Both the position numbers and the translations under genes were made by a program. The notes below the pieces were generated by a model. It saw only the letters and a program-made list of their open reading frames with translations, ran no database searches and had not been told where the DNA came from. From an uncultured bacterium (lineage in GTDB: Bacteria; Cyanobacteriota; Vampirovibrionia; Gastranaerophilales; Gastranaerophilaceae), in NCBI GenBank assembly GCA_902797985.1, contig CADBUZ010000014.1:1-39495 (forward strand): a stretch of 39,495 nt of DNA. Reading direction: 5' to 3'. Positions 1-39,495 of this stretch are shown here, piece after piece; position 1 is the first letter of the stretch, and each line of letters begins with the position of its first letter.

Positions 1-126
1 CCGAATAAGGTCGGAATTTATTTTTTACTGTTGATAATATTTATTATTAATTTTAACTGGACAGTTGCCGTTTAACGCGAGGGGCAGCCCCGAGCAGAGC
101 CGAATTTTCGGTAGAGTGAGTCGTAG

Positions 127-147
127 GGTGCGTCATTTTGACGCACC
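127..147. repeat. REP-like hairpin, left copy
   Basis: This is a perfect 9-bp stem: GGTGCGTCA (127-135), loop TTT, TGACGCACC (139-147). It is the left boundary motif of the RAYT unit. Confidence 0.75.
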
Positions 148-221
148 AATTATACTCAAACATTTTTGTGCATCGTTACATATTTACCCCTGACGCACCA
201 AAATAATTTTTAAATTTACCC

Positions 222-758
222 CTATTCTAACCAAACATAATCTATATCTTTATTTTTAAAATCACACCAATCGTTATCATATATATTTAATTTTACAAAC
301 TTATTAAATGATGAATATTTCCAATCTTTTGGAGAAATACCATAATGTTTAACTGAATTATAATGAATATAATCGAAATGATTTTTAAAATCGTTTTCAT
401 CTCTAATAATATGGTCTAAAAATCTGCGTTGCCAAACTCCTGCTTCTTTTCGTGTTTGCATACTCTGTGGCAAATTTTCCTTTTGTGGTTTATCCTTCAA
501 ATAGTACGAAAAATATTTTTTTATACTTGAAATAATTTTTGAAAAATTTTATAATTCTTTTTCTTTAATAATCATGTGGATATGGTCTTGCATAACGCAT
601 ATTGCAATTATTTCAAACGGATAAATTGTTTTTGCTTTTTTGAATGACTGACGTAATAAATCAATATTATTTGTTAAAAATTTTTATCGGTTATATGTGA
701 CAATTGTAATAAAAATATATGAATAATCTTTTAAATAATACCTTTTATAATTTGACAT
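222..758 (-). pseudogene. REP-associated tyrosine transposase (RAYT/Y1 family), two in-frame stops
   Basis: One uninterrupted frame of 178 residues runs from an ATG at 758 to a stop at 222. It contains two nonsense codons, TAA at 684-686 and TAA at 549-551. The pieces align along the RAYT/IS200-like family. There is an N-terminal strand (YIFITIVTYNR), then the HUH metal motif QDHIHM, a KKYFSYY segment holding candidate catalytic tyrosines, and the C-terminal signature GVWQRRFLDHIIRDE followed by HFDYIHYNSVKH and DWKYSSF. The C-terminal part alone (222-500) stays open for 92 residues but lacks the HUH motif. The enzyme nicks single-stranded DNA at REP hairpins; this copy cannot make a full protein unless both stops are read through. 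The lack of a frameshift suggests fairly recent decay. Confidence 0.85.
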
Positions 759-783
759 GGTTGAATTATAGCATATATTTATT

Positions 784-805
784 GGTGCGTCCAAAGGACA
801 GCACC
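784..805. repeat. REP-like hairpin, right copy (inverted)
   Basis: GGTGCGTCC, loop AAA, then GGACAGCACC form a hairpin with one bulged A. It is the inverted, slightly diverged partner of the hairpin at 127-147 and closes the RAYT unit. Confidence 0.7.
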
Positions 806-811
806 CTACGG

Positions 812-1037
812 CTAAATCTGATAACGAAAAATTAAACCAAAATAAAGAACATTTAAAATTAGAAACAGAAGATTTTTCACTTACAGAAAAAAATATTCTG
901 AAGGTGTAATTTCTAAACTTGATTTATGTCAAATGAAAGAAAATCTCTTAACTGTAGAAAAATTGGTTTTGTCAAACACAATTGATTGCATGGTTGATTC
1001 TATAAACTTATATAAAGCCGTCGGTGCTAAATATTAA
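812..1037 (+). pseudogene. 3' fragment of a TolC/NodT-family outer-membrane efflux gene, frameshifted
   Basis: The first part reads KSDNEKLNQNKEHLKLETE...FSLTEK. It then shifts frame in a run of seven A (887-893) and continues as SEGVISKLDLCQMKENLL, ...SNTIDCMVDSINLYKAVGAKY, stop at 1035-1037. This matches the C-terminal helices of TolC-like outer-membrane factors, whose signatures are roughly EGxISxLDLLxAxxxLL and a final SLYKALGGGW. Restoring one A gives a continuous TEKKYSEGVIS. The gene lacks its 5' part, and the homology starts immediately after the right REP hairpin, so it was truncated at that boundary. Its stop overlaps the convergent RTX gene by 4 bp (shared TTAA). A TolC-type partner beside an RTX protein fits an old type I secretion locus. 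The single-base shift could also be an assembly error. Confidence 0.6.
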
Positions 1038-2908
1038 TCATATAAATTATTATTTGTTTGATAACTTTGGATAAATTCATTTAATTGAGAGTTATTGTCA
1101 TTATAAAAAGTTGTGCCGATTTCTGAAAAATCATTATTTATTTTCCAAGATTCAACAGAAGATTTTAGTTTTTCTATATTAAATTCTTGTTCATTTATAG
1201 AATTTATATCTATATTATTTTGAAACAATAATTCAGATATATTATATTCTTTTTTACCTATTTTAATTGTTTGTACACTATGATAAATATCATAATTTTC
1301 TATTGTTACGGTATCATTGTTGCTATAAATTAATGTTAAATCGTTTGTTATCTTGTCATATGAAAAATTCAATTGATTAATCTTTTTAAGATTTGAAAAA
1401 ATTATAATATCATTTCCATCGCTATTTTCTACAATATCATTTCCATCCCCCTTTGAAAAATAAATATAATTTTTACCTGTGCCGGTATTAATTATATCAT
1501 TTCCTTTGTTTCCATATATTTTATCAGAATATTTTGAACCTATTATTTTATCATTTCCCAAACCACCTTTTAATGTTAATCCGGTATCAGAAACGTTTCG
1601 TTCAATTATTTTTTTATTTTTACCTTTTCCTTGCGTTTTATAAAGTTTTACGTTTTGAGCATCTATAAAATCATTTAACCATGTTCCGGTATAATTTTTT
1701 GCGTTTTCTCCTAAACTTATTTTATATAAATAAGTTCCATCTGATAAAACGGCATCACGTAAATTGTATGTTTTATCATTTATATTTAACTCAACAGAAC
1801 TTGTGTCGATAGGATTTCGTTTTGTATATGTATTTGTAATATCTTTTTTTGCAAAATTTTTTATTGTAATATATTCGGTTTCTTGCGTATAAATTCTTAA
1901 ATCTTTATTTTTATTAGCAAACTCAAATTTCAAATCTTTTATATCCGAAACATCTTCTATATTCAGAGTAAAATTCTCACCTTTGGTTAAATTTATAATA
2001 TCATTATTATCACCTATAGTATAAATGATTTCATTTTTGCCAATACCACCTGTAATATTATCGTCACCTTTGCCACCTATGATAATATCATTTCCTTTTC
2101 CTCCATATAATTTATCTATGCCGGATGTACCAATAATTTTATCATTATAATCTGTACCATTGAATTTTCCTGATGTTGACATTTCGGTATATATAAAATT
2201 TTGTTCCGATAATAAATTAACAATACTTTTTGATTTTATTAATTCTTGTTTAATTTGATTAATAGCTTGTTTCTCGGTTGTTTCATAAAATGCATAAAAT
2301 GTTCTTTCAATCGAAGTTGTATCAGCCTTCATATCAAAAATGCCTTTTAAGGAGGATTTCGATATTTTTTTAAAATAATTTTCAACTGTTATTGAATCAT
2401 TTTTATTACCATATTTAATAATTAAATCATAATCTTTTCTTTCAATTTTCATATTATCAAAAGAGGTATCAACGAAATATAAATAATCTTTTCCGCTATT
2501 CATAATAATATTATCAATTCCATCTCCTTGTATAAAAGAAAAAATATTTATTCCTTTTCTACCACAAATTGTATCGTTTCCTGCTCCTGCATTAATATAA
2601 TCAGAACTGTTCCCTCCATAAATTATGTCATTACCTTTTATATTAAAATAATTTTTATTATCTTCTTCTGTACCAAATATTTCATATGCCAAATCACCGT
2701 ACAAAAAATTCATATGATTTGTACTTCCATATATGTGGTCGTTTCCTTTTCCTCCCACAATTTGTGTGGTATATTTTGATTTTTTAACATCAATAACATC
2801 GTCCGTATCATAAGAGGGGAAATCTGTCATATCAATATAACCGTTATAAATCCAGAAATCATCTTCTTTAAAAAAATATTGCCAGTTTTTTGTATTGATG
2901 TTCACCAT
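1034..2908 (-). CDS. RTX / haemolysin-type calcium-binding repeat protein
   Basis: This is a 624-residue protein with three blocks of RTX nonapeptides: about residues 50-130 (GGKGNDHIYG, AGAGNDTICG), 250-305 (YGGKGNDIIIGGKGDDNITGG) and 415-500 (GGLGNDKIIG, GNKGNDIINTG). Each block is followed by a segment of the haemolysin-related type, for example KYGNKNDSITVENYF and YSNNDTVTIENY. Such repeats bind calcium and fold outside the cell, usually after type I secretion through an uncleaved C-terminal signal. There is no N-terminal signal peptide, which agrees with that route. No catalytic domain is recognisable. The start is supported by AAAGGA 5-10 nt upstream. No intact ABC exporter or membrane-fusion gene is in the window; only a TolC-type fragment lies downstream. 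Role (adhesin, bacteriocin-like or S-layer-like) is unknown. Confidence 0.85.
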   Translation of the reverse strand: MVNINTKNWQYFFKEDDFWIYNGYIDMTDFPSYDTDDVIDVKKSKYTTQIVGGKGNDHIYGSTNHMNFLYGDLAYEIFGTEEDNKNYFNIKGNDIIYGGNSSDYINAGAGNDTICGRKGINIFSFIQGDGIDNIIMNSGKDYLYFVDTSFDNMKIERKDYDLIIKYGNKNDSITVENYFKKISKSSLKGIFDMKADTTSIERTFYAFYETTEKQAINQIKQELIKSKSIVNLLSEQNFIYTEMSTSGKFNGTDYNDKIIGTSGIDKLYGGKGNDIIIGGKGDDNITGGIGKNEIIYTIGDNNDIINLTKGENFTLNIEDVSDIKDLKFEFANKNKDLRIYTQETEYITIKNFAKKDITNTYTKRNPIDTSSVELNINDKTYNLRDAVLSDGTYLYKISLGENAKNYTGTWLNDFIDAQNVKLYKTQGKGKNKKIIERNVSDTGLTLKGGLGNDKIIGSKYSDKIYGNKGNDIINTGTGKNYIYFSKGDGNDIVENSDGNDIIIFSNLKKINQLNFSYDKITNDLTLIYSNNDTVTIENYDIYHSVQTIKIGKKEYNISELLFQNNIDINSINEQEFNIEKLKSSVESWKINNDFSEIGTTFYNDNNSQLNEFIQSYQTNNNLYD

Positions 2909-3065
2909 GTTTTCCTTTTAATGTTTTTTCATTTCTTTAAAGTTTAAATATAAAAAAACAGAAAATATAATAAATTATACATCATGTATTTTATAAATGC
3001 AATTAGTCAATAGAATAATATTTTTTTATAAAATATTATTGAATAATATTAATATAATTTATCGC

Positions 3066-3094
3066 ATACGATATACAGAATATCATATACGATA
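3066..3094. promoter_or_regulatory. Putative operator: ATACGATA direct repeat, 21-bp period
   Basis: ATACGATA occurs at 3066-3073 and again at 3087-3094, exactly 21 bp (two helical turns) apart. An inverted repeat GATAT/ATATC (3070-3074 and 3080-3084) lies between them. The site lies 41-69 bp upstream of the predicted start of the HTH gene at 3135, so autoregulation or control of the divergent RTX gene is plausible. This is a prediction from sequence only. Confidence 0.4.
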
Positions 3095-3122
3095 ATTAGC
3101 AATAATCAAGTGATAAATAAAT

Positions 3123-3128
3123 TATAAT
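3123..3128 (+). promoter_or_regulatory. -10 box (TATAAT) for a leaderless HTH gene
   Basis: A perfect TATAAT is followed by 6 nt (TTTATT) and the ATG at 3135. Transcription would start at about the A of the ATG. No Shine-Dalgarno sequence is present. Confidence 0.6.
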
Positions 3129-3134
3129 TTTATT

Positions 3135-3335
3135 ATGATAGTATTTAAATTGGATGATTTAATATGGGAGCGGAGAGTTACCGCAAAAGATATCGCCGAA
3201 GCCACAGGGCTGGGCAGTTCAACTATATCTAAATTAAGAAACTCAAAAAATGTAAACATAAATACTAATACCCTTGATAAACTATGTAAATATTTTAATT
3301 GTAAATTAACAGATATTATTGATTATGTACCATAG
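3135..3335 (+). CDS. Small XRE/Cro-type HTH regulator
   Basis: This 66-residue protein is almost entirely one Cro/CI-type helix-turn-helix domain. The helices run LDDLIWERRV, TAKDIAEATGLG, SSTISKLRNSKNV, TNTLDKLCKYFN and a final CKLTDIIDYVP, as in the short XRE proteins of the YozG/HTH_26 kind. It should bind DNA as a dimer. There is no effector domain. It stands alone between the divergent RTX gene and a small secreted-protein gene, with a candidate operator just upstream, so self-repression and control of a neighbour are reasonable guesses. The mRNA appears leaderless: TATAAT ends 6 nt before the ATG. It could also be the antitoxin-like half of a lost pair, but no toxin-like ORF is adjacent. 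Confidence 0.9.
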   Translation: MIVFKLDDLIWERRVTAKDIAEATGLGSSTISKLRNSKNVNINTNTLDKLCKYFNCKLTDIIDYVP

Positions 3336-3369
3336 TGTATTCAATCATTAGTGTTATTTATATTTTTTG

Positions 3370-3397
3370 TTTACAAAACATGAAAATTTGATAAAAT
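3370..3397 (+). promoter_or_regulatory. Promoter TTTACA-16-TAAAAT for a leaderless gene
   Basis: TTTACA (3370-3375) and TAAAAT (3392-3397) are spaced by 16 bp. The ATG at 3404 follows 6 nt later, which leaves no 5' leader. Confidence 0.55.
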
Positions 3398-3403
3398 AGT
3401 GAT

Positions 3404-3667
3404 ATGAAAAAAATAATTATACTGTCATTTTGTTTATTTATGGGATTATCTGCATATGCAATGTATGATTTTTGTGAATCACCGCAAGATTATAATACAT
3501 TTAAGGATGCGTATGATGTGAAAACAGAGTATTGGAAAGAAATTCCTAACTATCATCCTGATGATATTGAAGTAAAGGATAATAATAAACCTTCAAGTCA
3601 TTGGTCAATTATAAAAAAATCACCAAAAACGGATGTGACAAAAATAGAAACAAATCAAAATAATTAA
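3404..3667 (+). CDS. Small secreted protein of unknown function
   Basis: This is an 87-residue ORF with a clear signal peptide: MKK, a hydrophobic core IIILSFCLFMGL, and a probable cut after SAYA. The mature part of about 68 residues is hydrophilic, rich in Asp, Lys and Asn and in aromatic residues (YDFCESPQDY, YDVKTEYWKEIPNYHP), with a single cysteine soon after the cleavage site. I do not recognise a family. The cysteine is not in a standard lipobox. The gene has a good promoter with TAAAAT 6 nt before the ATG and no ribosome-binding site. The downstream gene is on the opposite strand. I am fairly sure it is expressed and exported; its function is unknown. Confidence 0.65.
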   Translation: MKKIIILSFCLFMGLSAYAMYDFCESPQDYNTFKDAYDVKTEYWKEIPNYHPDDIEVKDNNKPSSHWSIIKKSPKTDVTKIETNQNN

Positions 3668-3687
3668 TTTAGTTAGATTTGAGATTA

Positions 3688-4242
3688 TTATTCTTTAGAA
3701 AGTTCTCTTAAATACGCTCTTACTCCTCCTGTAATAATCAGCTCAGGCTCTGCCATACAGAAAGAATCTAATGTAATCATGCCGGCACGTTTATTTCCAG
3801 AGTAAACGTATAATAAACCAACCATAACTTTATTTAAAGGATTAGTGGTTTTTTTGTATTCTGTTAATTTTTGTTTTGCTTTTCCGAGTTTATAGTAACA
3901 TTCGGCTAAATTTTTATAATATTCAAAGTTTAATCCATATAAAGAAATTGCTCTTTCAAAACAGTCTTGGGCTTGTTCCGCAAATCCTAATTCCATATAT
4001 GCTCTGCCTAAATTGTTATATGATATTGCGGCAGATTGGCTGTTTGGATTTAAGCTGATAGCAATTTTAAATTCTTGAACAGCTGCATAATAGCAATGTT
4101 CTTCTAAATATCTTAAGCCGACAGCATTGTGAAATACAGAGTTTTTTGTTGCGTCAATCTGATATGAGCCTGATACGGTCGGCTTTGCATATCCGCTTGC
4201 TAATATTGAGGTAAATAATAAAAATACTATAAATTTTTTCAT
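3688..4242 (-). CDS. Exported TPR-repeat protein
   Basis: This 184-residue protein starts with a signal peptide (MKKFIVFLLFTSILASGYA). About three tetratricopeptide repeats follow between residues 37 and 135, for example VGLRYLEEHCYYAAVQEFKIAISLNPNS, NNLGRAYMELGFAEQAQDCFERAI and YYKNLAECYYKLGKA. TPRs mediate protein-protein contacts, so an envelope scaffold or assembly role is likely, but no partner can be named. Its ATG overlaps the stop of the upstream metallo-beta-lactamase-fold gene (ATGA), so the two are translationally coupled and probably act in one process. The C-terminal 50 residues (LLYVYSGNKRAGMITLD...) form a shorter non-TPR cap. Confidence 0.85.
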   Translation of the reverse strand: MKKFIVFLLFTSILASGYAKPTVSGSYQIDATKNSVFHNAVGLRYLEEHCYYAAVQEFKIAISLNPNSQSAAISYNNLGRAYMELGFAEQAQDCFERAISLYGLNFEYYKNLAECYYKLGKAKQKLTEYKKTTNPLNKVMVGLLYVYSGNKRAGMITLDSFCMAEPELIITGGVRAYLRELSKE

Positions 4243-5165
4243 AAAATGTCTATTTCTAAACCTTCTTTTGCCATAACAGCGTCTTCTCTGCTATATGATT
4301 TGTTCAGTTCGTCTAATTTTTTATCGTCATATGCAGGATCAAAATGGAAGAATACTAATTTTTCCGCATTGATTTGTTTTTTAGCTTCCAGTGCCATTTC
4401 GTATGTTGAATGTCCAAAACCTTGTTTTGGAGTGTATAAGCTCAGATAATCCTCTGTTGTATATTGTGAATCGTGGATTAACAAGTTGCAATTTCTTGCA
4501 AATTTAATCAATTTTTTATCACCGCCTGAATAACTTTCTTTATCAGATGCATATACAAGTGATTTTCCTTTGTAGGTTATTTTGTATACATAAACCCCGT
4601 TTTGTGGGTGTGCAAATGATTTATAAGAAGATATTACAACGTCATCTTCATGTCTTTCAGAAGAATAAAAGTCGTAAACTCTTGTAATAAATGGTTCTTC
4701 ACCTTTTCTTAGTATAATATAGTTTGTTTCATTTAAATCTTTAATATTTAATTCTGCTGCAATATCGCCTAAATCTAAAGGAAAAGTTTTAGTGAATAAT
4801 AATCTTGAAAGTTCAGTTTCAAGTTTTTCATCTTGTGCAACTCCTCCAAAAATGTTTAATTTAGTAGAGGCAAGGTGCATTGGTTTGAAGAAAGGAATAC
4901 CTATGATATGGTCTTGATGAATATGACTAATTAAAATAGTTGCTTCAACAGGTTTTCTGTCGGTAATGGTTTCGCCTGATTGAATATATTTAGTCATTAG
5001 TTCATTTCCGAGTTCAATCAATCCTGTTCCCGCATCAAGAATAATTAAATGTCCGCCGACATTAACTTCTACACAAGAAGTGTTTCCTCCGTATTCGAGA
5101 AAATCTTTGTTTGCTACAGGATAACTCCCTCTGACACCACGAAATTTTACACTAAATTCACTCAT
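4239..5165 (-). CDS. Metallo-beta-lactamase-fold hydrolase (COG1235/PhnP-like)
   Basis: This is a 308-residue MBL-fold protein. It opens with the signature VKFRGVRGSYPV and YGGNTSCVEV of the phosphodiesterase-like MBL group. The metal motif HxHxDH is present as HIHQDH at residues 81-86. Later metal-ligand candidates are SDKES, IHDSQY and FFHFDPAYDD. Relatives hydrolyse phosphodiester bonds (cyclic phosphoribosyl compounds, cyclic nucleotides or RNA-like substrates); the substrate here cannot be fixed. It is cytoplasmic, with no signal peptide. AGGAAA precedes the ATG, and a TATAAT at 5242-5247 on the minus strand is the likely promoter. It is coupled by a 4-bp overlap to a TPR gene. Confidence 0.88.
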   Translation of the reverse strand: MSEFSVKFRGVRGSYPVANKDFLEYGGNTSCVEVNVGGHLIILDAGTGLIELGNELMTKYIQSGETITDRKPVEATILISHIHQDHIIGIPFFKPMHLASTKLNIFGGVAQDEKLETELSRLLFTKTFPLDLGDIAAELNIKDLNETNYIILRKGEEPFITRVYDFYSSERHEDDVVISSYKSFAHPQNGVYVYKITYKGKSLVYASDKESYSGGDKKLIKFARNCNLLIHDSQYTTEDYLSLYTPKQGFGHSTYEMALEAKKQINAEKLVFFHFDPAYDDKKLDELNKSYSREDAVMAKEGLEIDIL

Positions 5166-5241
5166 GACATTTCCTTTATAAAATACTCTTTAATGATTAT
5201 ATCTTATTTTTCAAACTTCCTCAATCATGTAAATAGTGGAC

Positions 5242-5247
5242 ATTATA
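5242..5247 (-). promoter_or_regulatory. -10 box upstream of the MBL-TPR operon
   Basis: TATAAT on the minus strand lies 77 nt upstream of the ATG at 5165, which would give a leader of about 70 nt. No good -35 is visible. Confidence 0.4.
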
Positions 5248-5275
5248 TACTAAAAGGTGTGCTGAGATGATATAA

Positions 5276-6028
5276 TTACTGATTATTTTTATATATAGAT
5301 AAAAGCCCTGCCAGAGTTAAATTATTATATATATTATCAAATTTTTTCGTCATATATTGTGCAACAACTTCGCATAAACCGCCTGTTCCTATAATAATAG
5401 GTTTTTCATTAAGTTCCTTTTCACATCTTTCTATCATTCCGTCAACCATTGACGCACTTCCTATGACAACTCCCGATAAAATAGAACTCTCTGTATCATT
5501 TGCAATAGTTTTTTCTATAGGTTTTATTTCGATTTTAGGAAGTTTTGATGTTGCTTGGAATAATGAATTTAATTGTGTAATTATCCCGGGAGCTATTATT
5601 CCTCCGATAAATTCCCCTTTTGAATTAACTATATCAAAGGTTGTTGCTGTTCCAAAATCCACTACAATAACAGATTTTTTGTAAATTTCCCACGCTTTGA
5701 CGGCATTTGCAATTCTGTCAGCACCTACTTCGGCATTGTTTTTTACGTTTAATGTTATTGAAAGATTAGTCTTAGAGTTTAATAATATAGGTTTTACCTT
5801 ATAAAGCTCAAAGACAGCACCAAAAACTCTGTCGTTGACCTCTTCAACAACAGAGCCTATAATAGCACCATCAATATGTATAGTGCTAATATTAAATTGT
5901 AATAACTCCATGCATTTTGATGTTGTAATATCTCTATCTGACGGTATCCGAAACGATTTAACAAGATTGTCGTTTTCAAACAATCCGCAAGTTATACTGG
6001 TATTTCCAACATCAATTGTGAGTATCAT
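5276..6028 (-). CDS. coaX: Type III pantothenate kinase
   Basis: This 250-residue protein phosphorylates pantothenate, the first committed step of coenzyme A synthesis. Type III (CoaX) signatures are clear: the N-terminal phosphate-binding IDVGNTSITCG, then GADRIANAVKAWE, VVDFGTATTFDIV, GGIIAPGI and the C-terminal IIGTGGLCEVV. The length is usual for the family (about 250-260). No other CoA gene is adjacent. The ATG is preceded by AGGGGA, which sits in the loop and stem edge of a perfect 10-bp hairpin (6029-6054). The upstream gene on the same strand (68-residue unknown) ends 38 bp away, so cotranscription is possible. Confidence 0.96.
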   Translation of the reverse strand: MILTIDVGNTSITCGLFENDNLVKSFRIPSDRDITTSKCMELLQFNISTIHIDGAIIGSVVEEVNDRVFGAVFELYKVKPILLNSKTNLSITLNVKNNAEVGADRIANAVKAWEIYKKSVIVVDFGTATTFDIVNSKGEFIGGIIAPGIITQLNSLFQATSKLPKIEIKPIEKTIANDTESSILSGVVIGSASMVDGMIERCEKELNEKPIIIGTGGLCEVVAQYMTKKFDNIYNNLTLAGLLSIYKNNQ

Positions 6029-6054
6029 AAAATAATCCCCTATAGGATTATTTT
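6029..6054 (-). promoter_or_regulatory. Hairpin enclosing the coaX ribosome-binding site
   Basis: AAAATAATCC and GGATTATTTT form a perfect 10-bp stem with a 6-nt loop. On the minus-strand mRNA the second arm ends immediately before the coaX ATG (6028), and the AGGGGA Shine-Dalgarno spans the loop and the stem edge. It could limit initiation, or act as a weak terminator for the gene upstream. No U-tract beyond the stem supports the second reading. Confidence 0.5.
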
Positions 6055-6066
6055 ATAATAAACATA

Positions 6067-6273
6067 TTATGCCTGCATACCTCCGTCACCGCCAATATGG
6101 TTATTCATTGCGATTGCATGGTCAGGAACGGTAAAAAGTCCTCCCGGATAATTTTCAGCACCAAAACGACTTTTTCTTACGTCTTCGTCACCGTTTTTTG
6201 TGAACGAATAATCAATGTCGTATCCAGTTGATTTTACATTTGAAATACTACTGCTACCATCAGTGTAGTACAT
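6067..6273 (-). CDS. Small protein of unknown function, strong RBS
   Basis: This is a 68-residue ORF with an excellent Shine-Dalgarno (ATGGAGG, 8 nt before the ATG). The protein is polar, with no membrane segment or signal peptide. The N-terminal half is Ser/Tyr/Asp-rich (YYTDGSSSISN, GYDIDYSFTKNGDEDVRK). The second half is rich in Gly, Asn and His (NYPGGLFTVPDHAIAMNNHIGGDGG). I recognise no family. It lies upstream of coaX on the same strand. The strong ribosome-binding site and non-shadow location argue that it is a real gene; its function is unknown. Confidence 0.6.
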   Translation of the reverse strand: MYYTDGSSSISNVKSTGYDIDYSFTKNGDEDVRKSRFGAENYPGGLFTVPDHAIAMNNHIGGDGGMQA

Positions 6274-6478
6274 AATATATCCTCCATATTAATATTCATA
6301 GTTATATCTTATGTATATACTAAGTTTTTTGTTTCAAAAAAATTGCCATGATTTTAAATCAATGTATACAAAACTTAACATGTCGTAAATACTGCATATT
6401 AGTCATATTAATCATATTGTTAAAAATTTATTTGTAACAAAAACTTAAAAACTTCTTTTCAACATATGACAAAAAGTG

Positions 6479-6561
6479 TATAATCTGGATATACACAATA
6501 CGTAGATCCAACTATTACTATCTGTTAAAGTATGAACCCAGTTTATTTCATACTTTTTTTT
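6479..6561 (+). ncRNA. Candidate ~70-nt small RNA or kinase leader with intrinsic terminator
   Basis: A perfect -10 box TATAAT (6479-6484) is followed by two helices and a terminator. The 5' helix is GGATATAC (6487-6494) with GTAGATCC (6502-6509), with one mismatch. The 3' helix is perfect, AAAGTATGAA (6527-6536) with TTCATACTTT (6547-6556), and runs into seven T residues. Transcription starting near 6491 would give an RNA of about 70 nt. No ORF fits inside. The sensor-kinase TTG start is 80 bp beyond the terminator, so this may instead be an attenuating leader for that gene. I recognise no known RNA family. Confidence 0.55.
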
Positions 6562-6641
6562 ATTTTGTTTAATTCTCTTTTCATTTTTTGTAATCCATTT
6601 TATAATGTGATGGGGATAGTTTCTAAAATTTTGAGGTTGGT

Positions 6642-8300
6642 TTGGAAAAATTTGAATTTTTCAATAAATTTAATAATCCGGTGTTCGTTTTAGATAATAA
6701 AACATTAGATGTTAAATATCAGAATAATGCGTTTAAAAGGGCCTTTTCTGATTTTTCAACTTTGAAAAAGTTTTATCATAAACTTAATTGGGATGTATGT
6801 TTGATTGATTCAGAAGATTGGGAACTCCATTCACCTATTATTCAAGCTATAAAATCATCAGAAAGCTTCGTTTCTTATGTGAGTTATCAGGATAAAAATA
6901 ATGAATACAGATACTATAATATAAATGCGATAAAGCGCGGCGGAAAATATACTATTATATTTTTTGTGGATGTAACCTCTGATGTTAAGTATGAACAGCT
7001 TTTAGAAGAAAAGAAATCTGTTGATTTAAAATGTCAGCTTCTTGACGAAGATATTAAAAGTTTGGAATCCATTAAACAAAAAGCTCAATCTCAAGCTATA
7101 AAAATGGCTTTAATAAATAAGATTTCTAATATTATGAGAGAATCTATAGATATATCTTCTATTATTTTGCCTACTCTGAAAGAATTATCTATCATTTTTG
7201 GCGCGTTTAGAGCGTATTACGCAGAATATAATATTAATAATAATATATTTAAGATATCTCAAACTTTTGATAAAGAAGAAACGGGCATGCCAATCATGTT
7301 TGATTCAATGGTTATGCGAAAAATAGGGAATAAAGAAATTTCTCACACCAGATGCTTAAAAGAATTTATGTCGGCTAAACCGTTTAAAGAATCAACTCAA
7401 CGTATAATTTTACCGATTTATCATATGAGTGAACTTTTAGGAGTTGTGGTTCTTGTTTCTCGGCAAAGACGTGAGTTGAGTGAGGAGCTTGATATATTAG
7501 AAAATATTTCTTCTCAATTAGGTACGGCTATTGTCCATGCCAATTTATACAAAAAAAATCTCGAAACAGTTGAAGAACTTAAAAAAACATTGAAAGAACT
7601 GAATGATACTCAACTTCAATTAATAAACTCAGAGAAAATGGCTTCTCTGGGGCAACTTATTGCAGGGGTTGCTCACGAAATTAACACGCCTGTTGCGGCA
7701 ATTAAGTCTAATAACGAAATTTATACAAAACTAATTAAAAAAATTTCCGATGAAAAATTATTATCCCTGTTTAATGATATCAATTCTACCGATAAAGAAG
7801 CAATTCAGCGAATAAATAAGTTAGTGACATCATTAAAGAAATTTGTTCGACTTGATGAAGCAGAGCTTCAAGATGCGGATATTAATAAAGAGCTTGATTT
7901 AACTCTTGATTTAATACGTCATGAAACAAAGCACGGTATTACTGTTGTTCGTAATTATGGCGATATTCCTCAAATAAAATGTTATCCTAATATGCTTAAT
8001 CAAGTTTTTATGAATATTCTTGTTAATGCTTGTCAGGCAATTGAAGAAGAAGGTACAATTACAATAACTACTTCATTTAATAATAATAAATTGGCTATTT
8101 CTATAAAAGATACAGGCAGAGGTATAGAAGATACAAAGAAAATTTTCGAAGCAGGATACACAACTAAAAGTGCAGGTATCGGTACAGGGCTTGGGCTTGC
8201 TATTTCTTCCAAAATAATTGCAAAGCATAATGGCGAAATCCATGTAAATAGTGAGGTTGGAAAAGGAAGCGAATTTATTATTACTATCCCTAGTGGGTAA
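6642..8300 (+). CDS. Orphan PAS-GAF sensor histidine kinase
   Basis: This 552-residue cytoplasmic kinase has, in order, a PAS-like domain (about 1-115), a coiled coil (115-160), a GAF-like domain (about 165-300), a coiled linker, a HisKA dimerisation domain with the phospho-accepting His in LIAGVAHEINTP (about residue 345), and an HATPase domain with the N box NILVNACQAI, G1 box DTGRGI and G2 box GTGLGLAIS. There are no transmembrane helices, so it should sense an internal ligand or partner. The start is TTG, supported by GAGGT 5-9 nt upstream. No response regulator is adjacent. The preceding small transcription unit (6479-6561) may control it. Confidence 0.93.
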   Translation: MEKFEFFNKFNNPVFVLDNKTLDVKYQNNAFKRAFSDFSTLKKFYHKLNWDVCLIDSEDWELHSPIIQAIKSSESFVSYVSYQDKNNEYRYYNINAIKRGGKYTIIFFVDVTSDVKYEQLLEEKKSVDLKCQLLDEDIKSLESIKQKAQSQAIKMALINKISNIMRESIDISSIILPTLKELSIIFGAFRAYYAEYNINNNIFKISQTFDKEETGMPIMFDSMVMRKIGNKEISHTRCLKEFMSAKPFKESTQRIILPIYHMSELLGVVVLVSRQRRELSEELDILENISSQLGTAIVHANLYKKNLETVEELKKTLKELNDTQLQLINSEKMASLGQLIAGVAHEINTPVAAIKSNNEIYTKLIKKISDEKLLSLFNDINSTDKEAIQRINKLVTSLKKFVRLDEAELQDADINKELDLTLDLIRHETKHGITVVRNYGDIPQIKCYPNMLNQVFMNILVNACQAIEEEGTITITTSFNNNKLAISIKDTGRGIEDTKKIFEAGYTTKSAGIGTGLGLAISSKIIAKHNGEIHVNSEVGKGSEFIITIPSG

Positions 8301-8611
8301 TAAATATAAAAATTTTAAAAAGTTTATATTCAAGCTATAACAAGCTTTTGAGCGCATTCTTTAACAAATATTAAGATTATCCAACTAAATATAAATACGG
8401 ATAGGGAAAAAATAAAAAAAATGTGTTATATTACTATTACTGAATAAGTGTAAATTTTACCCTTAAACAGTAAGACAAAAATCTATATGAAAACAAATCT
8501 TAACAAAAGTACATAATCAACAAAAAAAAGGCAATAATTTAAACAACAATGTTTTTATATAGAAGTAAGTTAGTGTAGATTATTAAATATTGTATGTCGG
8601 AGGTTATCTAA
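8301..8611. other. 311-bp AT-rich intergenic region before the HEAT gene
   Basis: It separates the kinase from the HEAT gene on the same strand. A weak AAGCT/AGCTT hairpin at about 8333-8348 could end the kinase transcript. GTAAATTTTAC (about 8451-8461) is a short palindrome. Several AT-rich -10-like hexamers exist, but none has a convincing -35. I see no further gene. Confidence 0.4.
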
Positions 8612-9466
8612 ATGACAATATCTGTGATTGGAAAGAAAAAACAAGTTAAGAAATCTTTTGAAGAGTTGTTAACTGATTTAAGAACAAGCAGCTCTGAAAA
8701 AGTCAGATATAATGCAGCTCGTGTATTAGGCGAAATGGGCGATTCAAATGCGGTTGAACCGTTAATTGATGTATTAAGAAATGACAAGAACGGTTCTGTT
8801 CGTTTATATGCAGCTAGAGCTTTAGGTGAATTAGGTGATTCAAAGGCTACAGAATATTTGATTGAATCATTAAGAGAAGACAGAAACGTTGATGTACGTG
8901 TTCGTGCAGCTCGTGCTTTAGGTCGTTTGGGCGGTAAAATTGTTGTTGAACCGCTAGTTGAAGCTCTTAATGACGAAAACCCTCAAGTTTGTATCACTGC
9001 TACTGATGCGTTAATCGAAATCGGTGATGTTGCTACTGATGCTTTGATGGGTTCTTTAGACCACGAAAAAGTTAATGTTCGTTGTGATGCTACCAGAGCA
9101 TTAGGCGAAATTGGTAATAAAAAAGCTGTTGATAAGATTATCAATATGTTATATGACGAATGGGTTAACGTTCGTATTTATGCCGTTACTTCATTAGGTA
9201 AATTAAATGATATAAAAGCAGTTCCTGCTTTAATCGAAGTTATGAAGAACGAAAAAGAAAATGAATTAGTTAGAGCAGGCGCAGCTGCTGCGTTAGGTGT
9301 TCTTAGAGATCAAAGAGCATTGTTACCTTTAAGAGAATTGATTATGGCTGCTGAAGAGTTAGGTGAACTCGAAGATACAGCTCTTAAATCTTTCAAAAAG
9401 ATTATGGCTGCTAATTGGCAATCAATTCCTGGTGCTACAGCTCAAAAGAAACCTGTTAATGCTTAA
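8612..9466 (+). CDS. HEAT-repeat protein (PBS-lyase/CpcE-like)
   Basis: This 284-residue protein is built of about seven to eight HEAT repeats of 30-31 residues. Typical units are VRYNAARVLGEMGDSNAVEPLIDVL, VRLYAARALGELGD, VRVRAARALGRLGG, VRCDATRALGEIGN and VRIYAVTSLGKL. This is the PBS-lyase HEAT-like type, common in cyanobacterial phycobilin lyases of the CpcE family and in many scaffolds. With no phycobiliproteins expected, a protein-binding scaffold is more likely than a lyase. GGAGG lies 8 nt before the ATG. A strong terminator follows at 9503. The rather regular GTT/CGT codon choice suggests high expression. Confidence 0.92.
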   Translation: MTISVIGKKKQVKKSFEELLTDLRTSSSEKVRYNAARVLGEMGDSNAVEPLIDVLRNDKNGSVRLYAARALGELGDSKATEYLIESLREDRNVDVRVRAARALGRLGGKIVVEPLVEALNDENPQVCITATDALIEIGDVATDALMGSLDHEKVNVRCDATRALGEIGNKKAVDKIINMLYDEWVNVRIYAVTSLGKLNDIKAVPALIEVMKNEKENELVRAGAAAALGVLRDQRALLPLRELIMAAEELGELEDTALKSFKKIMAANWQSIPGATAQKKPVNA

Positions 9467-9502
9467 AAAACAGATATTTAATAATTTACAACTTACATAA
9501 TT

Positions 9503-9536
9503 AAAGAGTGAACAGTTTGTTCACTCTTTTTTTTAT
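9503..9536 (+). terminator. Intrinsic terminator of the HEAT gene
   Basis: AAAGAGTGAAC (9503-9513), loop AGTTT and GTTCACTCTTT (9519-9529) make a perfect 11-bp stem that runs into a T-tract. The convergent TPR gene ends at 9554, but the T-tract on its strand is poor. Confidence 0.9.
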
Positions 9537-9553
9537 TTATTGTTTTGTATTAA

Positions 9554-10828
9554 TTATGCTTTACTAAAGAATTTTAAAATATTGTCTAAAAATGATGGCG
9601 GGTTAGTTAACATCTCATTTGCTCTTTCATAATTTTCTAAAACATATGGATGTCTTGGATCGATTTTCTTTAGTCGTTCTATATAGGATACCATTTCTAC
9701 ATAGTCGCCAATTCTTTCTCTAAATTCAGCCAGTTTTTGTAATGCTCGTTTGTTATTCGGATCTATATCAAGCATTTTTTCGTAAAATTCTACGGAACGA
9801 TTTTTGTCTGTTTGGTCTAAATTGTCGGCGATGGTAGTTAGTATTTCCATGTTTTTCTCATCAATTTGATGAGCAATCATATATTCATTTATTGCAATAT
9901 CCATATCGCCTTTAAGGGTATAGAATTTTGCCCAATTTACGTGTTCATTAAATTCATCGCCTTGCTTTTCATATATCAATGCGCGCATTTGATATATTAA
10001 AGGTGAATTAGGTTCGATTTTTGAAAATTCCTCCACTCTTTCTAAGGCTGTATTAAAATCTCCTGTTTCAAAATAGTATTGTGCTATTAAAGCAGAGTAT
10101 CTTGAATCTTTTTTGTATTTGTCATGAATACTTTCTAATAATTCAATAGCTTCATCATTTCTACCCAACTCCATTAAGCTTCTTGCTTTTAGAAGTTCAT
10201 CAGATGTTAATTCAAGGGCTTTTTCAGGGTTGTTTGTTTTAGAATAGTATTTTGCTAATTCGTCATCTAACCCTTCAAATCCTTCATCCTTTGCTCGTTG
10301 GAGAATTTCTACCGCACTTTCGGTAAAGTCGGTTTTATTATACAAGTTTGCTAATCTTAAATATGTTTCAGAAGTTGCTTTGTCTGTATCTGCTATTCTT
10401 AAATATTCATCAATTGCTTGGTTATATTTTTCTGCGTTTTCATATAAACCGGCTAATAAATATCTTGTGTGAATTATTTTGTCATCGTCATCACAATGCG
10501 ATATAGCTTTTTTAAAATCGTTTATTGCATGGTCAAATTGTTGTTCAAGTACGTGTCTTTGTCCTCTTGATAAATAGTATGTGAATTTATCGTCATTTTC
10601 AAAACATATATCCATTAGTTTGTCATAAGCAACAATATCATTTGGATTAAGAGCAACGGCTTTTTTATAATATTCTTCTGCTTCATCTTTTTTATCTAAA
10701 ATTGTTGCAATATGTCCTAATTTTATATAAATATCAGATGATTCTTTCCCTGATAATAATTCTTTTTTATATTCTTCGTATGCTTTATCATATTGCTCTT
10801 GAGATTCGTATTGTTCTGCTAATGACAT
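9554..10828 (-). CDS. Cytoplasmic TPR-repeat protein
   Basis: This 424-residue protein consists almost wholly of TPR units, about ten, from residue 1 to 405. Examples are AEQYESQEQYDKAYEEYKKEL, IYIKLGHIATILDKKDEAEEYYKKA, TRYLLAGLYENAEKYNQAIDEYLRI, YFETGDFNTALERVEEFSKIEP and NMEILTTIADNLDQTDKNRSVEFYEKM. A short tail ends in PPSFLDNILKFFSKA, which resembles an amphipathic helix. There is no signal peptide or membrane segment. GGGAG precedes the ATG. It is monocistronic, divergent from the hybrid-cluster-protein homologue and convergent with the HEAT gene. It is likely a scaffold, and its partners are unknown. Confidence 0.92.
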   Translation of the reverse strand: MSLAEQYESQEQYDKAYEEYKKELLSGKESSDIYIKLGHIATILDKKDEAEEYYKKAVALNPNDIVAYDKLMDICFENDDKFTYYLSRGQRHVLEQQFDHAINDFKKAISHCDDDDKIIHTRYLLAGLYENAEKYNQAIDEYLRIADTDKATSETYLRLANLYNKTDFTESAVEILQRAKDEGFEGLDDELAKYYSKTNNPEKALELTSDELLKARSLMELGRNDEAIELLESIHDKYKKDSRYSALIAQYYFETGDFNTALERVEEFSKIEPNSPLIYQMRALIYEKQGDEFNEHVNWAKFYTLKGDMDIAINEYMIAHQIDEKNMEILTTIADNLDQTDKNRSVEFYEKMLDIDPNNKRALQKLAEFRERIGDYVEMVSYIERLKKIDPRHPYVLENYERANEMLTNPPSFLDNILKFFSKA

Positions 10829-10937
10829 ATTTTTCTCCCTTTTGTCTGATTATAATACTATTTTAAATGGAACATAATAATTTTAAAACGGCAAGTTGGA
10901 TAAAAGTTAAGAAATGTTTTTAATTAAACAGTTGAGT

Positions 10938-10943
10938 TATACT
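10938..10943 (+). promoter_or_regulatory. -10 box (TATACT) upstream of the HCP-like gene
   Basis: TATACT sits 43 nt before the ATG at 10987. An in-frame TTG at 10945 lies only 1 nt beyond this box, so it would fall before the expected transcript start (about 10950). This favours the ATG at 10987. Confidence 0.4.
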
Positions 10944-10986
10944 ATTGTCGGATTTTTTGTCTGTTCGGTTTTTTAATAATAATTGT

Positions 10987-12573
10987 ATGTTTTATAACTA
11001 TCACGAAGATTATCAATATGACAGCTGTATTTCTAAAGGGATTTGTTCTATTAATCCGAGAACTTCTTCTCTTAGAGAAGTATTAGTTATGTATTTAAAA
11101 CAGTTAGCTTTTTATACACTTCATTTAAAATATTTAGGTGTAAAAAATAGTGCTACAGAAGATATAATACTTAATTCTTTGTCAGGATTAATGTCAAATT
11201 TGGAAAGTGGAAACAAACAATTTTATCAAACACTTATTAATTTAAAAACAATTATTATAGAATCTATAGAAACGTATAAAAGAATTTGTAAAGATAGAAA
11301 TATTTTACCTAAAGAGGTTAAAACTAATATAAAACTTAACCGTAAATTAAATATCACGGATTTAATTCAATTAGGAGAAAAAGAATTTTCTAAAAAATTG
11401 AAAACTATATCTGATGAGAAAAGAAATCTTTATGAAATAATTTTTCTTATCTTAAAAAGTATATGTATAAATTTAGTTGAGCTAAAAAGTTTTGGGATAA
11501 ATGACAGTTGCGGATATTCAGAAATATTATATTTATTAAATACTATTAATTTTCCGGAGTTATCTTCAAAAATCTTGATTAAAAAAATAAATAAAGCTGT
11601 AGAAATTGATTATATGTTATCTCGAAAGATTTATGAGGCGAGAACCAATTATTTTGGTAAACAAACAGAGGCAGATGTTTCTTATACGACATATCCAAAT
11701 AAAGCAATACTTGTTGCAGGTACAAATATTCAAGAGCTTAAAAAAGTATTAGATGCGACGAAGAATAAAAATATAGATGTTTATACCCATGGTGAAATGA
11801 TAGTCGCATATACTTATCCGAAATTTAGAGAATATAAAAATTTAAAAGGACAATTTGGGCAAGGTATTGAGTACTGTTTATTAGATTTTGCTAATTTTCC
11901 CGGAGCAATTTTAATTGCAAGGCATTCTCTTGAAAACATTGAATATTTGTATAGAGGTCGTCTTTTTACTACTGATAATTTTGTCCCTCATGGGGTTGTA
12001 CAGATAAAAGATGATGATTATACTGCCTTGATTAATTCTGCATTATCTGCTCGTGGATTTAAAACGGGTAAAACCAGAGAATCAGTAAAAATAGGTTGTT
12101 CTCAATCAGATTTAGAAAATAAATTACAGGGTTTAATTGACAATATTGATAAATATAAAAATATAATAATTGTCGGAACTGAAGAACACACTGTTGAACA
12201 AAAAAATTATTTTGAAAATTTAATTAAAAAATTGGATGAAAACACTTTTGTTATTTCACTATCTGAAAAACATAATTTTAAAAATTTTGTTCATATAAAA
12301 TCAGCTCCTGATTTTTATATGATATATAGAATTTGGAATATTTTAAAACAATATATAAATAAAGATAATACAAAAATATCGTTATTTGTTTCAAAATGTG
12401 ATAAGCACACAATTTCACAGGTGTTAAATTTAAAGCAATTAGGGTTTGATAAAATATATATGAGTAAATGCACTCCTGTAATGTTAAATCCAACATTAAC
12501 AGCTACATTAAAAACCATATATGATATTACCCCGACAACAACTGTTTCGGAAGATATAAAACAGTTTATGTAA
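10987..12573 (+). CDS. Hybrid-cluster-protein (HCP) homologue lacking most cluster ligands
   Basis: This 528-residue protein has the architecture of hybrid cluster protein/hydroxylamine reductase: an N-terminal MF-type start, two helical domains, then the C-terminal core with KAILVAGTNIQELKKVL, VYTHGEMIVAYTYPKF and FANFPGAILIARHSLEN. Compared from memory with HCP, the N-terminal CxxC is YNYH (only C14 and C20 remain). The hybrid-cluster His becomes T246. The Cys of TTNC becomes S314, that of GGCD becomes E399, that of ACGK becomes Ser/Glu near 426-427 and that of GQCND becomes A440. The late Glu becomes D472. Only Glu270 in THGEM is kept. It is therefore probably not a standard NO/hydroxylamine reductase. 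The ATG was chosen because family members start MFCYQC; the open frame extends upstream to a TTG at 10945. No clear ribosome-binding site is visible. Confidence 0.85.
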   Translation: MFYNYHEDYQYDSCISKGICSINPRTSSLREVLVMYLKQLAFYTLHLKYLGVKNSATEDIILNSLSGLMSNLESGNKQFYQTLINLKTIIIESIETYKRICKDRNILPKEVKTNIKLNRKLNITDLIQLGEKEFSKKLKTISDEKRNLYEIIFLILKSICINLVELKSFGINDSCGYSEILYLLNTINFPELSSKILIKKINKAVEIDYMLSRKIYEARTNYFGKQTEADVSYTTYPNKAILVAGTNIQELKKVLDATKNKNIDVYTHGEMIVAYTYPKFREYKNLKGQFGQGIEYCLLDFANFPGAILIARHSLENIEYLYRGRLFTTDNFVPHGVVQIKDDDYTALINSALSARGFKTGKTRESVKIGCSQSDLENKLQGLIDNIDKYKNIIIVGTEEHTVEQKNYFENLIKKLDENTFVISLSEKHNFKNFVHIKSAPDFYMIYRIWNILKQYINKDNTKISLFVSKCDKHTISQVLNLKQLGFDKIYMSKCTPVMLNPTLTATLKTIYDITPTTTVSEDIKQFM

Positions 12574-12637
12574 AAAATAATAATTATTTGAAAATAAATA
12601 TTCTCTGTAAAACCAGATTGATTTTATATAAGAACTT

Positions 12638-13645
12638 TTAATAATATTTATCTTGTAAAACTTTTTCCCACTCATAAGCAGAATTGACACTATCTTTTAA
12701 AGATTTATCAGGTATCCATTTTAATGTTTCAATAGCTTTTTTATTATCAGCAACAAGAGTTGCAGGATCACCTTCACGTCTGCCTTTTAATTCAACCGGA
12801 ATTTTTTGTTGAGTTACTTCTTCACAAGCAGTAAATACCTGTTTTACACTATTCCCATCTGTTGTTCCAAGATTGAAAAAGTTTGTTTTTCCGCCGTTAT
12901 TTAAATATTCAAGTGCTAAAATGTGTGCATTAATTAAATTTTCAACATTAATATAATCTCTTACACAAGTTCCGTCTATTGTATCATAATCATCTCCAAA
13001 CATTTGGAAGGTTTTACCGCCTGAGAAAGTAGATTTTAAAATATTAGGAATAAGATGTGTTTCAGGCTCATGCCATTCACCTATACGACTTTTACTATCT
13101 GCTCCTGCAACGTTAAAATATCTTAGTCTTACACTTTTTAAACCATATGCTTTATCATAATCATCTAAAATACGTTCTATCATCAATTTTGAACTTCCGT
13201 AAGGATTGATTGGGTTTTGCGGATGTTTTTCATCAATTGGAGTATATTCAGGCTCACCATATGTTGCGGCAGTTGATGAAAATACTATCTTTTTAACGTC
13301 GTGTTCAAGCATTGCCCTAAATAAATTTAGTGAACCATATACATTATTAAAATAGTATTTTTGCGGGTTTTTTACTGATTCACCAACTTGTGAAAATGCT
13401 GCAAAATGTACAACTGCATCAATTTTATGTTTACTAAAAACATTGTTTATATCTTCATAATTTTGAAGGTTTCCTTTTATAAAATCAATAAATTTCCCTT
13501 TTGAATTGATATTTTTCAAAGTATTAATTGTTTCTTGATGTCCTAATTCAAGACTATCGAAAACAACGATATCATGACCTTTTTCTAATAATGTTAAAGC
13601 ACAATGACTGCCAATATATCCTGCGCCGCCTGTTACTAATATCAT
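12638..13645 (-). CDS. galE: UDP-glucose 4-epimerase
   Basis: This 335-residue extended short-chain dehydrogenase interconverts UDP-glucose and UDP-galactose for envelope sugars. It shows the NAD-binding TGGAGYIGSH (residues 5-14), VVHFAAFSQVGESV, FSSTAATYG and the catalytic YGSSK (Tyr149, Lys153). It also has RYFNVAGAD and the C-terminal GRREGDP typical of GalE. The ATG at 13645 is supported by AAGGAG 6 nt upstream. An in-frame ATG 33 nt earlier would overlap the previous stop and lacks a site. It lies 29 bp downstream of the glutamate-cysteine ligase gene, so cotranscription is likely although the pathways are unrelated. Confidence 0.96.
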   Translation of the reverse strand: MILVTGGAGYIGSHCALTLLEKGHDIVVFDSLELGHQETINTLKNINSKGKFIDFIKGNLQNYEDINNVFSKHKIDAVVHFAAFSQVGESVKNPQKYYFNNVYGSLNLFRAMLEHDVKKIVFSSTAATYGEPEYTPIDEKHPQNPINPYGSSKLMIERILDDYDKAYGLKSVRLRYFNVAGADSKSRIGEWHEPETHLIPNILKSTFSGGKTFQMFGDDYDTIDGTCVRDYINVENLINAHILALEYLNNGGKTNFFNLGTTDGNSVKQVFTACEEVTQQKIPVELKGRREGDPATLVADNKKAIETLKWIPDKSLKDSVNSAYEWEKVLQDKYY

Positions 13646-13674
13646 AAATTTCTCCTTATGATATTCATTATAAA

Positions 13675-14925
13675 TCAAATAATATCTAATGGTGTAAGAT
13701 TTTTATCATTTATTTCTTTTATAGGATAGAGAAATTCTAAATCTTCATCTGATAGTGATTTTAGAGAATTTTCGGCAATAGTTAAAATTTCTTTCGTAAC
13801 ATCTTTTATATATGTATTTTTTACTTTTGTTTCAAGTCCTAATCTGGGAACATTATACCTAAATTCGGAAATATCATTACAAGTGAATTTTTTCATTAAT
13901 TCTTCTGTTTCTAATAATGCATCGGGGTTATAAAAAATTCCTTTATACATAGAAAGTAATGAATACATATATTTTTCATCAACACAATCGTGGTTTCTTA
14001 TTTCTATGAAATTTCTTAATCTTATTTCCGGAAAATAAAGGTTTGAATGTAATTTAAAATCATCTAATGTTGCATCAAAACCTTCCCAACCGTTATTGAT
14101 AAACTGTTTAAAATTGATTTTCCCATTAATATGAATATATTTGTTATCTCTAACAATATAAATCATCGGAACATTTAAAAGGGTTTTAATATAATCTTCA
14201 AAAGTCATATTATCTTTAAATTTAGTGGCAAAACCGCATCTTTCATTATCTGTGTTTAACCACGCAAGTGCTCGAAAACTTTTATAACCTGTATCAACTC
14301 CTCCTCTAATATTAGAGTTCGCATACATTGCAGTTATAAATGGAGAAAGTTTATTTGCAAGATTAAATTTCTTTATTGCATCTTCTTCATCTTTAAAATC
14401 TATCCCGACTTGGATACCAGCTGTTTCTCTCATCATTACATCTGATAATATCCCCCATAAATAATTCGCCATATATTTATATCTTTTTTTAGGGATTATT
14501 TTTATATTTTTATAGGTAGATTTTGGGTAAACTCCATAGTTTAAAAGTTTAACATCATATTTTTCAAATGTTTCTATTAATGAATTATTTATTTCATCAA
14601 TTTTTGATTTTATATTTTTTACGGATTTTTGAGGTTCAATACTTAATTCTACTTGAGAACCTGGTTCAAGAGTAATGGTATCATGTATTTTTTTGAGTCC
14701 GATAATTTCATTTTCGTCTAAAATATAATCCCAGTTATCAATTTTTGCAAATTCTTTTAATATCTCACAAACACCAAATTCACCATAATATGATATAGCG
14801 TGTTGAGTATATTTATTAATTGGTAAACGTTCGTATTCTAAACCAATTAATTCTTTATTTTTACATCCGCATTTAATAGTATTAATTAGTTCATCTAGTG
14901 ATAATTTTTCCTTGCAAAATGTCAT
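13675..14925 (-). CDS. Glutamate-cysteine ligase, plant/proteobacterial (GCS2/EgtA-like) type
   Basis: This is a 416-residue ATP-dependent carboxylate-amine ligase. Signatures are IGLEYERLPI (substrate and metal binding), ITLEPGSQVELSIEP, KRYKYMANYL, METAGIQVGIDF-like MMRETAGIQVGIDF, SNIRGGVDTGYKSFRALAW and IEIRNHDC. It should form gamma-glutamylcysteine from glutamate and cysteine. EgtA and type 3 GshA share these motifs and cannot be told apart by eye. No glutathione synthetase (gshB) or ergothioneine gene is in the window, so the final thiol is unknown. AGGAG precedes the ATG. galE follows 29 bp downstream. Confidence 0.88.
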   Translation of the reverse strand: MTFCKEKLSLDELINTIKCGCKNKELIGLEYERLPINKYTQHAISYYGEFGVCEILKEFAKIDNWDYILDENEIIGLKKIHDTITLEPGSQVELSIEPQKSVKNIKSKIDEINNSLIETFEKYDVKLLNYGVYPKSTYKNIKIIPKKRYKYMANYLWGILSDVMMRETAGIQVGIDFKDEEDAIKKFNLANKLSPFITAMYANSNIRGGVDTGYKSFRALAWLNTDNERCGFATKFKDNMTFEDYIKTLLNVPMIYIVRDNKYIHINGKINFKQFINNGWEGFDATLDDFKLHSNLYFPEIRLRNFIEIRNHDCVDEKYMYSLLSMYKGIFYNPDALLETEELMKKFTCNDISEFRYNVPRLGLETKVKNTYIKDVTKEILTIAENSLKSLSDEDLEFLYPIKEINDKNLTPLDII

Positions 14926-15103
14926 GTTTTCTCCTTACCCTATTATACTTCAGATACGTAGTTTTAATCTTTTTCTTAACAAAAGATTACTCTATAAATT
15001 AAAAAAGTGTTTTACCTTTATGTATTATTCAAGTGGTTAAATATTTTTAGTACTAAAGTAATAGTGTATATATAACTTTTTATAAATAAAAATTTTAAAA
15101 ATA

Positions 15104-16120
15104 CTATGATTTGCCGGATAGTTGACCGCAGGCTGCATCTATATCTGCACCACGTTCTAAACGAACAGTTACTTTTTTACCGGAATGTTCTAATAAATAT
15201 TTAAATTTCATAATTTCATTATTTGATGGTTTTGTGTATCCTGTAGAGGTTACGTCATTGTATGGGATTAAATTGATATTGCATTTTATATCTTTTAAGA
15301 AATATGCAAGATTTTTAGCTGTTTCTATATCTGAGTTAAAATCTTTAATTAAAATATATTCTATAGTTATTCGTCTGCCTGTTTGTTCTATGTAGTTTAG
15401 CAATGCAGGTTTAAGATGAGAAAGAGGATATTTTTCTTCTATAGGCATAATTTTTTTACGAATTTCATGAGTTGGTGCGTGCAAAGAAATGGCTAAAGTG
15501 GATTGTAGTTCATGTTTTGCAAGTTCATTTATTTTTGGAATAATACCACTCGTAGATATTGTTATTCTTCTTGCACCTATTTGAAAATCGTTGTTAAAAA
15601 TTTCGATTGCTTTAAGAACATTTTCAAGATTTAAAAGAGGTTCACCTTGTCCCATAAAGACAATGTTTGTTACTTTTAATCCTGTATCTCTTTGTATGGT
15701 TAAAACTTGTTCAATTATTTCTTGATAAGATAGATTTCTGATAAAACCACGTTTCCCTGTTGCACAAAAAGAGCAATTAACTGCACATCCAACTTGTGAA
15801 CTTACACAAGCCGTTAAATTAGCACGATTATCAAATCTCATTAAAACTGTTTCCACACATTGCCCGTCCGGATATTCTATCAAATATTTTAATGTTCCGT
15901 CTGAGCTTTCTTGTTTAACTTTGATTTTTGAATTTGTTACTAATGCTTTTTGTTTAAGTTCTTCTCTAAATGTTTTGGCTAAATCAGTCATTTCATCAAT
16001 AGTGGATACGGATTTTGAATATATCCAGTTATGGATTTGTTTAGCACGAAACTTAGAAGCATTCATTTCTTCTACAAATTTAGTTATTTCTTCTAATGAT
16101 AATCCTGATAATATTTTCAT
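15104..16120 (-). CDS. rlmN: 23S rRNA/tRNA adenine C2-methyltransferase
   Basis: This 338-residue radical-SAM enzyme methylates A2503 of 23S rRNA and A37 of some tRNAs at C2. The cluster motif CxxxCxxC is GCAVNCSFCATG (Cys112, 116, 119). The SAM-binding region VFMGQGEPLLN and ISTSGIIPKI follow. The resolving cysteine is near the end (DAACGQL, Cys331). The N-terminal accessory domain has KFRAKQIHNWIYSK, as expected. Length is usual for the family. There is no Shine-Dalgarno: TATATT on the minus strand (16127-16132) lies 6 nt before the ATG, so the message seems leaderless. Confidence 0.97.
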   Translation of the reverse strand: MKILSGLSLEEITKFVEEMNASKFRAKQIHNWIYSKSVSTIDEMTDLAKTFREELKQKALVTNSKIKVKQESSDGTLKYLIEYPDGQCVETVLMRFDNRANLTACVSSQVGCAVNCSFCATGKRGFIRNLSYQEIIEQVLTIQRDTGLKVTNIVFMGQGEPLLNLENVLKAIEIFNNDFQIGARRITISTSGIIPKINELAKHELQSTLAISLHAPTHEIRKKIMPIEEKYPLSHLKPALLNYIEQTGRRITIEYILIKDFNSDIETAKNLAYFLKDIKCNINLIPYNDVTSTGYTKPSNNEIMKFKYLLEHSGKKVTVRLERGADIDAACGQLSGKS

Positions 16121-16126
16121 AACTTT

Positions 16127-16132
16127 AATATA
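16127..16132 (-). promoter_or_regulatory. -10 box (TATATT) for leaderless rlmN
   Basis: The spacer AAAGTT (6 nt) separates the box from the ATG at 16120. No Shine-Dalgarno is present. Confidence 0.45.
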
Positions 16133-16200
16133 CTATAAATATATTTTTTAGGACATTTTGATAAAATTATTAAATTAGTTGCTCATTTAATAACTTACTT

Positions 16201-16228
16201 AATTTTATTAAGATTTATTAATAAAATT
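16201..16228. repeat. Perfect AT-only inverted repeat
   Basis: AATTTTATTA and TAATAAAATT make a 10-bp stem with an 8-nt loop. It lies between the divergent rlmN and duplicated-protein genes. It could be an operator or cruciform. As an RNA it would be weak. Confidence 0.4.
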
Positions 16229-16305
16229 TTATTTGTGGGCAATTAATTCCGCAAAAAAAACTTTATGTATTTGTATTACTTGGAAATTAAGTGAGGAAAA
16301 AAATT

Positions 16306-16785
16306 ATGAGTGGAACATCTTTTGGGGATTCTAATCCCTTACTAATTCCTGCCAATCTGGCAGTTGGAGTCAGTCATGCAGCGATAAAAACATTAACAGA
16401 AGGCGATGGCATAGAAAAAGCGGCATTAACATCGTTAGTGCCGGGGTACGTTTTGTACGATATTTTTACAAATGGTTCTGATAGCTTAGTCGGAAGATTG
16501 GGTACAAATTTGTATAATAATACGCCGATTTCCATTATGACGTCTGAGGATGGTAAAATTGATTCGCATCCATTGTTAACTGTATCAAATCCTGTGGTTG
16601 GAGTTGGTCATGCAGCGATAAAAACATTGGTCGATGGTGATGGTATGGAAAAGGCTGCATTAACGTCATTAATACCGGGGTACGCTTTGTATGATATTTG
16701 TAAGAATGGCTCAGATAGCTTAGTCGGACGACTGGGGAATAATATTTTAAATAACACCCCGTTAGGTAGTATATTTTCATCTTAA
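16306..16785 (+). CDS. Unknown protein made of two tandem 78-residue repeats
   Basis: This 159-residue protein is two copies of one unit. Unit 1 (residues 11-88) and unit 2 (89-159) share NPxVGVxHAAIKTL, GDGxEKAALTSLxPGYxLYDI and NGSDSLVGRLGxNxxNNTP. There is no signal peptide, and the moderately hydrophobic stretches are too short for clear membrane spans. I recognise no family. The ATG at 16306 is supported by GAGGA 8 nt upstream; an in-frame GTG at 16291 overlaps that site and is less likely. It is monocistronic, with a strong shared terminator. Conserved Gly, Ser and His-Ala-Ala positions suggest each unit is a small folded module, perhaps self-assembling. Confidence 0.75.
   Translation: MSGTSFGDSNPLLIPANLAVGVSHAAIKTLTEGDGIEKAALTSLVPGYVLYDIFTNGSDSLVGRLGTNLYNNTPISIMTSEDGKIDSHPLLTVSNPVVGVGHAAIKTLVDGDGMEKAALTSLIPGYALYDICKNGSDSLVGRLGNNILNNTPLGSIFSS
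16336..16785. repeat. Tandem 234-bp coding duplication
   Basis: Units start at 16336 and 16570. Blocks such as CATGCAGCGATAAAAACATT and CCGGGGTACG are identical at both positions, so the duplication is visible at the DNA level, not only in protein. Third-position differences are spread along the units, which indicates a moderately old event. Confidence 0.8.
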
Positions 16786-16795
16786 CTAAAATAAT

Positions 16796-16834
16796 AAAGA
16801 GGTTGTCAATTATTGAACAACCTCTTTGTTTTAA
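16796..16834. terminator. Bidirectional intrinsic terminator
   Basis: AAAGAGGTTGT (16796-16806) and ACAACCTCTTT (16817-16827) form an 11-bp stem with a 10-nt loop. T-rich sequence follows on the plus strand and, less purely, on the minus strand, so it can serve both the duplicated-protein gene and gyrA. Confidence 0.85.
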
Positions 16835-16846
16835 AAATAACTATTT

Positions 16847-19411
16847 TTATTCTTCTGTTGTTTCAGGTTCAACAGTTAATTCTATTTTGCCTTGTTCTGC
16901 AGTTGAATCAGATTCAGAAGTTTCCTCTGCCGCATCATCACCTTCATGACCTTTGGCAGGATTAACAATTTTTTCTACTGATACAACAGAATCGTTATCA
17001 ACAAGATTTTGAGCTCTTACACCTGTTGCAGGTCTGCCTTGTTGAGAAATTGAATTAGCTTTGATACGTGTAACAATACCGTTAGCTGTTACCATCATAA
17101 CTTCATCATCTTCTTCAACAATTGTCAGAGCAACCAATCTTGATTGAGCAGATTTGAATTTAGCCGCAATCAAACCGATTCCGCCTCTGTTTTGACTTCT
17201 AAATTCAGATAATTTTGTACGTTTTCCAAACCCGTCAGAAGTTACAACAAGTAAATCAGCATCATAGTTAGAAGGAACAATGTCACAGCCTATAAGCTTA
17301 TCACCTGTTCTTAACTTCATTGCAGTAACACCTCTTGCGCTTCTTCCTAAAGGTCTGAGATCAGAAATAGGGAATCTAATAGCCATACCGCAAGATGTAC
17401 CAATAATAATTTCATCATTTGGCTGTGCAAGTTTAACCCAATTTAATTTGTCACCTTCTGTTAATGAAATTGCGATTATACCTGTTCTTCTGATATTAGT
17501 AAAGTTTTCTAATTCAATTCTCTTAATAGAACCGTTTTGAGTTAACATAATAAGATTTGTATTAGGATCAAAATTACTAATAGGAACAACGGCAGTAATA
17601 GATTCGTCTTGTCCAATCGGTAATACATTAACAATTGGTAACCCTTTAGCCTGACGACCACCTTCAGGGAAATCATAAACATTTAAGCTGTATACAACAC
17701 CCTTAGAAGAGAAGAACAATACTTTATCGTGCATCATAGCAGTAAAGAAGTGTTCAATATCATCATCCTCTTTAGTTTTCATACCACTTTTACCTCTGGT
17801 TGCACGATTTTGTCGTTCAAAAGTGTCTAAACTTATACGTTTTAGATATCCTTGACGAGTAATAAATACAGCCATAGGTGTATTTGGTGTTAAATCTTCT
17901 ATAGTGACTTCACCTTGTTCAGGAAGAATTTGTGTTTTTCTGTCATCACCATATTTTTCTTTATCTTCAAGAAGTTCTGTTTTAATAATATTAAGAACTT
18001 TTTGTCTGTCCGCAAGAATAGCTTCGTATTCTGCAATTTTCTTTTGTAAATCTTCGTATTCGTTTTTAATTTTGTCTTGTTCCAAACCGGTCAATCTTCT
18101 TAATTGCATTTCTAAGATTGCATTAGCTTGATCAATATCAAGACCGAATTTAGTCATCAAACCAACTCTGGCATCTTCAGTTGTTTTAGATTTTTTAATA
18201 AGTTCAATAACTTCATCTAAAGAGCCAAGCGCAATCAATAAACCTGCTAAGATATGCGCACGCATTTTAGCTTTTTTGAGATAATAAATTGTTCTGCGAG
18301 TAACAATTTCAACTCTATGTTCTACAAAGGCACTCAACACTTCATATAGGTTTAACAATCGAGGTTGTTGACCGCAAAGTGTAACCATGTTCACACCAAA
18401 CGTAGTTGAAAGTTGGGTGTATTTGAACAAGTTATTCTTAACAACATCAGGATTAGCATCACGTTTAAGTTCAATAACTATTCTCATACCTGAACGGTCA
18501 GATTCATCTCTCAAGTCAGAGATACCATTAATTTTTTGTTCTTTAACCAAATCAGCAATTTTTTCAATAAGCTGAGCTTTGTTAACTTGATAAGGTATTT
18601 CAGTAACAACAATAGCTGTTCTTGATTGACGTCCTCCGCCACCTGCAATTTCTTCAATTGTAGCAACAGAAGACATTTTGATAGAACCACGACCGGTTTC
18701 GTAAGCTTGTTTAATATCTCCTAAACCAATAATTGTACCTGCTGTAGGGAAGTCAGGGCCTTTAATATGCTCCATAAGTCCTTCAACAGTAATGTTCGGA
18801 TTGTCAATTAATGCAATTGTACCGTCAACAACTTCACATAAGTTATGTGGAGGAATGTTTGTTGCCATACCAACTGCAATACCTGAAACACCGTTTAATA
18901 ATAACATAGGGAGTCTAACAGGAAGAACGGATGGTTCTTGCAAAGAACCGTCAAAGTTAGGAGTGAAATCAACTGTTTCGCAATCAATATCAGCAAGCAT
19001 TGATTGGGTAATCTTATGCATACGAGCTTCTGTATAACGCATAGCTGCAGCGCCGTCACCGTCAACAGAACCAAAGTTTCCGTGTCCGTCAACTGTAAGA
19101 TATCTTGTGTTGAAGTCTTGTGCCATACGAACAAGTGCATCGTATACAGAGCTATCACCGTGAGGGTGATATTTACCTAAAACTTCACCAACTATACGAG
19201 CACATTTCTTGAACGGTTTGTCAGGTGTCATACCAAGTTCGTTCATTGCGAATAAAATTCTTCTGTGAACAGGTTTTAAACCGTCACGAACATCCGGTAA
19301 TGCACGCCCCACAATAACCGACATTGCATAGTCGATATAGCATCTTTTCATTTCTTCTCTTATATTTACAGGAACGATTTTCCCGTCTTCAAACATGTTT
19401 TGTTGAGTCAA
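16847..19411 (-). CDS. gyrA: DNA gyrase subunit A
   Basis: This 854-residue type IIA topoisomerase subunit breaks and rejoins DNA. The N-terminal core has YAMSVIVGRALPDVRDGLKPVHRR-type sequence and the catalytic Tyr126 in AAMRYTEARM. The quinolone region YHPHGDSSVYDALVRMAQ keeps Ser87 and Asp91 (E. coli Ser83 and Asp87), the sensitive state. The C-terminal beta-pinwheel follows, with an acidic tail of about 35 residues (EGDDAAEETSESDS...). The GyrA box reads QNRATRGKSG, which departs from the usual QRRGGKG type. The start is TTG, supported by AAGGAG 7 nt upstream; an ATG five codons later has no site. gyrB is not adjacent. Confidence 0.96.
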   Translation of the reverse strand: MTQQNMFEDGKIVPVNIREEMKRCYIDYAMSVIVGRALPDVRDGLKPVHRRILFAMNELGMTPDKPFKKCARIVGEVLGKYHPHGDSSVYDALVRMAQDFNTRYLTVDGHGNFGSVDGDGAAAMRYTEARMHKITQSMLADIDCETVDFTPNFDGSLQEPSVLPVRLPMLLLNGVSGIAVGMATNIPPHNLCEVVDGTIALIDNPNITVEGLMEHIKGPDFPTAGTIIGLGDIKQAYETGRGSIKMSSVATIEEIAGGGGRQSRTAIVVTEIPYQVNKAQLIEKIADLVKEQKINGISDLRDESDRSGMRIVIELKRDANPDVVKNNLFKYTQLSTTFGVNMVTLCGQQPRLLNLYEVLSAFVEHRVEIVTRRTIYYLKKAKMRAHILAGLLIALGSLDEVIELIKKSKTTEDARVGLMTKFGLDIDQANAILEMQLRRLTGLEQDKIKNEYEDLQKKIAEYEAILADRQKVLNIIKTELLEDKEKYGDDRKTQILPEQGEVTIEDLTPNTPMAVFITRQGYLKRISLDTFERQNRATRGKSGMKTKEDDDIEHFFTAMMHDKVLFFSSKGVVYSLNVYDFPEGGRQAKGLPIVNVLPIGQDESITAVVPISNFDPNTNLIMLTQNGSIKRIELENFTNIRRTGIIAISLTEGDKLNWVKLAQPNDEIIIGTSCGMAIRFPISDLRPLGRSARGVTAMKLRTGDKLIGCDIVPSNYDADLLVVTSDGFGKRTKLSEFRSQNRGGIGLIAAKFKSAQSRLVALTIVEEDDEVMMVTANGIVTRIKANSISQQGRPATGVRAQNLVDNDSVVSVEKIVNPAKGHEGDDAAEETSESDSTAEQGKIELTVEPETTEE

Positions 19412-19561
19412 AATCCTTCTCCTTTTCCCCTATCTTTCTACCATGATACCATAAACACAGGGCATGTAAAGATATTTCAAAAAGTTAAAATTTTTTTAAT
19501 AAATAAATTTCTTGTTATTTTAGTATATTTAACAAAAACTTTATTTATCTAAATAATCTGC

Positions 19562-19567
19562 TATAAT
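19562..19567 (+). promoter_or_regulatory. -10 box (TATAAT) for the leaderless GH57 gene
   Basis: TATAAT is followed by GATTTT and the ATG at 19574. The predicted transcript start is the A of the ATG, and no Shine-Dalgarno exists. Confidence 0.6.
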
Positions 19568-19573
19568 GATTTT

Positions 19574-21802
19574 ATGGAAAATATATCCGGAAAAAATTTG
19601 TCCGTTGCGTTTTATTGGCATATGCACCAACCCGTATATGAATTAGATGGTGTTTTTCTTATGCCATGGGCAAGGCTGCATGCTGTTAAAGACTATTTGG
19701 ATATGGTACAGATATTGGATAAATATCCAAAATTAAAATTAAATATAAACATTGTTCCTGCACTTTTAGATGCGCTTATTCAATATACAGAAGAAGGATT
19801 TACTGATATTCATTCAACTTTGACTATCTCTGATGTTGAAAAGCTTACGGAAAGTGATAAAGAATATATTATAAATAATTTCTTTAATTCTAAATATGAA
19901 ACAATGGTTTATCAATATCCGACATATAGAAAATTGTTTAAAAAACGTTTTTCAACAAATTCAATTACAACAGATGATTTTACAACACAAGAATATTCTG
20001 ATTTAATGGCGCTTTTTAATCTCTCTTGGATTGATCCTACCCATTATGAGAAATATCCTGATGTAGAAAGATTGGCTAAAAAAGGGCATAATTATACCTT
20101 AAAAGACAGAATTAAAATAATAGAAATTCATAAAGAAATCGCAAAAGAAATTATTCCAACATACAAAAAATACATAAAGGAAGGAAGAATAGAGTTAACA
20201 ACCAGCCCTTATTATCACCCAATTATGCCGATTTTGTGTGATTATGAAACATCAGCAAAAAATTTGCACACACATGAAAATCTTCCTATGAATTTAAATT
20301 TGGAAGAAGATGCTCATTATCAAGTTAAATCAGCACTCGATAGAATTGAAGAAGTTTTTGGTGTTCGTCCTAAAGGAATGTGGGCTTCTGAATATTGCCT
20401 TACCGATAAAGTTTTAAACTTATTTGCTCAAGAAGGCGTTAAGTGGACTATTTCTGATGAAACCATTCTTTCAAAAAGTATTAATTTTGAGTTCATAAGA
20501 GATTTTAAAGGAAACCTTGAAGATCCTTATTATTTGCTCAAAACGTATAAATACAGTTCGCCTAACAATGAAAATATTGATATAATTTTTAGAGATTCTC
20601 ATATCCCTAATTTGATAAATTTCGAATATTGTAATATCGATACCTATACTGCATCTAATGATTTATATAACAAAATAAAATCAATACAGAATAAACTTTT
20701 GGTATCACCGGATAATACTCATCTTTTGACAATTGCGCTAGATGGTGAAAATTGTTGGGAAAATTATCCTAATGACGGTAATGATTTCTTAAATTCACTA
20801 TATTCAAAAATTACACAGGATAATTCAATAGAAACGGTTTTAATAAGTGAATTTATTTCAAGAGAAAGAGCTAAAAAAACATTAAACAAAATTAAATCAG
20901 GTTCGTGGATTAATCAAAGTTTTAGTTATTGGATTGGTGATCCTGTAAAAAATCTTGCTTGGCAACTTTTAAATAATGTGAGAAATGACATTCAAAAAAT
21001 TATTAAAGATAGACCATATGATGATAATATTCCAAAATCATTAAGAGAATTGCGTATTGCTGAAGGTAGTGACTGGTTCTGGTGGTATGGAGAACCAAAC
21101 AATTCAGGTCAAGATAACGTTTTTGATTTCCTATTTAGAGAACACCTCAAAAATGCATATAAATTTTTAGGTGAAAATTATCCTGAATATTTAGATGTTT
21201 CTATCATTGACACTGCTTATGAAAATTCAGGTGTTAGTATTTTAGATTTACCAAACGATTCTAATTGGCTTTTCTCTGATAGTATTGATTTGGTTGATGG
21301 TCCTGTTTTTCAAGAAAGTAAAATTTTCGACAATATTAACTATGGTTTTGATAATGATAATTTGTATTTCAAATTAGAATTAAATCCTAATTTTAAAGAA
21401 CAAGATGAGAAAAAACCAAAAGTACCCCAATTTTATATATATACAAAAAATAATACTACTAAACAAACTTGTTCAAGTATAAGAGTTTCTAATAGAACAG
21501 AAATTGTTTTTCCGTTATTAAAAACAAAATATCATAATGAACTTTTAATAACTTTAATAAATAATAATATTTATCCGTCATTTTTATCAAAAGCAATGGC
21601 AGATAATCTTTGGACGCTTATTGATGCTCCTCAATTTAATATAGATTATAATGATAAAATTGATATTTGTATCCCTTTTGAGAACTTAGATGTTGCCCCA
21701 GGGGAAGAATTGGAATTTTTCTTTGTAATAGCTAATTTAGGTTTAAGATACACCTTTATGCCAAAAGACACTCCTCTTATTGTTAAACGCCCATATAATT
21801 AG
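19574..21802 (+). CDS. GH57-family glycoside hydrolase (alpha-glucan active)
   Basis: This 742-residue protein has a GH57 catalytic domain. Motifs are AFYWHMHQPVYE near the start, MWASEYCLTDKV with the nucleophile Glu near 273, and IALDGENCWENYPNDG with the acid/base Asp near 390. GSWINQSFSYWIGDP and GSDWFWWYGEP follow. The last 190 residues (from about SDSIDLVDGPVFQE) form a beta-rich accessory domain resembling the C-terminal domain of glucodextranase-type enzymes. GH57 members act as amylases, pullulanases or glucanotransferases on starch and glycogen. No signal peptide is present, so intracellular glycogen or maltodextrin is the likely substrate. The gene is transcribed alone from a leaderless promoter. 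Confidence 0.92.
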   Translation: MENISGKNLSVAFYWHMHQPVYELDGVFLMPWARLHAVKDYLDMVQILDKYPKLKLNINIVPALLDALIQYTEEGFTDIHSTLTISDVEKLTESDKEYIINNFFNSKYETMVYQYPTYRKLFKKRFSTNSITTDDFTTQEYSDLMALFNLSWIDPTHYEKYPDVERLAKKGHNYTLKDRIKIIEIHKEIAKEIIPTYKKYIKEGRIELTTSPYYHPIMPILCDYETSAKNLHTHENLPMNLNLEEDAHYQVKSALDRIEEVFGVRPKGMWASEYCLTDKVLNLFAQEGVKWTISDETILSKSINFEFIRDFKGNLEDPYYLLKTYKYSSPNNENIDIIFRDSHIPNLINFEYCNIDTYTASNDLYNKIKSIQNKLLVSPDNTHLLTIALDGENCWENYPNDGNDFLNSLYSKITQDNSIETVLISEFISRERAKKTLNKIKSGSWINQSFSYWIGDPVKNLAWQLLNNVRNDIQKIIKDRPYDDNIPKSLRELRIAEGSDWFWWYGEPNNSGQDNVFDFLFREHLKNAYKFLGENYPEYLDVSIIDTAYENSGVSILDLPNDSNWLFSDSIDLVDGPVFQESKIFDNINYGFDNDNLYFKLELNPNFKEQDEKKPKVPQFYIYTKNNTTKQTCSSIRVSNRTEIVFPLLKTKYHNELLITLINNNIYPSFLSKAMADNLWTLIDAPQFNIDYNDKIDICIPFENLDVAPGEELEFFFVIANLGLRYTFMPKDTPLIVKRPYN

Positions 21803-21824
21803 ATTTAATTAATAAATTGTATTA

Positions 21825-23417
21825 TTATGAGAATAAGTTATTAATTTTATCGACGATATCTTGAGGGTCAATTTCGTTAGTTACTTTATTGATGTCTTGT
21901 GCAATTTGATATAATTTAGCTGCTTCTATCTTATCTCCAACAATTGTAATAGCACGGGCAAGATTAAAATGAGCAAGTGCATAGTTAGGGTTGCATTCAG
22001 CAGATTTTTTAAACAATTCAATCGCTTTTTGTACTCTGCCTAAATCATCAAGATAAATAACACCTAAATTATTGTAAGCAATGTCATAAGTTTCATCATA
22101 TTTTATAGCCAATTCATATTCTTTTATTGCTTCATTTGTGTTTCCTTTACCCCAGTGCAAAAATGCTAAATTACAGTGTATTTTTGCATTGGTAGGATCA
22201 AGCTCTAATGCCTTTCTATATACGGATAAAGCGTTATCAAAATCTTCTTTATCGTAAAAAGCACTTCCAAGATTAATATAAATATCAATATCTTCCGGAG
22301 TCATAGTGTAAGCATTTTGGTATGCACAAATAGCTGCATCTAAATCGTTTTGATTTTCTTGATATACAAAACCTAAAGTTTGAGCAATAATACTTGTCCA
22401 ACGTTTATTAGGATTTAAAGTAATAGCTGTTTGATATTGAGCAACAGCAAGTTTAAATTCACCTTTTATGTAATACAAATTAGCTAAATTTGAATGAAAA
22501 TCAGGAACAGTAGGCATAATAGAAATAAGTTTTTGATATGTTTCTATAGCTCTATCATAGTCACCTTGTTCTTCATATGCTTGGCTTAAGTGTCTGTATG
22601 CCGGAATATTTAAACTATCTAACCATATTGCCATTTTATATTCAGTAATAGCATCTTCAAAATGTCCCATTGCTAAATATGCATCTCCTAAAAGACAATA
22701 TAATGGTACAAATCCGGGTGCTTTATCTATTGTTTTTATATATAAATCAACAGCAGTATCAAGTCTTCTTATTTGAATATAATAAAATGTCAAAAACAAA
22801 ACCGGCATGAATTGAAGATATGATATCGTTTTCATCACTGAAAGTATTGCTTTTTTATCCAATAAGAAAGTCATAATAGCTAACAGATGTTCAAATTTAG
22901 CTTTACAGCTTTCTTTAAAGTTTTTAAAAGAACTTGCCTGATATAACTTATGTAATAAAAAGTGTGCTCTTGAATTTCTAAAACGTTTATATTTAACAGC
23001 TTGTTTAGCGGCTTGAATAGCTTCAAAGAAATATGCTTTTCTGGTATAGGTTTCTGCTAAAACGTAATAAGCATCCGCGTATTCTTTATTTTGATCAATA
23101 GCCATATTAAGGTAATTAATAGCTTTATCCAAATCACCTTTGTAAAATTGAGCACGACCTATTTTATAATATATCTCAGAAGAATTGATAGCTGTTTCCA
23201 ATGCACATTGGTATTCTGTAATCGCTTCATCAATATACTGACAAGAGTTAAAAATATCTAAATGCCATTCAAGATATAAATCTCCTAATCTCATATGAAG
23301 ATTAGCATTATTTGGCTCTTTTTGCAGGTCAAGCTGACAACGTTCAATTGCCTTTTTTACTTTATCTTGTCTGTTATTTTTTTCATCTGATGATTCATTT
23401 TCTATAATATTATTCAT
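21825..23417 (-). CDS. TPR-repeat protein of a PilZ operon
   Basis: This 530-residue protein has about twelve TPR units in two sets around a more hydrophobic stretch (ILSVMKTISYLQFMPVLFLTF) near residues 190-215, possibly a buried helix or a membrane contact. Units include NLHMRLGDLYLEWH, IYYKIGRAQFYKGDLDKAINYLNMA, LYCLLGDAYLAMGHFEDAITEYKMA and IYINLGSAFYDKEDFDNALSVYRKALELDP. The ATG at 23417 was chosen because AGGA lies 9 nt upstream; an in-frame ATG at 23462 lies inside the PilZ gene. It follows that gene by 16 bp, so both are probably made together and may act in one c-di-GMP-responsive complex. Confidence 0.9.
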   Translation of the reverse strand: MNNIIENESSDEKNNRQDKVKKAIERCQLDLQKEPNNANLHMRLGDLYLEWHLDIFNSCQYIDEAITEYQCALETAINSSEIYYKIGRAQFYKGDLDKAINYLNMAIDQNKEYADAYYVLAETYTRKAYFFEAIQAAKQAVKYKRFRNSRAHFLLHKLYQASSFKNFKESCKAKFEHLLAIMTFLLDKKAILSVMKTISYLQFMPVLFLTFYYIQIRRLDTAVDLYIKTIDKAPGFVPLYCLLGDAYLAMGHFEDAITEYKMAIWLDSLNIPAYRHLSQAYEEQGDYDRAIETYQKLISIMPTVPDFHSNLANLYYIKGEFKLAVAQYQTAITLNPNKRWTSIIAQTLGFVYQENQNDLDAAICAYQNAYTMTPEDIDIYINLGSAFYDKEDFDNALSVYRKALELDPTNAKIHCNLAFLHWGKGNTNEAIKEYELAIKYDETYDIAYNNLGVIYLDDLGRVQKAIELFKKSAECNPNYALAHFNLARAITIVGDKIEAAKLYQIAQDINKVTNEIDPQDIVDKINNLFS

Positions 23418-23433
23418 GCATTTAATTCCTGTC

Positions 23434-24030
23434 TTATTTGGCCAATGACATACAATAGTCAACTAATTTTTGTCTGTCTGCATAGGATATTTCTTCTATT
23501 AACATCCTATGGACACCTTCCGGTAATCCGTTTTTGTCTAAAACTTTACCCGTTAATATTATTTTACCAATAGTATCCGATAAATACAACATTATTTCAA
23601 ATTCTGAATTTACATCTAAAGGAATATCCGAATAAAATTTCAAACCCCGAACGCTAATATCTAATAAATGTGATTCTATATTTCCTTTTAATGGTCTAAA
23701 AATAGTGATTGGGCAATTAGTTTCATATCTCGGATTTTGTCTTGTGTTTTCTACTTTTGCATTGTTTTCATCAAAGGAAATTTCTATCTCTCTATCAGAA
23801 ATTATTTTAACAATTTCTGATGTAAAGATAACAATACCGTTTGGGGTAAAAACTTTTATATCTGCATCATCTCCAACTATTAAATCAGAAAAATCTTCTT
23901 TTTGATTTTGTCCGAGAGATAGGGTTATTTTATCATTGGAAAACTTTTTTATATAACAATCCAAATTTAACTCATCTAAATCTGAATTAGAAAAAAGCTT
24001 TGTTTTTTGTTTTTCACCCAGTAAATTCAT
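23434..24030 (-). CDS. PilZ-domain c-di-GMP receptor (YcgR-like)
   Basis: This 198-residue protein has an N-terminal YcgR/YpfA-like flagellar-brake domain (about 20-90) and a C-terminal PilZ domain (about 95-190). Both c-di-GMP motifs are intact: RxxxR as RQNPR and DxSxxG as DISVRG. Ligand binding is therefore expected. Such proteins act on motility, secretion or polysaccharide synthesis. A FliJ-like gene lies elsewhere in the window (30567), so motility control is possible. The message appears leaderless: TATAAT lies 6 nt before the ATG, with no Shine-Dalgarno. A TPR gene follows 16 bp downstream. Confidence 0.93.
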   Translation of the reverse strand: MNLLGEKQKTKLFSNSDLDELNLDCYIKKFSNDKITLSLGQNQKEDFSDLIVGDDADIKVFTPNGIVIFTSEIVKIISDREIEISFDENNAKVENTRQNPRYETNCPITIFRPLKGNIESHLLDISVRGLKFYSDIPLDVNSEFEIMLYLSDTIGKIILTGKVLDKNGLPEGVHRMLIEEISYADRQKLVDYCMSLAK

Positions 24031-24036
24031 ATTATT

Positions 24037-24042
24037 ATTATA
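24037..24042 (-). promoter_or_regulatory. -10 box (TATAAT) for the leaderless PilZ-TPR operon
   Basis: On the minus strand TATAAT is followed by AATAAT and the ATG at 24030. No Shine-Dalgarno is present. Confidence 0.6.
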
Positions 24043-24090
24043 GTTTGAAAAGAGATAAAAGTAAATTAAAACTCAAAATAATAAATTTAG

Positions 24091-24738
24091 CTATAAATTC
24101 AAAATAGTTTCATATTTATTTAACGTAAAAAATGGAAAATGTGCCGAGTTTTCTAAATATATACATTTTGATTTATTTTCCCAATATTCTTTTTGTCTGC
24201 TCGGAAAAAATATTTTATCATTTTGACTAAGCACAGCAATATCAAAATTCATAGCTAAAGGTTTTTTCATTCCATATTTTTTTAATGATAATAATTCTTC
24301 TCTGCAACTGTCAAAAGTTCTCAAGGATTGGTTTTTATTAAATAATCTAAATTCTTCATCATTATAAACCAGATATTTTCTTCTAAAATCGAGAGCATTT
24401 TCTTTTGTCACACCATTAAAAATGTCCACTATTTCCTGTCTTAGTCCGAAATATTCATCATAAGCTTTAGGGTTGCCGTTAACGGCAATAGTTTTTTTAA
24501 ACAACGGTAATTTATTTTTTAATATGCCTGCTATAAATACTCCGGCTGAAAAAGTTATAAGATAATGATTTTTGTATTTTGAAAAATCAAAATTAAAATC
24601 TAAATTTGTGTAATCATAACAAATTAAAACATCATAATTATCGGAAATCATAAAATCAAATTGATTGGCATCGCATCCCCATCCTGTTAAAAAGGTTATT
24701 AAGTTTTCGCTGTTATTATTTATTAATTTAGTTTCCAT
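24091..24738 (-). CDS. bioG: Pimeloyl-ACP methyl ester esterase, BioG type (DUF452)
   Basis: This 215-residue alpha/beta hydrolase matches the BioG/DUF452 family. It starts near the ATG with LITFLTGWGCDANQFDF and has a nucleophile elbow in LITFSAGVFIAG (Ser). The acid is likely the Asp in LSQNDKIFFPS and the base the His in ENSAHFPFF. BioG removes the methyl cap from pimeloyl-ACP methyl ester at the end of BioC-dependent pimelate synthesis for biotin. No bioC or other biotin gene is nearby. The ATG at 24738 gives the normal family length; an in-frame ATG at 24774 would overlap the upstream gene. It lies 10 bp after that gene and has only a weak AAAGAAAA site, so coupling is likely. Confidence 0.85.
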   Translation of the reverse strand: METKLINNNSENLITFLTGWGCDANQFDFMISDNYDVLICYDYTNLDFNFDFSKYKNHYLITFSAGVFIAGILKNKLPLFKKTIAVNGNPKAYDEYFGLRQEIVDIFNGVTKENALDFRRKYLVYNDEEFRLFNKNQSLRTFDSCREELLSLKKYGMKKPLAMNFDIAVLSQNDKIFFPSRQKEYWENKSKCIYLENSAHFPFFTLNKYETILNL

Positions 24739-24748
24739 AAGTTTTCTT

Positions 24749-25588
24749 TTATATAATTGAATGAATTTTTTCAATTCCGTTAAATTCTATTTTAATATTT
24801 TCACCACGATATAAATTTTTATCATTTACAGGACATAGATTTATTCCTGCAAAATAGCCTTCATGCTTAAAACATCTTCTGATGATTTCATTTAATTTAG
24901 GCGGTTTTTTAACTTCTTTTTCTGCTAATTTTTCACAACGAACAATAAGCCAGCATTTGTTTCCATTTTTATCTTCAAACCATATTTGAGGATCAACTTC
25001 CAGAGTATCTTGGAAGGAATGAATTTTTATATTTTGTGATAATAAATATTTTATTACAAATCTTATTCCAAAATTATGCATTTCCCATTCAGACATTTCT
25101 ATTTTTTCAACTGTTGCAAGATGTTCGGGAATTATTTCTTCATTTGTTTCTGTATTGTATAAATTCCAGCCGTTAGACTTTGGTTTTATTTTATCGACTT
25201 CAGGATTGTGTGGATCAGGAACAATAACAGGAAATTTGCAAGGTATTAAATTATAATTTTTTGATGCATATAATTGTCTTTTTTTGTATTCCTCCGGCAA
25301 ATATGACTTTTCGTTTTTATCTTGGATATCAATAACAACAGAAAAAATTTTATTTTTATATATAAAATTCATACTATCAAATGCAGGATAAGTATATTCG
25401 GCTCTAATCCATTTGCAATCATTAAGAATTGCCATATGTTTTTGGATTTGTTCGCCTGCGATATCTCTGCAATATAAAAGCAACTCACTCGGAGGATTTG
25501 GAATTACTTGTTTGCTATCCTTTGATAAATCTTTATATTGTCTGTCATTATTTTTAAATGGGTTTAATAATTTATTTAGAAAATCCAT
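24749..25588 (-). CDS. Unknown protein, possible duplicated nuclease-like fold
   Basis: This 279-residue cytoplasmic protein belongs to no family I recognise. Two halves share a similar pattern: a helix, then two strands and a charged turn. They are GEQIQKHMAILNDCKWIRAEYTYPAF...YKNKIFSVVIDI (about 45-95) and IRFVIKYLLSQNIKIHSF...DPQIWFEDKNGNKCWLIVR (about 175-225). The second loosely resembles a PD-(D/E)xK core, but the catalytic lysine is not clear. It precedes bioG by 10 bp on the same strand, so the two are likely one operon. AGGTGA precedes the ATG. The 67-bp region upstream is shared with a divergent leaderless gene. Confidence 0.7.
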   Translation of the reverse strand: MDFLNKLLNPFKNNDRQYKDLSKDSKQVIPNPPSELLLYCRDIAGEQIQKHMAILNDCKWIRAEYTYPAFDSMNFIYKNKIFSVVIDIQDKNEKSYLPEEYKKRQLYASKNYNLIPCKFPVIVPDPHNPEVDKIKPKSNGWNLYNTETNEEIIPEHLATVEKIEMSEWEMHNFGIRFVIKYLLSQNIKIHSFQDTLEVDPQIWFEDKNGNKCWLIVRCEKLAEKEVKKPPKLNEIIRRCFKHEGYFAGINLCPVNDKNLYRGENIKIEFNGIEKIHSII

Positions 25589-25639
25589 AATATCACCTAA
25601 TAATATTGTACAATATAAATTATATAAAACTTTATTTTA

Positions 25640-25648
25640 TGCTAAACT
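25640..25648 (+). promoter_or_regulatory. Extended -10 (TGC TAAACT) for a leaderless gene
   Basis: TG-N-TAAACT is followed by 7 nt and the ATG at 25656. No Shine-Dalgarno is present. Confidence 0.45.
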
Positions 25649-25655
25649 TTTTGTT

Positions 25656-26078
25656 ATGGCTAGGAAAAAGAAATTAGATTTTATAGGAATAATTTGTTTA
25701 GTTATAGGAATATTGTGCGCAATATTTTATAAGCAAGAAAATACAACAATAAAAGAATTTTATCCGCATAAAAAATCGTCACATATGAAAGAAGCGGATT
25801 ATGTAAATATGTACTGTAAAGGAATAGTTGAATATCAATTATCTGACAGAACAAGGGTTGATTGTTTAACGGATGAATATGCAATAGAATATGATTGGGC
25901 TAAAAAATGGGCAGAGTCTATCGGTCAGGCAATGTACTATTCTAAAATGACAGGGAAAAAGCCTGCTGTGGCAATAATTATTAAAAACCCTGAAGAACGT
26001 GTTTATATAAATAGAATTAAGAAAGCAAACAGTGACATTAAAATTTTTGAGATAAAAGCAGAAAATTATTCAGAATAA
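25656..26078 (+). CDS. Membrane-anchored protein, PD-(D/E)xK-like unknown
   Basis: This 140-residue protein starts with a basic MARKKK and one transmembrane helix (FIGIICLVIGILCAIFY), leaving about 115 residues outside the membrane. The conserved-looking centre is YQLSDRTRVDCLTDEYAIEYDWAKKWAESIGQ, followed by YYSKMTGKKPAVAIII. The spacing of Asp, Glu and Lys with the following helix and strand resembles a restriction-endonuclease-like fold, though with ExD rather than ExK. I cannot name a function. The open frame extends upstream to 25413, but that overlaps the divergent gene; the ATG at 25656 sits 7 nt after an extended -10 box. Confidence 0.7.
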   Translation: MARKKKLDFIGIICLVIGILCAIFYKQENTTIKEFYPHKKSSHMKEADYVNMYCKGIVEYQLSDRTRVDCLTDEYAIEYDWAKKWAESIGQAMYYSKMTGKKPAVAIIIKNPEERVYINRIKKANSDIKIFEIKAENYSE

Positions 26079-26121
26079 TCATTTTAAACACTCGGATACT
26101 TTTAAATTAAGATTTTCGTGA

Positions 26122-26127
26122 TATTAT
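26122..26127 (+). promoter_or_regulatory. Candidate secA -10 box (TATTAT)
   Basis: TATTAT lies 31 bp before the secA ATG. Transcription would start near 26134, next to the ATG of a tiny upstream frame at 26135. Confidence 0.4.
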
Positions 26128-26134
26128 AGTCATA

Positions 26135-26164
26135 ATGGACATGGGGATTATGGTTATATGTTAG
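26135..26164 (+). other. Possible 9-codon upstream ORF overlapping the secA start
   Basis: ATG at 26135 opens a short frame reading MDMGIMVIC, then TAG at 26162-26164, just past the secA ATG (26158). It would start exactly at the predicted transcript start, like the leaderless genes elsewhere in the window. It may be chance; the GGGGAT at 26144-26149 can serve as the secA ribosome-binding site. Confidence 0.25.
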
Positions 26165-28788
26165 ATTTTTTAATAAAATTATTAGGTGGTTCAAACGAAC
26201 AAAAAATAAAAAGTATTGCAGGAATAATAGATCATATTAATGCATTAGAACCTGAGTTTGAAAAATTATCAGATGATGAATTGAAAGCAAAAACAGACGA
26301 ATTTAAACAAATTTTATCAGAACGACAAACCTCAAAAGATTTTAAAGAAGATAGAAAATTAGAAAAAGAAGCATTGGATAAAATATTGCCGGAAGCATTT
26401 GCAACAGTCAGAGAAGCGGCAAAAAGAGTTTTAAATATGCGTCATTTTGATGTTCAGTTAATGGGCGGATATTTTTTACATAATGGTCAGATTGCAGAAA
26501 TGAGAACAGGTGAGGGGAAAACGCTTGTGGCAACACTTCCCGCATATTTAAATGCCTTAACCGGAAAAGGTGTTCACGTTATTACAGTAAATGATTATTT
26601 GGCAAAACGTGATAGTGAATGGATGGGAAGGATTTATAAATTTTTAGGTTTAACTGTAGGTGTAATACTTGCAGAAAACAGAGGATATTCTGAATACGAA
26701 GATAAACGCAACGCATACGCATGCGATATCACATACGGAACAAATAATGAATTTGGGTTTGATTATCTTAGAGATAATATGGCTACAAGTAATGATATGC
26801 TTGTACAAAGACCATATAATTACGCAATAATCGACGAAGTTGACAGTATTTTGATTGACGAAGCAAGAACACCATTAATTATTAGCGGAAAACTTGAAAA
26901 ATCAGCTGATACATATAAATTAATGGCAAAAATTGCACCAAAACTTACAAAAGATGTTGATTATGAAGTTGATGAAAAAAATAAAAATGTTATCTTAACA
27001 GAAGAAGGTATCGATAAAGCCGAAAAACTTATCGGCTGTAAAGATTTATTCGACATTTCCAATCAATTTGCACATCATCTTTTACAAGCATTAAAAGCAA
27101 AAGAATTGTTCGTAAAAGATACGGATTATGTTGTTAAAAATGGCGAAGTGATGATTGTAGATGAATTTACCGGACGTTTAATGGAAGGGCGTCGTTGGTC
27201 AGACGGGCTTCATCAAGCAGTTGAAGCAAAAGAACACGTTAAAATACAAGACGAAACTCAAACTTTAGCAAGTATAACTTTTCAAAATTTATTCAGACTT
27301 TATCCGAAATTGTCAGGTATGACCGGTACTGCAATGACAGAGGAAGCTGAATTTGGAAAAATTTATAATCTTGAAGTTACGGTTATACCTACAAACAAAA
27401 AAGATATAAGAATAAATTATCCTGATGTAATATATAAAACAGAACGAGCAAAATTCAATGCCGTTGTTGATGATATTATAGCTCAACACGAGCTCGGCAG
27501 ACCTGTTTTGGTCGGTACAATCAGTATCGAAAAATCAGAATTACTTTCTAAATTATTAAAGAAAAAAGGTGTAAAACATAACGTATTGAATGCAAAATAT
27601 CACGAAAAAGAAGCTTATATAATTGCACAAGCAGGACGTGTCGGAGCAGTTACAATAGCTACGAATATGGCAGGTCGTGGTACAGATATTTTGTTAGGTG
27701 GTAATGCTGAATATTTAGCAAAAGATATGTTGGATACCAAAGGAATTACACCTGAAACGGATGAAGATTACGAAGAAAAGAAAAATCAAGCACTTAAAGA
27801 AGCTCGTGAAATTACAGAAAAAGAACACGAACAAGTCGTAGAAGCAGGTGGTTTACATGTAATCGGTACGGAAAGACATGAATCAAGACGTATTGATAAC
27901 CAGTTAAGAGGACGTGCAGCTCGTCAAGGCGACCCCGGTTCAACAAGATTTTTCTTATCGTTAGAAGATAATCTTATGAGAATTTTTGGTGGGGATAAAT
28001 TAGTTAGTATTATGAATATGCTTAATGTTGAAGAGGATATGGCAATAGAATCTCCTCTTATAACTCGCCAAATTCAGTCTGCACAAAGAAAAGTTGAAAC
28101 ATATCATTTTGATGTTCGTAAAAGTGTATTAGAATATGATGATGTTATGAATATTCAAAGAGAAAAATTCTATGCACAAAGAAAACGTGTTCTTAATCAA
28201 GATAACCTCTCTGAAGATATTTTATACATGATGGATAAAGAACTTGACAGATTGATGAAAAGTTACATAACACCTGAACAAAATCCGGAAGAATATATTC
28301 AAGATGATTTATCCGCTATGGTCAGAGAATTACATTCAACCGTTCCACAAATTGATTATATTAAAGTTGAAGATATAAAAGGGATGCGTTATTCAGAAAT
28401 GTATGACAAGTTAAGAGAAGCTATGAATAATGCTTATAGAGATCATGAAACAGAAATAATAACATTTTATAATGATGTTATGTCACAATATGAACAAGAT
28501 TTTGTTCCTCAAGAATTGTATTCTGAAAATAATATAATGCGCTCTTTAGAAAGAGATGTATTGTTGAGAGTTGTTGACAATAAATGGATTGACCATTTGC
28601 ACAATATTGATATGCTAAAAGACGGTATTGGATTACGTGCTTATGGACAAAAAGATCCATTGATTGAATACAAAAAAGAAGCTTATGATTTATATAATAA
28701 CATGATGCATGAAGTACAAGGCGATACAGTAAGATATTTATTCAGAACAAAATTCGGAGTCCAATTTGTTGGTGGAGAAGCTGTTTAG
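26158..28788 (+). CDS. secA: Preprotein translocase ATPase
   Basis: This 876-residue motor drives proteins through SecYEG. Order: NBD1 with the Walker A region [19 protein letters not shown] (about 118-136) and DEVD box [18 protein letters not shown], then the preprotein cross-linking domain ([19 protein letters not shown]), then NBD2 with [22 protein letters not shown]-type [24 protein letters not shown] and [23 protein letters not shown], and finally the helical scaffold and wing. The protein ends EAV at the end of the scaffold and lacks the C-terminal cysteine-rich zinc tail that binds SecB. The start is ATG with GGGGAT about 9 nt upstream. rnhB follows on the same strand. Confidence 0.98.
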
Positions 28789-28903
28789 TTACTAAAAATA
28801 ATTGAAAAATTAAAACAATTTGTTATTTTCTACTTAATAAATTTAATTGCTTTAAAATACCTTATTGTTAGAGATAAATAGACATGTTAGAATAAAAACG
28901 GTT

Positions 28904-29542
28904 ATGACTAACAATCTTTTTGAATTTGATAAAAAATATAATAAAACTGTAATCGGAACAGATGAGGCGGGTAGAGGTCCTGCGGCAGGTGGTGTGTTTG
29001 CAAGTGCAGTTTATTTTGAAAAATTAACTCCCAGTTTGCTCGAAAAACTTTCGCCTCTTAATGACTCTAAACAGCTTTCTGCTAAGAAAAGAGAATATTT
29101 GTATGATTTTATTAAGAATGAAACAATAAATGAAACTATATGTGTTGAAGTAGAAGACATAGAAAAATTTAATATCCTGAATTGCTCACTAAAAGCAATG
29201 AAGCTGGCATGTGAAAGTGTTATTAATAGGATTGATAGTAAAGATTTAATTGTTATTGTTGACGGGAATAAATTGATAAAAGAGTTTAATTATCCTCAAG
29301 AATATATAATTAAAGGAGATGGAAAATCTGCATCTATAGCTGCAGCAAGCATCCTTGCAAAAGTGACTCGTGATAGATATATGCAAGAACTTGATAAAGA
29401 ATTTCCACAGTATTTGTGGAGGCAAAATGCAGGTTATTTGACTAAAGCACATTTAGATGCAATTGACAAATATGGATTGACAAAATATCATAGAAAATCT
29501 TTTTTGAAAAAACATTTTGAAAAACAACTAACTTTGTTTTAA
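28904..29542 (+). CDS. rnhB: Ribonuclease HII
   Basis: This 212-residue enzyme removes RNA from RNA-DNA hybrids and single ribonucleotides from DNA. The acidic active site is complete: Asp and Glu of GTDEAGRGP, Asp of VIVDGN, and the late Asp of AKVTRDRYM. NDSKQLSAKKRE and the C-terminal HRKSFLKK motif are also present. I chose the ATG at 28904, just before NLFEFDKKYN. The open frame runs back to a TTG at 28865, adding 13 residues with no family match. Neither start has a good Shine-Dalgarno. It lies 115 bp after secA. Confidence 0.95.
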   Translation: MTNNLFEFDKKYNKTVIGTDEAGRGPAAGGVFASAVYFEKLTPSLLEKLSPLNDSKQLSAKKREYLYDFIKNETINETICVEVEDIEKFNILNCSLKAMKLACESVINRIDSKDLIVIVDGNKLIKEFNYPQEYIIKGDGKSASIAAASILAKVTRDRYMQELDKEFPQYLWRQNAGYLTKAHLDAIDKYGLTKYHRKSFLKKHFEKQLTLF

Positions 29543-29582
29543 AATTCATATTAATAGATTAAAAATAAGTGGAGGCAACATA

Positions 29583-30074
29583 ATGAAGGGAACAGCATTT
29601 AAATTCGGGGATAACATTTCAACAGACCATATAGCACCGGGGAGATTATTCCACCTTCGTTCTAATTTAGAAGAATTTTCAAAACACGTTTTGGAAGATG
29701 CTGATGAAACTTTTGCATCCAGAATGAAAAAAGGTGATTTTGTTGTTGCCGGTAATAATTTTGGGCTCGGTTCATCAAGAGAACACGCACCTCAAATTAT
29801 TAAAATAGCAGGTGTGGGCGCAGTACTCGCTAAGTCGTTTGCAAGAATTTTTTATAGAAATGCCATAAATATCGGACTACTTGCTATTGAATGTGATACG
29901 GATGGTATTGATGCAGGAGATGAATTAGATTTAGATATTGAAAAAGGTTATATCAACAACTTAACCAAAGGAACAATGATTGCCATAGAACCATTGCCTC
30001 CTGTTATGATTAAATTATTGGAAGACGGCGGACTTGTTGAGCATATCAAGAAAAATGGTGATTTTAAACTTTAA
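29583..30074 (+). CDS. leuD: 3-isopropylmalate dehydratase small subunit
   Basis: This 163-residue protein is the swivelling domain of the LeuCD isomerase in leucine synthesis. It shows KFGDNISTDHIAPGR, DETFASRMKKGDFVVAGNNFGLGSSREHAPQIIK, and KSFARIFYRNAINIGL. The short form (about 163) and the THIAPGR-type start are typical of the bacterial/archaeal LeuD2 group, some of which act on citramalate or homoaconitate; the specificity loop reads HLR, so isopropylmalate or methylmalate is likely. leuC is not adjacent. GGAGG lies 7 nt before the ATG. The dCMP-deaminase-like gene follows 45 bp later. Confidence 0.93.
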   Translation: MKGTAFKFGDNISTDHIAPGRLFHLRSNLEEFSKHVLEDADETFASRMKKGDFVVAGNNFGLGSSREHAPQIIKIAGVGAVLAKSFARIFYRNAINIGLLAIECDTDGIDAGDELDLDIEKGYINNLTKGTMIAIEPLPPVMIKLLEDGGLVEHIKKNGDFKL

Positions 30075-30081
30075 TTCATTA

Positions 30082-30090
30082 TGATATAAT
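30082..30090 (+). promoter_or_regulatory. Extended -10 (TGA TATAAT) before the deaminase gene
   Basis: TG-N-TATAAT lies 29 bp before the TTG at 30120, in the leuD-deaminase gap. It could give the deaminase-fliJ pair its own promoter. Confidence 0.5.
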
Positions 30091-30119
30091 TAAGATAGAT
30101 ATAAGTCGGGAGTAAAAAA

Positions 30120-30563
30120 TTGGCGATAAAACCTTGGATAGATTATTTTTTAGATTTAGCAAAAACATGTTCTTCAAGGTCAAACTGTTTGAGGGCACAA
30201 GTTGGAGCGGTTATTGTTGGTGATGATAAAAAAATAAAAGCAACAGGCTATAACGGAACTCCTTCAGGTGTTGAATCTTGTTATGAACGCGGTGAATGCT
30301 ACAGAATAACAAACAATATTGAATCAGGTACACGCTATGAAACTTGTCGTTCTATTCATGCTGAACAAAATGCGATTATTCAAGCAGGTCAAGATCGCTG
30401 TAAAGGTGCTACTATGTACATCTATGGACATAACTTCATTTGTATATTATGCAAAAGATTTATTGTTCAATCAGGAATTAAAGACGTATACCTTAAAAAA
30501 GATGACAACTCTGAAATCAAACACGTTTCTGTTGAAGAAATAAAACGTGAACTCGAGGAATAA
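30120..30563 (+). CDS. dCMP deaminase-family protein
   Basis: This 147-residue zinc enzyme probably deaminates dCMP to dUMP for dTTP synthesis. The zinc site is HAEQNAI (His and catalytic Glu) with CILCKRF (two Cys). The dCMP-deaminase type is shown by SSRSNCLRAQVGAVIV, GYNGTPSGVESCYERGECYR and SIHAEQNAIIQAG. A ComEB-type competence role is an alternative label for the same family. The start is TTG, supported by GGGAG 7 nt upstream. The next gene begins 3 bp after its stop, so they are coupled. Confidence 0.92.
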   Translation: MAIKPWIDYFLDLAKTCSSRSNCLRAQVGAVIVGDDKKIKATGYNGTPSGVESCYERGECYRITNNIESGTRYETCRSIHAEQNAIIQAGQDRCKGATMYIYGHNFICILCKRFIVQSGIKDVYLKKDDNSEIKHVSVEEIKRELEE

Positions 30564-30566
30564 ATA

Positions 30567-31061
30567 ATGCCTTTTAGATATAGATTGCAAAAAATGCTTG
30601 ATTTCAGAATTAGGGAGAAAGAAAAGCAAGAAACTGTTGTTCAAAAAGCTCAACAAAAATTAAGGTTGGCTGAACAAAAAGTTGAACAAAATAAACAAGA
30701 AATTATGCAAGTGTCAACCGCTAAACGTACGGCAGAATATACTATGATGGAATATTATGATAAATACTTGCATCACCTTTGGGATAAAGCTGAAATTTTG
30801 GAACAAGAACGCCAAGCTGCCGAAGATGAATTGAAAATAGAAATTCAAAAATTGGTCGAATGTGAGCAAAAAGTTAAGGTCCTTGAAAAACATAAAGAGA
30901 AGCAAAAAGAACTATATATAGAAGAAGAAAAACGTGCAGAATTAAAAATGTATTCTGAATTGGGGGTTCAAAGACATTTTATCCACGCAAAAGAAATAGA
31001 AGAGGAAGAAGCTCTAATTCAGCAAATGATTGATGAAATGGGAGAAGAAGCTGATTTGTAA
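30567..31061 (+). CDS. fliJ: FliJ-like coiled-coil protein
   Basis: This 164-residue, almost wholly coiled-coil protein has the FliJ layout: MPFRYRLQKMLDFRIREKEK at the start, then a long heptad helix rich in Glu, Lys and Gln to about 130, and the distinctive return helix KELYIEEEKRAELKMYSELG. FliJ is the stalk-like component of the flagellar type III export ATPase complex. No other flagellar gene is in the window; it is coupled to the deaminase gene instead. It could be a stalk for a flagellum encoded elsewhere or an unrelated coiled coil. The family is fairly diverged, so I hold this call moderately. GAGGA precedes the ATG. Confidence 0.7.
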   Translation: MPFRYRLQKMLDFRIREKEKQETVVQKAQQKLRLAEQKVEQNKQEIMQVSTAKRTAEYTMMEYYDKYLHHLWDKAEILEQERQAAEDELKIEIQKLVECEQKVKVLEKHKEKQKELYIEEEKRAELKMYSELGVQRHFIHAKEIEEEEALIQQMIDEMGEEADL

Positions 31062-31120
31062 CAAAATGTTAACAAAAGTCATGTGCTTTTAGCAATTTTT
31101 TATATACTTTTATCTTAATT

Positions 31121-31141
31121 AATATATACAGAGAATATATT
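31121..31141. promoter_or_regulatory. Putative CopG operator
   Basis: AATATAT (31121-31127) and ATATATT (31135-31141) form an inverted repeat with a 7-bp spacer, 32 bp before the ATG of the ribbon-helix-helix gene. RHH proteins often bind such sites in their own promoter. This is a weak prediction because the sequence is AT-rich. Confidence 0.3.
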
Positions 31142-31172
31142 CACGAGGACAATTTTATATAAGGAGAAATTA

Positions 31173-31361
31173 ATGGCAAGAGTATTGATTTCCATGCCTG
31201 AACGTTTTCTAGATGAAATTGATAACGTTGCAGCAGGAGAAAACAGATCAAGATCAGAATTGATTAGAGAAGCATTACGCACGTATATGCACAAGAATCG
31301 AGTAAGAAACGTGGCACGTGCAAACGAAACGGCAGAAAAATTGGCGGCTTTATTGGATTAA
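31173..31361 (+). CDS. CopG-type ribbon-helix-helix protein
   Basis: This 62-residue protein has the RHH layout: strand ARVLISMPERFL, helix DEIDNVAAGENR, and helix SRSELIREALRTYMHK with the typical SRSELIREA sequence. A short basic helix (NRVRNVARANETAEKLAALLD) follows. It should bind DNA as a dimer. No toxin-like partner follows: the next 70 bases are purine-rich and run straight into a terminator. AAGGAG lies 7 nt before the ATG. It is more likely a stand-alone regulator than an antitoxin. Confidence 0.92.
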   Translation: MARVLISMPERFLDEIDNVAAGENRSRSELIREALRTYMHKNRVRNVARANETAEKLAALLD

Positions 31362-31431
31362 GAAAAGCGAAGAAGCTAAGGAATTTAGGACAAAACAACG
31401 CAAGGAAAATTACAAGGAAGAAATTAGGATT

Positions 31432-31461
31432 AAAAAATCGGCTCTACGGAGTCGATTTTTT
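31432..31461. terminator. Bidirectional terminator with a UACG tetraloop
   Basis: AAAAAATCGGCTC (31432-31444), loop TACG, GAGTCGATTTTTT (31449-31461) form a 13-bp stem with one G-T pair. C(UACG)G is an extra-stable UNCG loop. A- and T-runs at both ends allow termination on both strands. The DUF475 gene's last codons and its stop (31444-31446) lie inside it. Confidence 0.88.
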
Positions 31462-32496
31462 TGCTTTTATTGAGGATATTAAAGCACCAAAAATAAATCC
31501 AACTCCTGTTAGTCCTGTTACAAGTTCTGGCACCGGTTTAACAGTTGAGATAAACATTAAAATTGCCAAAGCTCCAATTGCCCAGTGTGCGCCATGTTCA
31601 AGATAAATAAATTCGTCTAATGTTCCTTCTTCTACAAACATTATTGTTAAAGACCTTACAAACATTGCACCTATTGCCAAGCCAATTGTAATAATTATAA
31701 TATCGTGACTTAGTGCAAATGCTCCTAATACTCCGTCAAGTGAAAAAGATGCGTCGATTAATTCTAAATACATAAAACTAATTAATCCTGAACAAGCTTT
31801 CCAGTTTGTGGAAGAACAATTTTCATCTGTTTTTCCGTTATATTTTTGTTCTAATTCTTCAAGTTTTCTTGATACTGAATCTATTCCTAAATAGGTTAAA
31901 ATTCCTGCAAGTCCGGATATTGTAACACTTAAGTGTAAAGGTGGAGGTTGTATCATTTGCACAACATCTAAAACAGCTAAAGTAATTAATGTATCTAATA
32001 ATTTCCCGCCGGGAGCTTTTTTCATAATTTTTTCTATTGGTTTAATCCAATCAAGTTCTTTTTTCGGATTTAAGAAAAATCCTAAAAATAACATCAATAA
32101 AAATGTTCCGCCAAAGGTCACAATTGTTGCGTGTGTTTGATGAAGGTAAAAGGCATATTGTTGTGCATTATTAAGCGCAATATCTAATACTTTTAAAATA
32201 TTTAATTTTGCAAAAATAGAAACAACTAACAATGGAAATAAAAATCTCATTCCAAAAACAGCTATTGCGATACCCCAAGTAATAAATCTATGTCGCCATT
32301 TTGGAGTCATTGTTTTTAATTTAGTAGCATTTACAACAGCATTATCAAATGATAAACTAACTTCTAAAATTCCCAGTACTAATGCTATAAAAACACTAAT
32401 CCAACCTGCACCATTGGAAACGTGTTCACCCCAAAAATAAGCTAATATTATTCCTAAAATTGTTATAAAATAAGATTCTTTAAAATATTTATGCAT
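31444..32496 (-). CDS. DUF475/TerC-family integral membrane protein
   Basis: This 350-residue protein has about nine hydrophobic helices, starting with YFITILGIILAYFW. The TerC-type acidic motif is ILEVSLSFDNAVVNA, and a second, inverted copy is LIDASFSLDGVLGAFALS; these charged membrane residues fit metal-ion transport as in TerC/Alx. DUF475 members of this length are widespread and uncharacterised. Manganese or calcium export at the membrane is a plausible role. It stands alone, convergent with the CopG gene, and its stop codon lies inside the shared terminator hairpin. Confidence 0.88.
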   Translation of the reverse strand: MHKYFKESYFITILGIILAYFWGEHVSNGAGWISVFIALVLGILEVSLSFDNAVVNATKLKTMTPKWRHRFITWGIAIAVFGMRFLFPLLVVSIFAKLNILKVLDIALNNAQQYAFYLHQTHATIVTFGGTFLLMLFLGFFLNPKKELDWIKPIEKIMKKAPGGKLLDTLITLAVLDVVQMIQPPPLHLSVTISGLAGILTYLGIDSVSRKLEELEQKYNGKTDENCSSTNWKACSGLISFMYLELIDASFSLDGVLGAFALSHDIIIITIGLAIGAMFVRSLTIMFVEEGTLDEFIYLEHGAHWAIGALAILMFISTVKPVPELVTGLTGVGFIFGALISSIKAKKSTP

Positions 32497-32550
32497 AATT
32501 TTATTCTATCATGTTATATTAAATAATAAAAGAATAAGGAGTTGAGAAAT

Positions 32551-32868
32551 ATGACAGATTGTATTTTTTGTAAAATTATAAATGGTGATTTTGGTACAGA
32601 ATTTGTTTATGAAGATGACAATGCAGTGGTTTTTAAAGATATTAATCCAAAAGCGGATGTTCATTTATTAGTTGTTCCAAAAGAACACGTTGCTGATTTG
32701 AATGAATGTAGCGAAGAATTAATTGGAAAACTTATGTCAGTTGTTAAAAAAGTAACTGTACAAGAGGGAATTAAATCATTTAAAACTTTGATTAATACAG
32801 GTAAAGATGCAGGACAAGAAGTTTTTCACTTGCATATACATATATTGAGTGGAAATATTAAGTTCTAA
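32551..32868 (+). CDS. HIT-family nucleotide-binding hydrolase
   Basis: This 105-residue protein has the HIT-family start CIFCKIINGD (a zinc-type CxxC), FKDINPKADVHLLVVPKEHV, and the triad EVFHLHIHILSG near the C-terminus, which is short but complete. Such enzymes hydrolyse adenosine phosphoramidates or dinucleotides. The end is about ten residues shorter than many HinT proteins. The ATG at 32551 is favoured by AAGGAG 9 nt upstream; the frame continues back to a TTG at 32542, which lacks room for a site. spermidine synthase follows 33 bp later. Confidence 0.93.
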   Translation: MTDCIFCKIINGDFGTEFVYEDDNAVVFKDINPKADVHLLVVPKEHVADLNECSEELIGKLMSVVKKVTVQEGIKSFKTLINTGKDAGQEVFHLHIHILSGNIKF

Positions 32869-32901
32869 AATAGTAAATAATATTTGATAAAAGGAGATAA
32901 A

Positions 32902-33750
32902 ATGACATTAACACAAGAAAAATATTATATGGAAATAACACCAAACGGTTATGGAATAGCTATAAAACGTGGAGAAACATTATTTTCTGATAAATCAGAA
33001 TTTCAAAAAGTAGAAATATTTGAAACAGACTCAACATTAGGCAGAGTATTGACATTGGATGATTTAATGATGACAACAGAAGGTGATGAATGGCATTATC
33101 ACGAAATGATAGCACATATTCCAATGATGCAGCATCCAAATCCAAAAACAGTATTAGTAATAGGCGGTGGAGACGGCGGAACAATTCGAGAAGTTCTTAA
33201 ACATAATACTGTTGAAAAAGTTGTACTTTGTGAAATAGATGGAATGGTTATTGATGCTTGTAAAAAATATCTTCCTACTATTGCGTGCGAATTAGATAAT
33301 CCAAAATGTGAAATACTTGTTCAAGATGCTATCGAATATATTAAAGATAAGGAAAATATGTTTGATATAGTCTTGATTGACTCTACTGACCCAATGGGGC
33401 CGGGAGAGGGTTTATTTACGGATGAATTTTATGCTAATGTAAAACGTTCTCTTAAAAAAGGCGGTATTATGGTAGCTCAATCAGAAAGTCCTTTTGCACA
33501 AGCAGAATCTGTTCAAAAAATGTATGTACAATTGAACAAAGTTTTCCCTATTTGTTCTACATATACATCTAATATTCCAACATATCCCGGTGGATATTGG
33601 GCTTGGGCTTTTTGTTCAGAAGATGTGAAGCCGCTTTCTTATTATGCTGAAGATAGAGCTGATGATATTATTAAAACTTGTAAAATTTATAATAGGGATT
33701 ACCATAATGCAAGATTTGCATTACCTAATTATTTAAAAAACTTATTATAA
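32902..33750 (+). CDS. speE: Spermidine synthase
   Basis: This 282-residue aminopropyltransferase makes spermidine from putrescine and decarboxylated SAM. Motifs are MTTEGDEWHYHEMIAHIP, VLVIGGGDGGTIREVLKH (cofactor binding), LCEIDGMVIDACKKYLP, and the active-site Asp in LIDSTDPMGPGEGLF. PTYPGGYWAWAFCS completes the family pattern. AAAGGAG lies 6 nt before the ATG at 32902; an in-frame TTG at 32884 lies before that site and is unlikely. No speD is in the window. Two terminators follow. Confidence 0.96.
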   Translation: MTLTQEKYYMEITPNGYGIAIKRGETLFSDKSEFQKVEIFETDSTLGRVLTLDDLMMTTEGDEWHYHEMIAHIPMMQHPNPKTVLVIGGGDGGTIREVLKHNTVEKVVLCEIDGMVIDACKKYLPTIACELDNPKCEILVQDAIEYIKDKENMFDIVLIDSTDPMGPGEGLFTDEFYANVKRSLKKGGIMVAQSESPFAQAESVQKMYVQLNKVFPICSTYTSNIPTYPGGYWAWAFCSEDVKPLSYYAEDRADDIIKTCKIYNRDYHNARFALPNYLKNLL

Positions 33751-33771
33751 TTTTTTATAATATATTATGAA

Positions 33772-33800
33772 AAAGGGGCGGTATTTACCGTCCCTTTGTT
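33772..33800 (+). terminator. speE terminator 1
   Basis: AAAGGGGCGG, loop TATTTA, CCGTCCCTTT form a 10-bp stem with one G-T pair, followed by GTT. It is 22 bp after the speE stop. Confidence 0.75.
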
Positions 33801-33802
33801 AA

Positions 33803-33831
33803 TTATGAGAAATACGTCCTCATAACTTTTT
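33803..33831 (+). terminator. speE terminator 2 (tandem)
   Basis: TTATGAG and CTCATAA form a 7-bp stem (33803-33809, 33819-33825) followed by CTTTTT. It begins 3 bp after the first terminator. The rest of the gap up to 34012 holds palindromes CATGATT-T-AATCATG (about 33892-33906) and TAACATGTTA (about 33933-33942), but no gene. Confidence 0.6.
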
Positions 33832-34012
33832 CGATTATTATGGTAAATCTGAGTGTTAAATTTTGTGATAGCCTCCCTTTATTTTCACTTCATGATTTAA
33901 TCATGTTTTTCAAAAAGTCAAAAACAAACACTAACATGTTAAGAAATGTAATGACGAAAGATTATGCAGGTATTTTTATTTAGTTTTTCTATGCTTTTTA
34001 ACGAAAAATCGG

Positions 34013-34018
34013 TATAAT
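34013..34018 (+). promoter_or_regulatory. -10 box (TATAAT) for a leaderless secreted-protein gene
   Basis: TATAAT is followed by ATATAGT (7 nt) and the ATG at 34026. No Shine-Dalgarno is present. Confidence 0.6.
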
Positions 34019-34025
34019 ATATAGT

Positions 34026-34667
34026 ATGAAAAAGTTTTTAATATTTATTTTTATTATAATGTTTTCAACTTTAAACGTTTATTCTAAAACATCAGATTCT
34101 ACTGAAACAAATGTTTTAGAGCAAAAAGGTTACACAGGAACGCTTCCGGACATATTAGATAAATTCCAAACAACGAAACCTGAAAAAGGTACACCAATTT
34201 TTGAAGCAGAAGAAGGCTTTGATGATCCGGATAAACTTAAGCCCGTCCCTCGTGATAATCCTGCGTTTGTTGATATTATTCTAAAAAAAGATAAAACATC
34301 TACCTATGTAAATGATATTAATAGAATTATTCCGCAAGTTGAAGCATTAATTGACAGTATAGAAAATGAAGAACCTGTTCAATTATTTGTAGCAAAGGCT
34401 ATAACTTTTGATTTTTCTGTTGGTGCATTGAGAAAGAAATTTGATGGAAAACCGGAAAGTTATTATATATCTTATACAAAATTAATGTCCTTGGCAATGA
34501 GGGCAAAATCTATTGCAGAGCTTAGAAAAGAAGGTGCGGAGTATAGTAAATATTTAGCGTATCAAGCGGCAGGTGCGATTTATGCCCCCGATAATATACA
34601 TAAAGAATTGGAATACTTTTTAGAAGAATTAATTGATACCCTAAGAACTCTTAGAGAGGTTGATTAA
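34026..34667 (+). CDS. Secreted protein of unknown function
   Basis: This 213-residue protein has a signal peptide (MKKFLIFIFIIMFSTLNVYS, cut near Ser-Lys). A Pro- and acid-rich linker (residues 40-85, with EAEEGFDDPDKLKPVPRDNPAF) leads to a helical domain (VNDINRIIPQVEALIDSIENEE to DTLRTLREVD). I recognise no family. The helical part has an ALIDSIE and AKAITFDFSVGALRKKFDGKP pattern without a known motif. It is transcribed alone from a leaderless promoter and overlaps the convergent TPR gene by a shared TTAA. It probably acts in the periplasm. Confidence 0.75.
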   Translation: MKKFLIFIFIIMFSTLNVYSKTSDSTETNVLEQKGYTGTLPDILDKFQTTKPEKGTPIFEAEEGFDDPDKLKPVPRDNPAFVDIILKKDKTSTYVNDINRIIPQVEALIDSIENEEPVQLFVAKAITFDFSVGALRKKFDGKPESYYISYTKLMSLAMRAKSIAELRKEGAEYSKYLAYQAAGAIYAPDNIHKELEYFLEELIDTLRTLREVD

Positions 34668-35260
34668 TTTTGTTGACTGCTTAATTCTAAAATTGTTTTT
34701 GTTTTTTTTGCAGGAAAATAGTCAGGATTTATTCTTAGACAGTTTTCAACAGCAACTTTGGCATGTTTGTAATCATTCATATATAAGTAATATTCTGCAA
34801 AAAGATAATGTAATTCAACATCATTATAAAAATAGCTTAAACTTTTATCTAAGAATGGTTTACATACATTAGGATAATCATTTTTTAAAAAAGCTCTTGC
34901 TAAAAACTTATAACTTTCACCATTTATATTTTGAAAAATATCGGCGTAACTAACTATTTGTCTTATATAATTTAATTGTTTTGTTTTAAAAAACATAGTT
35001 AAATCTATTTCTAAAAAATTTCTGATTTGAAAATAAGTAGGATATTCTTTTAAATAACCTTTTAAAATTTGAATGATTTTTAATAACCAATCAGCTCTCA
35101 CAGAATCTATAGAAGAAAAAATGTTTTCCGCTTCAATAAGATGTCCAGTTAAAAGCAGGCAATATCCATATTCTAAAGAATGATTATTTGTTTTAAAATA
35201 ATCAATACAAGAATTTATATCTCCGTTCTCCAGAAGTTTTAGTGCTTCTTTTTCTTCCAT
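34664..35260 (-). CDS. TPR-like protein, second gene of a TPR operon
   Basis: This 198-residue protein has degenerate TPR-like helices: EALKLLENGDINSCIDYFKTNN, YGYCLLLTGHLIEAENIFSSID near the start, and YKFLARAFLKNDYPNVCKPFLDKSL and HYLFAEYYLYMNDYKHAKVAVENCLRINPDY near the end. No signal peptide is present. It starts 11 bp after the stop of the exported TPR protein upstream and has no clear Shine-Dalgarno, so translation is probably coupled. The two probably serve one complex. It converges with the secreted-protein gene. Confidence 0.8.
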   Translation of the reverse strand: MEEKEALKLLENGDINSCIDYFKTNNHSLEYGYCLLLTGHLIEAENIFSSIDSVRADWLLKIIQILKGYLKEYPTYFQIRNFLEIDLTMFFKTKQLNYIRQIVSYADIFQNINGESYKFLARAFLKNDYPNVCKPFLDKSLSYFYNDVELHYLFAEYYLYMNDYKHAKVAVENCLRINPDYFPAKKTKTILELSSQQN

Positions 35261-35271
35261 AATAAGTATAT

Positions 35272-36072
35272 TTAATATCCGTTTCCGTTATTATTCCCGC
35301 CGGAAAAATTAGGCATCATCTGATTCATAAGCATCATTTGCATTAGTTGAGGATCAATTTTGCCACCGTTATTCATATATGGCATCATGTTCATCATGCC
35401 GTTATTATTTCCGTTGTTGTTATTCATCATCATTAATATAGATTGCATTTGTTGTGTTCTTGAATCAACAGGCATTTGGTTAGGAGTCATATTCCCTGTT
35501 AACCCGGATACACCATTTTGTAATAACCCTGCTTTTTGTAAGGTTCTTATCGCATTTACAATTTCGTCATTTGTAGGTTGCGCATTATTATTTTGTTGAG
35601 GGGTTGTTTTGTTTGCATAATCACTTGCTTTGATGACTTTTGTTGTCCCTGCTTCAAGTTCTTTAGGAGTATCAGTTTTTGCTGATGTTGAGCTATCATT
35701 AAATATTGGATTATATTCTTCTTCTATGTCTTCCAATTGTGTTTCTATAGCTGTTACATTTTTCCCGCCAACAAGATTTTTACCTTGTTTTGCAAGTTCT
35801 GTTAATGTTTTATCCGAATTAAGATTGATTACTTTATTATAATTCTGTATAGCTAATAATTTTTTTCCTGTTTTTGAATAGGCTAATCCTAAATAATAAT
35901 ATCCTATTCCAATAGTAGGATCATTTTTAACAACGGATTTCATGGTTGTTATACAGTCTTCATACTTACCGTTTTTATAGTGTTCTATTCCTGTTGCTAT
36001 ATCATCTGTTGATGCATAACAAATATTTATACCTATTATTAAACATAACATTATTAATAAACTACGTACCAT
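35272..36072 (-). CDS. Exported TPR protein with Asn/Met-rich tail
   Basis: This 266-residue protein has a signal peptide (MVRSLLIMLCLIIGINICYA) and two TPRs (IEHYKNGKYEDCITTMKSVV and GYYYLGLAYSKTGKKLLAIQNYNKVINL). An acidic, Thr-rich linker (residues 105-175) follows, then a low-complexity tail rich in Asn, Met and Gly (MMNNNNGNNNGMMNMMPYMNN). The tail may be disordered or interaction-prone; no standard family matches it. AAGGAG lies 5 nt before the ATG, and TATAAT on the minus strand at 36115-36120 is a likely promoter. It heads the two-gene TPR operon. Confidence 0.85.
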   Translation of the reverse strand: MVRSLLIMLCLIIGINICYASTDDIATGIEHYKNGKYEDCITTMKSVVKNDPTIGIGYYYLGLAYSKTGKKLLAIQNYNKVINLNSDKTLTELAKQGKNLVGGKNVTAIETQLEDIEEEYNPIFNDSSTSAKTDTPKELEAGTTKVIKASDYANKTTPQQNNNAQPTNDEIVNAIRTLQKAGLLQNGVSGLTGNMTPNQMPVDSRTQQMQSILMMMNNNNGNNNGMMNMMPYMNNGGKIDPQLMQMMLMNQMMPNFSGGNNNGNGY

Positions 36073-36129
36073 ACTCTCCTTTTAATAATTTTTTGCAGAG
36101 TTTCAATATAATTCTATTATACTATTTAA

Positions 36130-36285
36130 TCAACATTTTTGGAACATAAATAATACTTTAAAATGATATTTATATCCGAAAAAAGTATTGTTTTTTAATG
36201 GAATACTCTTGATGTATTGTTTCTTAAAATTAATCTCGTACTTTTTAACGATTTTATTTTTAAAAACAACTGATAATATAACCAT
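36130..36285 (-). CDS. Possible small basic protein (51 residues)
   Basis: The ATG at 36285 is preceded by AAGGAG, 3 nt upstream, a little close but strong. The protein begins MVILSVVFKNKIVKKYEI and is rich in Lys, Phe and Tyr. It has no signal peptide or clear membrane span. It does not overlap any other gene. The family is unknown; it may not be expressed. Its start overlaps a candidate antisense RNA. Confidence 0.4.
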   Translation of the reverse strand: MVILSVVFKNKIVKKYEINFKKQYIKSIPLKNNTFFGYKYHFKVLFMFQKC

Positions 36286-36358
36286 ATACTCCTTAAAAAA
36301 CAAATGACGATACACATATCCCTAATCAACAGCTATGTACTAACATAGCTTTTTTTTA
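36271..36358 (+). ncRNA. Candidate small RNA, antisense to a small ORF start
   Basis: An extended -10 (TG-A-TAATAT, 36271-36279) or TATACT (36285-36290) would start an RNA at about 36286-36297. It would end at a strong terminator: AGCTATGT (36331-36338), loop ACTA, ACATAGCT (36343-36350), followed by eight T. No plus-strand gene lies upstream of this terminator, so an RNA of about 60-72 nt is the simplest explanation. It would be antisense to the leader of the small ORF at 36130-36285. Confidence 0.4.
36331..36358 (+). terminator. Orphan intrinsic terminator
   Basis: There is a perfect 8-bp stem with a 4-nt loop and a T8 tract on the plus strand only. It lies 122 bp before the transporter start and after no plus-strand gene. 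Confidence 0.8.
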
Positions 36359-36479
36359 TTGTTAAGAATAATAAACATGCTAATTGCATGACTAAATATA
36401 TAAAAATATTGATGATATTATATAATTGATAATGGATTTAGATTGATTAAAAAAGACCTTATTTAACGGAGTAAGAATT

Positions 36480-38243
36480 ATGGAAAAAGTAGATATATTC
36501 TTGGTGTTCACCTTATTAGGCGGATTGTCATTTTTCCTTTACGGAATTAGTTTGATGTCATCGGGATTGGAAAAAGTGGCCGGTGGAAGATTAGAGTCAT
36601 TGTTGAAAAAAATGACTTCAAATCCGATAAAGAGCTTTACTTTAGGGACGGTAATTACTGCGGTAATTCAATCATCATCTGCAGTTACAGTTATGTTAAT
36701 CGGTCTTGTTAACTCAGGGATTATGGAATTATCACAAACAGTAAGTGTAATTATTGGTGCAAACTTAGGAACAACAATTACAGCTTGGCTTTTGAGTTTA
36801 ACTGCTATTCAAGAAAATGCTGCAATATTGTTTAAATTTCTAAAACCTGAAACTTTTGCACCGATATTAGCTTTTATTGGTATTTGTATGATTATGGCAT
36901 CGAAAAGCAATAAAAGAAAAAATATCGGTTCAATTTTTGTTGGGTTTGCAATATTGATGTTTGGTATGGAGGTTATGGCGGATTCAATGAAACCGTTGGC
37001 TGATATGCCTCAGTTTACTCAAGCTATGGTTATGTTTCACAATCCAATATTAGCATTTCTTGTTGGTATGATTATTACAATGATTGTTCAGTCTTCATCA
37101 GCATCAATCGGTATTTTACAGGCTATGTCATTGAATTGTGCTGTTCCATGGATTGTTGCAGTACCTGTTATTTTAGGTCAAAACTTGGGTACGTGTATTT
37201 CTGCAGTGTTGGCAAGTATTGGGGTAAATACTAACGCAAAACGTGTTGCAGGTATTCATGTTATTTATAATATTTTATCGGTTGGAATTTGTTTTCCAAT
37301 GTTTATTATTGCTCAAATGATTTTTGATTTTGCAATAGCTCATCAAAATGTGAATCCTTTCGGAATCGCTATTTTCCATACAGTTTATAATATTTTCACG
37401 GCATTTATGTTATTCCCGTTTGCTAAATTTATAGAAAAATTAACGATTAAATTTATTCCTGACAAGAAGGGTGAACATAAGGTATTCTTAGACGAAAGAT
37501 TATTACTTTCACCAAACCTTGCTATTGCGGAAGCTCATAATAAAACTATAAAGATGGCTTCAAGGGTTGAAAATAATGTTATTTATGCAACAAAATTGTT
37601 AAAACGATTTGAACCTAAAAAAGCTGAAGTTGTCGGTATAAATGAAGAAAAGATTGATAGATATGAAGATAAACTTGAAAACTTTTTAATCAAAGTTTCA
37701 GGACGTGATTTGCCGGAAGAATTGAGTGCGGCGGTTGGTCGCCTGTTGCTGAATATTGGCGATTATGAGAGAATTGGAGATCATGCAATGTCTATTCTTC
37801 ACGTTGCAGAAAAAATGCACGAAAAGAAATTAAGATTTTCAGAGCCTGCTGTTGCTGATATTAAAGTAATTGTTTACGCGGTTTTAGATGTTCTTAAAAT
37901 GGCAAGAATTGCTTACGAAAAATCTGATGATATTTTAGCTTTGGATATTGAACCGCTTGAACAAGTTGTTGACAGACTTATCAGAAAAGCTAAAAAACGT
38001 CATGTTAAAAGATTGCAAGAAGGTATTTGTACTGTTGAATTAGATTTAATGGTATCTGAATTATTTAACGATTTAGAACGTATATCTGATCATTGTTCTA
38101 ATATTGCTACTTCAATACTACAAGCAAAAGATTCTACAGTTGACAGACACGAATTAATCAATAGATTACGTTCATCTGATAATTTGGATTTCAGCAAAAA
38201 ATATGATGAATTTAAAGCTAAATATCCACTGGTAGAAGTGTAG
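36480..38243 (+). CDS. Na/Pi cotransporter family protein with C-terminal PhoU domain
   Basis: This 587-residue protein joins a membrane part (about residues 1-330) to a cytoplasmic PhoU-like helical part (about 350-560). The transporter part has both inverted QSSSA repeats, TAVIQSSSAVTV and MIVQSSSASIG, with GANLGTTITAWL and GQNLGTCISAVLA, typical of the NptA/YjbB (PNaS) family that moves phosphate with sodium, often as an exporter. The PhoU part contains the pattern IGDYERIGDHAMSILH and DLERISDHCSNIA. Such fusions suggest control by phosphate state. No pst or phoB gene is near. Confidence 0.95.
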   Translation: MEKVDIFLVFTLLGGLSFFLYGISLMSSGLEKVAGGRLESLLKKMTSNPIKSFTLGTVITAVIQSSSAVTVMLIGLVNSGIMELSQTVSVIIGANLGTTITAWLLSLTAIQENAAILFKFLKPETFAPILAFIGICMIMASKSNKRKNIGSIFVGFAILMFGMEVMADSMKPLADMPQFTQAMVMFHNPILAFLVGMIITMIVQSSSASIGILQAMSLNCAVPWIVAVPVILGQNLGTCISAVLASIGVNTNAKRVAGIHVIYNILSVGICFPMFIIAQMIFDFAIAHQNVNPFGIAIFHTVYNIFTAFMLFPFAKFIEKLTIKFIPDKKGEHKVFLDERLLLSPNLAIAEAHNKTIKMASRVENNVIYATKLLKRFEPKKAEVVGINEEKIDRYEDKLENFLIKVSGRDLPEELSAAVGRLLLNIGDYERIGDHAMSILHVAEKMHEKKLRFSEPAVADIKVIVYAVLDVLKMARIAYEKSDDILALDIEPLEQVVDRLIRKAKKRHVKRLQEGICTVELDLMVSELFNDLERISDHCSNIATSILQAKDSTVDRHELINRLRSSDNLDFSKKYDEFKAKYPLVEV

Positions 38244-38313
38244 GCAAAGTTTTTAATTTTTAATTTATTCGTGCTAATATATATACATATAAGATAACAA
38301 AGAGGAAATATAA

Positions 38314-39495
38314 ATGAGCGAAACACAAACAAGAGAACCTATTTCCGCAAAGGAAACAATGCGTCAACGCAGATTACAAAAATTAACTGAATTAATGGAT
38401 AAAGGGATTAATCCATATCCGTATAAATATAACAAAGATATTGATGCAGCTGATTTACAAGAAAAATATAAAGATTTGCCGGCAGGTGAAGAAACAGAAG
38501 ATTTTTATTCTGTTGCAGGTCGTGTAATGGCTATTAGAAATTCCGGCATGTTTATTGACCTTATGGATTCATCAGGAAAAATTCAAATATTTTCACACAA
38601 AGATAATATGGATGTTGATAAGTTTAAAACATTAAAACTTATTGATGTTGGTGATATTATGGGATTTTATGGTTCTGTCAGAAGAACTCCGAGAGGGGAA
38701 CTTTCTATTAAGGCTAAAGAATATACTATTCTTTCTAAGTCACTTCAAACATTACCTGAAAAATTTCATGGTTTAACTGACCAAGAAACACGTTATCGTC
38801 AAAGATATGTTGATTTGATTGTGAATGAAAAAACAAGAGATACTTTTAGAAAAAGAAGTCTTATTATTCAAAAAATTAGAGAATATTTAACAAATAAAGG
38901 TTTCTTAGAAGTAGAAACTCCAATGTTACATACTCAGGCAAGTGGAGCTAACGCAAGACCGTTTATAACACATCACAATACGCTTGATATGGATTTAACA
39001 CTGAGAATTGCACCTGAACTTCACTTAAAAAGACTTATGGTCGGCGGTTTGAGCGAAAAGATTTTTGAACTCTCAAGATGTTTCAGAAATGAAGGTATAG
39101 ATACTCGCCACAACCCTGAGTTTACTATGATTGAGTTATATCAATCTTATGTTGATTATAACGATATGATGGAATTGACTGAAAACATGGTAGCATGGGT
39201 TGCTCAAGAAGTTCTTGGAACAACAAAAATTCAATACGGCGAAAATGAAATTGATTTAACACCGCCATGGGATAGAAAAACTATGTTAGGTGCTGTTAAA
39301 GAAGCTACAGGTATTGATTTTATGGAAATCTTCACAGCAGAAGAGGCTGTTCAAAAAGCAAAAGAATTGCATGTTGCGGTTGATGATGATATGAATTGGG
39401 GACAGGTTATTGATGCAATCTTTGAAGAAAAGGTTGAACCTACTTTAATTCAACCTTGTCATATTATTGATTATCCTCGTGAAATTTCGCCTTTG
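38314..39495 (+). CDS. lysS: Lysyl-tRNA synthetase (class II), partial at the window end
   Basis: The 394 residues seen are about four fifths of a usual LysS (about 490-500), and the frame is open at 39495. The N-terminal OB-fold anticodon-binding domain (about 55-150: VAGRVMAIRNSGMFIDLMD, PRGELSIKAKEYTIL) precedes the class II core with ETRYRQRYVDLIVN, motif 1 near FLEVETPMLHTQASGANARPF, and motif 2 as FELSRCFRNEGIDTRHNPEFTMIE. It charges tRNA-Lys. GAGGA lies 8 nt before the ATG. No terminator separates it from the transporter 70 bp upstream. Confidence 0.97.
   Translation, partial: MSETQTREPISAKETMRQRRLQKLTELMDKGINPYPYKYNKDIDAADLQEKYKDLPAGEETEDFYSVAGRVMAIRNSGMFIDLMDSSGKIQIFSHKDNMDVDKFKTLKLIDVGDIMGFYGSVRRTPRGELSIKAKEYTILSKSLQTLPEKFHGLTDQETRYRQRYVDLIVNEKTRDTFRKRSLIIQKIREYLTNKGFLEVETPMLHTQASGANARPFITHHNTLDMDLTLRIAPELHLKRLMVGGLSEKIFELSRCFRNEGIDTRHNPEFTMIELYQSYVDYNDMMELTENMVAWVAQEVLGTTKIQYGENEIDLTPPWDRKTMLGAVKEATGIDFMEIFTAEEAVQKAKELHVAVDDDMNWGQVIDAIFEEKVEPTLIQPCHIIDYPREISPL

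What the first reader, a model, noticed from the sequence alone, without database searches (positions are those of the whole stretch)
6479..6561. Structured ~70-nt transcript unit before the sensor kinase
A perfect -10 box, a 5' stem-loop and a perfect 10-bp terminator form a compact unit with no ORF, ending 80 bp before the orphan kinase. It could be a free small RNA or a termination-controlled leader for the kinase.
Basis: partly seen in the sequence, partly recalled or inferred. Interest (0 to 1): 0.55.

Follow-up and report, generated by a model that had tools for sequence, protein, structure and literature searches.

The report
Conserved free-standing small RNA gene
A short stretch between two genes looks like the gene of a roughly 70-letter regulatory RNA kept almost unchanged in two related genera of uncultured bacteria, and it appears to have nothing to do with the sensor kinase that happens to follow it here.

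Summary
A TATAAT box (6479-6484), a terminator hairpin (6527-6556) and a T-run are present. They recur as one block in 7 of 8 genomes of the same genus and 8 of 8 sampled genomes of a second genus. I recognised no copy elsewhere among 383 genomes of the order.

Two stretches predicted to be mostly unpaired are nearly frozen: ATACACAATAC (6491-6501), which marks the probable 5' end, and ATCCAACTATTACTATCTGTT (6506-6526).

The kinase-leader idea fails. In 6 of 6 other genomes holding both, the kinase lies on another contig, and its upstream sequence, read in five of those six, lacks the unit.

Best reading: an unannotated intergenic small RNA, probably pairing with target mRNAs through its frozen core; no Hfq was detected. 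The gene is well supported by conservation; expression, targets and function are unproven. No Rfam family matches.

The parts
6433..6439 (+). TGTAACA upstream motif, possible activator site
   Evidence: present 45-47 bp upstream of the -10 box in 14 of 15 genomes, absent in G003, while its surroundings diverge in g1; function inferred
6456..6461 (+). -35-like TTTTCA (4 of 6), 17-bp spacer
   Evidence: the hexamer is weak, varies within g1 and differs in g56 (TAGTAT, TGGTAT, TGGTAA)
6479..6484 (+). -10 box TATAAT
   Evidence: present in 15 of 15 genomes
6491..6561 (+). inferred small RNA, about 71 nt (start +/- 2 nt, end in the T-run)
   Evidence: start inferred from -10 spacing and from the sharp onset of cross-genus identity: 6485-6490 52%, 6491-6501 100%; no transcript data
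6491..6501 (+). frozen 5' motif ATACACAATAC
   Evidence: present in 15 of 15, always 6 nt after TATAAT
6506..6526 (+). frozen core ATCCAACTATTACTATCTGTT, predicted mostly unpaired, candidate pairing region
   Evidence: 96% within g1, 88% between genera; unpaired in the minimum-energy fold of 8 of 9 relatives, a 4-bp helix in G002 and a weak helix in the window RNA
6527..6561 (+). intrinsic terminator: stem 6527-6536/6547-6556, loop 6537-6546, T-run 6557-6561
   Evidence: stem of 9-12 pairs in 15 of 15; loop 4-13 nt; one pair A-U in genus g1 is U-A in g56
6601..6606 (+). separate TATAAT, probably of the kinase (not part of the RNA unit)
   Evidence: TTTTCA-17-TATAAT, 6578-6606
6642..8300 (+). 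histidine kinase gene, only an accidental neighbour
   Evidence: Pfam HisKA and HATPase_c; on another contig than the unit in 6 of 6 other genomes holding both

Best explanation
The stretch is a small, independent gene for a ~70-nt non-coding RNA. Transcription starts near 6491 from the promoter with -10 box 6479-6484, possibly helped by a regulator at the TGTAACA site, and stops at the hairpin and T-run ending at 6561. The RNA has a largely unpaired 5' part with two frozen motifs and one 3' hairpin that terminates and probably protects it. It most likely acts in trans by pairing its core (AUCCAACUAUUACUAUCUGUU) with target mRNAs, without Hfq. Shown here: conservation as a block, conserved terminator, lack of a kept reading frame, independence from neighbours. 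Inferred: start site, expression, trans-acting antisense action, regulation.
For: Block conservation in 7 of 8 (g1) and 8 of 8 (g56) sampled genomes. Within g1 the flanks are 34% identical just upstream (6400-6430) and just downstream (6562-6600) against 96-100% in the two motifs. Terminator stem of 9-12 pairs in 15 of 15, with variable loop and an A-U to U-A exchange between the genera. Neighbours change while the unit stays: in g1 the downstream side differs among genomes; in g56 the G215 copy has another upstream gene and the G099 copy another downstream side. In G215 the identity with other g56 copies runs up through the TGTAACA motif and ends about a dozen bases above it. Linker lengths break any reading frame. 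No match to any Rfam family at gathering score.
Against: No transcript data. G007 of the same genus lacks it (84% complete assembly). Found in only two genera of the order sample (with stricter filters that can lose weak matches). In g56 the upstream flank is itself fairly alike (68-80%), so the contrast there is weaker. An 18-nt antisense pattern of the core gave 84 hits in 15 genomes, 15 of them the unit itself, against 88 for the reversed-pattern control, so no target signal. The -10/5'-motif pair also occurs before a fusA-like gene of genus g7, so the 5' motif may serve the promoter rather than the RNA.
Confidence: 0.75

Rival explanations
1. Termination-controlled 5' leader of the histidine kinase: the hairpin switches between termination and readthrough into the kinase gene.
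For: The unit lies 80 bp upstream of the kinase on the same strand in this genome.
Against: In 6 of 6 other g1 genomes that hold both, unit and kinase lie on different contigs. The sequence upstream of the kinase in six relatives (G002-G007) lacks the unit. The kinase has its own TATAAT after the terminator. No conserved alternative pairing was seen in the folds.
Confidence: 0.03
2. The frozen stretch is kept mainly as DNA: an operator and promoter at the start site, perhaps the inverted repeat TGTATA-N7-TATACA over the -10 box and start, with a short by-product transcript.
For: TGTATA-N7-TATACA is present in every copy of the unit shown; a similar TATAAT-N6-TACACAATA lies before the fusA-like gene of genus g7.
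Against: The core 6506-6526 lies 15-35 nt downstream of the inferred start and is nearly as frozen, and a terminator follows directly in 15 of 15. The left arm of the repeat is largely the -10 box itself.
Confidence: 0.12
3. A very short coding or leader-peptide gene ending in an attenuator.
For: The unit has a promoter and a terminator, as attenuators do.
Against: In the window no ATG, GTG or TTG lies between 6491 and the hairpin (read). Linker of 5, 6, 7, 10 or 11 nt destroys any frame. The downstream side differs among g1 genomes and the next gene can be convergent.
Confidence: 0.03
4. An RNA that acts by binding a protein (sequestering a regulator through the single-stranded motifs) rather than by pairing with mRNA.
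For: Two nearly invariant motifs, predicted mostly unpaired; no antisense target signal.
Against: No repeated motif typical of titrating RNAs is seen in the unit (by eye); no protein partner was tested.
Confidence: 0.15

Closest known systems
Yfr1, small RNA of photosynthetic cyanobacteria (PMC2190773, abstract read)
   Same: Similar size (54-69 nt), an unpaired ultraconserved stretch next to a 3' stem-loop.
   Different: The Yfr1 motif ACUCCUCACAC is not present; Yfr1 has two predicted stem-loops, this unit one; Yfr1 is reported in all lineages of cyanobacteria, this was found in two genera.
Generic intergenic trans-acting bacterial small RNAs (promoter, unpaired seed, intrinsic terminator; general knowledge)
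   Same: Own promoter, short non-coding unit, unpaired conserved segment, terminator.
   Different: No Hfq gene detected in 15 of 15 genomes searched; no target known; not in Rfam.
Terminator-type attenuator leaders (general knowledge)
   Same: Promoter plus intrinsic terminator upstream of a gene in this genome.
   Different: Not linked to the gene in relatives; no conserved alternative pairing seen; the kinase has its own promoter-like site.

Membership tests
Intergenic small RNA gene | Own promoter and own terminator close together, conserved as a block | tested here: met
   15 genomes; flanks diverged, most clearly in g1
Intergenic small RNA gene | No conserved reading frame | tested here: met
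   linker lengths 5, 6, 7, 10, 11 nt, not in steps of 3
Intergenic small RNA gene | Independent of neighbouring genes | tested here: met
   (coaX-like gene upstream is shared by 7 of 7 g1 loci, but not by g56)
Intergenic small RNA gene | A discrete transcript exists | not testable with these tools
   no expression data available
Trans-acting antisense small RNA | Complementary conserved target mRNA | tested here: inconclusive
   84 antisense hits (15 are the unit) against 88 controls; recurring hits read gave no site shared by both genera; short seeds genome-wide not tested
Hfq-dependent small RNA | Hfq in the genome | tested here: not met
   Pfam Hfq in 0 of 15 genomes; control rings in 5 of 14 known genomes
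Kinase leader / attenuator | Conserved linkage to the regulated gene | tested here: not met
   different contigs in 6 of 6 other genomes holding both; unit absent upstream of the kinase in six relatives
Yfr1 | ACUCCUCACAC motif between two stem-loops | tested here: not met
   motif absent from the unit as read; one stem-loop in most folds; definition from the abstract of PMC2190773
Any Rfam 15 family | Gathering score reached | tested here: not met
   0 matches in the window; 6400-6640: BtsR1 at 6564-6613, outside the unit, E 0.48; PyrG leader at 6440-6510 on the other strand, E 5.7; both far below gathering score

The most novel reading that the evidence does not exclude
A new, lineage-restricted small RNA family of uncultured rumen bacteria without a detectable Hfq, in which a ~20-nt unpaired core is frozen across two genera because it pairs with several essential mRNAs, and whose promoter is controlled by an unknown regulator at TGTAACA.
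Probability: 0.3. Interest if true: 0.5.

Novelty: new member of a known kind. Interest (0 to 1): 0.38.

Why it matters
If transcribed, this is an unannotated small RNA family in uncultured bacteria for which two full-text searches listed no paper on their own small RNAs, judged from titles and abstract beginnings (the search words rest on a recalled, untested guess at the lineage). Its frozen core gives a concrete probe for post-transcriptional regulation in bacteria with no detectable Hfq. As a kind of object (promoter, unpaired core, terminator) it is ordinary.

Tried and rejected
Kinase leader: rejected. 5' stem-loop: rejected. Coding peptide: rejected on linker lengths. Mobile-element cargo: no match in plasmids or phages; the single viral-contig pattern hit lies in what reads as a phage coding region, without the rest of the unit. 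The one genome-contig pattern scan gave 5 contigs, all copies already known from the same genus.

Wider homologues: one search gave matches in 29 of 58 genomes. Seven are the unit; in the other 22 the matches are short (about 20-46 bases, E 2.4e-4 to 0.00975), mostly over the AT-rich 3' end, and were not read one by one. One search (up to 2 mismatches) gave matches in 34 of 383 genomes; 15 are the unit. Of the other 19 genomes I read 16 loci, none with the unit; the only sites of G326, G335 and G405 and second sites in G155 and G215 had no locus and were not read. One search gave 25 of 383 genomes at E <= 0.01; 15 are the unit (E 1.7e-16 or better). The 11 weaker matches (10 further genomes and a second site in G002) were read and none shows the unit. 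Searches sampled largely the same genomes.

The -10/5'-motif pattern hit 108 of 383 genomes. I read 30 loci; none carries the core and terminator. Nine of them, all genus g7, lie before a fusA-like gene.

Antisense targets: no excess over the reversed pattern (84, of which 15 are the unit, against 88). I then read some recurring hits (15 loci from a longer list). One, listed in 8 of 8 g56 genomes and read in five, lies inside a coding frame that reads as ribosomal protein L16. A second, read in two g56 genomes, lies inside a frame that reads as MiaB. A third, read in three g56 genomes, lies on the strand opposite a coding frame. A fourth (G144, G202 read; G178 listed) lies just before a terminator-like hairpin outside long frames; no Rfam match. 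A fifth (G002 and G003 only, 2 of 7 g1 genomes) spans the ATG of a 142-codon frame, but the two stretches are almost identical over 180 nt, so this may be one recently shared piece of DNA. None recurs in both genera, so I claim no target. Pairing with the start region of the divergent small ORF: in G004 2 of 200 shuffles were as good, in the other five genomes 35 to 161 of 200, so not supported.

No covariation table was made with the structure-counting tool, because MAFFT did not align the stems of the two genera; stems were found per sequence instead. Model R1 is therefore sequence-only.

Full report
Observation. In 20 dinucleotide shuffles of the window, hairpins of this type average 0.15 per window, and 3 are found. 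Promoter-like matches by themselves are not clearly more than chance would give. Rfam has nothing at gathering score, and the two weak matches near the unit are not credible.

Conservation. A DNA search of 58 related genomes found the unit in 7 of 8 genomes of the same genus (own genome included), at 81-92% identity in the other six; 22 further genomes gave only short weak matches. A pattern search with up to 2 mismatches over 383 genomes of the family added 8 of 8 sampled genomes of a second genus (g56), read. A sequence-only model searched over 383 genomes of the order returned the same 15 at E 1.7e-16 or better. The weaker matches are not the unit. The family and order samples overlap heavily, so these searches are not independent.

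Anatomy from comparison. Within the same genus, mean identity is 34% at 6400-6430, 54% at 6441-6475, 95% at 6476-6484, 100% at 6491-6501, 96% at 6506-6526, 100% for the 3' stem arm and 34% at 6562-6600. In g56 the upstream flank is more alike (68-80%) and the downstream flank is 46%. Between the two genera the six bases after the -10 box are 52% identical and the next eleven 100% (7 genomes of each genus). The frozen 5' motif lies exactly 6 nt after TATAAT in 15 of 15 genomes. That is where sigma-70-type transcription is expected to begin (general knowledge), so I infer a start at about 6491.

The terminator stem has 9-12 pairs in 15 of 15, with loops of 4-13 nt. The pair next to the shared GTATGA/TCATAC helix is A-U in the first genus and U-A in the second. 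That is one compensatory difference between two clades, so it counts as one event. TGTAACA stands 45-47 bp before the -10 box in 14 of 15.

The 5' stem-loop. It appears when the fold is started at the -10 box. From the inferred start, folding gives the terminator and little else: a weak extra helix in the window RNA, none in 8 of 9 relatives and a 4-bp helix in G002. As a whole the RNA is not strikingly stable in every genome: z -1.69 for the window and -4.64 to -0.64 for the relatives. The GGAT arm is missing in 8 of 8 genomes of the second genus, though the ATCC arm is kept there. The right arm is therefore kept for another reason.

Neighbours. In the same genus a coaX-like gene (Pfam PF03309 in the window; in the others recognised by eye) lies upstream in 7 of 7 loci, and a divergent small ORF was listed in 6 of 7. 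The downstream side differs among genomes (product names of neighbours in relatives were read by eye, not searched). In the second genus I looked at the neighbours of 7 of 8: one (G215) has another upstream gene and one (G099) another downstream side. The kinase is present in 8 of 8 genomes of the first genus. In the 6 others that hold both, it lies on a different contig from the unit. I read the sequence upstream of the kinase in six relatives, G002-G007 (220 bases, fewer in G005), and none has the unit; G007 has no unit anywhere found, and G001's kinase is cut at a contig end and was not examined. The window's kinase has its own TATAAT at 6601-6606. The unit is therefore very unlikely to be its leader.

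Mechanism. The most likely reading is a trans-acting RNA with a frozen, mostly unpaired core and a protective terminator hairpin. No Hfq was found in 15 of 15 genomes (12 from the two genera), while the same search rings in 5 of 14 known genomes. A search for near-complete antisense matches to the core gave 84 hits, 15 of them the unit itself, against 88 for a reversed-pattern control. Recurring hits that I read lie inside or opposite coding frames, before a terminator-like hairpin, or, in two g1 genomes only, over a start codon; none is shared by both genera. Shorter seeds could not be tested genome-wide, because whole genomes were not available as files. Pairing with the divergent small ORF was tested and is not supported. 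The 5' motif together with the -10 box also stands before a fusA-like gene in genus g7 (9 loci read; gene recognised by eye), so part of the 5' conservation may belong to the promoter.

Comparison with known systems. The size and the 'unpaired conserved motif plus terminator' plan recall Yfr1 of cyanobacteria (PMC2190773, abstract read; other papers seen as a listing only), but the defining motif and the second stem-loop are absent. Two literature searches (listings and beginnings of abstracts only) showed no paper on small RNAs made by these bacteria; one listed paper, PMC9378797, is about microRNAs in rumen fluid. The search words rest on my recollection that the lineage may be Gastranaerophilales/Melainabacteria, which I did not test. 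Carrier contigs are titled 'uncultured bacterium', four of five with isolate names RUG...; RUG as 'rumen uncultured genome' is recalled.

Verdict. A real, conserved, unannotated small RNA gene candidate. It is a new member of a known kind, not a leader of the kinase, and its function is unproven.

Noticed in passing
window 6067-6273 (-): A divergent 68-aa small ORF with a glycine-rich end sits between the small RNA and coaX; a similarly placed short ORF was listed in 6 of 7 same-genus loci although its sequence varies strongly.
   Followed up: partly
L133-L141 (genus g7): The region before a fusA-like gene carries TATAATAGCGAWGTACACAATA or a close variant, sharing the -10/5'-end arrangement of the small RNA; TTTGTGTGATAA or a close variant lies further upstream.
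   Followed up: partly
L060, L061, L064 (genus g56), ending about 12 bp upstream of TGTAACA: A GTAACA-N4-TGTTAC palindrome (GTAACACATTTGTTAC) lies upstream of the unit; it looks like a site of a dimeric regulator.
   Followed up: no
L162 about 593-611 (-) and L163 604-621 (+): In G002 and G003 a stretch complementary to the small RNA core (2 mismatches, G-U allowed) spans the start codon of a 142-codon frame; the two copies are almost identical DNA.
   Followed up: partly
L171 581-598 (+) and L172 (-): In g56 a core-complementary stretch lies just before a strong GC-rich terminator-like hairpin with a T-run, outside long reading frames; possibly the end of another transcript. No Rfam match.
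   Followed up: partly
window 9503-9529 (+) and 16797-16826 (+): Two further terminator-like hairpins with T-runs, shortly after the ends of ORFs.
   Followed up: no

Follow-up and report, generated by a model that had tools for sequence, protein, structure and literature searches.

The metal ligands of hybrid cluster proteins (HCPs) are conserved in all classes, and a class III variant in which one N-terminal Cys is lost (C67Y) contains no [4Fe-4S] cluster and has a disordered N-terminus (PMC10502027, 2023). The electron donors of class I HCPs are unknown, and the genes of class I and class III proteins are often isolated (PMC10210160). In this study, we analysed a gene for an HCP-fold protein in a stretch of 39,495 nucleotides from an uncultured member of the Gastranaerophilaceae (hereafter, the window), and compared its product with these systems. 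The canonical class I and class II HCPs (D. vulgaris, 1e2u; E. coli, 7de4) have the same full-length fold and domain order as the window protein (TM 0.75-0.80), and the THGEM, FPG and C-terminal core motifs are common to both. In contrast to these HCPs, the ligands of the hybrid cluster are lost in the family of the window protein, as is the first half of the motif for the N-terminal cluster, and the family has new cysteines (C101, C471 and C495), R323 and other gene neighbours. The class III HCP (M. marburgensis, 7e0l) and its C67Y variant (7wsx) are alike in the prismane core (TM about 0.6), but the class III protein keeps all seven hybrid-cluster ligands and its middle region is approximately 100 residues shorter. 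The Ni,Fe-CO dehydrogenases have a remote common fold (TM about 0.4-0.5), but their C-, B- and D-cluster ligand set is absent from the window protein. E. coli Hcp/Hcr (protein S-nitrosylase, NO reductase) is homologous, and a theme of thiol and NO chemistry is possibly common to both, which we take as a lead only. E. coli Hcp uses the hybrid cluster, the formation of which is not expected in the window protein, and its partner is Hcr, whereas the relatives of the window gene have a glutaredoxin neighbour.

The reading frame of the window gene is intact from the ATG at 10987 to the stop codon ending at 12573. A TTG located 42 nt upstream lengthens the mechanical ORF; since the relatives start at the same MFYNY, the ATG is the likely start. 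The product matched the Pfam Prismane model (PF03063) at 107.7 bits (cut-off 27), indicating membership of the Prismane/HCP-CODH superfamily, and the same model matched 85/85 family members. The NCBIfam hydroxylamine reductase models NF003658 and TIGR01703 gave 197 bits (cut-off 367) and 187 bits (cut-off 361), respectively. These scores, below the equivalog cut-off, indicate homology to hydroxylamine reductase at a level under the curated bar. The only strong solved relatives detected by phmmer and profile search were HCPs. An AlphaFold (AF2) model, for which 85 family members were the alignment input, reached a pLDDT of 86.5 and a pTM of 0.88, with pLDDT < 50 at residues 1-21, and all of the best Foldseek matches were HCPs, the top one being E. 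coli Hcp (7de4, TM 0.80). The open frame, the Pfam match (8e-31) and the Foldseek result agree with the description in an earlier note on this DNA, namely, a full-length HCP homologue without a frameshift, and the sequences show that the family keeps the prismane fold. Promoter and terminator scans gave nothing bearing on this gene.

Table 1. Coordinates of the ligand-less gene, of its residues of interest and of other features in the window. Fractions refer to members of the ligand-less family; residues in brackets are the E. coli Hcp counterparts.
Feature	Position	Strand	Remarks
Ligand-less HCP-fold protein gene	10987..12573	+	528 aa, open frame, Pfam Prismane 8.2e-31
N-terminal tail, residues 1-21, CX2C lost	10987..11049	+	C14/C20 kept in YDSCxSxGICS
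C101, helical domain (D106)	11287..11289	+	Cys 84/97
T246 for hybrid-cluster His (H249)	11722..11724	+	Ser/Thr in 75/100
E270, ligand unchanged (E273)	11794..11796	+	E 42/100, D 31/100
S314 for ligand Cys (C317)	11926..11928	+	Ser 71/100
R323 in YRGRLFTT	11953..11955	+	Arg 97/100; D or K in canonical HCPs
E399 for persulphide Cys (C405)	12181..12183	+	Cys 1/100, otherwise variable
E427 for ligand Cys (C433)	12265..12267	+	Tyr 51/100, Cys 7/100
A440 for ligand Cys (C458)	12304..12306	+	Cys still in 38/100
C471-D472, D472 for ligand Glu (E492)	12397..12402	+	C471 92/97, D472 69/100
C495 (T515)	12469..12471	+	Cys 90/97; co-varies with C471
RTX-type repeat protein gene	1034-2908	-	624 aa
HEAT-repeat protein gene	8612-9466	+	
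Glutamate-cysteine ligase homologue gene	13675-14925	-	PF04107
Orphan protein gene	16291-16785	+	164 aa

Residue correspondence was taken from the alignment to E. coli Hcp (Table 1). Six of the seven hybrid-cluster ligands are changed in the window protein, with E270 alone unchanged; the Glu at position 427 is adjoined by S426. Among 100 aligned family members, the maximum number of ligands kept was three: 35 members kept none, 33 kept one, 27 kept two and five kept three. The hybrid-cluster His was present in only 2/100 members, and the two former Glu positions were more conservative in character, with E or D at position 270 in 73/100 and D, N or E at position 472 in 91/100. In the first alignment, each of the 25 canonical HCPs of full length, namely, E. 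coli Hcp and 24 proteins from the bacterial class of the window, kept all seven ligands, and so did 13 further canonical HCPs from that class. Because the canonical proteins keep 7/7 ligands and the family members at most 3/7, the loss is beyond chance or a slip of alignment, and the hybrid cluster appears, from these sequences, to have been permanently given up by the family. A full or partial hybrid cluster might still be assembled for NO or hydroxylamine reduction, as the fold match to HCPs and the partly kept acidic residues at 270 and 472 would allow, but the upper limit of three ligands in any member, together with the near-complete loss of the persulphide Cys and the His, makes such an activity highly improbable.

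At the N-terminus, C3 and C6 of E. coli Hcp are absent from the window protein, while C18 and C25 are retained as C14 and C20, each of which is Cys in 93/97 family members. The CX2C upstream of C14 was absent in 100/100 members, with the second Cys pair kept. Since loss of a single Cys abolished the cluster in the C67Y variant (PMC10502027), the window protein probably has no N-terminal [4Fe-4S] cluster, and very probably the family has given up this cluster also; the disordered N-terminus of the variant resembles the low-confidence tail of our model. The replacements listed in the earlier note (T246, S314, E399, S426/E427, A440 and D472, with E270 kept) were all recovered in the E. coli Hcp alignment, as was its count of two lost cysteines out of four in the N-terminal motif. 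As to its question of whether orthologues conserve the same substitutions, the loss of ligands is indeed family-wide, but the replacing residues are not identical across the family. Because the window protein has one of the seven ligands that define an HCP or hydroxylamine reductase, and because the four-Cys N-terminal motif of HCPs is incomplete in every member, it should not be given either name; an automatic annotation of this gene as 'hydroxylamine reductase' would be wrong.

A search of 58 relatives detected homologous frames in almost all genera of the bacterial family. Named records assign the group to Candidatus Gastranaerophilales/Melainabacteria, and many of them come from rumen and gut samples. 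A profile search covered 287 genomes of this bacterial family with completeness of ≥ 90% and identified a match in 277 of them, in 35 of 36 genera. The listed matches were essentially full length and nearly all of the frames were open; the few flagged as having stops inside include frames open to the terminal stop, such as that of 533 aa in genome G021. The dN/dS ratio in close pairs was 0.03-0.13, with one value of 0.27 (Nei-Gojobori method, dS < 0.85), indicating that the gene belongs to a maintained family under purifying selection. The window genome has the ligand-less copy and no canonical HCP, and both types are found in some genomes (e.g. G008, G012, G013, G022, G023 and G025). The loss of most ligands and the fast evolution of the family, with identity of 30-43% between genera, could be taken as signs of an HCP pseudogene decaying in the window lineage. 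Such decay is scarcely credible and is refuted by the family-wide data: the near-universal distribution, the open frames, the low dN/dS values and the new conserved residues of the family all stand against it, and in genome G015 it is the canonical HCP frame (L061:2642-4210) that is interrupted by TAA, the ligand-less copy being open. The proposal of the earlier note that the gene is selected for another job, such as regulation, a scaffold or a different cofactor, is thus upheld; it had named orthologues with intact ligands as the sign of a decaying copy, and the opposite was observed, the orthologues being equally ligand-less.

Two trees were built by quick searches; both are unrooted and have long branches. 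In each, a single branch with support of 99-100% separates the degenerate from the canonical proteins. Since E. coli Hcp groups with the canonical HCPs sampled across the class, these trees are most simply read as a single origin of the degenerate proteins. Partly degenerate HCP homologues were also found in two neighbouring families of the order (L033, L034 and L036 in f7; L055 and L059 in f6). Among them, L033 has the complete set of four N-terminal cysteines and 3/7 hybrid-cluster ligands, and others keep fewer; these copies look like intermediate or parallel states. Ligand-less copies occur in tandem in two genomes, with two copies in G022 (L068) and three in G018 (L069, at G018:C145). Genome G022 has, in addition, two further near-identical partial copies at contig ends (L065 and L066).

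The family has its own conserved residues (Table 1). Canonical HCPs have no Cys in the columns of C101, C471 and C495. Both C471 and C495 were kept in 90 of 97 members and both were lost in five; C495 alone was lost in two, and C471 alone in none. The co-loss gave a Fisher p of 3e-7, an optimistic value as the counts come from related sequences with approximately three independent events as judged by eye on the tree. In the MI-APC analysis, this pair ranked 234 of 136,503 column pairs, with C495 as the top partner of C471. No covariation of C101 with other cysteines was detected in the column-pair analysis, and C101 was therefore not assigned to the C471/C495 site. C14 and C20 vary independently of C471 and C495, and one shared site of these four cysteines is disfavoured by the independent loss of the two pairs. 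Since the C471/C495 pair is lost in 5-7 of 97 members, it is apparently not indispensable to the family. DSSP analysis of the AF2 model gave a strand at 463-468 followed by C471, a helix at 475-485, and a strand at 489-492 followed by C495. Such a beta-alpha-beta unit would bring the two loops together, and topology and covariation suggest that C471 and C495 are most likely neighbouring cysteines beside the emptied pocket. The invariant residues other than metal ligands are D300 (fixed in 100/100 members), F301, F304, G306, Y266 and R323.

The gene neighbours of the ligand-less family also differ from those of canonical HCPs. At 25 loci, a gene for a CPYC-type glutaredoxin-like protein of 75-94 aa is located directly upstream on the same strand, with a gap to the ligand-less gene of 4-19 nt including the stop codon, except for one gap of 63 nt. 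At four of these loci (L081, L085, L146 and L170), the other neighbours differ and the glutaredoxin is retained. A second type, a glutaredoxin-3-like gene, takes the position directly upstream in genomes G025 and G015, which are of two further genera, about 5-25 nt away, and in G027 and G034 a glutaredoxin gene is adjacent as judged by coordinates. Within the set of relatives, a glutaredoxin gene of one of these two types is thus directly upstream in 12 genera, usually within 20 nt, and the genomes with this linkage have only about one or two glutaredoxin matches each. The window locus has no adjoining glutaredoxin gene; the glutaredoxin of this genome is encoded elsewhere, and the unlinked glutaredoxin of the genus resembles the first (CPYC) type and lies beside a Cys-rich protein. 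As read from the sequences, canonical HCPs of the order often adjoin Rrf2-like or CRP-like regulators or a ferredoxin-type gene, which is the usual setting of HCPs in nitrosative stress, whereas Rrf2- or CRP-type regulators were not found beside the ligand-less genes.

Taking these observations together, we tentatively favour a cluster-less, HCP-derived thiol-redox protein with C471 and C495 as a dithiol pair, possibly served by glutaredoxin, of which we infer both the chemistry and the partnership. C471 and C495, placed after consecutive beta strands by the former cluster pocket, would act as a dithiol/disulphide pair, the disulphide could be reduced by glutaredoxin, and the emptied pocket would be lined by E270 and D472 along with R323 and D300, both of which are fixed. 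The role of such a protein is most likely that of a redox or nitrosative-stress sensor or reductase. The co-loss of the new Cys pair and the glutaredoxin gene directly upstream in relatives support this thiol-redox reading, while it is weakened by the unlinked glutaredoxin of the window genome, by the loss of C471 and C495 in some members and by the possibility that these cysteines bind metal.

Metal binding would make the emptied pocket the site of a replacement cofactor, either a different metal or a small Fe-S cluster, held by C471, C495, D472 and E270, and possibly by C14 and C20 of a mobile N-terminus, with glutaredoxin delivering or reducing the cofactor. The family has up to four cysteines that are almost invariant, acidic residues are present where two of the former ligands stood, and the C-X5-C spacing is retained from the old N-terminal cluster; these features are consistent with a replacement cofactor, as is the general ability of glutaredoxins to carry Fe-S clusters. 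A new cofactor nevertheless seems rather unlikely, as the independent loss of C14/C20 and C471/C495 argues against a four-Cys site, positions 246, 314, 399 and 427 vary and mostly hold residues that are not ligands, and the linked glutaredoxins are of the CPYC/CPFC type, not the CGFS type usual in cluster transfer. Somewhat less probable still is a cofactor-free pseudoenzyme or scaffold, in which the fold is kept for regulatory protein-protein or ligand binding and the cysteines are mainly structural. The strong conservation of the fold and of the invariant residues listed above, with most ligand positions drifting freely, would suit a scaffold, but the co-varying Cys pair and the glutaredoxin neighbours in 12 genera would be left unexplained. 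A broader proposal is that the family forms an additional class within the HCP/CODH superfamily, a core gene product of gut Gastranaerophilales in which the ancestral Fe-S-O cluster site has been remodelled to hold a new cofactor or to act as a dithiol active site, with C471, C495, D472, E270 and R323, and is coupled to glutaredoxin; taken as a whole, it is a possibility that we advance with reserve.

In the open-access papers searched, we found no description of a ligand-less family or of a link between glutaredoxin and HCP. A near-universal gene of one bacterial family contrasts with the stated conservation of the ligands in all HCP classes, and represents a prismane fold that outlives its metal. 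The function of HCPs is debated (NO reduction or protein S-nitrosylation), and the family provides a natural experiment on which part of it needs the cluster.

Other neighbours of the ligand-less genes were set aside. In the window, a TPR protein, a galE-like protein and a glutamate-cysteine ligase homologue are encoded on the strand opposite to the ligand-less gene, and their genes are not conserved beside it. The last of these, two genes downstream, is a hint of glutathione or gamma-Glu-Cys synthesis; its best NCBIfam match was a plant-type model, below the cut-off. In another subclade (L105, L114, L120 and others), the ligand-less gene is followed by a CpaE-like gene (response regulator and ParA/MinD ATPase) and by a membrane protein without a Pfam match; the gaps are 8-134 nt, no link of these genes to the ligand-less gene is known, and they are kept as context. 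Elsewhere in the window, the orphan protein consists of two similar halves (VGVxHAAIKTLxxGDGxEKAALTSLxPGYxLYDI) and has no significant match in Pfam or NCBIfam, and the RTX-type protein carries calcium-binding nonapeptide repeats (PF00353). Finally, the HEAT-repeat protein shows a below-cut-off likeness to the phycocyanin lyase subunits CpcE/CpcF and to NblB, the host being a non-photosynthetic relative of cyanobacteria.
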